From NCBI RefSeq assembly GCF_001625215.2, contig NC_030387.2, positions 35,239,606-35,303,605 of the forward strand: a stretch of 64,000 nucleotides of DNA, written 5' to 3'. A program made the translations under genes and the position numbers. A model generated the notes under the pieces. That model was not told where the DNA came from, made no database searches, and saw nothing but the letters and a program-made list of their open reading frames with translations. Source of the stretch: Daucus carota subsp. sativus (Eukaryota > Streptophyta > Magnoliopsida > Apiales > Apiaceae). Shown one piece after another: positions 1-64,000 of the stretch (position 1 is its first letter; every line of letters begins with the position of its first letter).

Positions 1-427
1 AAATGCTTCAGCTTTTAAGGACGAATTTCAAAGTTAACCACTGTGCTTCAATAGTGCATGCAATTTTTGTGTCCACTTATTGGTATGCAGTCAATCTATC
101 AATGAGCAATAAAGTAATGAATGATTCTCTGAACAAGCTACTGCATAAATCCATTGATATTATTGCATGCTGCACTATGTGTTAAATGTGAGGGATGTGA
201 CCATACAAAAAAAGCTGATGCACACTGTTCAAAAACTCATAATTGCATGACTTTAAACGAGCTCATAATTGCAAACAGATGATGCACACTTTCAAAAAAA
301 TCATAATTGCAAACAGATGATTTGACCATACGTTTTAAATTTTTTTCACACTCTTTAGAAAAATACATTAAATAATATACATATATACACACATATATAT
401 AATATATATATATATATAAATAAATAA

Positions 428-462
<35 letters not shown>

Positions 463-632
463 TTTTCAATCTTTAATTTATATATATATTTATTATTTAC
501 ATTATATATTTTATATTATATAACCGTTAAATTAAATTGAGACTTTTAAGGACGAATTTCAAATGCTTCAGCTTTTAAGGACGAATTTCAAAGTTAACCA
601 CTGTGCTTCAATAGTGCATGCAATTTTTGTGT
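1..632. repeat. 72-bp direct repeat, copies 560 bp apart
   Basis: Bases 1-72 and 561-632 are identical as read. A 21-base part of the unit is also repeated just upstream of the second copy (about 543-563 and 571-591). Between the copies lies very AT-rich sequence, including a TA/TAAA microsatellite at about 365-460. No gene is visible. The first copy begins at the window edge, so the true repeat may be longer. This looks like a local duplication or two ends of a repeat unit. Confidence 0.8.
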
Positions 633-820
633 AAATATTTCCGAATTAAATTAAATTAAAAAATATAATATTACAATCTATAATATTATATTATTTCATT
701 ACATAATATAATAATATAAAATATAATATCACAAATAATGTATCACTATATAATATAAAATATTTTTATATTATATCATTATATAAATTATATTATAAAA
801 TATTATAATATAAATAATAT

Positions 821-1013
821 GGGTCGCCCTTTGAAATAATATTTTCCGATTTTTGAATTTTTTTTTTTAAAATAACCCATATGGGTCGCTCTTTCAAAGG
901 GCGACCCATATGGAACTTTTTACAGCATGGGTCTCTCTTTGAAAGAGCGACCCCAATGGGGTTTTTTGTGTTTGGGTCGCTGTTTCAAAGCGCGACCCGT
1001 GCTGTAAAAAGTT
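821..1013. repeat. Cluster of GGGTCGC...GCGACCC palindromes
   Basis: Four units built on GGGTCGC-CTTTCAAAG-GCGACCC lie in tandem, starting at 821, 883, 929 and 974. The first lacks its right arm. The second is a perfect palindrome with 13-base arms (878-890 and 901-913) around a self-complementary CTTTCAAAG core. A separate 14-base inverted repeat (914-927 and 1000-1013) encloses units three and four. The short open frame across it has no protein character. The family is not recognised. Confidence 0.7.
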
Positions 1014-3369
1014 TTTCGTTCAGGTCGCGTTTTCTCCCCTCATTTAGACTGGTTAGTTTTGAAAACTCGAAAAAAAACTGGTTACTTTTGAAAAGTGGTT
1101 GAAAACTGGTTACTCTTTTAGACTCTTTTCTTCTCTTTTAGACTCTTGTTTCCAGGAAATTATTTAATAATGAGCGGTGAGCTAATCACGATTTATGAAT
1201 TATAGTGATGAAGCCCTTGTTTAAATTATTTGTTTGAGTAATTATATATATATGATTTAATTAAAATTTAATAAATAATTAATCATGAAGTTTAGTTATT
1301 TGAGTGACGAGGTTAAACTTTATCCTGCCAATTTCTAATTTTAAACCAGTTTTTGATTTATTTTTATTTTTAGTCGGTTTTTGATCCATTATGTAAACAA
1401 TATTTTTTGACTTGAAATTGAAAATAATTTAATAACCTAGATTCGACAAATTAGCTGAATATATACAAGGTAAGTATCAACTTTACTTTAAATTTTAGAT
1501 ATTTTTTGAAGATTGCAATTTTATATATGTAATACTTTTATCACTAATTATTCTTAGTAATTATTTATCTTATGATATAGCTAGCCAAAGGGTCCCCTTT
1601 GGTTAGATATTTTTTTTTCTGTTTTCTTTCTTATATTATCTTCTTTTTTTGTCGAATTATTTTTATATTTATCATTTCATTCACTTTTACTATCTTTTGA
1701 TTTGATAAACTATATTGATTTTATTTATTAAATTTATTATATTTTTTTGTTATTAATGAATTGTATTTGTTTCAGGTAGCGTGATCTTACAAGTTGGGAC
1801 ATTTCTTTTCGGACATTAAAGTCTTATTGTCTAAACTTCCGGAGACATTTTCATTTCTTTCGATTAGATGATAAGTTTTTTTGAATGAAGGAAACTCCTC
1901 GGAGTATTGGCGTTTTATCGATACGAGCAAGTGTATTTTCTGTAAAAAAAAAAAAAAACTATACGTCTATGCACACATTTTATCAAAATTGTGGTCTAAA
2001 TTCTGAAAAACCAAAAGTTTAATTATTTGGATAATAGTTGAGCTTTGTACCATTTTAATTATTGCAAGTTTTTTGTTTGTGTCCTCTCAGAGGGCCTGCT
2101 TTTAAATATTTTTAGATTAGATAATGAACAAAAGTGTAAAACAAATATATGTGTGTGATTCCTTCGTCTGATGATTGAAAAAGGACCGTCAGTTTGAAGC
2201 GTACGAAGCTTCATAAAAGTGTATGTTGCCAACTCTAAAGCCACGCTACATGTCCATTTCATAACTCAAAAAGTCTCAAATCATTGCCCGAACTGCATTT
2301 AATTATTAACCACATCTATGGTGTATATAGATCTAATTCTCACAACCATACTTTTGTTTTTATTATTCTACGTCTCTGCCTTTATTTTATTGGAAATAAT
2401 CGGAGTTTATGTTTATTTTTTTGATGAAAAAAGTAAAACAGATCTCCATAATATTCATCTTAAGAAAAGTAGAAATTAAATATTTATAAAGATGCTTTTG
2501 TTTTATATACTATATATGCTCTTGCTATTGTTTTTTTTTTATTTTATAAATGAGATCTCTCGATTCACATCATCACATGGCAAAAGGGATCAAAAAATAA
2601 TATTAAGTATACTAAAAGAACAATTATGTGAACTTTTTCGGTCCTATAATAGGTTTTATGAAAAATAATTATAGTATACTATATTAGTCCTCAGCCATCA
2701 ATCATATTTTATTTTCTAATTATTATTTTAGTTAATTTTATATTTGGAAGAAAATTATACACATGAATAAGTATTGTTTCAATAATAGTTAAAAAAAAGT
2801 GTTTGTTTTAACATTCCAAGTCTGAACCGTCTCGTTTCAATCGTTTACGCTTTTATAAAAGCGTTTTTTCCTTATAAATTGATATGTAAAGAAAATGTAC
2901 ATACCAGTCTTCGTACATCGAATACAATTAAGAATTTCACGTGGAGTCCATTAGATTCATCTCTTTTTTTTTTTAAACATATGTACTGACACTGTACTAC
3001 TTGTTCTTACAAAAACAATTTAATATGAGAACTAATAAATATTTAAATACGACCGTAACTTTCAATATATTCTTGCCTATTGGGGAACACATGTTTTTTA
3101 CGAGGTTAAATGGTTAATAATGTTCTGTGGTACAAAAGTTTATATGCCAGCCACACTACTTCTGATCAGTCTTATATTTAAAACTTTACTTAAAAATTGG
3201 GGTTGCAATAACATTGTAGTGAATCTTATATTTTCAACTTGGAGCTTACTTGTGCAGACCATTATGTATTTAATATGTATTTGACTGTTCTGTGGGTCTC
3301 CAGGGGACAAGCCAACGAATGATTTTGAGTTGAATACTTTGGGATGACTAGATTTGTTTATTACTCGTA
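1014..3369. other. AT-rich intergenic stretch, no gene seen
   Basis: No convincing coding region was found on either strand. There are homopolymer runs, including an A-run at about 1946-1960 that could be the tail of an old retroposed copy. The remaining sequence is low-complexity AT-rich DNA. Confidence 0.5.
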
Positions 3370-3534
3370 CTACTTTTCTTCAGTTTCATCTTCCACATCT
3401 GAATCTATGTACTGTAAATCGCATGCTTGTGTAGTGGCCTTCTTTCCTATTTGTTTGAGGCTTGCCATGCCCATTGCTTCTTTAAACCCCTGTCTTAGGA
3501 AGCCGATAAGTGAATACTTGATTAACCAGTTATC
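3370..3534 (-). pseudogene. Orphan exon-like open frame, unknown family
   Basis: A 54-codon minus-strand frame ends in TAG at 3372-3370. It has a coding-like composition: DNWLIKYSLIGFLRQGFKEA, then MGMASLKQIGKKATTQACDL, then an acidic tail ending VEDETEEK. The mixed hydrophobic/basic part with an acidic C-terminus looks like a real protein end. It has no ATG at its 5' side (an in-frame TGA precedes it) and no partner exons could be found nearby. It could be a last exon left from a decayed or transposed gene, or chance. Function is unknown. Confidence 0.3.
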
Positions 3535-4732
3535 TCATTAGATGATAAATTTCTGATCACAACATGACACTTTTTGTGTTTTGAAAAATGAACAAAAAAT
3601 TTGTCCCACGATATTTATTTTAGACCTTTTTTTTTTTTAATCATGATTGTAGAATTGCAATCGTAGAAAACCTGAACTAATCGATTGATCAACATATCAG
3701 AAATTTATCAGAGATTTTTCACTAATTTGTAAAATTTTAATCAAATCAGAATATAATCAATAAATTGATAAAATATTTTATAATAATTAATCATAGATTT
3801 TTTTAAATAAATTAAAGACTTTTAGAACCGTAACCTAAATGTTTGAAAGGGTCTGAGACTTCTAAGTCCATGGGATGGCAAGTAGTGGGGCGACCAACCG
3901 GCAAAATGACACAAAACTTAGTTCCCATGACTTTTGTGCTAAGTTCCTGCCCTCACAGAATCTTATCTACCATTAATCACAAAATAATTGTAATTTTTTA
4001 ATCGGTTCTCTGAAATATTTCAGCATGCATCATGGCGGTCGACCTTCCTGCAATATTTGCATAAAATAAGAACGGTAGTCATAAAATAGTGCTAAAACGG
4101 GCGGATGCAATGTACTGATGCACACTTAACATTCTGATTCTGTGAATTAATTTGTGTTCCTTCCGTTGTTGTTGGATTACGCAAGTTGCATGTAACATGT
4201 GAGTTCAGTTGTCATCACCAACCAGGAGAATCTTTATCTCTTTCTCGTTGTTCATCATGAGATGGGCTTTTAACATTAGCTGTTGCAAGTTGATAAACAT
4301 CGATCATGAATAGTTGAATACTGGAAGTTGGATCTGAGCAAATGGCTAGACAGATTAGTGCTCTGTTTATCTCCTTTGTCTGATCGATGTTTTTCCATGT
4401 GCGTTATCCAACCGAATTCAATTTTCGATTTTCTAAACCCTTCAATTACTCAATTTTTTTCATACTTCGATGTCAAAGAACAGAATGTGGGTTTGTGATT
4501 GTTTGAAGCTGGATTTGAAAGCTGTTTGGACTTTCTACTACGCACCCAAAAAATATCGGGATATATTTGTTGTTTTTATTTTTTAGTCATATCCGGTTTA
4601 GGAAATTTTCGGATTTGAAGGATATCTAAAGAGATATTATTTATAATCAACTAGAGATTATTTCAAGAAAAAATAATTAATTTAGGATGAAAATTAATCA
4701 TTAATAGGTTATTATTTAAAGTTTTGAGATAT
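3535..4732. other. Intergenic, nothing recognised
   Basis: No gene, RNA or clear repeat boundary was found here. Confidence 0.4.
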
Positions 4733-4733
4733 T

Positions 4734-4978
4734 GGGGCCGTTTGGGTTAATTTAAAAGAAGTGACTTCTTCTTGCTTATAGTAAAGAAGTGGAGTAGAAG
4801 TGAGAAGTAAATAAGTTAATAAAGTGTTTGGAAAAGAAGCAGGAGTTGTGAGAGAGAATGTAGCTTTTTCATCTTCTTAAAAGTGTTTCTACTTTTTTAC
4901 ACAAACGGGTTAAAAGAAATACAAACAAGAGAAGCAGAAGCCAGAAGCAGTTTCTGCTTCTCTCAACCAAACATGCCC
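4734..4978. mobile_element. Miniature inverted-repeat element
   Basis: The left end GGGGCCGTTTGGGTTAA faces a right end whose reverse complement begins TGGGCATGTTTGGTTGA. The interior is rich in GAAGNAGAAG and CTTCTNCTTC tracts that can fold back. It resembles the element at 5614-5893 in ends and internal words. Target-site duplication is unclear. There is no coding capacity. Confidence 0.5.
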
Positions 4979-5613
4979 ATGGTTGAGACTTGACGAAAAT
5001 AAATGGTAATGTGAGTGAAAGATGATAAAAAGATATAAGAATGAGTATAATCCTGCAAGTTCAGTGAAACCCGCAACTCCGGTGACAAAAATCCTAAATA
5101 CCTGCTTAATGCACATATAAAGCTTATCTTTCACCTGCGATTAGGGTGCACATGTTTTAAATTTTACGCATGTCCGAATAAATGTAACGCTTGTGATAAC
5201 TATTGATATAGTGTTTCATAGAAAATATGTCGGAAGAGTGATTACAATAGTCATATTTTTTAATTGTGATTTGTTGGGCTGAAATTAATCATTTTCTCCG
5301 AGCAAGTAATATTTTGTTATATTTGCAATGAATTGCCGAGTGGCTCGAATCAGAGATAAACGCGAATGGGCGAACGTAGTTCGGGCTAAAGTTGAATTTG
5401 GCCTATTACCATAAGACAATCTTACGAAGACACTAATTTATGCCAGTCTAAGACTAGAAATAGACCTTAGCACTGAACTTGACTTTCCCACAAATAATTA
5501 TCCAGGAATGGATCTAAAATCTAAAATCAAGCACTTGATATATGTGGCAGAAAATATAGTTTGAACTTTGACACACAATGCCACAGAGGTTTGTTATGTT
5601 GCACTGAAATGCA

Positions 5614-5893
5614 GGGGGTGTTTGGATTAGAGAAGCAGTGGCTTCTTTTAAGTAGAAGGGCAATGGAGAAATAAGAATGGCGTTTGGGAAAAAAAGCAAA
5701 TCACTTTTTTTGTTCTTTAGAAGCATTAATTGAGAAGCTAGAAGTCCAAGCTTTTTTCTTCTACTTCTCACCTTTTTCACTAACAATCCAAACACTTAAC
5801 CAAACACTTACATTTTACTTCTACTTCTCACTTCTACTCCACTTTTTTATTTTAAGCAAGAAGTCACTTCTTTTAAGCTTAGCCAATGACCCC
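5614..5893. mobile_element. Tourist/PIF-like miniature element
   Basis: The ends GGGGGTGTTTGGATTA and (reverse complement of the right end) GGGGTCATTGGCTAAG form imperfect terminal inverted repeats. The trinucleotide GCA flanks both sides (5611-5613 and 5894-5896). The interior carries the same AGAAG/CTTCT tracts as the element at 4734-4978, so these are probably two members of one family. Open frames across it are not real genes. Confidence 0.55.
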
Positions 5894-6304
5894 GCAGAAT
5901 GCCTCAAATCACACATATGGAAGGGCCAGCATAGCTATTTTCAAAATACCTAATTTTACTAATGAATCTGTATGGGTTGGAGATGCTCGTAGTCATTAAT
6001 ATAACTATTTTCAAAATACCTGACTGTTCTCAAAGTTGGGGTCACTAAAAAATTTACAAAGTTATGGACAGAGATTATGACTTGAAACTTAGGAGAATAA
6101 CAATGCGAAAGAGAAATAGGAAGATATAACAAAACATCAAGGGATAGACTTATTTTATCCCGGGATCTCTTTCAAGATTTGAAAGGGACGACGTTGTGTA
6201 GAAAACAGCCCATCTCAACTACTTAAATTCCTATGAAAACTTACAAAATTTAGTACTGGTACCAAAACAAGGAAGGCGGAGGCCCTTCAGTTCGGCCACT
6301 GACT

Positions 6305-8197
6305 TTAAGCTTCAGGACTTCGCCTCATTATCGAACCGTTATCAATATTAGATTCAATAGAGCTGATTCCACTGCCTTTTGTGATACCATGCTGCTGCAT
6401 TAGCTTTCTAATCCTTTTCATATCTTCCCACCTCTGAGCTTCACAATATATGTTCGACAGGAGCACATAAAGTCCCGCACTATATGTCTCTAACTCCAGT
6501 AAATGTTTTACAATTTGCTTTGCTATCTCAACATTGCCATGAATCCTGCAACCACCAAGCAGAGCTCCCCAAATTACAATGTCAGGCTTCATTGGCATTC
6601 TTCCTATCAACTCCATTGCTTCTTGGAAATGCCCTCCCCGACCAAGTAAATCAATCATACATGCATAATGCTCGATATCACAAGGTACTCTATATACATA
6701 CGTCATTTTATCAAAGTAATATCTTCCCTTGTCAGTTAAACCACAGTGGCAACAAGCAGAAATCAATCCCGTGAATGTTATTTTATCAGGCAATACACCA
6801 TCAGCTTCCATCTGTTCAAAGAGTTCAACTGCTTTAGATCCATCTCCGTGTAGTGCTAGGGCCCCAATCATGACATTCCACGAAACGACATTCTTCTCTG
6901 GCATATCAAGAAAGATGGCAAAGGCTGTTTCCACAGAACCACACTTTGCATACATATCTACAAGCGCATTGTATAAAGTCACATCGCATAAAACATAATT
7001 ATTAGAGATGTAATCATGGATTTTCTTTCCCATTGCCAGATCACCAAGTTGACAACAAGCGGAGATAACACTAACTAGGGTAGTCTCATTTGGAACAAAT
7101 TTTGAATCACACATACTGAAAAAAAGCTCCAAAGCTTCATTGAAGCAACCTTTCTGAATATAGCATGAAATCATTGAGTTCCAACTTACCACGTTTCTTA
7201 AAGGCATCTGATCAAAAAATCTCTTGGCAGAATGTATCAGTCCACTTTTAGCGTAGGCAGTAACCATGGTAGTCCAAGAAACCACATTCCTATCCTCCAT
7301 CCTATCAAATATAGCCTGAGCTGTTTCCAGATCCCAACATTTGGCATACATATCGACGAGAGCATTGTGCACATATATATCAGCCTTGACACCGTTAACC
7401 TCAATATAAGAATGTACAAACTTACCTAATTCCAAGTTACATATTTGGGAACAAACAGAAAGTAGGCTAACAAATGTAGAGTTATCAGGTTTCACCCCTA
7501 CATCCCTCATCTCCACAAACAACAAAAATGCTTTCTCGCAACAACCCATCTTAGAAAACCCACCAATCATCGAGTTCCAAGAAATCAAAGTCCTATAGTT
7601 AATCTCATTAAACACTTTACCAGAACAATCACTCATCCTGCAACTAAAATAAAAACTAATAAGAACATTCTGCACACAAACATGGGACCCAAAACCCATT
7701 TTCAGCACCTGGCCATGAACTAAAACCCCTTCCCAATACATAGACTTAGAAGCACATGCCTTGAGAACAAAGGGCAAGGTAAATTCATTTGGGAAAATTC
7801 CAAAATAATTCATTTGTTGGTAAACTAAAACAGCCTTAGCTGGATTGTCACTATTAGAATAACCCCTAATTAAACTATTATACATGTGTCTGTTTCGTCC
7901 AGGCATTGTGTCAAACAGTTTGTGTGCATATACGATATCGCCGTCATCCGAAACGGCGGAGAAAGAGATGAGTTTGCTGAGTGTGAGGATTTGGTTAGAC
8001 AGGCCATTTAAAATGATTTGGGCGTGAATGAGTTTGAGTTGTGTCATAGATGAGCATCGCTCGAGCTGGCAGTGAAGGGTTTCATGAGTGGGAGAGACGA
8101 AGCTATGGGTTCTTGAAATGGTGGTAAAATGGTGTAGTTTATGATGAAAACAGAGGGGTCTGTTATGGCGGGAAGTAACGGTAAGAAATTTGAACAT
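6305..8197 (-). CDS. Pentatricopeptide repeat protein, PLS class with E domain
   Basis: Intronless gene of 630 codons. The first ATG is at 8197 (MFKFLTVTSRHNR); an in-frame TTG ten codons upstream is not needed. The N-terminal ~55 residues are rich in H, R, S and T with few acids, as expected for an organelle transit peptide. From about residue 60 to the end run alternating PPR motifs, shown by recurring NALVDMYAKCG, NVVSWNSMI, PNETTLVSVISAC and PDKITFTGLISACC segments about 31-36 residues apart. An E-type tail follows (YVLLSNIYCEAQRWEDMKRI...KGSGISSIE). No DYW deaminase domain is present. Members of this family bind organelle RNA one base per repeat, mostly for C-to-U editing, and DYW-less proteins recruit a deaminase in trans. 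The specific RNA target cannot be read here. Lack of introns is usual for the family. Confidence 0.93.
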   Translation of the reverse strand: MFKFLTVTSRHNRPLCFHHKLHHFTTISRTHSFVSPTHETLHCQLERCSSMTQLKLIHAQIILNGLSNQILTLSKLISFSAVSDDGDIVYAHKLFDTMPGRNRHMYNSLIRGYSNSDNPAKAVLVYQQMNYFGIFPNEFTLPFVLKACASKSMYWEGVLVHGQVLKMGFGSHVCVQNVLISFYFSCRMSDCSGKVFNEINYRTLISWNSMIGGFSKMGCCEKAFLLFVEMRDVGVKPDNSTFVSLLSVCSQICNLELGKFVHSYIEVNGVKADIYVHNALVDMYAKCWDLETAQAIFDRMEDRNVVSWTTMVTAYAKSGLIHSAKRFFDQMPLRNVVSWNSMISCYIQKGCFNEALELFFSMCDSKFVPNETTLVSVISACCQLGDLAMGKKIHDYISNNYVLCDVTLYNALVDMYAKCGSVETAFAIFLDMPEKNVVSWNVMIGALALHGDGSKAVELFEQMEADGVLPDKITFTGLISACCHCGLTDKGRYYFDKMTYVYRVPCDIEHYACMIDLLGRGGHFQEAMELIGRMPMKPDIVIWGALLGGCRIHGNVEIAKQIVKHLLELETYSAGLYVLLSNIYCEAQRWEDMKRIRKLMQQHGITKGSGISSIESNIDNGSIMRRSPEA

Positions 8198-8451
8198 ATT
8201 ATTGTCCTTTGCTAATTTGTTTTGCAATCGATCAATTATCTGACGTGAAGTTTACAATTTGTTTTATCGGAAAAAAAAAAACAAAAAACAAGCTCAATAG
8301 AAAAGAGCCAACCCCGATTCATCGTGAATAAATGGAATGGAGTGTGACTGCCTGAGCTCAAAAATCGATCTAACGTATCTAAATTATCCAAAATATTTAT
8401 CAGGCATATAAATTGTGATTGAGTTAAACCACTAAAACATAATTTTATAAT

Positions 8452-9139
8452 AAGTTTATTGCAATTGTCACCCTTTTGGTTTCAGCATATTGCACATTGC
8501 ACCTAATAGTTTTGGAAAATACACTTTGCAGCCCAAGACTTTTAACCCGTAGACACTTTGCACCCTTTCCGTTAATTTCTGCCGTTACCGTTAACTTTTG
8601 CAGGGGCATTTTGAGAAATTTAATTATATTTAATTAAAATCAGACTTTTATTTAAATTTTCTGATCATCTAAACGATATTTTTTGGAAAAACTTAAAGAA
8701 CGAAAGTTATAGAGAATAAAAAGATCTTTTTAGAACAATAAGGTTCAAAATTTAAATAATTATTTTAAAAAGATTGTTCATATTTACAAGATTGCTAATT
8801 TTTGAATTTTTTTAGAATAATTATAAAATGAATTACGAAAATTTTGAACCTTATAGTTCTAAGACGATCTTTTTATTCTCTACAACTTTCGCTATTTAAG
8901 TTTTACCAAAAATATCGTTTAGATGGTCCAAAATTTTAAATAAAGGTCTGATTTTAGTTAAATATAATTAAATTTCTTAAAATACCCCTGCAAAAGATAA
9001 CGGTAACGGCAGAAATTAACGGAAAGGGTGCAAAGTGTCTACGAGTTAAAAGTCTGGGGCTACAAAGTGTATTTTCCAAAACTATTAAGTGCAATGTGCA
9101 ATATGCTGAAACCAAAGGGGTGTCAATTGCAATTAATTC
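8452..9139. mobile_element. Fold-back Mutator-like miniature element
   Basis: About 300 bp at each end are inverted copies of one another. For example, GCAATTGTCACCC near 8461 pairs with GGGTGTCAATTGC near 9130, and a CCGTTAATTTCTGCCGTTAC segment near 8570 pairs with its complement near 9005. A 9-bp direct repeat TTTTATAAT flanks the element at 8443-8451 and 9140-9148, which fits the 9-bp duplication of Mutator-like elements. There is no transposase. The two arms still pair over most of their length. Confidence 0.72.
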
Positions 9140-9148
9140 TTTTATAAT

Positions 9149-10204
9149 TTATTTGTTAATTTTCCTTTTTTTATATATAAAATTTATACATTAAATTTGT
9201 ATTCAAACGAAATAAAAGTTCATATTAATCTATTAAATTATATTTTATAAGAGTAGTATCAATCACCCGGGTCTAATATGCGTAATTGAGATGGGCGGAG
9301 TGAGTATATAAACCTTTAAACCTTGATTAGAATTGTTTGATCACGTAAACTTATTTGTTTATGAACAGTTAGCAGGAAATAGTTATTTTTATTGACAGAT
9401 GACAAAAAAACTATGATAATATTTGATAAATAACTGTTTTTTTAAAATATTTATGTTATCTAAATTGATTATAGATGAAAGTTGAAACGTTACTCTTATA
9501 CAAAGTATTCTCGTAATTAAAATTTTAGTTTTATTATTTAAAAAAATTAAATACAGTAAAATTTATTTTGATCAATAATTTCTTTATAATTTAATCAAAA
9601 CACCTGGATGTCAAAGTCTAAGGCCCTACGAAAGAAAACATGGAGTATCAAACGTGGGAAAAACAGGAGTATGTTCAAACTTGTCTGCAAACAATCTATA
9701 CGGCCCTCCATTTTACTCCACTAGGCGCCACGATGATAGTGCCCCTGCAAATATTCACACAAACTTTTTCTGCAACCATTTCCACCTCAAACTATAGTCA
9801 AGAGGAATATCCAAGCCTGACTCACCTATTAACCAGGAATATTTTTAGCCGAATATTATTAATTTATTTCTATCACCTTCATTTTTTAACACTCAGATTT
9901 TCCAATACACTGGCATAAAATCTACGACAGTGCCTAAAAATCACAGCTCTTCATAAAGAATAACGATACAGAAAGCTAAGTTTGAGCAAACATCTGTTAG
10001 CCTTCCAATTCTTTATTCAATGAGCCACCGAGAACTCTGGTACCATATCTGTACATTTTTTATATCATTGGTGTACAATTTCATGCAATGCAGATGCCTT
10101 TCACAATTGAATTTTTTTACAAATTACACTTGAATTATACCATCGATTGTGAAGATATCATGAAGGCACCCTACAAAATTTTGACGCTACAGATGATGTA
10201 CCTT
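9149..10204. other. Intergenic between PPR gene and CASP-like gene
   Basis: AT-rich, with no supported gene. A 92-codon plus-strand frame at 9640-9918 has no recognisable protein character. The right part probably holds the 3' untranslated region of the minus-strand CASP-like gene. Confidence 0.4.
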
Positions 10205-13087
10205 TCATAGAGAGGGTAGGAGCCAGAGATTACAGAGGGAGGAAGCTAATGAAAGGCACCAAGACAAAAAGGCCATGGCAGCAGAGAGTTGGTATCTGAT
10301 GCATATCCTTCCACTGCAGAGGTTTACATTAGAATGACCGGACGTGATCAAGATATCCGTCACACTAGCTGCTGAGCATGCCGCAGCCAGTGATAGAAAT
10401 GAAAGGACCTGTGATGGGATTGTTATTAGTACGTGAGACATTTGTGAACAAGTTTTGAAGAATTAAATGAATCTGATTGAGATACATACCCAATCTCCTA
10501 TAGTTACGACTGACATTATTGCAACTTGACGAGGTGGCCGCTTCACAAATATAGAGAATACATCAACCAGTGCTAATGTTAAACTCCATGGAATCACTAA
10601 ACCCATTATCGTTACCAGAAAACTGCATAGCATGAAAGGTGTTAAGTTAATTAGTAGTAGTAAATGTTTCTCCGATCATCTTCTTATTGAAGACTAAACA
10701 TAACCTAAATGAGGAGACAGAGTTCATAAGTAATTGCATTATTTACAAGTAAAAGAAAAGGGTAGTGATAAGAACTTCAATTAGCATGGTCAAGGCAGTA
10801 GTAATAAGTAATTCTTTGATTGTAAAGAAGACGCAATAGTGGGAAGTCAAATAAACCTAGTAAAGTCACCATAATATATGTCTCCTAGAATGGGATCGTT
10901 CCAAAAAGAAATATTTGGTTACTTATGAACCAGAAGATTTATCCTATATGTCTTTCCCAAACCATTTATAAATAAACCACAAATATCCATTTGATTTCAC
11001 AATAATACCATAAAGTTTCAAATAAAGATCAATACAAAGAAAGCTATCGCAAAATTAGAAGCGACATAACATTTTCAAGTAGATTCAGGCAGTACAACGA
11101 TCTTCATGGTTTAAGTGCATGACCCTTGGTTTATGTGCAACAAAACTTGACGCACGTTAGCATCGGCCAGTGAATAAGGCATTATACAGAAAACACAATA
11201 CATATCAAATTTGTTTAAAAAAGTCACAGTGAGACATGCAAGTTTTGGAATTAAGTCCACAATATACAGGTCACAGACCTCTTCAATGAAAATTCCTGTC
11301 GGAGCACAAGGGTCTCCGACACATTTGGGAAATATACATGAGAATGTATCCAAGAAAATGTATAATAAACTAAATTATCAAAGCACATCATATAAGGTCC
11401 TTTGATTGCTTATACATACGTTAATACAATACTGAGAATGTCTGCAAATTCCAATACTCCTAGTCACAATACTGAGGAGATTTTTCGCAGAAGGAAGTTG
11501 TTATACCATTATTATTTAGAAAATTGAAAAACCTTTTTCCATTAACATATTAACTTCTACTTTTCTAGTGTGTAGGATAAAACATAATCAGTGTAACTAT
11601 CCGATAAGAAGCAACAAAGTTCATTTGCAGTTGAACTATGTGCTGCAACAATATAATTCTTACTTCTCAAGCTACGTGATTAACTTTTAAAGCCATAGAA
11701 GATATTTTTTTGACGATAACAATCCTCTTTTTCTTTTTCAAATATTCTGTTACTAAAGCAATTGGAAGTTAACTTGAGTCAATAAAGAGAGATCTATACT
11801 ACATATTTGACCTGATCACCAAGAAAACTAAGCAAAAAGCTAATATTAATACTGAAAACCTCTCGCCATCATCACTGGTTGATTTAAGCACAAAACAGAA
11901 CCATCGGATAGAATGAAGGGAAAATCAATATTTCCAGAAAGATATAGATTACAAATACGTCTAAACTCTAAAATCTGAATTAAGTCATGTCAGTGAAGCC
12001 ATAGTGCCTAACTAAAAACAGAACAAGATACTTATAATATACTTGTACATTATAACTGCATGAGCGATGACATTTAATTTTAATTTTCAAAAAGACGAAG
12101 TCTGATAGCATATATACCAATGAATGCTATCCAGAAGCTTAAGCATTCTAACTAGCAGTATTTGACTATCTTAAACTATCCAACTTGCAGTTTATATTAT
12201 TTCAGCTAATCAGCTTCAAGCAGTTGACGCAAGCCTTTTAAACTTAATCTAACTATATGAAGTTGACAGATATCCAAAGATAGCAAATAATGTCTACTAC
12301 TCATTCCAATAGTAATTAATTCTTTCTAGCTCTGCAATTTGTTTATGAAATTCTACACCAATCATTTAGCTTTCACTTGAAGTAAATATCCATCTCTTAA
12401 TTACAAAAAATAACAAGAAAACAAAGCAATATTTTATATATTAAGATAGGTCCTGCTATTCTTCCTGCAATTATGAGTTGCCTTTATCATTGTTATCTCC
12501 AGCTAACAGAAGCAAAGGAAAAAAGATACAGTAGCTCGTGGAATTATAATCGCACAATGTAAACTTGACTTCTGCAATTCCACCAATAGAGTTGAGCTGT
12601 GATTTCTAAAATAAAAAGTTTAAAGCTTTACTACTTTTTAGGAAAATTCCATTTTATTTGAAATCCCAAATTTCTATAGAGTAAATTAAAAATATCAAAG
12701 GAGATTTATAGAGTAAATACAGTACACAACAAGACATGATCGACCAAGGGAGGGAAAGGGCCAAAACTAAAACCCTCAATAACAACAATAAAATTATAAA
12801 CAATTAAAACCACAATGATAATCAAGAAAAGAAAAAAAAGTAAGTGTGTGCATACATGCATCATATGAGTTGAGAATAAGTGAAAACAATTGTGATCATG
12901 TGTTCTCACCCTAAAACTGTCTCGAAAACGCAGGAGGGATAGAGAGGACTAACCAGAAGGAAGTATAACTGTAGAATTGGATGTGAAAACACATGAAGAG
13001 GAGAGAAGTGACGGAGAAGATGGCTTGGCCAAGTCTCAAAGCCAAGCTGGCACTTGTTCCCAGTGCCCCTGGAAATTCTTCTTCCAT
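10205..13087 (-). CDS. CASP-like membrane protein, subfamily 5
   Basis: Three exons: 13087-12954, 10622-10490 and 10408-10205, giving 156 residues. All introns are GT-AG, and the first is 2.3 kb. The protein starts MEEEFPGALGTSASLALRLG and contains FYSYTSFCFLVTIMGLVIPWS and RPPRQVAIMSVVTIGDW, the typical CASPL5 signature (MARVEL-like fold). Four membrane segments are visible at roughly residues 17-37, 44-65, 88-108 and 128-150, with short cytosolic ends. Family length is 150-155 residues. CASP proteins scaffold the Casparian strip; the broader CASP-like group sits in the plasma membrane, mostly with unknown roles. Nothing here shows a specific function. Start choice is firm because the N-terminus is conserved. 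Confidence 0.9.
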
Positions 13088-14042
13088 TTCTTTGGAATTG
13101 TTGTCATAGCAGTTTAATAATCTTCTTCTCCTTCTGTTTATGAAGACAAGCCATGTACATAAAATTTATATGACTATAGTTTTGGTGAAAGCTGGAGATT
13201 ACGCCACAAAAAACAGATGGTGGTTCGGAAGATGAATGAAGTTTGAAGACTTTTCGGCTCTTATTTGGCCTTGTGTTGTTTATAAAGAGCACACAAAGAA
13301 TTGTGGATTCCCTTTTTTAATTTTTTAATATCATATATTATATATAGGATTTAAAATAAATAAAGTATTTTATTTATTAGAAAGTGATGTGTATTACTTT
13401 TCTTTAATATTGACAGAAAGAGTATAGTTTATTACGAGTATTATTTTGGAGAGGGTATTTAATATATTTGTTATTTAAATTAACAGATTCCATGTCACAA
13501 TTCAGCCGACGAAGGTGGGGTCCAGCCATACATAACCTGTAAAAAGCGTAGGTGGGACAAGGTCCTCCACACCAACTTGCCACAAATGATTCTTCTTACA
13601 TACTTAATTCCTACACTCAATCGTATATTACAATATTTTGATCTATGCCGAAAATATATTTCCGTGCAGTTAAGTTCACTCAGCTTAACTAGAAATTGTA
13701 AATATTTGAATTTGTAATTTATAGGAATTATGTGCTGATTTGTATATGATCTGTGAAATGCATACTCTATTTTATTCTATTAATCAATCACTTGAGAGAT
13801 ACTGAGAGAGGTAACATGCTTGCTTGCTTTTTTTGCTTGAATAGTCCTGCTAAACAAAACGATACCAGGGATATGTATTAACATGACATCGCGTCTAAAA
13901 AATTAGTAAAACCACCGACTGACCAACAAATATTCCGAAGAGCGAACAAAAAATCTAACCAGCTGATCAACCATCGTATATTGTATTATTGTGTTTACAC
14001 ATATGTATCTCGAATATTTGAATGACACAGAGCATTCATGTA
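13088..14042. other. Intergenic / promoter side of CASP-like gene
   Basis: Contains the 5' untranslated and promoter region of the minus-strand CASP-like gene. No further gene was seen. Small frames at 13104-13292 and 13903-14088 look random. Confidence 0.4.
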
Positions 14043-14252
14043 CTCCCTCTCTTTGATATATTAGTCTTAAAAAATTTTGACTGCACATTTAAAATTATTA
14101 TTTTTAAGATTTTCGTTTCTTGAATAAAAATATTAGTGATATATTTTTATCCATAAAAAAAAGTTTGAAAATAATAATTTCATGTGTGCGATCAAAACTC
14201 TTAAAAATGCGTGCAAAAAAGTCAAACAACTATTAAATCTAAACAGAGGGAG
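14043..14252. mobile_element. Stowaway-type MITE, 210 bp
   Basis: Starts CTCCCTCTCTTTGATATAT and ends with the inverted match ...AACAGAGGGAG. It is flanked on both sides by TA (14041-14042 and 14253-14254). Internal arms also pair (AAAATTTTGACTGCACA against TGTGTGCGATCAAAACT). This end sequence and TA target are the hallmark of Stowaway elements of the Tc1/mariner superfamily. It is non-coding and lies downstream of psbO. Confidence 0.8.
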
Positions 14253-14741
14253 TATAATTCATTAGTTTGTATTTGTTGAGCTTTCCTAAAGAATACTCCC
14301 CGTCTGGCCCTGCAAAGTGTTCAACATTTTAAAGTGTTTCTATATGATATATGACCTTGTTCCACGAAGATGAGATGAGGAGAAAAATAATGTTAATTAT
14401 AAGCACGGTGGACTGGAGAAATTCAAATCTTATGTTCGTTCTTAGCAATACCACTAAACCTCCATATGGGATTTGGAAACTCTACTAATGAATATTGATG
14501 TAATAGCTGTTTGTTGGATGAAAAAATGCATGCAGCATACTACATTACCACATTGTAATGAAAACTCAGGCTTGTAAAATCCTTGCATGTCACATTATAT
14601 GAAAATTACATAACAATATATACAAGCAAGATAGTACTCGAAAGCTCTTAGGATCATATTGATGTTCATAGTCAAAGACATCTTTTACTTCATAAAAAAA
14701 AGCTGAACCAAGAAAGAAGATATATTGATTCTCAGAAGACC

Positions 14742-16269
14742 CTATGATTCAAGTTGCGCGTACCAGACGCCTTGAATTTTAACATCCTTTGGAACCTTGG
14801 CTCCCAAATCGGTATCAGATGGCTGAAGGCTCTCGAATACTCCAATAAGCTCTCCAGTCTCAGGCTTTGTACCAGTCACAGTAAAGGTGATCTTCCCTGT
14901 TGAAGAGGCCGTGTTCTTAGTATTTTCCTTTGCTAGCTCCTCCTCGTCTCCTCTCCCTCCAGCTGGCAATGCAACTGCATTGTCATAACCGGTGGAACCA
15001 CCTCGGCCCTTTGGGTCAAGGAAGGAGGAGCCTCTGTAAGATGGCACGAGAAACTCTCCTGAAAAGCCATCCGGTTTGCCAGATGCTACAAGCTGCTTGA
15101 TGGTGAAAAGGAACGGCACACGCTCCCCTCCTGGAAGCTGGACTGTAACAGCAGCATAATCAATTCCGTCTTTCTCCTCAAATTTGATGGTGCCATCTGA
15201 TGCCACTTCAAAAGGTCCCTCAATCTCGTCAAGGGTGTAGGTTAGTCGGGTCATGAGCTTGGTCTTTTGAAACTCTGGTGGGGCATTTTTGCCCACAGTC
15301 TCAGCCTTAACAGTGAATGATGTTGGCTCTAAGCAGAATTTCTTGGCATTGTACTTTCCGGGCTTGACAGCGAAGGTTTCAGTTCCACCGTCAATTGTTG
15401 GGCACTGGTTGGCAGTTCCGGTTCCTTTCACTTCCATGTATGTCTTACTTTGGATCTCATCATAAGTTAGCCGCTTGGGAACACCTTCAGCAGTGGCGCC
15501 CTGTAATATCCCAGAGGAAAGTTTTTTAGTTTTGTTAAAAATGTTTGTTTTATTTATCAAGCAAACATGAATTACAGCTCAAAGTGATGATTAATTAGTC
15601 CCTGGAAATCGTATATAGATATGCATATTTACTGAATGAAGAATATGGTTACTACTTACTGTATTTCAGTATCTGAGTTTTTAATGGATAGATCTTGAAA
15701 CCATAAGGACATTTAAATAGTTACACTCTTCCTCATCAGTCATCACCAATTTAGTGACTTCTACTATAGCTTTAAGATTTTAAAAAAGCTATCGGTTAAC
15801 ATGGTAACAGTGCTCAGGTTCAGTGAAAGTGAGGGGGTTATTACTTAATAGTAAATGATCCATTTAGTGGCTCCTACTATTGCCTTAAATATAATGCATT
15901 TAACAATTAAAACAAATGAAGTGCACAACATTCTAAAGTTACAACAAAGTAAACAACATCAGTGATCAGTTAATAGCCAAGCTGCTGAATTTGATGATCA
16001 AGAATATGATCAAACTTATAAGAAAAGGATCTTACAGAGACAACAAGGGCAGAAGTGGCCAGAGCAAAACCAGCAATCTTGGCAGCATCAGCACACTTGT
16101 CAGCAAATTGTTTGAGATCAGAGTGCAAAGAGCAGGTGAGCCTGGAAGCAGAGGACTCCACTCCAAAGGCCTTGGAAAGGCATTGAGAAGAAGGCTTGAG
16201 CTGTAATCCTGGGCGACCCAGTTTGGTGGGCTGCATAAAAGTTGCAGCAGCTTGCAGTGAGGATGCCAT
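14742..16269 (-). CDS. psbO: Oxygen-evolving enhancer protein 1, 33 kDa PSII subunit
   Basis: Two exons, 16269-16036 (78 codons) and 15500-14742 (252 codons plus stop), give 330 residues, the normal PsbO length. The product stabilises the manganese cluster on the lumenal face of photosystem II. The start is the [15 protein letters not shown] methionine; another ATG three codons upstream is less like the family. A bipartite transit peptide (stroma-targeting ~1-58, then the hydrophobic lumen signal [13 protein letters not shown]) ends at [21 protein letters not shown]. The mature part has [22 protein letters not shown], the acidic DEIEGPFEV loop and the C-terminal [11 protein letters not shown]. 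The two mature cysteines for the family disulfide are present (NQCPTID and KKFCLEP). The single intron falls just before the lumenal cleavage site. Confidence 0.97.
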
Positions 16270-16381
16270 TGTATTCACTTACAGGAACACACTCTCTATT
16301 TTGGGCTTGTAGTATACAACTAGGAAATATGAGTGTGTGTGGTGGTGAAAGAGTGTTTGCTGGCATCGGTTTGGATTGGTA

Positions 16382-16424
16382 GGATAAGAGGATCAGGATA
16401 AGGTAGTGTTCTCTTTCCATTGGC
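16382..16424 (-). promoter_or_regulatory. I-box pair and CCAAT motif upstream of psbO
   Basis: Two GGATAAG words (16382-16388 and 16396-16402) and CCAATGG read on the minus strand (16424-16418) lie 110-155 bp upstream of the psbO start. I-boxes (GATAAG) are well-known elements of light-regulated nuclear photosynthesis genes. No clear TATA box was seen between them and the ATG, which is common for such promoters. Function is inferred from motif and position only. Confidence 0.55.
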
Positions 16425-16802
16425 TCTTTAAAGTTTAGACCTCGATTTTTTCTTTTTATGCCATTTGGCAATCTTCGCTATTTTTTTATTTTTCTCAAAG
16501 CCAATCTCCATATATTTATTTAACCACATCCCACAGACTTGTTGCACTAGAGGATTCTCCAACTATGTAGGTGCCTCAATTGGTCCCCTCATTAATCAAA
16601 TGTTGTGAGGATCTCCGAGACTCATGAGCACTTTGAACTTTATTCGATTTTGGTTTGTTAATTAAAAGAAAATGAACAAAATGTCCGTTTGGAATTTTTG
16701 GTGAAAGAGTAGACACGATAGAATTGTTGTTATAATTTTGGTGAAGTGTTCATCAGACAAATTCAATTGTAATATGATATCACTATGGTAAAAAACGTAT
16801 TA

Positions 16803-17147
16803 ATTGGGCGCTTAAGCAGCCGTCTAACCAGAATCGGCCTTAAAACGCTTCGATTTGTATTAAGCGTTTCTGAAAATTAAGTGGATTAAGCAGTCGTGAA
16901 GCTGATTAAGCGGTCAAAATAATATTGAGCTGCTATTTTTTTTTAAATTTAAAAAATTAACTTTTTTAATATAACTATTAATATATTTAAAATATACATT
17001 TTATTACAAAAATTTTGAATTTAAATTATTACCGCAACATAATATTATTTTTAAATATATTGATATTATAACTAAATATTTAATTATATATTGTTAATCT
17101 CTTGTTGGCCTGCTTGAGCGTCCAATTTACTGCTTAAGCGATGGAAG
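16803..17147. repeat. Possible miniature element with CGCTTAAGCAG ends
   Basis: The word CGCTTAAGCAG at about 16810 is matched in reverse complement by CTGCTTAAGCG at about 17133, with further CTTAAGC/GATTAAGC words near both ends. The interior is AT-rich. The boundaries and target duplication could not be fixed, so the assignment is weak. Confidence 0.35.
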
Positions 17148-17205
17148 GTCCCTCCGCTGTTCAGAAATAATTTGCGTTTTTCATATGTACGTTATATGTT
17201 AGAAA

Positions 17206-17295
17206 ATGGATTGTACAGTTAACTTCCGAGTATCGTCATTTCATAAATCAATGGATTGTACAATTAACTTCCGAGTATCGTCATATCATAACCCA
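17206..17295. repeat. Tandem duplication, 45-bp unit
   Basis: The unit begins ATGGATTGTAC at 17206 and again at 17251. The two copies differ at only a few positions. It is non-coding. Confidence 0.75.
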
Positions 17296-17588
17296 AGCAT
17301 TTTCGGACCATCAAATAATAATATCATTAGTTCCTTGGTCACAACCAAATTTCATATTATTTTATAAATTATTTATTTATATAATTATTGAAATCTAAAA
17401 GATTTATTCTCAAATAAATTTGGCATAGTTTTAATAATAAAATTTTCTAGGAAAATCTAATTATACAGAATAGATATTTTTTAGTCACGATTTGGTAAAT
17501 TTTATTAGAAAAAAATATAATCAAAACATGACATAATTTGACAGGTTATGCTTCGAATGCTTTCAAATGTAGTTGTAGCAGACTCCGA

Positions 17589-18068
17589 TTAGGGGTGTAG
17601 ACGAGCTGAGCCGAGTCGAACATTTCCGGGCTCAGCTCGAACTCGATTTAAAAGTTTGAGGCTCGAGTTCGACAAAGTCTTTGATTTTAAGTTCGAAACT
17701 CAACTCGTAAACAAACAGCTCGATAGGCTCGAGTTCAGCTCGAAATCTCGAATCGAGTCACCAAATGTTGACAAAAACTCGAAATATAATTGGTTTGGGT
17801 CGAGTTCGATTCAATTAAATATATAAATCATAAATAAAATATTAAATATTTTTGTAAAAATATATTTTTATAATAATAAAATTAAAATAAAATAGAAGCT
17901 CGATAAGGCTCGCGAACTTTACGAGCCAAGTAATTTAAAACTCGAGCTCGGCTCAGTAAAATATTCAAATAGCTCGAGCTCTCCTCGATTATTACCAAAT
18001 CAAATTCGAATATTTTACGAGTCGAGTTCTAGGAGCCCATGAACTGTTTAAGTCATTTACACCCCAAT
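17589..18068. mobile_element. hAT-like miniature element with CTCGA word array
   Basis: The end TTAGGGGTGTAGACGAG is matched in inverse orientation by ...CATTTACACCCCAAT. The six bases CTCCGA occur directly outside both ends (17583-17588 and 18069-18074), though a full 8-bp duplication is not seen. Both subterminal regions are packed with GCTCGA/TCGAGC words (AGCTCGAACTCG, GGCTCGAG and similar), a pattern of transposase-binding repeats known in hAT elements. It is non-coding. Confidence 0.55.
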
Positions 18069-18557
18069 CTCCGACGAAACTGGTTTGGGCAAGCTTTTTT
18101 CTAAAAAGTTAAGAGCTTATTTCTTCTCAAATATACATATATTTATAAATTTTTTAGATAAATATTGTGAAGACATTTTATTTTCCTTATTTAGCAAAAA
18201 AAACAGACTTAATAAAAAAGTATAACCCTTGATTATCAATTATTCAATTTTATGGATCGCCAAGCATTGTGTCTCTGGGCAACTATTAGAATTTTGACTC
18301 TCAACTTCTCTCTCTAGTCTGTTACTAATAATTTTTGTAACCCAAATTTAGAGCCTGTAAAAAGGCCTATATGTCACTTCTCCGGTACCCCTTCTAATGA
18401 CTTGATCACATAGTCTCGCACAAGCATAAACAATGATAACAACCCATTGGGATACCTGGACTGATTCAGAAAACTACAAGCCCATTACAACTTGTAATAA
18501 TCATTTACAGTTTATTTTCAGAAAAAGAAAACCAAAGAGAATGAAGGGGGATCAAAG
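18069..18557. other. Intergenic downstream of the snoRNA cluster
   Basis: No coding region. If the snoRNA transcript is longer than the third RNA, its 3' end lies here. No fourth box C/D unit could be supported. Confidence 0.4.
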
Positions 18558-18649
18558 GTGGCTCAAAAGTGCTTGAAAACAATCATAGGTAAATAAACCC
18601 TCAATGATAATTGTATAATAGAGTGATTTCATTTTCTCATCATTGCCAC
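18558..18649 (-). ncRNA. Candidate box C/D snoRNA 3 (degenerate box D)
   Basis: Minus strand: a GTGGC stem half (18649-18645), then box C AATGATGA, and at the other end TTGA in the place of box D followed by GCCAC (18562-18558). Outside it, GGGGGAT and ATCCCCC form a further stem, so the ends pair strongly. The guide TTTCAAGCACT directly upstream of the D-like box is complementary to AGTGCTTGAAA, which occurs in plant 25S rRNA (AGAGTGCTTGAAATTGTCGG, from memory). A C'-like TGATTGT lies in the middle. The non-canonical box D (TTGA, not CTGA) lowers confidence. It lies in the same orientation as two better candidates. Confidence 0.55.
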
Positions 18650-18709
18650 ATCCCCCTCAACTCTATCATATCAACCACAACTTTACACAATCAACCAATG
18701 CATCTCCTT

Positions 18710-18787
18710 CCCACAAATTAATCAATTTTTCATGTAAAATCAATCTTTCCCACAAATTAATCAATTTTTCATGTAAAATCAATCTTT
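18710..18787. repeat. Tandem duplication, 39-bp unit
   Basis: A unit beginning CCCACAAATTAATCAATTTT is repeated at 18710 and 18749 with no differences seen. It sits in the spacer between the second and third snoRNA candidates. Confidence 0.8.
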
Positions 18788-18883
18788 TAAAGAAGAATCA
18801 AATACATCAATATGATCGATGATTTCTTCAAACAATCAAATCAATATTTGTACCGCATATTAGACATCAAAAAGATGAAAAGG

Positions 18884-18964
18884 GGGCATTCAGAATGAGT
18901 AGGAGGTTAATCTTCAATCATAAATTTATCAGAAGACATTGTCTTTTTTATCATCATTATGCCC
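18884..18964 (-). ncRNA. Predicted box C/D snoRNA 2
   Basis: Minus strand: terminal stem half GGGCAT (18964-18959), box C AATGATGAT, D'-like TTCTGA, C'-like TGATTGA, then CATTCTGA with box D CTGA, and the other stem half ATGCCC (18889-18884). This is the full order expected for a C/D snoRNA of about 81 nt. The guide before box D, CCTCCTACTCATT, is complementary to a GAGTAGGAGG segment that I recall in 25S rRNA (GAGTAGGAGGGCGC); this needs an alignment. It lies about 90 bp downstream of snoRNA 1 in the same direction. Confidence 0.72.
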
Positions 18965-19056
18965 ACAAATATATACACACAAACACCAAAAAGAAATTAA
19001 TAATAATTGGAAAAATAAAAAACAGAGAAGAAGAGAAAATTAAGTGGGGCGTGAGG

Positions 19057-19147
19057 GGATTCTCTCAGACAAATGCCTCGTTTTGTCGTCATGATTTTAG
19101 AATGGATATCAGACTCGTCATCATAGTTTCATCATCACTGAGAATCC
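19057..19147 (-). ncRNA. Predicted box C/D snoRNA 1, double guide for 25S rRNA
   Basis: Minus strand: stem GGATTCTC (19147-19140), box C GTGATGA (19138-19132), D' CTGA (19112-19109), box D CTGA (19068-19065), closing stem GAGAATCC (19064-19057), eight perfect pairs. The guide upstream of box D is complementary to CAAATGCCTCGT (12 nt). The guide upstream of D' is complementary to CTCGTCATC (9 nt). Both words overlap within one conserved stretch of 25S rRNA, GCCAAATGCCTCGTCATC. By the box D + 5 rule the targets would be an A in CAAATG and the G of CCTCG. No matching protein frame exists. The structure is as complete as can be shown without a folding run. Confidence 0.85.
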
Positions 19148-19354
19148 ACCTCTACCTCGACTCTTTTTCATCTATTACTTTTTTCAAGAAAATAATCTAA
19201 ATTTGAAAGTAAAACATATTTGAAAACAATAGAAAAACATAATCATGGCAATAATGAAATTGGAAGAAAGATGGTGATGATTATACCTGAAATCAACACA
19301 AAGAGAAAGATGGGAATCACTGTAATGTTATAATAAGAAAAACAACACAGCTAT

Positions 19355-19492
19355 GTATATATAGGCTTTAAAGCAATTTCTAGGGTTAGGGTTGCGCCTC
19401 CGCTGTGACATGAATTTACTGTAATGGCATTTGAAAAAGCCCATTACTGGAGTATGTTCTCTTATGGACTTGAAGATGGAAGATCCAGCCCA
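19355..19492 (-). promoter_or_regulatory. snoRNA-cluster promoter: TATA, telo-boxes, site II
   Basis: On the minus strand, upstream of the snoRNAs: two TGGGCT site II words (19492-19487 and 19443-19438), tandem AACCCTA telo-boxes (19393-19381) and a TATA box CCTATATATAC (19365-19355). Telo-box plus site II is the promoter arrangement known from plant ribosomal-protein and snoRNA genes. The TATA box would place the start near 19330, about 180 bp before the first snoRNA. Confidence 0.65.
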
Positions 19493-20655
19493 AGTCCAAC
19501 CAGCAGCTGGACCCAAGCTCCCGGGTGTATCAATTTCAATCTCTTGTGTTTGTATTTATTTATTTGTAGTTTTAGACCCGTGATACGCACAAGATTATTT
19601 TTTATTATATATAATATTTTTATTGATTTTAAATATTTTAATAAATAAATATTATGTTTGTTGATTTGAAGCATTGTTAAGTTTGGACAGCTTTGTAAGA
19701 CTACGAACGCAAATCAAATGCATGAAAAATTGATTCAAACTGAACCGATTCTTAATGAATTAATTGGTTTCGTTTTGGTATGAAAAATATATATTTCAAA
19801 ATTAATGTTTTCTTAAAATTAAAATGAACATATTTATACATTATCCCTCTTTGTCGGTCAACAAACATACTTAATAAACACCACATTTGTATAACTCCCT
19901 AATTAAACTAATTTTAGATGCTATCTTTATTTGTTGTTACGAAGAAAAGTAATTTGTTTAAATTTTAAAAGGTTTCTTGATAAAAAAAATTTCTTAATTA
20001 TTTAACTAGTGATAAATGAGGGTGTATACAAGTGATAAACGAGCATGCAAATAAAAGCGGAGAATAGTTTTTAAATGGTGAAACAACTAGAATAATAGAC
20101 GACATTTTAATATTTAGGTTCAACTATAAAATTATTATTTATAAATATACATATTAATAATTCGATTATTTTGATCCGTTTGAAGTGAAAATCAATTTTA
20201 ATAAAAATCGATTTTCAAATTATTCAACTCTTCTTGATACGTGAAAGAAGTCATAAACGACTTTAAATGAAAATGGAAGGAATATTTTTTATATTTAGTG
20301 CTATAAGATATACAGTTAGTGTTGTGAAGGTGATTGACCATGACATGATCAAGTATTTCTAAATTCTCAAGTGCTGAGCTAGTGAGCTGTGGTGGTACCG
20401 TGTCTGTGTGTATGTATACGGAGTTATGGAGTATGGACTATTAACACTATTCTCACTCTCATACTGTGTTGACTGTTTTTTTCTCTGCTTGTTGAATGTT
20501 GATAGAACACAGTCTCTCACATTTCAGCGACGCAGAATCTAATTCATCATGAATAAACTGTACCGCACTTGATATATGTTCAAGTATACTCGCCCACATT
20601 AAAAAACTGCTAAACATTAACCTCAACTTGATAAAAACAAACAATACGAATGTCA
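19493..20655. other. Intergenic, no gene seen
   Basis: AT-rich sequence between the snoRNA promoter and the 3' end of the NPH3-like gene. Short frames overlapping it are not protein-like. Confidence 0.4.
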
Positions 20656-23026
20656 TTATTGACCACGATGTCGACCATTTTTGGCTTTTCTTGTATCTAC
20701 AGCCGTCGACTGATGCGAATCACACACCTGCGTCTTAAACTTACACCCGAACTTCCTCGCAAACGATCTCTTCCCACTCCCTCCCTCTGGTATTTTCTCA
20801 ATCGCTTTTTTCATCGTTGAACACTCACGCTCCAGCTCCTGGACACGTGTCCTCATACTATCCATGTCCACGCGCATCACCTCGTTTTCTCTCACTGTCT
20901 CTCTCCACGTCACGTTCCTCACTTCATTTTCTTCGCGACTCCCACCGTTCCTCAGCCTCCCGCCGCCCCGTGCCGGAGATATCTCCACGATCGCGTGCCG
21001 GAGCTGAAGCTGCTCGAAGAATAGTACTTGAACTATTGCTCGTAAAGGAAGACGCTCGTTTTGTGCCGCGTGTGTGCACGCTTCTAAGGTTAGTTTCTCG
21101 CAGTCCATTACTCCGCTTATCTTCTCTCTCTCCGCTTCCGATAGCCATGGATGCGCCTGTAAAAAAATGCAAAAATAAGTACGTATAATAAAATCTCGAT
21201 CAATAAATAAATTCGATGAAATATATGTATTTTGATCTCAAATATAGACTCTGGTAAATGAATAATCTCGATTCACAATTACAATCTTTATCGATACTCT
21301 ATTTAAATACGCTAAAACCTACTGCTATCATATATTCATATAGTTTAACTGTACAAAACAAAGTGAATTCTGTAAATATATATACACAATTAGTAATTAA
21401 TAGCTCTGTAATTTCACTATAAAACAGTAAATGAATATATAGGTATAATTTTGGGAGATAATGGACTTACTTTGAGATAAACGTCAACCGCTCTGTATAG
21501 ACCGTCATCATACAGCCTGGCTTGATGAGGTAAAGTTATGGCAAATTTGTAAAATTTATCTTGTTTGAGATTAGCATCAGATGCAATTTCCGATAAGTAA
21601 CCGTCGATCAGTTTCCCGACGAGCATCAATTCTGACGGTGTTATGTTTTCGTTGTCTTGTTCGTCCTCGTTTCGTGTCATTGAGATTTCAAGTTCATCCA
21701 GAAAGTAACCTAATATCCTTTCCACACAGTCGACATCGTATAGCGTTTCGTTGAGGTACGAGTAGCTCGGTATGAGAAGATCGTCTAGTGTGGCTTGTTC
21801 GAGTTGTGATCCGATCTTCTTCTCCAATGCGTCGCGATAAGTCTCAGCAATGTTCAATATATTTGCTGTTCTCAGTAGTCCGAATAAAAATTTAATTGCG
21901 GAGGTTGAAGATGCGAGCCTCTTTTCGTGTGGGAGATTCGAGATTATTGTTTCAAGAAGCTCTCGTTGTTCATCTTGTGATGGAGGTAATGAAGTAGACG
22001 ACGATTGCTTCCAATTTGAACGAGATATGCCTGGAATGTACCTCTGCGCATAAGCGATTAAGCAACCTTCAATTAGATCTGGACTGGTGTGATCTCGAGC
22101 TCTCAAGGCGGAAATTAATCGCTTAAACAGAGGCAAACCGAGATCGCCAAGCTCATCGAACCACGTATTGCTTGTCCTTCGTCTTCCTGTACCAGAATCT
22201 GTTTGCGAAGCTGAGGCTGGTTCGTTTACTGGCCAGCCAAAAAGTGACGGATCTGTAGTAGAAGCTCTTTTAGCAACAGATTCCAGGCATCTATTAACAA
22301 TGCCTAGTTTCTCAGCTTGAGGCATTATCATCTTGCATGATTTCAGCGTCTTGATGGAGTCTTTTAGGCTCTTGAGAACAGATTGGGAGAGAAATCTCTC
22401 TGTTCTCGATATGAGATTGTCTTCAGAGTACTCGTCTGTCATTTCTAAGAACTCCGCAGCGCATCGGAGAGGAGCCACGTTCAAGGTAGTCAACTCGATT
22501 TTGACTCCGTAACAGAATTTGGCCGCAATCTCAAATGTATCCGAGCCTCCCGGGAAATCCGGGAGAATTATACTGCAGTACTCCAGACCTTCTTCTTCGA
22601 CAATCTCTGAACGATGTTCGTCGTTATCGTCCTCATCTTCGCCTAATTTTTGGAGTCTACTATTACTTGGATTATTCTCCTGATCTGTTATCAGCTGGTG
22701 AAGTTTCCTACTTCTAGACATTAGAGGGAACTGCAGAAAAAAAAAATCAATACATTCAACATTCTAGATTATAATATCGAAAATTCGAGTGGCTGAAACT
22801 CAGACCGACCTTATGGAGATGAAAGGCCATGTCGTCGACTTCGATAACAACGTCGCTGGGTAAGCCGGTGGTACAAAACCTGAACACACACAAGACAAGA
22901 AGCAAAAACATCAACAATATGCAGGTGAACTTAAAGATTAGCTGAAGAATGCAAAATTGTATTATACTAAAAGCCCAACTTTACACACCATGCTTGCCCT
23001 TTAGAGCTGGGCTTGTCAGTAGCCAT
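20656..23026 (-). CDS. NPH3/RPT2-family BTB-POZ protein
   Basis: Four exons: 23026-22989, 22879-22810, 22730-21471 and 21156-20656, giving 622 residues. The start MATDKPSSKGQAW joins FCTTGLPSDVVIEVDDMAFH, the family's BTB opening, then FPLMSRSRKLHQLIT and LPDFPGGSDTFEIAAKFCYG. The NPH3 domain follows (TWFDELGDLGLPLFKRLI near residue 226 through AHPWLSEAEREKISGVMDCE and NERLPLRAIVQVLFFEQLQL). A coiled coil lies at about 540-575 (ELERECSTMKKAIEKI) before a basic tail. The family forms substrate adaptors for CUL3 ubiquitin ligases at the plasma membrane, in phototropism and organ development. An acidic insert (LGEDEDDNDEHRSEI) interrupts the BTB domain, which is unusual but seen in some members. 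From memory it is closest to the At5g66560 type; the exact orthologue is not certain. Confidence 0.93.
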
Positions 23027-23461
23027 TATCTTTCAACAAACTGTGGAGACAAACTCAAGAGAGAAGCAGAGAGCACTAACAAAGATACACCATTATTAAA
23101 GCAACAGAAGAAAAGAACAAATTTAAGTGATGAGTACAGGGTAAATGAAGAGCAGTTGAGAATATATAATGGGTAAGATATATACAAGTGAGAAGAGACA
23201 AGGTGGGGTTTGAACAGAGTCGAAAGAATGGATCAAAATTAGAGTAGAGTTTCCGCGAATTCTCTCTCTTTTTTGAATCTTCCTCCCCTTTCTCACTTGC
23301 TCTTTCTGGAGATGTTATTATTAGAAAGTGATGACTTTGAATTTTCTGCTGTTTTTATGGACTCTTCTTGACATTAACGATCCCCTCATTGTCATCAGAG
23401 AAACTAACTATTGCTTTCCAACTGGTTTTATTGCTTTTATGGATTTTTATTTTATTTTATA

Positions 23462-23721
23462 CTCCCTCCGTTTCAATTTACATGTCCACTTTCAAAAAAA
23501 AAATTTGTTTCAAATTACTTGTCCACTTACACTTTCAATGCAAAATCATATTTCCAAAGTCAATTTTCCTCCACATATCTCTTATTTATATTTCCTAGAT
23601 CAATCTCACACCACATATTATGCTCATTTAATGCAATTAATTTGTGAACAACTACTTTTCTTCACTTTTCTTAAACTGTGTGATTTTTTTAAAGTGGACA
23701 TCTAATTTGAAACGGAGGTAG
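23462..23721. mobile_element. Stowaway-type MITE, 260 bp
   Basis: The left end CTCCCTCCGTTTCAATTTAC and the inverted right end ...TTGAAACGGAGGTAG are flanked by TA. Subterminal ATGTCCACTTT and AAAGTGGACAT also pair. The overlapping open frames (23328-23705 and shorter ones) are artefacts of this element. It lies upstream of the NPH3-like gene, within about 450 bp of its start. Confidence 0.85.
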
Positions 23722-23723
23722 TA

Positions 23724-24139
23724 TTATTACGAGACGAAAGTATGTCACAGATAGAGAACGGGAAAAAATTGTTATCGATTATTTATTTATTTATTTATGG
23801 TACACTGAATATCATCTTAGGTATTAGATTAATAACCAGTGGACATGTTATTTGGTTCCCGAGTTACTTGAAATCAGTTACATTGTCAAAAATGATATCT
23901 CACCTATTGTAACAGAGGAAAACGACACGAAATCATGCAACCGTTAGAGAGATCTCTCCTTGCAATATTTTAATTGAATTTTAATAATTCTGTAACAAAT
24001 TTGACAGGGATGAGTTGTTGTATCTTGAAAAAAATCACTATAATTCGACAGATAATGGCATTAGTTGTGTGGGGTTGTTTTCGTTTAGAATTTTGTAACT
24101 AAATTAAATTATTATCGGAGTTGTTATCTTAGGTAATTC
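23724..24139. other. Intergenic, nothing recognised
   Basis: No gene or repeat boundary was identified. Confidence 0.4.
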
Positions 24140-25899
24140 AGCTGTCCATCCTTAGAGCATCCAAGGCTCCTTACTTGAAAAATATGCCAGGTGGAACAAA
24201 ACAGGGATTTATCTTCCTAATTGCAATTCCATTGAGATAATCCTGATCAAAAAAATTTAGTATATTTAAGAATGGAGCTCCTTGAAGCGCCTTGCCAGCG
24301 CCCGTAAGCCAGCAGCGCTCTAGAGCGCCTTGCCAGCGCCTTTGGAGCACCTTGCCAGCGCCCTTGGAGCACCTTGCCCTATTTTTGTACCATATCGATT
24401 ACAATACGTTATAATGTTATGAATGTAAGGAATGACTTGGTTTATGAGTTTGTAAATATAAACCAGGTTGGCGCCACCCCGTCGCTCCCCGGCGCTTAGG
24501 CGCCACCCCGTCGCCGGTGCAATTCTATTTTCTTTGAACTATTTTTGTACCACATCGAGAACATAATGATATATTCTCATGAATATAATCGGTGATATAA
24601 TTATTAGAGAAAATGGGTAACCCCTGTCGCCGTGGTGCAAGCCCCACCCCTGTCGCCAATTCAAATCTTATTTCCCCACAACCACCTTTGTACCACATCG
24701 AGAAGATGATAATATATTCTCAGGAATATAAGCAAGAGCTTAGCTATTAAGTTAAGAATATATTAGTCGAGGCAGGCGCCGCCCTGTCTCCAACCCCGAG
24801 GCGCCGCCCTGGCGCCCACTCAAATGTTATTTTCTTAAACCAATTTCTTCGTACCACATCGAGAAGGAGTAAAAGGAGGGTCACTCCTTTCCTTATATAT
24901 ACACAACACATGCTAGCTTATTCTAATTAGGAAGCGCCGCTGCTAAATTTGATATGTCTACTTATTAATTCCTAATTTGTGATTTATTTTTATAGTTTGT
25001 TAGCTCAGTTATTAGGCTAGATGTAATTATAGTAGTAATATCGGCGTGACTTATGATTAATATATGTGTGAACATTTTAGGGTATGAAGTTGTAGACTCG
25101 AGAACGTTGTGCACTGTAAGTATATACTGTACCCTTCACTGTGATATTTTATGATGTTTTGGTGAACATTTTATTGATGATTTTCTTATCAGAATTGAGT
25201 ATTCTTACATTTGTTTTGTGTGTTATGCTTCCTTTGGGAAGTAAAGTGTGATACCTCCTTCGGGAAGGAAAGCTAAACCAATTGTTTAGCTGGCCGGGAT
25301 CCCAACTTGATGAACGTGTGAACTTTTGAACGTGTTTGAATACTCATACTTATCTTGATGTGTGAAACTGTTTTGATGACTCCGATGAAATATTGATTTG
25401 GTACACCAAAGTTTTGTGAATAAAACTCAGTTGAATCATACGTATATGCTTACTGAGCTTTATAAGCTCATTTCTTTTTATGTACTAACTTTGCAGGGAA
25501 GAATTTTGGAGAAGGATATTAAGGATAATGCTAGGTGAAGAGTGTGAGCTGTTAAGTATCCAATAGTCAAGAGAAATATTCAGGGAAATGTTCAAGGTTG
25601 GTCTCAGATAGAATTGTGTAATTGAGATTCAGTTGTAAACTATAGTTGTAGTAGATTAATAGTGATTCTTCTTATCGAAGTTGATCTGATAACGGTAGTA
25701 GTTGATTCTAATTTCAATAATGTAACTTGGATGCGATCCTGTTGTTTTAGTGGGTTAAAATGTTCTCTTTTAAATATTTTATTAATGCTTTCAGGTTTTA
25801 AATTATTTGGTTTTCAGAAATACAGTTTTTTAAAAGTGTTTTAAAAGATTTTGTGTGGTGACGTCAGGATCCAGGCCCCCGGATTCTTGGGGCGTCACA
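24140..25899 (+). mobile_element. LTR-like fossil with tandem promoter-like repeats
   Basis: The left part holds four degenerate tandem units of 143-161 bp. Each contains TACCACATCGAGAA or a variant (24388, 24548, 24691, 24852) and a GC-rich GGCGCCACCCCGTCGCC-like block. After the last unit comes a TATA box (24893-24901). Further on are CCTTCGGGAAGGAAAG, GCTGGCCGGGATCC, ACTGAGCTTTATAAGCTC before a GCAGG, and a right end GGATCCAGGCCCCCGGATTC then GGGGCGTCACA. These words are typical of long terminal repeats of plant LTR retroelements. No gag or pol coding remains, so it is a solo terminal repeat or a large non-coding derivative. Both boundaries are approximate. It looks old and broken. Confidence 0.4.
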
Positions 25900-26060
25900 C
25901 CATTTGTTTCACAATACATGTCCACCATAGAGAAAAAATTTGTTTCAAAAAAATATTTCTACATCAACTTTCAATTTAGGTTTATATCTTCAAAATAAAC
26001 TTTCTTTCACATATTTCTAATTTCTAATCTAGAAATTAGAAATCCTAATCAAGGGTGGAG
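25900..26060. mobile_element. Degenerate Stowaway fragment
   Basis: TTGTTTCACAATACATGTCC followed by AATTTGTTTCAAA resembles the left part of the Stowaway element at 23462-23721. Its outer end is missing at the border with the LTR-like fossil. Only a fragment can be recognised. Confidence 0.4.
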
Positions 26061-26250
26061 TATTATTGAAAAAACACGAATAAAATAAAAAAAAGAATTG
26101 ATTTGGGATTTTTCGAAAAACGATGGAACTCCCCACGACGGATTAGAAAAGAGGAAGAGGATGAAAGGTCTGTTTTTTTAGGGTTAAAAATATATTTATA
26201 AGTTGGGTTTATTCTTCAACCACAAGCTTGAAAAAGTTTATTAATCAGAT

Positions 26251-26795
26251 TAGATTTGGCAAACAGTTCGTGTCGTGTACTTTCGTGTACTGAACCCTAA
26301 ACCCGAACCCGAACTGTTTGGGTTTCGTGTACCAATTCTGGAAAACGTACACGAACCGAATTATTTCGTGTCAACACGAACCGTACATGTTAAGTACACG
26401 AAAATTTCGTGTACCTTCCTTGTATCACAAATAGTCCGGATGAAATATACACGAAATACACATTTGTACACGAAAGTACACGAATTTCACAATAAATTTA
26501 TTATTTTTACAATTTTTCTGTGACAAACAATAGATTAGACATATAATAAATTCATAAGATAACAAAACTGAAATTGATTAAAGAATATATATAAATAAGT
26601 ATAATATATTTTTTTAATTTATATTTATTTATTTAGTTCGTGTACTTTCGTGTCGTTCGTGTACTTATATTAAAAACCGAACCCGACACTAATAGTAACG
26701 TGTACTTTTCGTGTTCGTGTACTTTCGTGTTCGTGTACCGAATATTGAAAACCAAACCCAAATTTTTCGTGTCGTGTACCGAATTGCCAGGTCCA
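26251..26795. mobile_element. hAT-type miniature element with GTGTACTTTCGTGT array
   Basis: A perfect 8-bp target duplication AATCAGAT flanks it (26243-26250 and 26796-26803). The ends TAGATTTGGCAA and (reverse complement) TGGACCTGGCAA form short terminal inverted repeats. Both subterminal parts are packed with CGTGTAC/GTACACG words in both orientations. An 8-bp duplication with short inverted ends is the hAT signature. The open frame across it is not a gene. Confidence 0.75.
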
Positions 26796-26803
26796 AATCA
26801 GAT

Positions 26804-27631
26804 ATAGACAGGGGTAAGTTAGTAAAAGGTGATTCAGTGTTAAGAGGAAGGTGGTGATTAGTTTGGATCGCATAGACATTGGTGCTAGTGAATCTTAAAT
26901 TAGTTGTTTCTGCTTTTTCTTAAAAGCTGCGTTTGCTGTAAATTCATAAAGGCGTTATGAATTTGCTGTACAGTACTAGTACTGATATAATTGGACCAAT
27001 ATTTGATTAACTAAAACAAATAGGAGAACTAATCGGAGATTATTTAATGTAATGACGGTGAGGTGGTTCCTTGTAAGATGGGGCCATTCCAGTGGGTCCA
27101 GGCGTCCAACGGTGGCTCCATTAAGGTTCATATTCACATGTGTGGTTTGGACACAGTTAAGGTTGCAGCCATTGAAATTTAAATTCACACCTTAAATCAT
27201 CTCAGAGCACTCTGTAAGTGTAGGCTGTAGGTGCTGCTCACCCCGAACGTATGATCGAATTTATGATGAGATTCAAATGGCCAACCATATAATCTATAAA
27301 AATAAAAATATTTATGATCTGCCGATTTGATTTGCTTTCACCAACAAAAAAGGACATGTCGATATCTGATCATAAATGCAAAAACATCAACCATACCCCT
27401 AAAATATTGAATAGCCATACTTAATGCCTTGTCAGGTGTGGTTGGATGTATAGGCTTCCGTGTGTCGTTCATTGTTTTCTAATAACCATGTTCGCAGAGT
27501 TGCAGTAATCTGACCATGTCAGAAATTGGTATTTACCGAACTAGTGAAATTGACAATTAAGAAAGCTTAGTTGCTAGTTTCAAAAAAAGAAAAAAAGAAA
27601 AAAGAAAGCTTAGTTGCTGATCGCGCGTTAT
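26804..27631. other. Intergenic, no gene seen
   Basis: AT-rich. A GAAAGCTTAGTTGCTG word at about 27604 recurs as GAAAGCATAGTTGCTG at about 27855, on either side of the next element. Confidence 0.4.
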
Positions 27632-27639
27632 GTAGATAG

Positions 27640-27851
27640 TAAGGTTGAGTGGATGCGGGTTCGGTGCGGTTTTTGGATAAAATCGGATCGGTTCGGTTTT
27701 CTCCCGGATCGGTTCCTAGCTATAACCGGAACCGAATATTCGGATTCGGGTTCGGTTTTTAAATTTTTGATTTCGATTTCGGTTCAATTTTATACGATAC
27801 GGTTTTTAACGGTTTTGGTTTCAGATTTATTCGGATTTTTGCTCAGCCCTA
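27640..27851. mobile_element. hAT-type miniature element with GGTTCGG array
   Basis: The left end TAAGGTTGAG and (reverse complement) right end TAGGGCTGAG are imperfect inverted repeats. The flanks GTAGATAG (27632-27639) and GTAGAAAG (27852-27859) are an 8-bp duplication with one change. The interior repeats CGGTTCGG, TTCGGTT and AACCGAAT words on both strands. It is non-coding. Confidence 0.65.
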
Positions 27852-27859
27852 GTAGAAAG

Positions 27860-29307
27860 CATAGTTGCTGGTCCCTTGCGCTCCTACTTGATGTGAGCAG
27901 CAACGGAAGAGAACATAATTGCATAGCTGCCTCAGAAAAATTTAAATGCCAATTTAGGACTTAAAGTTATTTTATCCTTTTATTTATCTCATAAATTATT
28001 ATTTAAATACATATTTTTCTAATTTAAAGTCAATAATCACCCGCCGTGATCTAAACTCAAAAATTCTCCCCAACATGCTCATTGTTTAAACTTAACATAT
28101 GGTCTAGAACTTTAGGCCAAAATGACAACTTGTGGGTTTCGGGTAATTGACTAATCATTGAACAAAGAGGATGATGAATCAATAATTTCCCATCAAATGA
28201 CAATTGACAAGGAGGCAAGCTCTAGCTTTAGTGTGTGTGGAGCTAGGAGCCCATAGCTTTTGCTTCTTTCATTTTTAAAAAGTTTGTGCGAATCATTTTT
28301 GTCCTTTACTACTGCACCCTATATGCATAATTGCTTCCACTTGGTTTCATTAACCCTATCCTTAATCACTGCCGCAATCATGTTTAGTACTCCTCGTTTC
28401 GAATAATTAGGGAGCTTCATGGGTTATTAAACAATTAATTTCAACAGTGTAAAAGCCTAAAAGGAATGAAAGGGACATAGCACAAAAAGATGTAGCAGCC
28501 TAGCGTTTAATTCCAAAAGCAAGTAGTACAAAGTGCAAACTAATGCACAATATTGAACTTTTGAATTTACATTATTCATTTATTTTTTTAATTTATATGT
28601 AAAAAGGCATCTCTGCGAAGCAGCATCCAAAGTTTCACTTGACCTCGCTACCTGCACAAGAGACATTCACAAAACGTTATTGCCGAATTTAATCATCCAT
28701 TCGGATTTGACTTGATATGCATGGACACCAGAATATCATGCTTTTTCACCTTCTTTTTGGAACATTTCCTTGGGTTCTATCTACCATTTTGACATTTTGT
28801 TGCTCTCTAAAGTATACTAACCAATTGTAGCACCCATCATTCATTCATTATCCGTTTTTTTCATGAAGGTAACTTTAAACATTTATCACATTGCTCATTG
28901 TTATTCGCAGATTTGTGTTTACAAGAAACAATACTTTATGTATTCGATAATTTAAGATTCGAGCATGTGTTAAGAGATAATATCATTTCCATGACGACAC
29001 TGTGACGCTAATCCTCTCTCATTCATCCCTGTAGTCTAAAAAGGAAAGTGATTCATATAAAATGGGACGGAAGCACTTGATATCAACAAATATTATGTAA
29101 TTATGAAATTTCTTCAGAAATAGGTCTTTATTTTCGTCAAATAAGAGGAGCCAAACATGCTCACGGACTTGACCCTTTTGAGCTTGCTAATTCAATTCAG
29201 GACAGTTAATTTTAACAACTACTTCCCAAGCCAGAGAGATTACAACAGAGTGGTGGAACATAACAATCCGAACCTAAAATTACCAGTTCAAAAATCATCT
29301 TGAAAAA
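27860..29307. other. Intergenic, no gene supported
   Basis: No open frame of protein character was found. The stretch near 28605-28665 reads on the minus strand as a possible short exon (after TTGTGCAG), but no partner was found. Confidence 0.4.
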
Positions 29308-29586
29308 TCAGATATAAAATTTTATAAAACTAATAAACATAATAGATATCAACAAAAATTTCAGGGTACGCCAGGGATCCTCTCCGCTCCTTTCCGGAAA
29401 CATACCAGTAGTAGTCGTGGTAGTGGTGGTGGAAGACGCCGCGGAGGAGGCCGTATCGACTCCGGGCCAAGAGCGGCAGGTGCAATGCTTGCCTTGAGCA
29501 ATGGTCGGGTACAGAGTTTTGAGGTGCTTGCCGCATCCACCCCAGGTGGTCTTGCCACATTGCTTGCAATCCACTTTGTAACACAT
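29308..29586 (-). CDS. Small Cys-rich protein with CxxCGKTTWGGCGxH motif
   Basis: A 92-residue frame starting MCYKVDCKQCGKTTWGGCGK; an ATG seven codons upstream (29607) is less family-like. The conserved part is the first ~50 residues: C2, C7, C10, C18, H21, then HCTCRSWPGV, a likely small metal-binding fold. Short proteins with this MC-x-V-x-C-x-x-CGK-x-(T/S)W-x-GCG-H pattern are widespread in plants and fungi; I know of no assigned role. After it comes a Ser/Thr-rich linker with a threonine run, then a hydrophobic tail (FLLISIMFISFIKFYI) that looks unlike the family. It may reflect a missed intron or a changed end. The core is convincing; the C-terminus is not. Confidence 0.65.
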   Translation of the reverse strand: MCYKVDCKQCGKTTWGGCGKHLKTLYPTIAQGKHCTCRSWPGVDTASSAASSTTTTTTTTGMFPERSGEDPWRTLKFLLISIMFISFIKFYI

Positions 29587-29639
29587 ACTTAATAATGATA
29601 ATTCCAACGACTATTCTTTAATTCTTTGTGTTTTTAGGC

Positions 29640-30930
29640 CTTTGGTGTTACATTTTGTCTTGGGTTTGGAACCTAGTTTTATAGCAGCTTCTGACGCGCA
29701 TTGTGACGATCGTCTTAGTTCAATGTTTGAGAAAACTTCAATGTTAACGCTTTCATTGGTACTTATCCAAGAGTTGAGAAATTATACCAACAACGTGGCT
29801 TACTCATCTTATCATCATTTCGGTTTTATATATGCTCCTTAAACTTTGGGACTTCCGCAAACTTACTACGCTTAACTCGGGCACACAACATTGAAAAATT
29901 ACAATCGTTACATCGAATTTGCTTTTTTCTTGCTAATTGAATGATATTGAATTTGTTATAGTTGTAGATGTTGTCTTATAGACTTTTATATGTACTTAGC
30001 AATGCTATGTTTTTTTAACAAAATGTATTATATGATGTGGTGCAAATGTGCAATGATGCGTTGGACATTGTATATCTATATTGATATCGTGTCGGCTTTT
30101 AAATTTGTTATCATATAATTTAATCGATATTGATCATTTTTATAAAATTTATGTATATTAAAAGTTCGAAGCCGGGAAGATTATTTGGAGTATAAAGTTA
30201 TGATTAACAACAATTTAAGGCGTGCTTATTAAAAAACACAATTTATAATATTATGATGCATCTGAAGTAACGAATCAGCTCATTTGCCTCTTAACTACAT
30301 ATTTGACTGCAGAAAATACCTGCAAAGTATTTTAATTTTTTTTTTGCTAAATCAAAGTATTTTAATTTTTAGTGTCGTCAACAATGAAATTGTGATCACA
30401 ATTGTATCAAATAAAGTTTACTGATTCGTAGATTCCATTTTGCAGCAAGTTGCTATTTTTTCACTCAGGGACCATGCAATGCGGAAAGCTACTTCCATTT
30501 TGTTGTGGAAAGACTGGAAGATCAAATTTGCAAGAGGGATCTGTCATGTACTCTCTAACAGCGCATTGCCTACAAAGCCATCAACCTCTTACAGACTATT
30601 AGTTAAAAGCAACAACTGTAGCATACTCTAATTCTTGAAATCCTTATCACTGGCAACAACAAAAAGTTGAACAAGAACCTACTATAAGTCTGGACATCCT
30701 TATCATTAGCAACAGCATAAACTCCCAACTTAAACAAGAACCTAGTAACTGCACTAAAATCATGGCTATAGCAGCAAGAAGCAGAAGCCCTTGCATTATA
30801 CATTAAAATTCACTCACAAGTTCTGATTGAAGAATAAAACAGGTTCAGAAACAATCTTCCACGAGATATTCCTTGGTAACATAGCCTCATAAGGCTTTGT
30901 AATTTGCCTTGTCTTACAGCACTAATATTT
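29640..30930. other. Intergenic between Cys-rich gene and NASP gene
   Basis: No supported gene. Plus-strand frames at 29642-29842 and 30440-30631 lack recognisable features. A poorly conserved direct repeat (TCCTTATCA...AGCAACA) occurs near 30640 and 30700. The right end probably carries the NASP 3' untranslated region. Confidence 0.4.
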
Positions 30931-30945
30931 CAAGAAAGATATCAA

Positions 30946-33900
30946 TCAAGAGGCCTTGTCATTTGCCTTGTCCGCTGGTGGATCTAATGCAGCCTTTTTC
31001 ATTGGACTAGAATCTGTTGATTCTGAGTGCATTACGACTCTCTTGACTCCTCTTCCCACCACACCAAGATGGGTTACTTCTGCAGCTCCATTTGTGTGAG
31101 CTGTGGAAATAGTGGGGGACTCCAAATTACCAGAGGTAGCAGCACCAAACCGCGAGGAGCTTACTCCAGCAGAAGAAGCACCCTTTTCCATGCCTTTCGC
31201 CTGAGCAGCTAATATTGCCATCAAATCTGGGAGTACAGGTGCCGGAGGATTTGAGGCAAGCAGCTGCATATCTTCAAGCTGTAATCAAACTATAACAGTT
31301 AGTGGACGGAATGCACCCAAGATAACAAACCACCAAGCTACACTATCATATTGCCTAGAAGCACTTGCCTTTTTTTCCAGATCACCTAATAGGCTGGTAA
31401 GCGTTTCTATTTCTTTTTCTTTATCTGCAGCAGATTCAAGAGGAACGCTAGAAGAGATCTCAACACTCTGATTTGATACAGGAGAATTTAAAGCTGATGG
31501 ATTCTGTGCTTCATCCATTAGACGCTTAATTCTGGAATTGCAAATTGAAATAGCCTTTTGGCAATATGGGATTGCTTCCTGAGTTTTGTCGCCAATTTCC
31601 AAGCACAGACTTATTCTGAAATTTCTGAATCCTGTTAAGGCATAGCACTTAAAACCAGAAAACGACTGCTCCCTGTTAGAGGTAATGATTTTTACTATTG
31701 TGGTTGATTTTTTTAGTAAAAACTAAAGAGCATGAACTCCAAGCATGCTAATCACTACTCTTTCAATATTTTTTATTCAAAAAAGAAAATTTTAAAAATA
31801 ATACTTTTAACTATGCGGTCGAAGCACTTTAAACTGCCTGCCAAGAAGTTAAGTGACTATCATTTCTAGACAGAGGGAGGATTACATATTCTGGAACAGA
31901 TTTGTGTATAATAATAGCACCGCTACTAAACTAATGCTAAGAATTCATCTGAAGTTGGGATTTTCCATCAAGACTTCAATTTCAAAATATGTCTTCGGAG
32001 TAAATTTTTACTATAAAACTTAGAGACATAAGCAATAGAGGCAACAAAGCAACAGAATCAGATTCAGTCTCACAATATCAAAGGATACAGTGAAGCAATC
32101 TGTCGACTATCTGGCTCAGCCAAGCGTTCTAACATTGACAAAGCTTTCAAATAATCGCTAGTGGAAGCTTCAATATCCTCTGCACAAGAAAAGTAATAGC
32201 CATGCAGCTAAGAATCTTACTAAAATCAAATTAAAATGTTAGCACACATGTAGTGATGTAAATGTAACTTTCAAAACTATATTGTCTCTTTCAACAGACC
32301 TCTTTCCAAAGACACCTCAGCCAAAGCCGACAGTATATCAACCTTTTCCATTGTGTCAACAGAGTCTTTTTCAGCAATTGCCCTGGCTATATCCAGCATT
32401 TTCCATGCCAAATCCAAGTCAGACTCATCTTCATCTGCTTCACCGAGGTCCTCTGTATCACTACCGTTGTCATCCTCACACTCATCTTTTCCAGCATCAT
32501 CTGTTTCCCAGAAGGAAATTTAAACAATGAAGGGGGTAGGAGGGGTATGTAAGCATATATGCTGTTCATATTTTATATTTACCCATTCCGTAAGTGAACA
32601 AACAAAGCAAAATGTCAAGTACATAAATAAGCAAACAAAATGTATGACATAAAATAGTGCATAGAGACAACTGGTTATCTCACTCGCACCATCAATTCAA
32701 CTAATAAATTGGAATAAAATTTCACAGGTCTCTTCAAGTAAAAATCTCCTTTCAACTTCATGTAAATATAGGAGTGAAAAGTGACTGCATACTCGCAACT
32801 TTAGCTAACTGACCAAATATACATACACAATACAACACTCGCTTCAGCTGAATTTGATCATTTTCATGCTGTGAAATAGTGGTAGACTTGATAGTAACCA
32901 CTCAGAAAGAGGATCCTAAATACATTATATAACATCCACGGGGATTTCTGCAAGGTGTTTGTTTTTAACTGATTTCAAAAAAATATAAGCACTTATTTCA
33001 GGAATAAGTACAGTTTCCATTATTCCTGAAAAATATTTGCTTATTATGTGTTTTGGCAAATTTTCATCTGCTAGAAAACCGGTGGTATGATATCTCTTCA
33101 GTTCCCATCCCTTGAATAATCTGATGACGAATTTCTAATGGTGAAGATAAGAGTTTACATGCATGGTCTTCAGATAAAAGGGTCCTTAAGTGACTTCTTG
33201 ACACATTTTGTCATTAACAAGGCACAAGAAATTTATACAGATTTTCCCAGTACAAACTGCTGTTAAAGATGACCAGAAATCAGTGAGACCTCGAATATTT
33301 AAAATTCTGCATGGGAACAGTGGAGCACAGAATGCTAATGAGCTAACAAAGTGAGAATCAATAACATAAAATCTCAAACGGTAACACTCACCTTCATTGA
33401 GCACCTCATCCTGATGGGTTGAACTCCCATTTTTGCTGGCATCAACTACAACAGATGTTGCAGAAGATTCAACACTCTTTACACTCCTTAGAGATCCATC
33501 CTTGTCATCAGAATTTTCATAAGGTTTCTCTTTTTTTGGCACAGCACCTAGGACATCAGCCTCATCCTGGGCTTTATATAGCAGTGCACGACCATACTTG
33601 AAGTAAGCATTGACACATTCAGGAGAAAGTTCTCCATAATGTGAAGCTCTGGAAGTATTATATACCAAGACCAATAAAATTTGTATCAAAAAATTATTGG
33701 AAGAAAATATAGGATTATCAGAAACATTCATGCTCATACATAAAGAGAAAGCAGTGCTGAAAATAAGATACATGGAACCACTATAACAACACATGGTAAA
33801 AAAAATTTAATGCAAAGTATGACTACTACCAAATTATAGGAAATTTGTACGGACATACAATTGTGAACCTTCTATTAATCATAGAAATTGATAAATTTAG

Positions 33901-34627
33901 AATAAAAACTGTAACAACTCTTACGAGAAAGTCAATTCCAGGATATTTACTAGAACATGAAACAGTATATATGGAACCCGCCATAGTCCAAATTCTAAAA
34001 ATGACAATCCGGTGAAAAGAAAATACCGATTTTTGGGAATTTTGAGGGGATGAGAATTCTAAGCTTGTGGCTAGGTTATCAACATATTCTTAACACTATA
34101 TAATCTGGTTTACAAGTATAAAATCCCAATACATTTCTATCTCTCAGTAACATTAACATTAATCAGCACATAAATTCGAAAACTCTAAAATGTAAATACG
34201 AACCAGCCACAGAAACCGAAATTAAGTAGCAACAACCAGAGAATTAAAAACACAGCAACACAACAAAAATGTTCACATCACAGCCGAAAGTCGACAAGCA
34301 AATAAAACCGTAAAACCCTAATTGAAAAGAGAAGAGGGACCTGATTTCTAGGGCACGGCTATAACAATCAGAGGCTTCAGCATAATCCTGGTCCTTAGAA
34401 GCTTTGTCACCTTTCTCCATCAGCTCATCAGCTTGCTTCAAGGAATTGAGATTCTCGGGGTCCGAGCTTTCGGCGACGGGCTGCTTGGTGGTGTTGCAAG
34501 TGGACTCAGTGCCGCCAACGGCGTTGGATTCGATGGTTGCCTCTACGGAACCAGCTTGGGTTTCCACGGGATCCAAGGGGGCTAGGGCTTCTAATTCGGC
34601 GAGTTCGTGGGCAATTTCGTCGGCCAT
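30946..34627 (-). CDS. NASP: NASP-type histone H3 chaperone (SHNi-TPR)
   Basis: Six exons: 34627-34341, 33648-33392, 32500-32300, 32179-32089, 31624-31369 and 31278-30946, giving 474 residues (the Arabidopsis relative is ~490). TPR1 lies near residues 62-95 (LKQADELMEKGDKASKDQDY) and a second helix pair has CVNAYFKYGRALLYKAQDEA. A long acidic insert (EDDNGSDTEDLGEADEDESD) interrupts this TPR, the defining feature of NASP, where it contacts histones. The remaining TPRs include AWKMLDIARAIAEKDSVDTM, SDYLKALSMLERLAEPDSRQ and ISLCLEIGDKTQEAIPYCQK. The tail holds basic patches (GRGVKRVV, PMKKAA) that could be a nuclear signal. The product is a nuclear chaperone for H3-H4 or H3 monomers. Intron 5 starts GC (AAG|GCAAGTG), a minor but accepted donor; all others are GT-AG. 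Confidence 0.93.
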
Positions 34628-34814
34628 TTTTTGGGTGGGAAATGGAGTATGAATTACGAATATGAAAGCCCTTGGGAATTTGGGATTGTGGTGCGTGTGA
34701 GGTCTGGGGGATTTTGCCCGTTTTTAAACCCCTAGCGGAAAATTGGAAGCTTTTAATTATAATTTTTGGGAAATTCTGGTATTGGGGTGTACATCTAAAG
34801 AGTACATTATCCAT

Positions 34815-35150
34815 AAAAATAATCTGAGGTCGATTATATATAAATTACTCCTATGTCAATCAGAAAATTTTGAAGAGTTTAAAAGTCTTTTGAGAAGATG
34901 ATTCAATTATTTATTGTGACGGTGAAATATATATTGATATGACTTGTTTTGAAATTTTTTCTAAATAAAATTTTAAATATTAAATTTTTTATTTATTAAA
35001 AAATTCAAATAATTAATAAAAGAGTAAATCACACTTTGCACCGCTATCTTAGGGTCGTTTTGCAATTTGGTCTCATTGTTTAAAATTTTGCAGGTGGCAC
35101 TCATAAGTTTTTAATCTACAACGTTTTGCACCGACTTAACATTTTCCATC
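34815..35150. other. Intergenic upstream of NASP
   Basis: AT-rich. Words such as CACTTTGCACC, TTTTGCAATTTGG and TTTTGCACCGAC resemble internal words of the fold-back element at 8452-9139 and may be a decayed relative. No gene. Confidence 0.35.
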
Positions 35151-35158
35151 CAAACCAC

Positions 35159-35572
35159 TAGGGCTGTTATTCGGTCCGGGCGAGCCGAGTTTCGAGCCGG
35201 GCATAATTCGAGCCGAGTTTTATTTAGTCGAGACGAGCCGGCTCGTTTAAGAAAACGAGCCTAAACCTTTGCCCGAACTCGACTCGTTTATTTTCACGAG
35301 TCGAGTCGAGCTGACTCGTTTAGTTAAACGAGCCGAGTTTAACGAGTCGGGCGAGCCGGCTCGTTTAATTTAACACTAAATCGAGCCTAAAATGCTACCC
35401 GAATCCGACTCGTTAATTTTCACGAGTTGAGCCGAGCCAGCTCGTTTAACAAAACGAGCCAAAACCTCTGCCCCAACTCGAGCTCGATTAACTAAACGAG
35501 CCGAGCCGAGCCCATCAAAACGAGTTCGAGCCGGGCGAGCTCGCGAGCTGCCCGGATCGGATTACAGCACTA
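35159..35572. mobile_element. hAT-type miniature element with CGAGCCGAG array
   Basis: A perfect 8-bp duplication CAAACCAC flanks it (35151-35158 and 35573-35580). The terminal inverted repeats are about 23 bp: TAGGGCTGTTATTCGG against TAGTGCTGTAATCCGA, both followed by CCGGGC. The interior is a dense array of CGAGCCG, GACTCG, CTCGTTTA and TAAACGAG words. The sequence is GC-richer than its surroundings. It is non-coding. Confidence 0.8.
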
Positions 35573-35657
35573 CAAACCACCAACTTAAATTACATCTTAA
35601 AGTAGATTAAAAGCTATTTCATGAAACATATTTTTTTTTTCAATTGATACAATATTA

Positions 35658-35889
35658 CTCCCTCCGTCCCACCAGGTTCTTTACGTTACTTTTTGGCACG
35701 CATTTGAAGACCCCTATAAAGTATGGTTTCATAATGCTTTTTTTTTTTTTGAAAAAAATCCTGAAAAAAAGTTTGACGTTTAATCTTTTATTAAAAAAAC
35801 ATTATTGAACTATACTTTATAAGAGTCAAACTTTGGTCAATTTGACCGGCACAAAATCAAACGTGACAATTGAAATAGGACGGAAGGAG
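35658..35889. mobile_element. Stowaway-type MITE, 232 bp
   Basis: The left end CTCCCTCCGTCCCA and inverted right end ...GACGGAAGGAG are flanked by TA (35656-35657, 35890-35891). Subterminal TTTGACGT and ATAAAGTATG words pair with the opposite arm. It lies about 400 bp upstream of HCF164. Confidence 0.8.
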
Positions 35890-36296
35890 TATTACATAGG
35901 AGTTTTCAAATACGTATGGAACTTATAAAAAATGTTAAAATTCAAAAAGACGGAGAGAGTATATTATATTACTTCAATCATTATAGGTCAATATACCGAA
36001 GAGTTTTTGGTAGCTTGATAATTTTTAATGAAATAAAAATTCAATAAATAAATTTGATAAGATATTTTATGTTAATTCGATATTATTAGAGAAATTTTTA
36101 ATGCCTCGGAAATTTTTAGGACAGAGCGAGTGCGAGAGGGAATCAGCTTGCATTTTCCAAGTCTCGCTCTGAAGTAACTCGTCGACTGTAGCGAAAGCGT
36201 GCACGGTAATATAACCGCACAACTCCATAAGCCGAAATCAGCACAAACACAAGCAAAAACTGAACCGGTCCAGCACACTTAACATAATTTGTGTGG

Positions 36297-38131
36297 ATGG
36301 CTTTGACCATGGCTTCCCACATCGTCGGAATCAATAAACTCCGGCCGCCGTCTTTTTTCCACTCCTCTTACTCATCTCTCCACCTCACTAAACCTCCCCC
36401 CCTCTTTCATTTCCCTTCTTCTACCAAAACCTTTAGAATTTTCTGCCAAACAGACCCTAATCAGAACAACGACTCTTCCACTCCACAGGTCTCTCATCAA
36501 TTACTTTTATGCAATTTTAAGTTTTTAACTTCAAATTCAGAGTAATCGTAATCTAAAAACATTAGTTCTAGTTTTTGTTAATTACTGATCTTGTTAAAGT
36601 TGTTAATATAGGATGAGTTGGCTGTAGAGGTGAGTGAGGACAAGGATGATAAGAATAGCAGCAATGAGTCGGCTTCGACTAGTGGATTTGAATTCCCTCA
36701 ATACCCAACCAAGACTTTCAATACAGGATTAGCATTTGTTTCTGTTGTTGCAGCTGTTGGACTTTTCTTATCCGGTCGATTAGACTTGGGCGTTTCTTTG
36801 AAGGACATCTCGGCCGTTGCATTACCATATGAACAGGTATTCTAATGTAGTGTATAAAGGATCTTGTGGTGTGTGTTTCGTTGATTACGTTTTAATTTTA
36901 GGTGAAACATAAGTTGTTTATGTGTATCATAAGAGGAATTTGATCAACATTGTGACCTAAAGGCTAATATGCTAGTTAAGGCTCATAGTTCTTGCACTAT
37001 ATGCAATATACTATTTGACATTTGTAATTACATATTTGGAGTGGTAATGGTTATATTATAGAATAAAGACCGAACTCTTTTAGTTAGCTATGTGTGGCGA
37101 ACTGATTCAGAAAATACACAATTTTATGCTGAAACAGTACATAGGAACATTTAAATTTAAAAAAAAACGCATTACGCATAGCATATTTCTCCTATTTTGA
37201 TAAAAGCGGAGGTGTTTACATTCAGCCTAGTGCCTAGGCATCGCATAGTCCAATTTTAGATCAATAATATACATGTGTGTGATAACGTCATATTTAAACG
37301 TGAGTCCATCCTGAATTCAAAAGGCCGTTATTGATTTTAGCGGTTACATTTATCTTCCAATATGGTTCCATGGTCTATACATTGTCATTTTTTTCATTGG
37401 CGACTTTCTGTTCAACTAGTATACCCTGTGCTTGGAGGTCTGTATACCAACATTTCTATGAACTCTAATCATTTTGTGACTTTTTTTGGTGTTCTGTACA
37501 GGCTCTCTCGAATGGGAAGCCCACTGTTGTAGAATTTTATGCAGATTGGTGTGAAGTTTGTCGGGAACTAGCTCCAGATGTTTACAAAGTTGAGCAGCAG
37601 TACAAGTAATATTTTCTGAGCTTATGCCTTGCATGATAAGTATATAATATTATAACTTATGCAACTCAAGTTATTTCCTAATTTGAAGGTTCGACACCCC
37701 AAAATCATGTTCAACCTATCACACAGAAATTTTATTATTTAGAGAATTTATTTCTAATAGTCACCTCAACACATCATAGTATATAATTTTTTGTTTTTCT
37801 TGCTAAGTTATCATAGTATATACTAAGAGACTGTCCGTGATAATTTAGGGATCGGGTGAATTTTGTTATGCTAAATGTGGATAACACAAAATGGGAGCAA
37901 GAGCTTGATGAATTTGGCGTGGAGGGTATCCCACATTTTGCATTCCTGGACAAAAAGGGTAACGAGGAGGGTAATGTTGTAGGCAGGCTGCCAACTAAGT
38001 ACCTTCTCGAGAATGTTGATGCCCTAGCCCAAGGAAAAGAATCAATCCCTCATGCTCGTGTGGTGGGACAATACTCGAGTGCTGAAGGAAGAAAGGTGCA
38101 TCAAGTATCTGATCCAAGAAGTCATGGTTAG
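36297..38131 (+). CDS. HCF164: Thioredoxin-like protein HCF164, thylakoid membrane
   Basis: Four exons: 36297-36488, 36612-36836, 37502-37605 and 37849-38131, giving 267 residues (Arabidopsis 261). All introns are GT-AG with consistent phase. Residues 1-~60 are a Ser/Pro-rich chloroplast transit peptide. A membrane segment lies at about 100-120 ([17 protein letters not shown]). The thioredoxin domain follows, with [20 protein letters not shown]; the redox pair is C156 and C159 (WCEVC). Then come [20 protein letters not shown], the cis-proline motif VEGIPHFAF and [20 protein letters not shown], all near-identical to the family. The protein is anchored in the thylakoid with its active site in the lumen, takes electrons from stromal thioredoxin via CcdA, and is required for cytochrome b6f assembly. 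The start is the first ATG; another follows four codons later (MASHIVG). Confidence 0.96.
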
Positions 38132-38570
38132 GCATCATTACACAAACTAAGAGAACATACTATAGGTTTCTTAAAATTTTACTGTTCTCTTTTGGATGCA
38201 TTTGTAAAGGAATGTTGTGTATCAATATATGTATTCATGGTCTTCATTTGATAGTTGGCCTGCACCGAATACTATACAGTATACAAGGACCAAGTCACCG
38301 CTCTGATTAATTAACTAGATCTTGATCCTAACTGGAGAACATTGCCATAGTAAAGATTCCCAGGGGAAGTAAACAATATATCAGTAGGAAATCAACTCTC
38401 TTATACAGAGATAACATCCCCATTTTGTGATGGAAATGTCTTCTCTCCATACTAGCAAAAAGAATAAGAAACAGCATCACTTGAAATAATATTCACTGTC
38501 AAATCTGTTGCAAACAGGTAACTGACAATCGTAATTGATATCTATAATATTCACAACTAACCATATACCA

Positions 38571-41500
38571 TCACCGAACAATATTACGCAGCAAGCTATT
38601 GGTTGAAGGCGAGCTCTGTTCACTTGACCAAGGATCCCGCACAGATATTGGGGAGCTATCACTCACCTCTTTCATCGGAGTGAGGCAATCTAAAGGCCTG
38701 TGGGGGACAACTACCCTTCTACTTCCAACACCTAGTTTCTTTACTGTCGCACCACCTAATGACTTCTCACTTCCATCGAAAGGAGATGAACAGGAGGATG
38801 CTACTGATGAAGCCATGCCCATATTCTCGTCCAACGGAGCCCAAGCACCAAGTCTGATCTGCTCTAACTCTTGTGCAACTTCCACCATAGAGGGTCTCAT
38901 GTCCCTATGAAAAGCAAGACATCTAAAAGCCAACTCAGCAACCTTGTGAATGGATGAAAGTGTCCAGGCATCTCTATTTGGCTCTAGTAAAGGGTCTATT
39001 ATTTCATCTACACGGCCCTTTCCGATCCTGTCAATAGCTAGTGCAGCTAAATTAATATCGGTCGCAGATCGAGAGAAATCAACAACTTTCAAAGCAGTCA
39101 CAATTTCTACAAGAACCACCCCAAAGCTGTAAACATCGCTTTTATCAGAAAGATGGAAGTTTTGATGGTACTGAGGATCAACATAGCCAGGTGTCCCTTG
39201 AGGAGCTGTTGAAACGTGAGAATTATCTGTCATGCCCAGTCTGGAAAGACCAAAATCTGCTACCTTTGAGTTAAAGTTTACATCTAACAGTATATTACTA
39301 GATTTGATGTCTCTGTGGTATATAGGGGGATGTGTGGCTGTGTGGAGATGAGCAATTGCGAGTGCTGTCTCAGTTGCAATGGTGAGGCGTACTGTCCATG
39401 GAAGGACATGGCCCCTTTCTCTTTGTAGATGCTGAGCCAAAGTTCCATTTGGCATGAATTCATATACAAGAATCTGTTCACCATTCTCAATACAGCAACC
39501 TAAAAGACGAACTAGATTCTGATGGCTCACAGAGGACAGGAGCTTTATCTCATTCATGATCTGTTCAATGCCATCGGTATCTTGATGTCTTAGTTTCTTA
39601 ATGGCTACCCACTCATCATTATGGAGCTTTCCAGCATAAACTGTACCATATGCCCCAGTGCCTAGTCTTTGTTTCTCAGAAAATCCATTTGTAGCTCTCT
39701 CAATATCCTTGTAGGAAAATAGGGGAACAGTAGAGCTGCGTGCTTCACTAAGAAGGCGGTTTGCACTTATTTTGTATTTCCGAGAAGTTGAGCGTCTTCG
39801 CACACAGTAACAGATAAAAGCCAGAGCAGCAATTAAACAAGCTCCAGCAGCAGCAACTGAAACAATAATAAAGATAAAACTTACAAATCTCTAAAACCTA
39901 TCTAATAACAATATCTGACTTCTTTAAATGATATGATATACGCTAATATTGAATCTACAGGAATCTAAAAAAAAAGGAGAAGAGCTCAAAAGGATCATTA
40001 TAATGCACATAACTTAAATCATTCTCACTAGTGATATGCAGTCTACAACTTCACCAATATGGTATAACTACTCAGGTGAAGGGATCACGAGATAAATCAT
40101 CCGTCTTATATATCTAAACAGTAGTTGCAACGAGGAAGCATTGTCATGAAGATTGATGCTTTCTGAAACTGACAGTATCTAAAAATTATGCATTACTAGA
40201 CCTGATGAACAAGAAAACGAAAAAAAACAGTCGAGCTATAGAATTGTAGCTAGCTCAGAATAAATAATTTGTCCATGTTTGTAGAGGTGAATGATAGAAA
40301 TTTAGTAAGCACTGAAAAACGAAATATATGTCCTGTATATACTTTTCATAAGGGGTTTCTTTACCTGCAGCTAAAATTCCAGCCCTCTTAGTTCCACCAC
40401 ATCTACCAGATATGTATCTTGAAGCATTGCAGTCAGAAACTGAGACAACTGAAATGAAGAAAAGAATAAAATTCACCAAGTGTTAGCATCACAAATAATA
40501 TTTCTGAGGCTACTCAAGCAAAAGTATGTAAAAGATGACAGTGTATCAATTAGAAATAAGTTATCAGCACATGAATTTTTACACGTCTTCATTTTGGATA
40601 TTATAAGATGAATTTTAAGGACTCTCATTCGTGGTAATTACCAATATGTCAATTGTGGACATAATCACTACAATTTCTCCAATGAATTTTAAGGCTTTCA
40701 TTCGTGGTAATTACCAATATGCCTAACTCCTAAGGAACCTGTCTTTAATTGGAAATTGGCAATGAGGGAAAGGCACAATTGACAGCTTACTTTCCTATAC
40801 TTTGTGGTCCTGGAATGAATTTCTTAATATATAATTTGCTTACTACTATGAAACTAAATGTTGTAAGCAATGCATTAGCAACCCAATTGAGAATTTTAGA
40901 GTGTTTCTGGTTAATGTGTACATCAAACTCTAAGGATCACTTATTAAAAAACACTTCATATGAGATTGATTACCCTAAACTATCTAGCCGAACATATTGC
41001 AATCCCTCTGGCTCATCCTTGTTAGAAACTAAAACCTTACAACATAGCATGTGCTCCCTTGACATTTCTGGATTAGAATTAATGGCTCCAAGGATTTGAC
41101 TGTCATATTAGAAACTTGAAATTTTAATCATCAAAGACAAGTATTCAACTCCATGTACAACAGAAGAAATATGTAGGAAACTTCTTTAATCATTTTCCAC
41201 TGTACAAGGAGATGTCATTTTCTAAACACAAATAGACCAATAAATACTCACCATTCACAAGAAAATACAGTTGACATAGAGGAATTTTCATTGAGAAACA
41301 AATTCTATTATACACTCTCCTAACACAAAATTTTCTACACCAATGATTCACAGTACTTGGAAACATGTGGTCAAGAAGTAGTGTAAATACCGGCAAGAAT
41401 TTCATTTAAATATATTCCAATCTGTTTACAGACTTTTCTCGAAGCAATGTGCATATGCAGTAGACCAAGTCCAACTGAATCCCAATTTATAACTAAGGAT

Positions 41501-42384
41501 AATGTGTAAAGACTTTTCTAGCATTTGTTGATAGAAGTTGTTCACAGTCAAATGCAGTTGCGTCAAATATATACAACTAAATTAACATAATGATGCAAAA
41601 ATAGTAAATTCATTAAAAAACCAAATTAAAACCTGTAAATCCCGGCAGCAACAAACTAACCTTTCCGACAACCCTCTCCCTCACGGAAGCCATCCCCTTC
41701 AAACCCTGCATTGCATTGACACCGGAACCGCCTCTTTCCACCAGCAACCAACAATTGAGCACAATTAGCATTCACAGCGCACTTACACGGCCCTTCCAGC
41801 CACCACTCCAGCTCGACTACCTCGAACTCCAAAGCCAGTACAACTGACTCCGCACTATTATTTTCAGGCGAATTAATCAAAATTGATGTGAACAAAACCG
41901 AACAATCGCTCCCATTCAACTCATCAACAACACTCATATTCTTTCCTGTATAACAACTAACATCATCACTAGCTTTCGACTCGCAACTTTTTACAGACAA
42001 ACGATTCTCAAACGACTCCGCCTGTATCAAACACCTGTTCACCGGCCGTTTACAGTTTCTGATCAGAAAATTGCTTCGGTTCGTCGGAGCGTAATTCCGG
42101 CTGATCAATTGTGCACTCTCCTCAATACTCCGGCTACAATTCGCCGGAAAACGAAGAACTATACTCTCAGTCGTGACTTTCTTAACTTCAAAATCTCCGA
42201 TGAGCATCCGTTTTTTAACCTCATCACACTTGAGCGGAATCTCACATTCATCCGAAAAGCCAAACGGATACTGAACAGTAATTCTACTATTATCATCACC
42301 GCAGTAGCGTTTACAGGTAGAATTCTGTGCATGAGCAGAGAAAAAGGCCGTGAAAACTGTGATTACAACCACGGCGATCTCCAT
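38571..42384 (-). CDS. WAKL14: Wall-associated receptor kinase-like protein, WAKL14 type
   Basis: Three exons: 42384-41661, 40448-40365 and 39856-38571, giving 697 residues (Arabidopsis WAKL14 ~708). Signal peptide 1-20 (ends FFSAHAQ). The ectodomain has the GUB_WAK pectin-binding type motif (YCGDDNSRITVQYPFGFSDE), a second Cys-rich part (GPCKCAVNANCAQ) and an EGF-like FRCQCNAGFEGDGF. A membrane helix lies at about 270-288 with RRR after it. The kinase domain has GTGAYGTVYAG, K356 in VAIKKL, HRDIKSSN with D452, DFG at 470 and GTPGYVDPQYHQ. The RD-type active site looks intact. The C-terminal tail SDSSPISVRDPWSSEQSSPS is the WAKL14 signature. It acts at the plasma membrane; ligand and pathway for this clade are not settled. 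The start has several in-frame alternatives in the strand-opposite sense only. Confidence 0.94.
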
Positions 42385-43205
42385 GGCAGGACTGAAGAGA
42401 AATGGCGAGACGAGAGAGTTGAGCGGGCATTAAAAGCGGAAGAAGTTGGGAGATATGAAAAACAATAAATGATGGAGTGTGTAGATACAAGTAGGAGTGT
42501 GTTAATGAGAGGTCTGGTCTGTAAATAACAAGTGGGTGGTTTGTGTGATGAGAGACTATTACATTTAAAGCTTGACCAATACTGTTGTAAAGTGAGAGTG
42601 TGTGTTTAAATAGGAGACGCGAGAGGGGATCGATCAATCAGTGTTGTTGTAATAGAAAGCTAGAGTGATTGCAGGGCGGAAGATGTGTTATTTCTGTATA
42701 ATTTTCTCGTGGTGGTGTCCTGCTTTTTCTAACACGCCAATTTTTGTGAGCCTCTGGTGGTTTAGAACTTTGGATGGGTTGGCTCGTTGCCCGTTTTAGT
42801 TGTTTGACCGTTTACTCCCTGCCCTTTTTTTTTGGTCTATGTCTTTGCCTCCTCCTGTACTCCACTTTCTGATTTTTTTATATCCATGTAATTTCTCTTG
42901 AGATAAATAGACTGGAATAAAAGAATTTGTTTAATATTTCAATATGAATTATGAGCTTTACAATTGATTCAATTGAGATTTTGAAAAAAATCTCATTTGT
43001 GAAATTCCGGTATATTTTATTAGGCTTCTAGAAAATGTGTCGAATCTTGATATATTCAATTAGAATTTTAAATTATGTTACAAAATCAGGTACATTCAAT
43101 CATGATCTTGAATTTTACTTAAAAATAATTTCTATTGAAATTGTCTAAAATTTATTAAAAGCTGGTGTTATTCAAATGTAAATGATTTTTTTTTCTGAAT
43201 TTTAT
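42385..43205. other. Promoter side of the WAKL14-type gene
   Basis: Contains the 5' untranslated region and promoter of the minus-strand kinase gene. No other gene was seen. Confidence 0.4.
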
Positions 43206-43598
43206 AAGGGATTTTCTCATAACTGTCTAACCTCTTAAAAATTTTTACAAACAAAAATACGGCTGACAACTTCTACGACCTCATTTGCAATAACATTTTG
43301 CGGTAGTTGCAAATAAGAAATTAATTTGCAAATTTTGTAACAAATACGACTTGCAACCTTGTTTGCAACGCCATTTGCAACGATTGCAAATGAGAAATTT
43401 CATTTGCAATAGTGGCAAATTGATATTCAAATGAGTTTGCAGAAATTGCAAGTCGTATTTTTATAAATAATTTGAAAAAATTGTATTTAAAAAAAATAAC
43501 TTGACAGAATTTTTGTAAATAATTTATAAAAAGTTGGTATATATAAAAATATTCTTTTATAAAATGATGAAATTTTTGGGATTATTCCGCGTATTTTA
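43206..43598. mobile_element. TTGCAAA-rich miniature element, copy A
   Basis: The left arm has CAAAAATACGGCTGACAACTT. The right arm, in reverse complement, has AAAAATACGACTTGCAATTT. Between them TTTGCAA, TTGCAAATGAG and CATTTGCAA words recur on both strands. The outer ends (GGGATTTTCTCAT; CCCAAAAATTTCATC) are also roughly inverted. It shares ends and words with the larger element at 44064-44972. Boundaries are approximate. It is non-coding. Confidence 0.5.
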
Positions 43599-44063
43599 AA
43601 TTTTTTGTTATTCAATCAAAATTCATGAAATTTTGAGGTATTGTGCTTAATTTCCAAAAAAAAATATTTATGCAATATTTTATCAAGAATGCACTAAGTC
43701 AAAATAATCAACAATCTATTTAAATTCATAAATTAAAAACAAGTCCATTAGAGTTCCCATGAGTTCTTAAATTTAGATACGATCTTTTTAGATTTTATAG
43801 ATTGCGGAAAATTTCTACAAACACAAATCCACTAATAATCTTTTATAAAATCCTTCATTTTAAATTAATTTTAACTAGTATTCGAATAAGTTATCATAAC
43901 TGGGGGAGATATCATTGTCTTAAAAAATCTGTTCGATAAATTATTCTTTTTAGAAATTTTTGTGAAAATACAGTTTAACCGTGAATATATAACTACATGT
44001 AACTTGCTAGTTTAAACTCTAAACCTTTTTCATACTCCCTCCGTCCCCTTTTAATGTCCCTTT

Positions 44064-44972
44064 TGAAATTTTTTTGGGATCTTTTTAAAAATACCCATCT
44101 GTAAAATTATTTTTTTTAAAATACTACCATCTTTTTCATTGTTTTTAAAAATACCTTTTCATAAATTTTTTTTTTCAAAAATACGATTTGCAACTTTTGC
44201 AACCTCATTTGCAACCTTGGGCGGCGCAGCCGTAAAAGTTGCAAATAAGGTTGCAAAAGTTGCAAATGAGTTTGCAAAAGTTGCAAATGAGGTTGCAAAA
44301 GTTGCAAATAAAAATGGAAAGTTGCAACTGTTGCAACTGCAATTGCAACTAGTTCAACTGAAAACTGTAAGTTGCAAATGAGGTTGCAAAAGTTGCAAAT
44401 GAGGTTGCAACTGCAGTTGCAACTTCATTTGCAACCTCAGTTGCAACTAAATGCAACTGAAAACTATATATAGTTGTAAATGAGGTTGCAAAAGTTGCAA
44501 ATGAGGTTGCAACTGCAGTTGCAACTTTTGCAACCTCAGTTGCAACTAAATGCAACTGAAAACTGTAAGTAACAACAGATGTATGGTGTGCCTCTGGCGG
44601 GGCCATTAGATTACAATAGAATCAACTGAATGCAACCATATGCAACTGAATACAACCATATGCAACCATATATGCAATTACAAATCCTGATTTCAAGTTC
44701 CAGTTTTCAAATGTCATTTTCGACCTCATTTTCTATATATATCGATTCCGAAAATGAGGTCGAAAATGACATTTGAAAACTGGAACTTGAAATCAGGTTG
44801 CAACACGGCTGGCGCCGCCTGTAGTTGCAAATGAGGTTGCAAAAGTTGCAAACAGGATTTTTGAAAAAAAAATTTTATGAAAAGGTATTCTTAAAAATAA
44901 TTCTGGAAGGTAGTATTTTTGAAAACAATAAAAGAAAAGGTAGGTAGTTTTGTAGATTTCCCAAATTTTTTT
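44064..44972. mobile_element. TTGCAAA-rich fold-back element, copy B
   Basis: Long inverted arms: AATACTACCATC...ACGATTTGCAACTTTTGCAA on the left and its counterpart near 44820-44935 on the right, including the GGCGGCGCAGCCG/CGGCTGGCGCCGCC pair. TGTCCC occurs just outside both ends (44055-44060, 44973-44978) and may be part of a target duplication. The interior is an array of GTTGCAAA, GAGGTTGCAAAA and GTTGCAACTGCAGTTGCAAC words, with one ~105-bp unit repeated (about 44367-44466 and 44473-44566). The translated frames (KVANEVAKVAN repeats) reflect the DNA words and are not taken as protein. Confidence 0.6.
44686..44797. repeat. Perfect 48-bp inverted repeat with 16-bp loop
   Basis: Arm 44686-44733 and arm 44750-44797 are exact reverse complements as read, starting CCTGATTTCAAGTTCC and ending GGAACTTGAAATCAGG. 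The loop is TATATATATCGATTCC. No mismatch was found, in contrast with the decayed arms of the surrounding element. Confidence 0.9.
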
Positions 44973-45367
44973 TGTCCCAAATTACTTGTCCACTTCTCTT
45001 TTCAAATCAATTTTTTGTATGTTTTTTCAAAATGTAACAACTTCCGATGTTTGACTAGGATATATATATACACAACTCTATCTAATTCATTACATTTATT
45101 AGGTATATGTATGAAAACAATATATCCACCTAACATTTTTTTAAGATGCGTTATTTTTTCAAAAGGGACAAGTAAAAGGGGACGGAGGGAGTAATAAATT
45201 GTGCGATTTGGTCCCAATTTTAATAATTTTAATTTCAGTTTCGATTTTTGATCCGGTGTTCATGGAATTTTAACCGATTAATTCGAGAACACGAGTGAAG
45301 GGAGTCGAACCTAAAATTTAAAATTGTTGTTTTTATGAACTATGCCCCTTTGCAGCCCGTTGTAAGC

Positions 45368-45387
45368 TAGGGTTTCTAAAACCCTAA
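45368..45387 (+). promoter_or_regulatory. Telo-boxes upstream of the NOL7-like gene
   Basis: TAGGGTTT (45368-45375) and AAACCCTAA (45379-45387) lie 75-95 bp before the ATG. A further AAAACCCTCC lies just downstream. Telo-boxes are common in promoters of plant genes for ribosome production, which fits the predicted nucleolar product. Confidence 0.55.
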
Positions 45388-45460
45388 TTCCATAAAACCC
45401 TCCGATTATATAAATTTTTATATTACATCGCTTCCAAGCTCAAGTTTTAGTTTGAAATCG

Positions 45461-45520
45461 ATGGCGATGCGTGAAGAAGACAGCGATTCCGAAGCTCCCG
45501 AAGAATTTACAGTCGAGCAG

Positions 45521-45569
<49 letters not shown>

Positions 45570-48500
45570 TGATTGACATGAAATTGCTCTTCAGAACTTG
45601 AACATTAAGAAGTAAAGATGATACAAATGATTTGCAGGGTATACATATAAATGAAGAGATTACAAAAGTTCAAAAAGAAAACAAGGCTAGGTATTGCTTC
45701 CCTCTTACTCAAACAATTAATTTAGTCTCTGTTTGGCTTGTTTCTATGATTGGTAACTGCTTATTTTTAAGTGACGTAAAGAAAATGGGAGATTCTTATA
45801 ACCTCTGTATATGTGTGCGCGAGGAAAAGGCGTTTTTATGGTTGAGACGCAATTCACACTTGTGTAGAATATTTTGATGCCTTTACATGTACACACAGGA
45901 CTTGAGGATTATATGCTTTTTTCAATGTGGAATTTAGAATGTTGAAAATTGTTTACCGCAACCAGTGTCGTATTCTTACTGATGAACTTCATTGGACATT
46001 ATACAACTGGGGGGATTGGTTTGAGTTGTGGTAAACCTGATTATTTTACTAATTAAATCAATAATATGTTACATGATTGATCTAAATGGACTAAGTTGTG
46101 TAGAACCAGATAAATGAAAATTGAGTTTTGTGCTGGTCAGGGATATTATTAGTCAGTCATCCCGTGAGATGTGAGATCTTAGATTGCCTGCACTAGCAAT
46201 CTATTATCGTTATTGTAGGCGATTGAGCGAAGTTTTTGTTAAAACCTTACAAGTCCAACTGGGCTTTTGAGTTTTATATAACTTGCGTGCCTATGATAGA
46301 TTTCTGATTAACCAATTGAACACACTGCTTAGGTTTGATATACTTGTATGGTTAACAAGACTGTTGCTTAATGTTTACTTGAATGAAATGCTGTGAGAGA
46401 TACATTCATATTGTTGGATAGCCATCAAGCAGATCTACGTTGTCTTTCATATTTTACAATATCACTGTACATACAGATAGGTGCTTATAAGTTAAGTTGA
46501 TGATTTGGTTTTTTATTATATGTAATATAAGATGATGTCAATATGGGTCTATTCTGCCTCAAGGTTTCTGTTTCAGTGTCATAAAGGGAAATTTGAAAGT
46601 TTTCAGTTTACTGGAGAGCTTTTAGCACCACAACACTGAACAAGAATTGTGGGGCATGGTATATGGTTTCTTCATGCATATTTATCTCGGATGCAGTGGA
46701 CTTAATGCTGCAACTTTTTAGTTGTGTTTTCTTGGTTTAAAGAATTTTTCTAGTTATTATATTTTGTGACATAAGCGAACACAGTAGCATTTAGGATAAA
46801 TTTTTTTACGTGTTTATTACCTTGTTTACACCTGTTCACGTGTTTCTCTGTTCTGTTATGGATGGTGATCTGGGAGTGAGGAGATTGATTTATATGGGAG
46901 AGCTAGTCACACAAAAAGCAACGAAACATGTAATTAAATGTAGATGATTTTACCTTTTACTTTAAGGGGAAGTTGTTGATAAGTTTATAGAGGTCGAGTT
47001 CTCTATTTAAAATACAAATGATTCAGGTAATGGAAAACATAAAAATCTGAAGAAGAGGTTAGAGGCTGTTCTCCAAATACACCAAAAGAATCTGCCATAC
47101 AATCAAATTCATTACAGTTCATGTAGCCATAATATCGTAATGTTTAGTCCTGTGACCACTTCAAAACTTTAATCTTAATTTAATGTGCTGATTATTAGTT
47201 TTTTCCTGATCAGCCAGGCGAGATAGTTTATGATCATTAATGACGTCATTTTCTTACAGATGCCTATAATGCACGCATTACAATTTTATTTCTGCTACTA
47301 TTTATTATATTATCTTCCATGCTAGCACCTCTCAAGATTATGTTTCAGTTTCAAGTTAATACTGCATTAAACTTTCTCCAATTAATAAGACCAAAATAGT
47401 GTAAAGAATTACACTATTATAGTGTTAAAGTTAAACTATCCAGAAAGCCAACTGCAACCCTTTTAGGGGTCGTTTGGTTGATGGTGTTCTGGAATCAGGT
47501 ATGATTTTTGTTCATTCCGAAAAAAATAAATTTAAATCCATACCCAAGGGGGTAGGTGAGGTATGAGAGAGGGATATGAGAAAGAACTTTATTTCTTTTG
47601 TTTTTTTAACTTTGTTTAAGCAATAAAATATAAATGTTTAATACAAAATTCAGTCAAAGATGCAGAAGTATATTATAATAATTATTTTATCAATATTTTT
47701 AATTAATTTAATTAATAACTTAATTTGCTTAAAATTTAATATTTGAATTCTAGCACTCAAGCAAACACATGATTTCAGATATGATACCTCAAACCCGATT
47801 ACTCATTCCAACCGCATATCACTTCGCAAACCAAATGACCCCTTACTCCATAAATTACACTAAATAGAATCTTTTGTATATAACAAGACGTATACCTATA
47901 ACCCTTTCTAAAGTAATTGTTTTGCTGGGATATAGTAGGATATAAATGGGACATAGAGTAAATAAAAAATTTTGTTAACAAATATGAGGGTATACTTTAA
48001 ATTTTGAGAATGTCAAATATGGTGTAAATTTACATCAAATGAACATTTGACACCAAATTTAGTGTCAGTGTACTTAATTAAGTTTAGTGTAAACTATTTA
48101 GTGCTGGCTTGGAGATGCTCTTAGTTTTGCTGTGCTAGAAGATTCAGAGATCTTGACTGTTACTCCACTGTCTCACGAAATTAGTATTTCTCCGCCTTCC
48201 TCACCACAGTCTATTGAAATAAGAGTTCTTGGCGTTTCAAAGTGAGATATAACTTTTTAGAAGAATGTTCTTGTTTGAGAATTGGTTGTTTAATAATTAT
48301 ATTCTATTTCTTGTAAAGTTGTGATGGTTGAGATAGTTCATGAATAGTAATGAGGATAATATAGATCATATATATATATATCGCCTGATAAGGATATAGA
48401 AATGACTCGAATGAGGAGTTCTGTTTTGTGATAAACTGGTATATGATAATATGATATGAGCTAACTTGTCCATTGTAGGGTTGTCCGTGAAGGAAAGGAA

Positions 48501-49075
48501 CGTCGCAGACAGTGGGCTCAAAAGCTGACACCAAGACCATCACGTCCAGATAAAAGCATTCAAAATGTAATAGAAATGCCTCAAGAGAGTGAAGATAATA
48601 AAGATATGCTTCCAGACAACATAGTGCAGGAACTTGCTGCTCAAGAGAAGTATGTCACGTTTTTTAAACTCCCTTCCATTCTTGATTTTATGTGCATGCA
48701 TACACATTCCTGGTGCTCATTTGAGCACTTTCCGTCGCTTTTTTTTTTTTGCAGGAAAGTTTTTTTGTCAGACTCTGAGGAAGAGAATGCTGAGAAAAGA
48801 CATACCTCAAGAAAGAAAAAACCAAAAAGCTCTGGGTAAAGATTCTTAGCTTTTACATGGCCAATTTTGATGATGTGCATTTCACTGAACTGTAATCGTT
48901 GTTTAACAGGTTCGGACCTGTAATTCTGAGTGACATACCGCCTCCTCTATGCTTACAGAATTCATTAGAATTCTTAAAGAAAAGGAAATCTCAGGTACCA
49001 CGGTCCTATGCAGTTCTGAATAACTCTAGCCAAGCACTTCGCTTTATTTCAACAAAGTTGCTGAATAAGAAATAA
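45461..49075 (+). CDS. NOL7-like nucleolar protein
   Basis: Five exons: 45461-45520, 45638-45690, 48479-48649, 48755-48835 and 48910-49075, giving 176 residues, all GT-AG with matching phase. The start MAMREEDSDSEAPEEFTVEQ matches the EAPEEFT opening of animal nucleolar protein 7. Next come a basic helix (VVREGKERRRQWAQKLTPRP), LLPD-type MLPDNIVQELAAQEK, a CK2-like acidic site (FLSDSEEEN), a Lys-rich nuclear signal (SRKKKPKSS) and a C-terminal QNSLEFLKKRKSQVPRSYAV. NOL7 in animals is a small-subunit processome factor. The plant protein's role is inferred from this resemblance only. Intron 2 is 2.8 kb and holds a MITE. Telo-boxes precede the gene. Confidence 0.75.
45524..45564. repeat. (CT)n microsatellite
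   Basis: An uninterrupted CT dinucleotide run of about 41 bp begins three bases after the splice donor of intron 1 of the NOL7-like gene. It is likely length-variable. Confidence 0.95.
47466..47842. mobile_element. Tourist/PIF-Harbinger-type MITE, 377 bp
   Basis: The ends GGGGTCGTTTGGTT and the inverted AACCAAATGACCCC region (CGCAAACCAAATGACCCC) are flanked by TTA on both sides (47463-47465, 47843-47845), the 3-bp target typical of PIF/Harbinger. It is inserted in intron 2 of the NOL7-like gene. A downstream stretch to about 48122 ends GGAGATGCTCTT, a common end of another miniature family, but its left end was not found. Confidence 0.75.
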
Positions 49076-49444
49076 TATGATTGTAAAGTCAGCTTTGGCT
49101 GCTCTTGGCTAGGTCAGTATTATGCATGCAAATGTCGTAAAAGCAGCCATTAGACTCATTACTTGTTCACTTTTAAATTTTTTATCAACTGAACCGAATT
49201 TGCAATGTGTGTATTGTTGGTGCAAACTTCCTGTTGTGTGCCATTTCTTTTATGTGATATTAATGTAGATGTTGAACTATATTTGTTTAGTCCTTAAAGG
49301 GTTATCAAACTGACCTGTGTTATTGATAAATAGTAGCATGTTGCTTGTATCCTCTTGTGCGATTGGTGAATTTCTGTATACAAAATAGTGAACTCTGAAG
49401 TGTAAAGAAATTCCAGTGGATGGTTATTAATCTTTATAAGAATA

Positions 49445-49701
49445 CTCCCTCCCTCCGTCTTGTCCTTTTTGAAAAAATATTTGTTCCTCTCACTTATTAA
49501 AATTATTTTTAAGTAGTTTTTTTTTAAAATGTTTTTGAAATTTATTTTTCAATATTTGACTGATATACATATTCTCACAGTGTAATTTAATTTAGCACAA
49601 TTATCAAAAATAAATAAAAAGAACTAAACACTCAACTAATATATTTTTAAATTACGTATTTTTTTACAAAAATAACATTAAAAATGGGACGAAAAAAGTA
49701 G
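49445..49701. mobile_element. Decayed Stowaway-type MITE
   Basis: Left end CTCCCTCCCTCCGTCTTGTC. The right end in reverse complement is CTACTTTTTTCGTCCC. Flanked by TA. The TIRs are only partly conserved, so it is older than the other copies. Confidence 0.6.
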
Positions 49702-50613
49702 TAGTCACAATACTGATAAATAAATAGCAGTCACTCTAATGCAAAGATCTCACTTTCGTTGCACTTTTTTTTTTTTTTTTGCTAAATGACTTTCGTTACA
49801 CTTTGAGTACATTGAGATAAATATATATCTACTTGCATTATGCTTTTTAATTAGAAAAAGACTATGTACTCTAAAATTTATTTTTAATTTTTTTTTCTTA
49901 ATCTAGTTGATAATGTTATGATTGATTTCATTCTCACAATAATAATGAGACCCTGCATACACATAACCATCCAATTAAAATCAGCCATATGACAAAATTT
50001 GGGATAAATAGCTATCAGCCATATGACAAAATTTGGGATAAATAGCAATATAGCATTACACTTTTACCATATACTTATGCCCAGATTATTACGAGAACGT
50101 AGGGCATTACTGTTTTAGAAAGCGTGATTCCAACCAAGCTAGCTTGTATGAGCCGGAGATCATTAATATCTGTAATGATATGAAATTAAGAGAGAATGAA
50201 ATAAAAATTATAGTGAACTTTCACGAATAAAGGAGAGAGAAAGTATGAGAAAATAATGAGTAGATATGAGTAAATTTATCATAGATATTATAAAGATTGT
50301 AAATAAATATGATGAATAAGTAAAATGAACCTTCATTTGTTAGAATGAAAAAATGATTGAAAGAATGAAAATTACAAACATTTTCTTCAATCACTTTCAA
50401 TTTAGAGTTAAATTTCATTCCATTCTTTTTGTTCCATTCTATCCAAGTCAACTCAACATAAGTTTGTATATTCACGAATTGTACATGAATTACCTAATAT
50501 ACAACAGCTTAAAGTTGATGTATTCGTTGGATCTGGCGAGGATGGTGATTAGGACTCGTCAATGACAAGATTTTGGCACTTCTCCCAAAGCCATATTAGT
50601 CTCATGACTTTTA
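49702..50613. other. Intergenic, no gene seen
   Basis: Contains a short tandem duplication (CAGCCATATGACAAAATTTG near 49982 and 50017). AT-rich tracts near 50220-50460 may be a decayed member of the GAATGAAA family seen at 50614. No gene. Confidence 0.4.
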
Positions 50614-50914
50614 TGTTGTATTTGGTTTGAGAGAATGAAATGAAATGAGTTGAGTAAAATTACTTGAAATTGATGAACATAAGAGGAAAATTTTGAAAAA
50701 AATATCAAGTGAGTGCAAAATTGCTATGATGAGATTTGAGAAGAATTTGGAGATGGGAGAGAATAGAACATTCCATCTCAAATTGGAAGTGTGATCTTTA
50801 GTACATGTTTAAGGAACAAACCGGAGGAAGGACTGAATTTTTTTAACTGTTCATAACATAATCTATTTTTCATTCAATTCCTTCACGAATCATTCACCAC
50901 AACCAAACACAACA
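50614..50914. mobile_element. Tourist-like MITE, TGTTGTATTTGG family
   Basis: The ends TGTTGTATTTGGTTTGAGAG and (reverse complement) TGTTGTGTTTGGTTGTGG are inverted. Flanks are TTA and TAA. The interior AATGAAATGAA and TTCATTCAATTC arms pair. It is the same family as the element at 59251-59540. Confidence 0.6.
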
Positions 50915-50947
50915 TAAATACTTGTAGAATTATCCAACTTGATTTGG

Positions 50948-51940
50948 TTTTTTTTTTTTTTTTGTCAGCATCAACCCTCGACGAGATTATCTAACACCAA
51001 CAACCAGTTCATATATTCACGACCAAGAAAATCATTTCTCATTTAATACGCCCTCTCATTCTTCACCATCTCTTCATTGAGTCATCATTGAGCCAGAAGT
51101 TTCTCCATCATCAAATAACCACCTAGAACCAACAGAGGTTACCTCATCACCAAGCCAGAATAAGTTCCTCGATCGAGTAACTATCTAAAACCAACAGAGG
51201 TTACCCCACAATGGGCCGGAGAAGGACACATTTCCTAAACTTAGGACTTTACCATTCTCATACAATTCTCACAGAAATATTCATAGTGACCAAGGATCTC
51301 ACAACAAAAACAAAGGTAAATCCAGAACCATTCTCCGTTGGCTTCTATATCTTCATCTTTCGCTTCAGTGGTTTTCGAACATCTCTGACTCTCATATAAC
51401 TCTTCCATGAACCACAATATTATCTGGGTCCAAACATATAAATCTACCAATAAAATCCCCAATAGACTTTGCAACCCTTTCCAACATAAACCTACTAGGT
51501 ATTTCATGCAATTAAACCCAGAAATTAATTTCAGACAACAGACCTTTTGGGTGGTTCTTCAGTCTCCAACCGTTAACACAAAAGCGGTTAATTTTCAAAG
51601 GACCTGGGCAGTTATCAAGAACCTTTGACACATTCCTTTTGAAAAAATATTGAAACACAAAGAGTTTAGGATTAAGAACTTGAACATGCATAACTTTTAC
51701 ACCATTTACACGACGCCAAATTGAAGTTATAATATTCTTTACAAGGGAAGCATTGATTGTTTTGCAGTCAAAAATCGACCAACAATAATCCATTGCAGAT
51801 TTATAGAACTGCCTATTCCATCTTTAAGGCACTGATTCTAAACCATCTGCTTCCTCATCATCTAAAGTAATGCTAGCATATTCATCTTCTACATTTGACA
51901 AAGTAGAACTTGAACTGGCTATGAAAATAGATGCACAAGA
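50948..51940 (-). pseudogene. LINE ORF1-like fossil (DUF4283, CCHC knuckle)
   Basis: Read on the minus strand, pieces resemble the DUF4283 ORF1 of plant L1 LINEs: DEYASITLDDEEADGLE near 51850, then LVKNIITSIWRRVNGVK and LNPKLFVFQYFFKRNVSKVL, then FWV, then VAKSIGDFIGRFICLDPDN, YMRVRDVRKPLKR, and finally the zinc-knuckle-like CFCCEILGHYEYFCENC. The pieces fall in all three frames and are broken by several stops and frame changes. A 16-base T run at 50948-50963 is the A-tail on this strand, so the copy ended soon after ORF1. It could also be a retrocopy of a DUF4283 gene. Not functional. Confidence 0.6.
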
Positions 51941-52219
51941 AGAAAAAGAAAAAAAATGCTTCTCAGAAAAGAAAGACCATTTTTTTCCCCACATTTTTTA
52001 AAAAACATGTATAAGGTCTCCTCATTTTCGAAACCTATTTCAACTGGTCTAATTATAAAAAATCAAATGATTAATCCTATTTTAAATTAAAATTTAAACA
52101 TATATATAGTTCTACTTTTGATTCAAAACTTATCTCTAATTATTTTAAGAACATATTCTAATACAAACACACATACCATTCCAATATTAACACATCTCTA
52201 AAATAAACATATGTAAATA

Positions 52220-52648
52220 GAGTTAAGTTCCATGCAGGCCACATATTTATTATAGTACCGTAGACCACGTATGTTCTGCAACTATAAAATGACATAAAAA
52301 CATTGTAAAATGTATGAAACTTGTTATTTTGTGAAATACATTCTATAAATATAATTATTTCATGAAAAATTTTGAAAATCATTTATGTTCGATAAGTAGA
52401 ACACATATGTTTTGTAATATGTAAATATGTTCTGCAAACTTAACATGTTTTGCAGAATTATGTGTTTTTAACTAACTAATTTGTAGAATGTTTAGGATTG
52501 TCAAAATTTTTAACAAAATAATGATGTTTATAGAACATGATTTGCAAAATAACACATTTTGCAATGTTTTTATGTCATTTTATAGTTGCAGAACATACGT
52601 GGTCTACGGTACTACAGTAAATATGTGGACTACATGGAACTTTGTTCT
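52220..52648. mobile_element. Fold-back miniature element, possible Mutator type
   Basis: About 150-200 bp arms pair almost perfectly: TACCGTAGACCACGTATGTT with GCAACTATAAAATGACATAA in the left arm near 52255-52300, and the complement near 52560-52615. Flanks ATGTAAATA (52211-52219) and AAGTAAATA (52649-52657) are a 9-bp duplication with one change. It is non-coding; the two open frames over it are mirror images of each other. Confidence 0.7.
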
Positions 52649-52657
52649 AAGTAAATA

Positions 52658-53175
52658 TATATCAAAATATTAAATTCATATAATATGATAACAAATTCTG
52701 AAAACAATAAGCTAGTATTACTTGATTAATAATGGTCAATAATTTATCACGGCATTAATTCTACAGGACAGAAAGTAGTGGCTAGTAGCCACCAACACTC
52801 GAATTCTTGTGAAAAATAACTAAAGAAAATTAACTAGACTCCACTACAAGAAAACATGGACCAACCATTTTCTATTCTTTCCATTAATAAGTAGTCAAGG
52901 AGACTTCATGATAAGCATGCAAGATCATCATTAGAACCATCATACTTGCCGACCATCGATGAAGTGATCGGATTAACCAACCGAAATTAGCTCCAGTCAT
53001 TATGTATTGAACCATGGTAATTAACTCAGGCTCTCAGAGGTACAGACTCCATAGTAGGTGCACCATGAACAGAGTCGGGCAAATGTAGGGAAAAAGAGTT
53101 TAGGAGTAATGTCATGTGTCAGAAAATAGAGCAGGAGAAAAGGAGACTGACAAAAATTATAAGTACTGTATATTA
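52658..53175. other. 3' flank of the VPS13/SHRUBBY-type gene
   Basis: Likely contains the 3' untranslated region of the minus-strand gene that ends at 53176. No other gene. Confidence 0.4.
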
Positions 53176-56100
53176 TTATTGGTCATTCTGGTCAAGCAAA
53201 GTTAACAAAAAGCCACTGACTATTCTTCTTGCTATAGGATTAGGAATACGACGACACAAACGTCCATCCAGGTATGCAATTATACCAGACAAGACAAACC
53301 TGCCTATACCAAATCTCCACATAACCTTACCCTTTCCTTTATGTTCTTGTCCAACAGATGCGTCGGCAATTGGTTTTCCATCAGTAACTTCCAATTTCTC
53401 CTTCAACTTGATTTTGGTTGTAACCTTGCCAGCTTGCTTTCGCAGAGCACGGATCATAAAACTCACAAAAAGGTGCTCACACAGGGTCAAAATTGTCGGT
53501 CCGATTTTCCAGTCCTGCAAATTCAAAAGCTTTTATGTTAAATCTTTACATAATGATAGCATGTAAACATGATGGGCTTTATGGGCCCCATGATCCCTTG
53601 CACAATTTGGATAAAAACCTTTTTTTTCTATATTATAAGGAGGGCCGGAAGCAAAAATAAAGTACAAGTTCATATTTGGCAACAATTAAATGGGCACTAC
53701 ATATTACGACTCAAGCTATTCCCAGTAAAAGAATATAGACCAGTAAAAATTACAGATATTATATGCAGTAACTTTAATAAAATTTCATCTTCTACATAAA
53801 TACACTCGGGTCTAAAAATTTAAGGACTTACATTGACTTCAATGAGGTATGAACATTAATTCATTATAAAGCAAAATATTGGACCCCGGGTAATTTATCC
53901 ATAGACAGTATAGTATAATTTTGATGTTTTAAAGAGAACTTTGTTCGTCAAATAAATTTCTACTTACGCTTTCTCCTCGAACATGACGCAAAGGACGATA
54001 GGATGAAGAATCTCCTTTCAGTAGTGTCTTGCTCACTAAGAAGCCTTTTACACGATCCATGATCTCCTCTATAAGAGAGCTGCTTGGGGGTAGGTTTTTC
54101 AAGATAACCTGTTTATTTATCATGCAGTGATAATATTATCATTTATAATCATAATGTAACATAAGGGTGAGCATATTTTATAAAAAATATAAGCCAAATA
54201 CATCATTACTCGCACTGAAAACTTTTACTCGAATTAGTTAAGGGCTTAAGCCTACCTGAAATACAAGACAAGAAACATATAGCATCTTGAACTGGACAAA
54301 GATCAGAAATAAGTATGGTAGTTTAGACTTGTTTATCCAAGTCCTGAAGTACAGAATGTATCTCATAATAATATCCCTCAATTTATGTATCATATGGCAT
54401 ATATATGCATCTTGTCAAATATATTCTGCGATGCTAGAACAGCTATAACAGGGACCAAGAGACTAGGGATCTTTTGTTTCCTACTTCTGTTGGGAGGAAA
54501 ACTCTTTTTTAAACATATGCTTTTGATATCCAGAATATTCAGAATTATCTAGTTTGTTGGTAAATTTAAATCATCATTATTATAGTGCATCACCTGCAAC
54601 CACTAGTGAGAAAATTAATGATTTGTCATATAATGCAAGGACTCCTAGCAAGATCAGATAGATCCTTTAAAATTATTATCAAATCACTTAATTCCTATTC
54701 ATTACCATTTTGTTTCTTGGTTGCTGCAGTTGCCAAGTTAGCTGGGGATGTAGGCTTAACCAAAATAAGACAAAGTTCATATTATTCATTATTCCAGCTC
54801 TAAAATTTTAGTCAATGCATCATTTCTAGACTATGGTATCATTCCTGACAGTTAAAATGCGGAATTATAATCTGCCTGTCCTGCCTCTATTCTAAAGGAA
54901 AACTATTCACACATCAAGCATCAACTATCTACTCAAGTCAGCTGATTTACTGTGCCGTATAGAGGCTTCAGCTAAAACTTTATTACTTTATTCACACAGG
55001 TCATAAATTAGGAGCACAAGTGTCTAAATAGTGGTTTATTCATTAGTTAAGACCCAAGTAAAGCTTTATTGCAGGGACTCTTGAACGGTATTGCACATGG
55101 TTACTGTGATAACCTACTTCTCACTAGGAGTAATACCAGTGTGTACAAAATTCCTTTAAATAATGATGTGGTATGAGTAAAATTGCATTGTTTACCACTC
55201 ACGACGTAAATAGATTAGATGTTGAAAAATTCATTTTCTTCAATGCAGGTGAATAAAAAACTTTTAAACCACAAGGTTAAATGTCTAATGGGATAACATA
55301 ATATAATGTCTATTCCTTGTGAAATTATTTACTGGCGCATAATATTGAATATATAGGCCCTGTTTTCAGAAGATATCATAACTTAAATTAGCCATTTGTA
55401 TTTATTTTGATAAGATTGGCGCATCATATTGAATATATAAGTCCTGCTTTCAGAAGATATTATAACTTAACTTAGCCATTTGTATTTATTTGTATATTTA
55501 CGTGAATAATATAACTTAAATCAACTCTTACTGATGTTTCTTCAGCTATCCATTTTGATAAGATTACCACCATAATAGACCAGCGACTAAGCAACATATT
55601 GTCAATGCTAGTCACATACTCACATGCTAAAGTGAAAAGACATAATAACAAGATAATATATATATACAAATATAGGCAGACCTGGTCGTCAATTACTCTA
55701 ACTCGAAGATATTCTTGTTTGTACATAGCATCCAACATAGCTTGCAGGTACCCTTCAATATATAACTGCACGATTCAAACTACAGCATCAGGCTAAGTGA
55801 TATTTGATCTCTCAAACGACCAGCAAAGAACAATACAGACATGCATACAGTACTATAATAGGGAAGCTCCTTGAATATATTTTAAACCTCTTCTTTTGGT
55901 TAAATATTGAATGACTGCTAAAGTCATCGCGATGTTACATCTGGCCATCTGAACTAGAAATGATCCAATTGATTCGCTGCACTTTGAAATAGTATAGGCC
56001 ACCAATGTTTTAGTCTCAGTTAAGGGAATAAGCTAGTTATTTTGTTGGTAGGTTTTCCAGTTGTTGCTGGATGCTAAAGACCTCAATGGCTTAAGGGGTC

Positions 56101-59100
56101 AACTGGTCAAAATGGTTGTGGTTGCCCTCCTAGTTGGTAACAACTAAGAACAAAACCATTATTTGGTTAAATTGTAATAACCATTATTTTTACAGTCAAC
56201 GTGTTTTTTAGTGTAGGAGGGAGGGGAGAGGGGGAGGTGAGAATCGAACAATAGACCCTAAGAGCATCTCCAACAGTGTTGACTATAAAGGATTGGCTAA
56301 ATTGGATCTGTAAGACATTACGTAAAATTTGTCAAACCTGTAAGACATTGTGCTTCAATGGTACTGATTATATTGATTGACTATATTTTAAAATGGTATC
56401 TTTGGTATCTTATACAGCTGAGTTAGGTATCTTTGGTTTCTACAAACCCACTCTCCAACTGTTTCTTTTACCATAATTCTATTCTAATCATTCACACTTG
56501 ATTTTCTGCATTAGGTTGGCTCAAAGATAATAATAACAATTGTTTGTCAAAGCAATTGCCTTGTAGTTTTGTGTAAGTAAAACATATGCGTCAGTCTACT
56601 ATATGGTACAAGATCCAAAGCTAGCACTAAATACATTCACTATTTCCATAAAAAACACTCACACCCTTCATCTGATAGCAATTAAAGATGAGGACTGGAA
56701 AAGAGCCTACCTTTTATAGTTTGCACTGCACTGCTAACACCAAAACAGTAACTAATTTTTCATCTGATACTTTTGGATGAGTGGAGCATCATCAGATAAA
56801 ATTTTAGTGCAATGTAGAGATAGAATAGAGATATTTTTAAGGCCAAGTCATCCTTTACGATGCCATCTTCGTGAATGCTAGATATCTAAAAGTCATAATG
56901 TCTAACCTCTATTCACAACATAGGCGTTAGATTCTAAGTGTTACAAGTATAGTATATACAACTTGATAACTATGAGTCAATACACTTGTGCAGTTTTTCT
57001 AGACAACATATACACGTGTAGTTTACATTAAATTACCTCATCAACCCCTGGATTTCTGTCGAGCTTAATCTTTCGATCTGGTCCACCTTCTATAAAAGCA
57101 GTCCCTAGTAAAGTTGGCTCCATGGCTAATTTGAGTACTCCTTGGTGAAATCCACTCACCTAAAGATAATACAGGGATGAAAATCAAGAAGTTTACAACT
57201 TCAAAAATACACTTTATATTAAAACCAAGATGATGGTTATTACCATTCCATTGAAACCACTTGTTTCTGCTCCCTTCAGAATAGAGTCAGATATTTCAGT
57301 GGTAGCAGCAAAGAGTATATTTGACCCTGCTGCTTTCAACTGCACATTTAAAATTCATTATGTTTTAACATCAGCACTTTCCTTAGTAAATTAAAACAAA
57401 ATAACAAATGAACTTACAGTTTTCCCCAGATCACCAAAATAACGTTTTGTTCCTGAAAAACCTTTACTATCGATACTTTTGCTGATGAGCTTGAATGTTC
57501 CTGTTGCCAACCACCCAAGCATCAGACGCACATCACAAGGTTGATATTTAATATATTATTATAATTTACTAGACAATAGCACAGATCAATTCTAGTTCGG
57601 CATGACATTGAAAATTTACCTAATAAGTATTAACACAAAAAGTGGGAAATTGTTAAAGGAAAAAGATCCACTCCCCCTTTCTTTCTTCTTCCAGAACCAT
57701 TTTAGCATATACTGATTAACTAAATTTATAGTGTCATCACAAAAATTAATAAAATTCATATTATTTTGGGTCAAGGTCCAACTGCTGCAACTACATCTCA
57801 GAAATAAGAATAGATGATGAACTGCCACCCATTACGAAAATTGTGAATCATCAATACTAGTAGAATCTTAAGGATATTTTAATTAACAGGGAAATACTCT
57901 CAATTGGCTAGAATTTTATCCAGTTCATCCACCACGAACCGTTTTATATTCAGGCATGTTATACTCTGTAGTAATTAGCAACCCAAGAAACATTGGATCA
58001 AATAAAAATAATCAGGGAACTTTTATATTGTTTTGGAAGTATTAGGAGGCAAACAACCAACCTAATGATATTTGAAAAAAAAAAAGAGAAAGGAGTCCTC
58101 TAGTGTATTGTTCATGTGCCCAATAGAAGCTTGAATAAACATTATTCTTTTACCAACTCAAACATATATCAATTTCATTTTAAATTAAACTAAATTAGGT
58201 AAGTAATATATATACAATCATACATCTATAGTAGCAAAACAAAATAGACACAAATCGAGACCAGACCTATGGTAAGGCCAGGGAGATTAATCAAACCACT
58301 AGATGGATCAAAAAAAACATCAAGAGAAGATGAAGCAGAGTCATCAAAAATGGAAGCAAAGGCTGGCGGAAGCAATGGGCTTCCTTTTGCGATGTAGATC
58401 GCCCTCATAGCATACCTAGAAAACCAGTTATTAAGACAACATAACATTAATAAAATTATTAAATAGCAAATCCAACAAAAGTAACATCACATACTTACCA
58501 TGAATAATGTTGTGCACACTTGATAGACAATTCTCGTATGGTTATCATAGCATGAGTTACCAGGACCCCATTAAGTTCTACACTCTTTTGTTTTATGGCA
58601 GGGATCTGATTAAGTACAAAAAGACATTAGTGAAGACCCAGAAAAAGAAGCAAAGTTGGGCAGCAGTACATTTCACTTGTAGTCATGAATATATGTTATG
58701 CGCAAATTAAACTGATAAATTCCCTTGTCCTATTGTTTCTTAAAATAAAAACTATCAAGTTTATCTTTAGCGACAAACCTTTATTACACTATGCAGTAAA
58801 GACCTCAAAGTCTCTTGGGTTGAGCTATAACTGGAATAGAACTCCCCTGGAAGAAAGCTAGCAATGATCTTCAAAAATATGCACACTACGTTAGAATGCA
58901 TTGCTAAAAGACTTTAATTCACATATATATTTACTGTCATGCACACAATATAGATTGAAACCTTTATTGGGTGGATCTCGAAATGATCAAAGTAATATTG
59001 TTGACTCTTTGTATGTGGGTCGCTGAGAGATGTCCTCAAAAATGGAACGATTCTCATAAGCGTCTCCTCATCAAGGTTTAAATCAAATGGCTGTTAATAT

Positions 59101-62100
59101 TGAAGCAACAGAATCATTATTTCAGCAAAACTTTTCGATGCAATCGCTTGCCGACAGAGCATTGAAATTCACAGTACTCAGCAAAAATTAACCAAAGCGA
59201 ACCAAGACTTCTAATACTAAACAATGTATAATGCATCTTTCATGCTTTAATGTTGTGTTTGGTTGGATAGAATGAAATGAGTTTTAATAAAGGGAAACAA
59301 TGGAGGTAGGAGGTAAGTTTTGGAAAGCAACGAGGGAGGGAAATTTTTTTAATTATGAGTTTTTACATGAAAATAGGTATGAGGGAGAATGCATCATTCC
59401 TTCCCAAATTGGGGAGTTTGACCTCAAGTCTAGATTGTTAGGAATGGAATGTGGAAGGAAATTCTTTGAAAATTTATACATAATGCAGTTCAAATCTTAT
59501 TCCATTCCTTCCAAATTCTTCAACCAAACCAAACACAACATAAGAAGTCGTTTGACTTCTACAAAACGAAAATATCTCATCTCTGCTATTTTCACGAAAT
59601 TAAGCAATCTCTGCTGATTATAGTTCAGTTGTAAGGTTTTAGTAATTTTAGCTCAGATTTTTACGCTCTGCAGAATAAAGTTCGCCTTAGCAGCTTCTGC
59701 TAATTTTTGACTGTAATTGTCAAAAATCTACAGATGACAACCCTGCATAAACAGCTTCCGACAAAAACCTTCTCTAAAAAAGGTTTGCTTATCTTAGGTT
59801 TAGCAACAAGAACATAAGACAATTATCTGCAGCTTACTCAGATAAGACAAGAGCATATGTACAGCATCGACTTGCTCAAATGATTGTAAGACAATTCGTT
59901 AGGAATATATGTCATGATATACAGAATAGAAGTCAACATAACAAAGATTCTTACTGATTGATATAAAAGAAATAGTTGGCAGATGGAGATGAAAGGCTAC
60001 AAGTGCATATCACAGCTGGTACCTGAAGAACAATAGACGAGTACTCCACATGTTTAACTTCAGAACTAGTTGAAAGTAGATTGAACACAATATGAAGCAT
60101 GCTGCTATCTGCGTCGGAGTATTGTGAATGATGCCTGCGGATCATTGATGCAAAGGGAGCTCCTATCCATTTTTCGTCCACACTCAAAGACTGAATATCA
60201 AAATATCAAGGAATACTTTAATGGTAAGGAATCACGGAAGAACTTGTAATTACTACAGAGAGGGTAAAAGAATTACCTGCACCCTGATACTGTTACATAG
60301 GAATACTTTAATGGTAAGGAATCAAGGAAGAACTTGTAATTACTACAGAGGGGGTAAGAGAATTACCTGCACCCTGATACTGTTACATTTACGGTGATTA
60401 GTGAGTAATGAATCCATATCCATATTTCCAAGCCTTATAACAATAATTGGTGTATAGGTGGGCAGCTCATCTGTGTCTCTCTCCTTTCATACAAAAAAAA
60501 AAAGCACAGAAAATACAAAAGTAAATCAATATCTCTAATTTTTGTAGACACGCAAACAGAATAGACAGTATAAAATGCGACCAGTTTCACATTATTTTGT
60601 TTGCAAGTGAGACCTCTGATCTTTGTTGGCATTTGAAAGGATACCAACCCATATGTAATATAATACATTTCAGACAGGCAAATCTAACAATTTCAGGCAT
60701 ACAGTGCCACAAAATGCTTTTTCCCTTCATCAAACCTTAATTAATTAAAGACCTTATTTCTGAAACTTGAAAACTAACAGCTCAAGGACCTTAACAAACA
60801 AAGCCGTTCAGCTAACCATCAGCATAAATATTTCCTTATACTGCTAGAACCCATTACAATGTCGAATGTGGAAAGTGAAAACTCAATGTTTCCCAAACTT
60901 TTTTGACATCAGTTCTACACCTATAAGATGTTGCCAATATCTCCATATGTCAAGGATAGATTTAAGTATTGGTTGTACAAGGGTGAGAACCATTAAAATA
61001 TTCAACAAGTCATAAAGTCTGAATAGGTAAAAATCCTAGATTGGCATTTATGTAAATAACTCCCAACAAAGAACATTCACTACTAATAAAATTTAATTCC
61101 ATAAGATAATCATACCTATATTACCTTACGAGTATAATTTAAGAAGGTGACATGTTGGCAGAATTAAACAAAAGGTATTACTACAACTAAAATAAATTTA
61201 AAGTTAATAAAGGTCTTGCATGTACCAACAAAATATAACATTTAAAAACCTTTTTAGATGGTTCTAGGATGCTGATTGCAGCATTAAAAACCCTTAGTTG
61301 CATCTTTGCACCAGAATAAAGTGATCTATTTGCTTTATGACTATCAGGAAACTCGCAAATACGCAAGACTCGCGTAGGTCCATCTGCATACACTTCGAAC
61401 CCTGAAGTTATGATCTCTATACCATTTAATTGCCCAAAACTACTTCTCTTGTGTCCTGGATTTCTATGCAGTGGTAATTGCAACCCCAAACCTCTCTGTT
61501 TCCCAGCTCTATAGAATGGTTTCCATGCTCTTAGCTTATCCAAATTGATTTCACGCAGTAACTGGACTTCTACACATGAAATTCAGAAGATAAATGATAG
61601 AACAGGTTATAAACTCATTGAGATACCACCAAACAATAGAAAGCAACAAAGAAAAGCACTATCAAGCATTTGATAATCTTGTGGTGTCAACATGATTCCA
61701 TTATTATAAGGAAAGCACTGTCAAGCATGTCTAAATGTTCTTGCATAAGACAACATATCAAGGACTCATCACATAAAAAATGGAAAAGTACACATGCAAA
61801 CTAATTTCGCCTGGCATGTTCTATCTTCTTCTAATAAAAATAAAAGTATGAGCATTTTCACTGTACAATGTAATAAAAAATAAAACTGCAAGCATTTCAC
61901 TGTTATATGTAATAAAAAATAAAACTACGAGCATTATATCCTTATATATAATAAGTGTAAGGAGGAAAATTTGGTTGTTTGGTATAGTAGTGCAGAATAA
62001 TTAAGAACCATTAGATCTTATTGTTTGAAAAACGGTTGAGATTATATAATAATATATATTATATCTATATATATAGTATTTAAATATAAATTTATTTTAC

Positions 62101-64000
62101 ACTTTTTATGTTCTAAATCAAATATACGTAGGTTTGTGAATTAAATAGGATTCTTACTATATTTAGCCAAAAAAAAAAGGATTCTTATTATAAAATTATT
62201 ATTATTTTTCTCTAGTTATTTTCAGTTCTTATTAAAATATAATTATTAAATCATCACCGAATTATATATTATTTTGTGAGTTTGTGTGGGCCGTGAAATC
62301 TTATAAATCTGACTTGCAGAACTAAAGATATAACTTAAATACTAAAAATGACCTCTCGAATCCATGAAATTTGTTTTTTTTTATTTCTCCAATTCGATTT
62401 TTCTTCTAAAATTGGTCCTTTGTGATCCACTCTTCAATCCCAAAAAATTGGATTCCAATTATTGGAGAGCGCTAAGAGACATGATCCAGTCAAGCCTTCT
62501 CCTAATACCTTATGGGTTTAGGAGAGATAGTAACTTGACATGATATTACAGATGGAACTTAGAGATAAAAGTCAACAAACATACAAAATGAGAGAAATAA
62601 GTACCAGTTATCTGGACGACTAGTTTATGAGGAAGATTCGAATCGTCCCAGACATAATTAACAGTACCTCCGGCTCTAATTACCTCAGGTTCCGATGTAC
62701 CCTGAAATTCAACAACAGAGAAATGTTTAACGCTTTCACTACTTATTTTATAAAATCCCAACAAGTATAGTCATTTGAGGGTAACCCGTACAACCTTCTG
62801 ATAGTAAGTTATAGGTGCATCTTCCAAGCAGTTCTCAATCCGGTAAGGTAGACTAGTATTTGGAGGCCTGTAAAAGTGCAAAACAAGTGTGGAATCTTCT
62901 TCCATTACATGGACTGAAGAATATTCATGATCAAGGGTTGTTGCATTATTCTTGATGTCTTGTGCTGGATAATCTTTAATTCTTTTAAATTTAAGAAAAA
63001 ATCGTCCCAATGAAGTAACACATACTGGCCCCGACCAATCAAACCCAGCACCTTTTGGCTTAAATTGAACATAGAGTAATGTGTCATCCCGAGCACTTTT
63101 ATGATGTCTGAGAAATTTGTCAAAAACACCAATCTCCTTCTTGCTGCCTGTTACATTCCGCAAATGTACTGCTGTTCTCTGTTTGCCATTAACAGTAATA
63201 ACCCCTTGCATTTCATCCTGTTCAAAACTTAATTATTTAGACATTGTGAAATACAACTGAGATATAAATATATAAGTTAACACTAAACTTATTTGTGAGC
63301 AGACCTCCAAGTAACATTGTTGGACAATTATAATTTCTTCTGATTCATTGGACACAATATATCGAGGATTAATAGATACTGTTCTTGATGGGACAATAAC
63401 GTTTCCCACAGACGGCTTCAAAGCCACGCCCAATTTTGTAACAAATCTGCAACCTGAACCTTCTACTTCCAGGTCAATCTCTGTGAGGCCGGATAGAGCG
63501 TCTAGGTCCAATACTGTGTGAGAATCGTTTCCGTCCAACAAGAATAGGCACACCTTGTTGCATCTATTGTTGGCAAATGGAAACAGTCAAACACCAGCCA
63601 TTAAACAAATTATAATACAGAAAGCAAAACTCTGCCAAGTAAAACCAACTATTTTTGGCATCCAGTTGCAATGACATTTAAGCTTGAGATATTGAAGATC
63701 TTATTACTTAATGAACCATGAGCTTGTTGACTTTGCAGGTAGTAAAGCTCCAAGCTCCGGAGGGATTTCAGAATTAAGATTTCCAGCTTCATACCTGTGT
63801 ATATGAAGGTTAGTCGTCATTATTATGTGGATAGATATAGACATTTCTAGAGAAAACAGGGTAAAACAGAGCTAATTAGTACTGAGTTGACAAAAGAGAA
63901 ACTACCATTCCTTTTTATATACTATCTGTAATAAAACATAAGATAACTACCTTGGCAAGGGCTTCGAATTTGGTCCACAACAAAACAAATGAAATTCAGT
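53176..64000 (-). CDS. SHBY: VPS13-like lipid-transfer protein (SHRUBBY type), 3' part
   Basis: Eighteen exons, the first cut by the window edge: 64000-63951, 63794-63708, 63563-63305, 63217-62795, 62701-62605, 61569-61250, 60483-60367, 60190-60023, 59090-58962, 58868-58779, 58605-58499, 58415-58267, 57500-57418, 57339-57244, 57159-57037, 55765-55682, 54108-53968 and 53514-53176. Phases fit throughout; about 953 C-terminal residues are encoded. Early exons carry the SHR-binding/VPS13 adaptor-type region (KCNKVCLFLLDGNDS, AVHLRNVTGSKKEIGVFDKF, RAGGTVNYVWDDSNLPHKLV). Later ones carry the VPS13 C-terminal part (GFSGTKRYFGDLGKT, VSGFHQGVLKLAMEPTLLGT, DRKIKLDRNPGVDE). The end is GRLCRRIPNPIARRIVSGFL. 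VPS13 proteins are bridge-like lipid carriers at membrane contacts; Arabidopsis SHRUBBY interacts with SHORT-ROOT and affects root growth. A MITE and a 90-bp tandem duplication lie in introns. Confidence 0.9.
59251..59540. mobile_element. Tourist-like MITE in a VPS13 intron
   Basis: The ends TGTTGTGTTTGGTTGGATAG and (reverse complement) TGTTGTGTTTGGTTTGG are inverted. TAA flanks both sides (59248-59250, 59541-59543). Interior GGAATGGAATGTGGAAGG and CCATTCCTTCC pair. It belongs to the 50614-50914 family but is better preserved. The 105-codon frame over it is not a gene. Confidence 0.75.
60211..60388. repeat. 90-bp tandem duplication spanning an exon-intron border
   Basis: Copies begin at 60211 and 60301 (GAATACTTTAATGGTAAGGA) and differ at about three positions. 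The unit includes the last ~20 bases of the VPS13 exon 60483-60367 and its splice donor (GGGTGCAG|GTAATT), so a second donor lies 90 bp further into the intron. Confidence 0.88.

Follow-up and report, generated by a model that had tools for sequence, protein, structure and literature searches.

A minus-strand cluster of box C/D elements

Three box C/D elements lie close together on the minus strand (19143-18558, a total span of 586 bp) of the 64-kb window, by which we mean the whole stretch of carrot DNA that was analysed. The window is located on contig C7, and the genome searched comprised 441 Mb in 11 contigs. The initial annotation had described three minus-strand C/D RNAs within 600 bp, and its positions are borne out here, as are those of the TATA box, the tandem telo-boxes and the two site II words that it had placed upstream on the same strand. 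Along the minus strand, the features of the locus are the following.

19487..19492, minus strand: site II word TGGGCT, distal (word scan)
19438..19443, minus strand: site II word TGGGCT, proximal (word scan)
19381..19393, minus strand: tandem telo-boxes AACCCTAACCCTA, with AACCCTA at 19387 and 19381
19356..19363, minus strand: TATA box (TATATATA), with TATATA at 19358 and 19356
19060..19143, minus strand: snoRNA 1, SNOR75 family, plant U15 by targets (Rfam 76.6 bits, cut-off 50); box C 19138-19132, box D' 19112-19109, box D 19068-19065
18890..18965, minus strand: snoRNA 2, snoZ105 family, SnoR7-like by target (Rfam 52.2 bits, cut-off 45); box C 18957-18951, box D' 18932-18929, box D 18893-18890
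18708..18787, strand not applicable: tandem repeat of two exact 39-bp copies, in the spacer from snoRNA 2 to snoRNA 3
18558..18650, minus strand: snoRNA 3, box C/D element, SnoR65-like by target, recognised by boxes, stem and guide and below all Rfam cut-offs; box C AUGAUGA 18643-18637, degenerate box D UUGA 18566-18563, 5-bp terminal stem

At gathering threshold, Rfam returned two matches for the 64-kb window, both on the minus strand and both within the reported region. They are snoRNA 1 (RF02539, SNOR75) and snoRNA 2 (RF00145, snoZ105), each matched over its full length and above the cut-off, the middle part of snoRNA 1 showing small gaps against the model. The covariance models thus recover two of the three RNAs that had been proposed and leave snoRNA 3 below every cut-off. 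At 18648-18558, its best match was to snoR126 (25.1 bits for a cut-off of 39) and another was to snoR113 (21.9 bits for a cut-off of 47); neither assignment was retained. No Rfam match at E 0.1 indicated further snoRNAs downstream, between 17000 and 18560, and ARAGORN reported no tRNA genes in the 64-kb window.

According to PMC4660826, telo-boxes and site II words upstream of a TATA box are enriched in the promoters of plant polycistronic snoRNA genes. The carrot cluster resembles these promoters in that telo-box-type repeats, TGGGCY words and a TATA box are found upstream in both. The strict telo-box AAACCCTA is missing at the cluster, whereas the permutation AACCCTAA, which is listed in the same source, occurs within AACCCTAACCCTA. 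At least two ACCCTA and at least two site II words within 200 bp (scanned in steps of 10) are present only here in the 64-kb window. With at least one of each within 200 bp, four places were found in the window, the cluster promoter included.

The absence of a protein frame that would explain the region, also put forward in the initial annotation, agrees with what was found: four ORFs of at least 60 aa overlap the cluster region, and the three of them that were scanned have no Pfam match. Of the frames scanned, the two nearest ones with a Pfam match lie outside, namely an NPH3 frame above the cluster (ORF 22721-21420, 2.4e-69) and an MSP (PsbO family) frame below it (ORF 15560-14745, 4.6e-98).

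Guide sequences and their rRNA targets

Arabidopsis 18S and 25S sequences served as rRNA references, their accuracy having been verified solely at the methylated positions; the numbering is that of Arabidopsis. The list of methylated sites used for this purpose (PMC8053127, Table 1) holds 74 sites in 25S and 35 in 18S. The reference 18S agrees with all 35 listed sites without shift. The reference 25S agrees with 27 of 74 without shift and, once shifts between -3 and +1 had been fitted, with all 74. The targets of snoRNAs 1 and 2 rest on this Arabidopsis 25S because the searches made yielded no intact copy from the carrot genome: in the assembly, an exact pattern gave 0 matches and a DNA query gave one match, of 80%, to a decayed copy. 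Scans of viral and prokaryote collections for 25S gave 0 matches. Decayed or partial pieces of 25S rRNA were seen on C5, at L014:1630-2178 and L027:9573-9752.

Among the 2'-O-methylations mapped in Arabidopsis, A2282 and G2289 are attributed to U15, A1377 to SnoR7 and G399 to SnoR65 (PMC8053127), and guides for all four 25S sites are found in the cluster in the D+5 register. In snoRNA 1, the D guide pairs over 12 bp with A2282 and the D' guide over 9 bp with G2289, which is the same D/D' assignment as that given for Arabidopsis U15 (PMC8053127). The D guide of snoRNA 3 pairs over 12 bp, with one G-U, with G399. The 25S matches that had been proposed for these two RNAs are therefore found in register, and the one that had been proposed less surely for snoRNA 2 held as well, its D guide forming 13 bp (12 Watson-Crick pairs and one G-U) at A1377. 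In snoRNA 3 the box C is exact, the box D is one change away from CUGA, and a 5-bp stem is formed outside both boxes.

Arabidopsis SnoR7 and SnoR65 each have a second listed site, 18S C473 and 18S U213, respectively (PMC8053127). The A1377 D guide is common to SnoR7 and snoRNA 2, whereas a C473 guide belongs only to the SnoR7 listing: none was detected in snoRNA 2 upstream of any NTGA word (at least 9 pairs, 8 Watson-Crick), and this RNA is therefore filed as snoZ105, SnoR7-like. From target and linkage we infer that snoZ105 belongs to the same family as SnoR7. Likewise, snoRNA 3 shares the predicted G399 target with Arabidopsis SnoR65 but has UUGA as box D and no U213 guide, its longest exact complementarity to 18S 196-235 being 5 nt. 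Because this guide is lacking, snoRNA 3 is called SnoR65-like by target and not a SnoR65 member. As no C473 and U213 guides were found, the names SnoR7 and SnoR65 are used here for targets only.

How far such matches exceed chance was assessed within the window. A register scan of the three RNAs upstream of any NTGA word gave 13 matches, and since nine of these fall at unlisted positions, weight was placed on mapped sites and on ranking. A C/D scan of the window tolerated up to one mismatch in box C, accepted C/U-UGA as box D and required a stem of 4 or more together with a guide pairing over 9 bp or more with one of the 109 sites. It gave 10 candidates, and the three best are snoRNAs 1, 2 and 3, which score 12.0, 12.3 and 11.3; none of the remaining seven exceeds 7.9. 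The same scan of the reversed window gave five candidates, the best with 9.3. When the 1355 [CT]TGA sites of both strands of the window were compared with the 109 mapped sites, the top three were the box D guides of the cluster, and the next site scored 9.6. Finally, of the window's 429 CTGA sites, four have at least 11 exact pairs in register to any rRNA position, three of them in the cluster and one outside. The outside site (17956) is AT-rich, carries a 12-nt exact 25S match in register and is not a C/D candidate, so long guide matches alone can be due to chance.

One of the matches at unlisted positions concerns the D' guide of snoRNA 2 (18933-18943), which forms 11 exact pairs in register at 25S C2595, a position absent from the mapped Arabidopsis sites. 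This guide is a palindrome and may fold on itself. Given the palindrome and the 4/429 frequency of CTGA sites with as many exact rRNA pairs, the C2595 match is taken as speculation. For the D' of snoRNA 3 (UUGA), a target at 18S A509 was discarded, with just 9 pairs and a position that is not a mapped site.

Related copies elsewhere in the genome

At least three further SNOR75 matches were detected in the genome, a lower bound obtained from 55 scored candidates: one on C6 (73.6 bits) and two on C5 (59.8 and 40.2 bits, the last below the cut-off). The D guide is retained in the C/D frame in one of these three. In the C6 copy, both boxes (C and D) are preserved, as is the D guide, and telo-box-type repeats are present upstream. 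The 59.8-bit copy on C5 (L010:3894-3988) has GUGA as box D and an insertion in its D guide and, from these changes, is probably decaying.

For snoZ105, two further matches were found. They are located on C3, and each of them keeps the A1377 guide in the C/D frame; the D' region of snoRNA 2 differs from that of both paralogues. Each C3 copy adjoins snoZ161/228, and one of them also has two snoR16 copies beside it. At L012:3968-4772 (C3:1065700-1073700), two snoR16, snoZ161/228 and snoZ105 lie on one strand and form another snoRNA cluster. A two-member cluster of snoZ161/228 and snoZ105 is present at L013:3818-4049 (C3:7871600-7879600); upstream of it, telo-box and site II words were recognised by eye, and it may be a partial duplicate of the former cluster.

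A DNA search gave no second copy of snoRNA 3 in the genome. The exact G399 guide followed by a YTGA word occurs at 12 genome places, for 8 in a backward control, and only the window copy combines it with a box C and a stem of at least 4. One of the other places (L016) has a box C with one mismatch and a stem of 1, and another (L021) is a 25S fragment in antisense. The exact 12-nt G399 target is held by a 181-bp 25S fragment on C5 that is 87.8% identical to the reference 25S.

Interpretation and relation to known clusters

The anatomy of the locus gives good support to an independent snoRNA cluster, and the proposal of the initial annotation, an independent box C/D cluster behind a telo-box/site II promoter, appears on this basis to be the best reading. 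We consider it likely, with a probability of about 0.8, that the locus is an intergenic box C/D cluster composed of U15 (SNOR75), a SnoR7-type RNA (snoZ105) and a SnoR65-like RNA, which would be expressed as one precursor and would guide 25S methylation. A function of these RNAs as 25S methylation guides is very likely. As to the mechanism in carrot, we infer transcription as one unit, followed by processing and methylation. Transcription by RNA polymerase II would begin some 30 bp below the TATA box, around 19330, under the kind of telo-box/site II control that ribosomal protein genes also have. The resulting single precursor would measure about 0.8 kb or more and be processed into three RNAs of about 80-95 nt. 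These would then bind the C/D proteins and fibrillarin and guide the 2'-O-methylation of 25S at A2282 and G2289 (RNA 1), A1377 (RNA 2) and G399 (RNA 3).

Judged from its sequence, snoRNA 3 is a less certain but plausible guide for a known site. It could be argued that only snoRNAs 1 and 2 are real and that snoRNA 3 resembles a C/D RNA by chance or is a decayed one, as it is below the Rfam cut-offs, has a UUGA box D and has no second copy by DNA search. In addition, upstream of an AUGA word it forms 14 pairs (11 Watson-Crick) with 25S near the unmapped position 700, a match longer than that to G399; this target was rejected, the AUGA word being no box D and the position lying outside the Arabidopsis list. 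The AT-rich CTGA site outside the cluster, which has its own 12-nt exact 25S match and is not a C/D candidate, also shows what chance may produce. Nevertheless, snoRNA 3 combines an exact box C and a 5-bp stem with a guide that pairs over 12 bp, in register, at a mapped site, and it lies on the same strand as two real snoRNAs, just below them. Its guide is the third best of 1355, and it is the only one of the 12 genome places with guide and YTGA word to have a box C and a stem of at least 4. A spurious snoRNA 3 is thus unlikely in our opinion.

The other alternatives concern the cluster as a whole. Its RNAs could be intronic in a host transcript, possibly a non-coding one, instead of belonging to an independent polycistron. 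Intronic snoRNAs exist in plants, as reported in PMC8351944, and the leader contains TTTCAG and GTATAA words that look, by eye, like splice sites. However, the promoter words stand directly upstream of the cluster, the three scanned of the four overlapping ORFs have no Pfam match and the nearest Pfam-matched frames lie outside, so we regard a host intron as very unlikely. A silent relict copy of the entire cluster is extremely improbable, since the boxes and D guides of snoRNAs 1 and 2 as well as the promoter words are all intact in the window. Redundancy and decay do occur, as indicated by the U15 copies on C6 (intact-looking, with upstream telo-box-type repeats) and on C5 (changed), and snoZ105 has two other copies in the genome. 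A more speculative scenario would be that snoRNA 3 represents a lineage-restricted family that took over G399 and joined the U15-snoR7 unit, and that the D' guide of snoRNA 2 directs a lineage-specific methylation of C2595; taken together, we find this distinctly unlikely.

The independent, polycistronic cluster that we favour has known relatives. PMC5122169 presents the Arabidopsis cluster 'U15a-U15b-snoR7.1' and the rice cluster 'U15a-U15b-snoR7b-snoR18b', the latter with its history in other plants. In Arabidopsis, rice and carrot alike, U15 lies close to an RNA with a SnoR7-site guide. The Arabidopsis and rice clusters have two U15 copies, whereas the carrot cluster has one. The third carrot member is directed to 25S G399, the SnoR65 site, and does not match the sites of the rice partner snoR18: snoRNA 3 has no guide at 18S A162 or 25S A2935 and was not classified as snoR18.

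The locus is thus an ordinary plant snoRNA cluster and a relative of the known U15-snoR7 cluster. The slightly new part is snoRNA 3, a partner that is not named in the Arabidopsis and rice clusters as PMC5122169 gives them. In the literature searched, no report was found of a G399 guide as a member of the U15-snoR7 cluster. With snoRNA 3, the conserved U15-snoR7 cluster probably gains a third member, one directed to 25S G399. In other respects the locus confirms what is already described for snoRNA clusters in plants and for their promoters of the ribosomal type.
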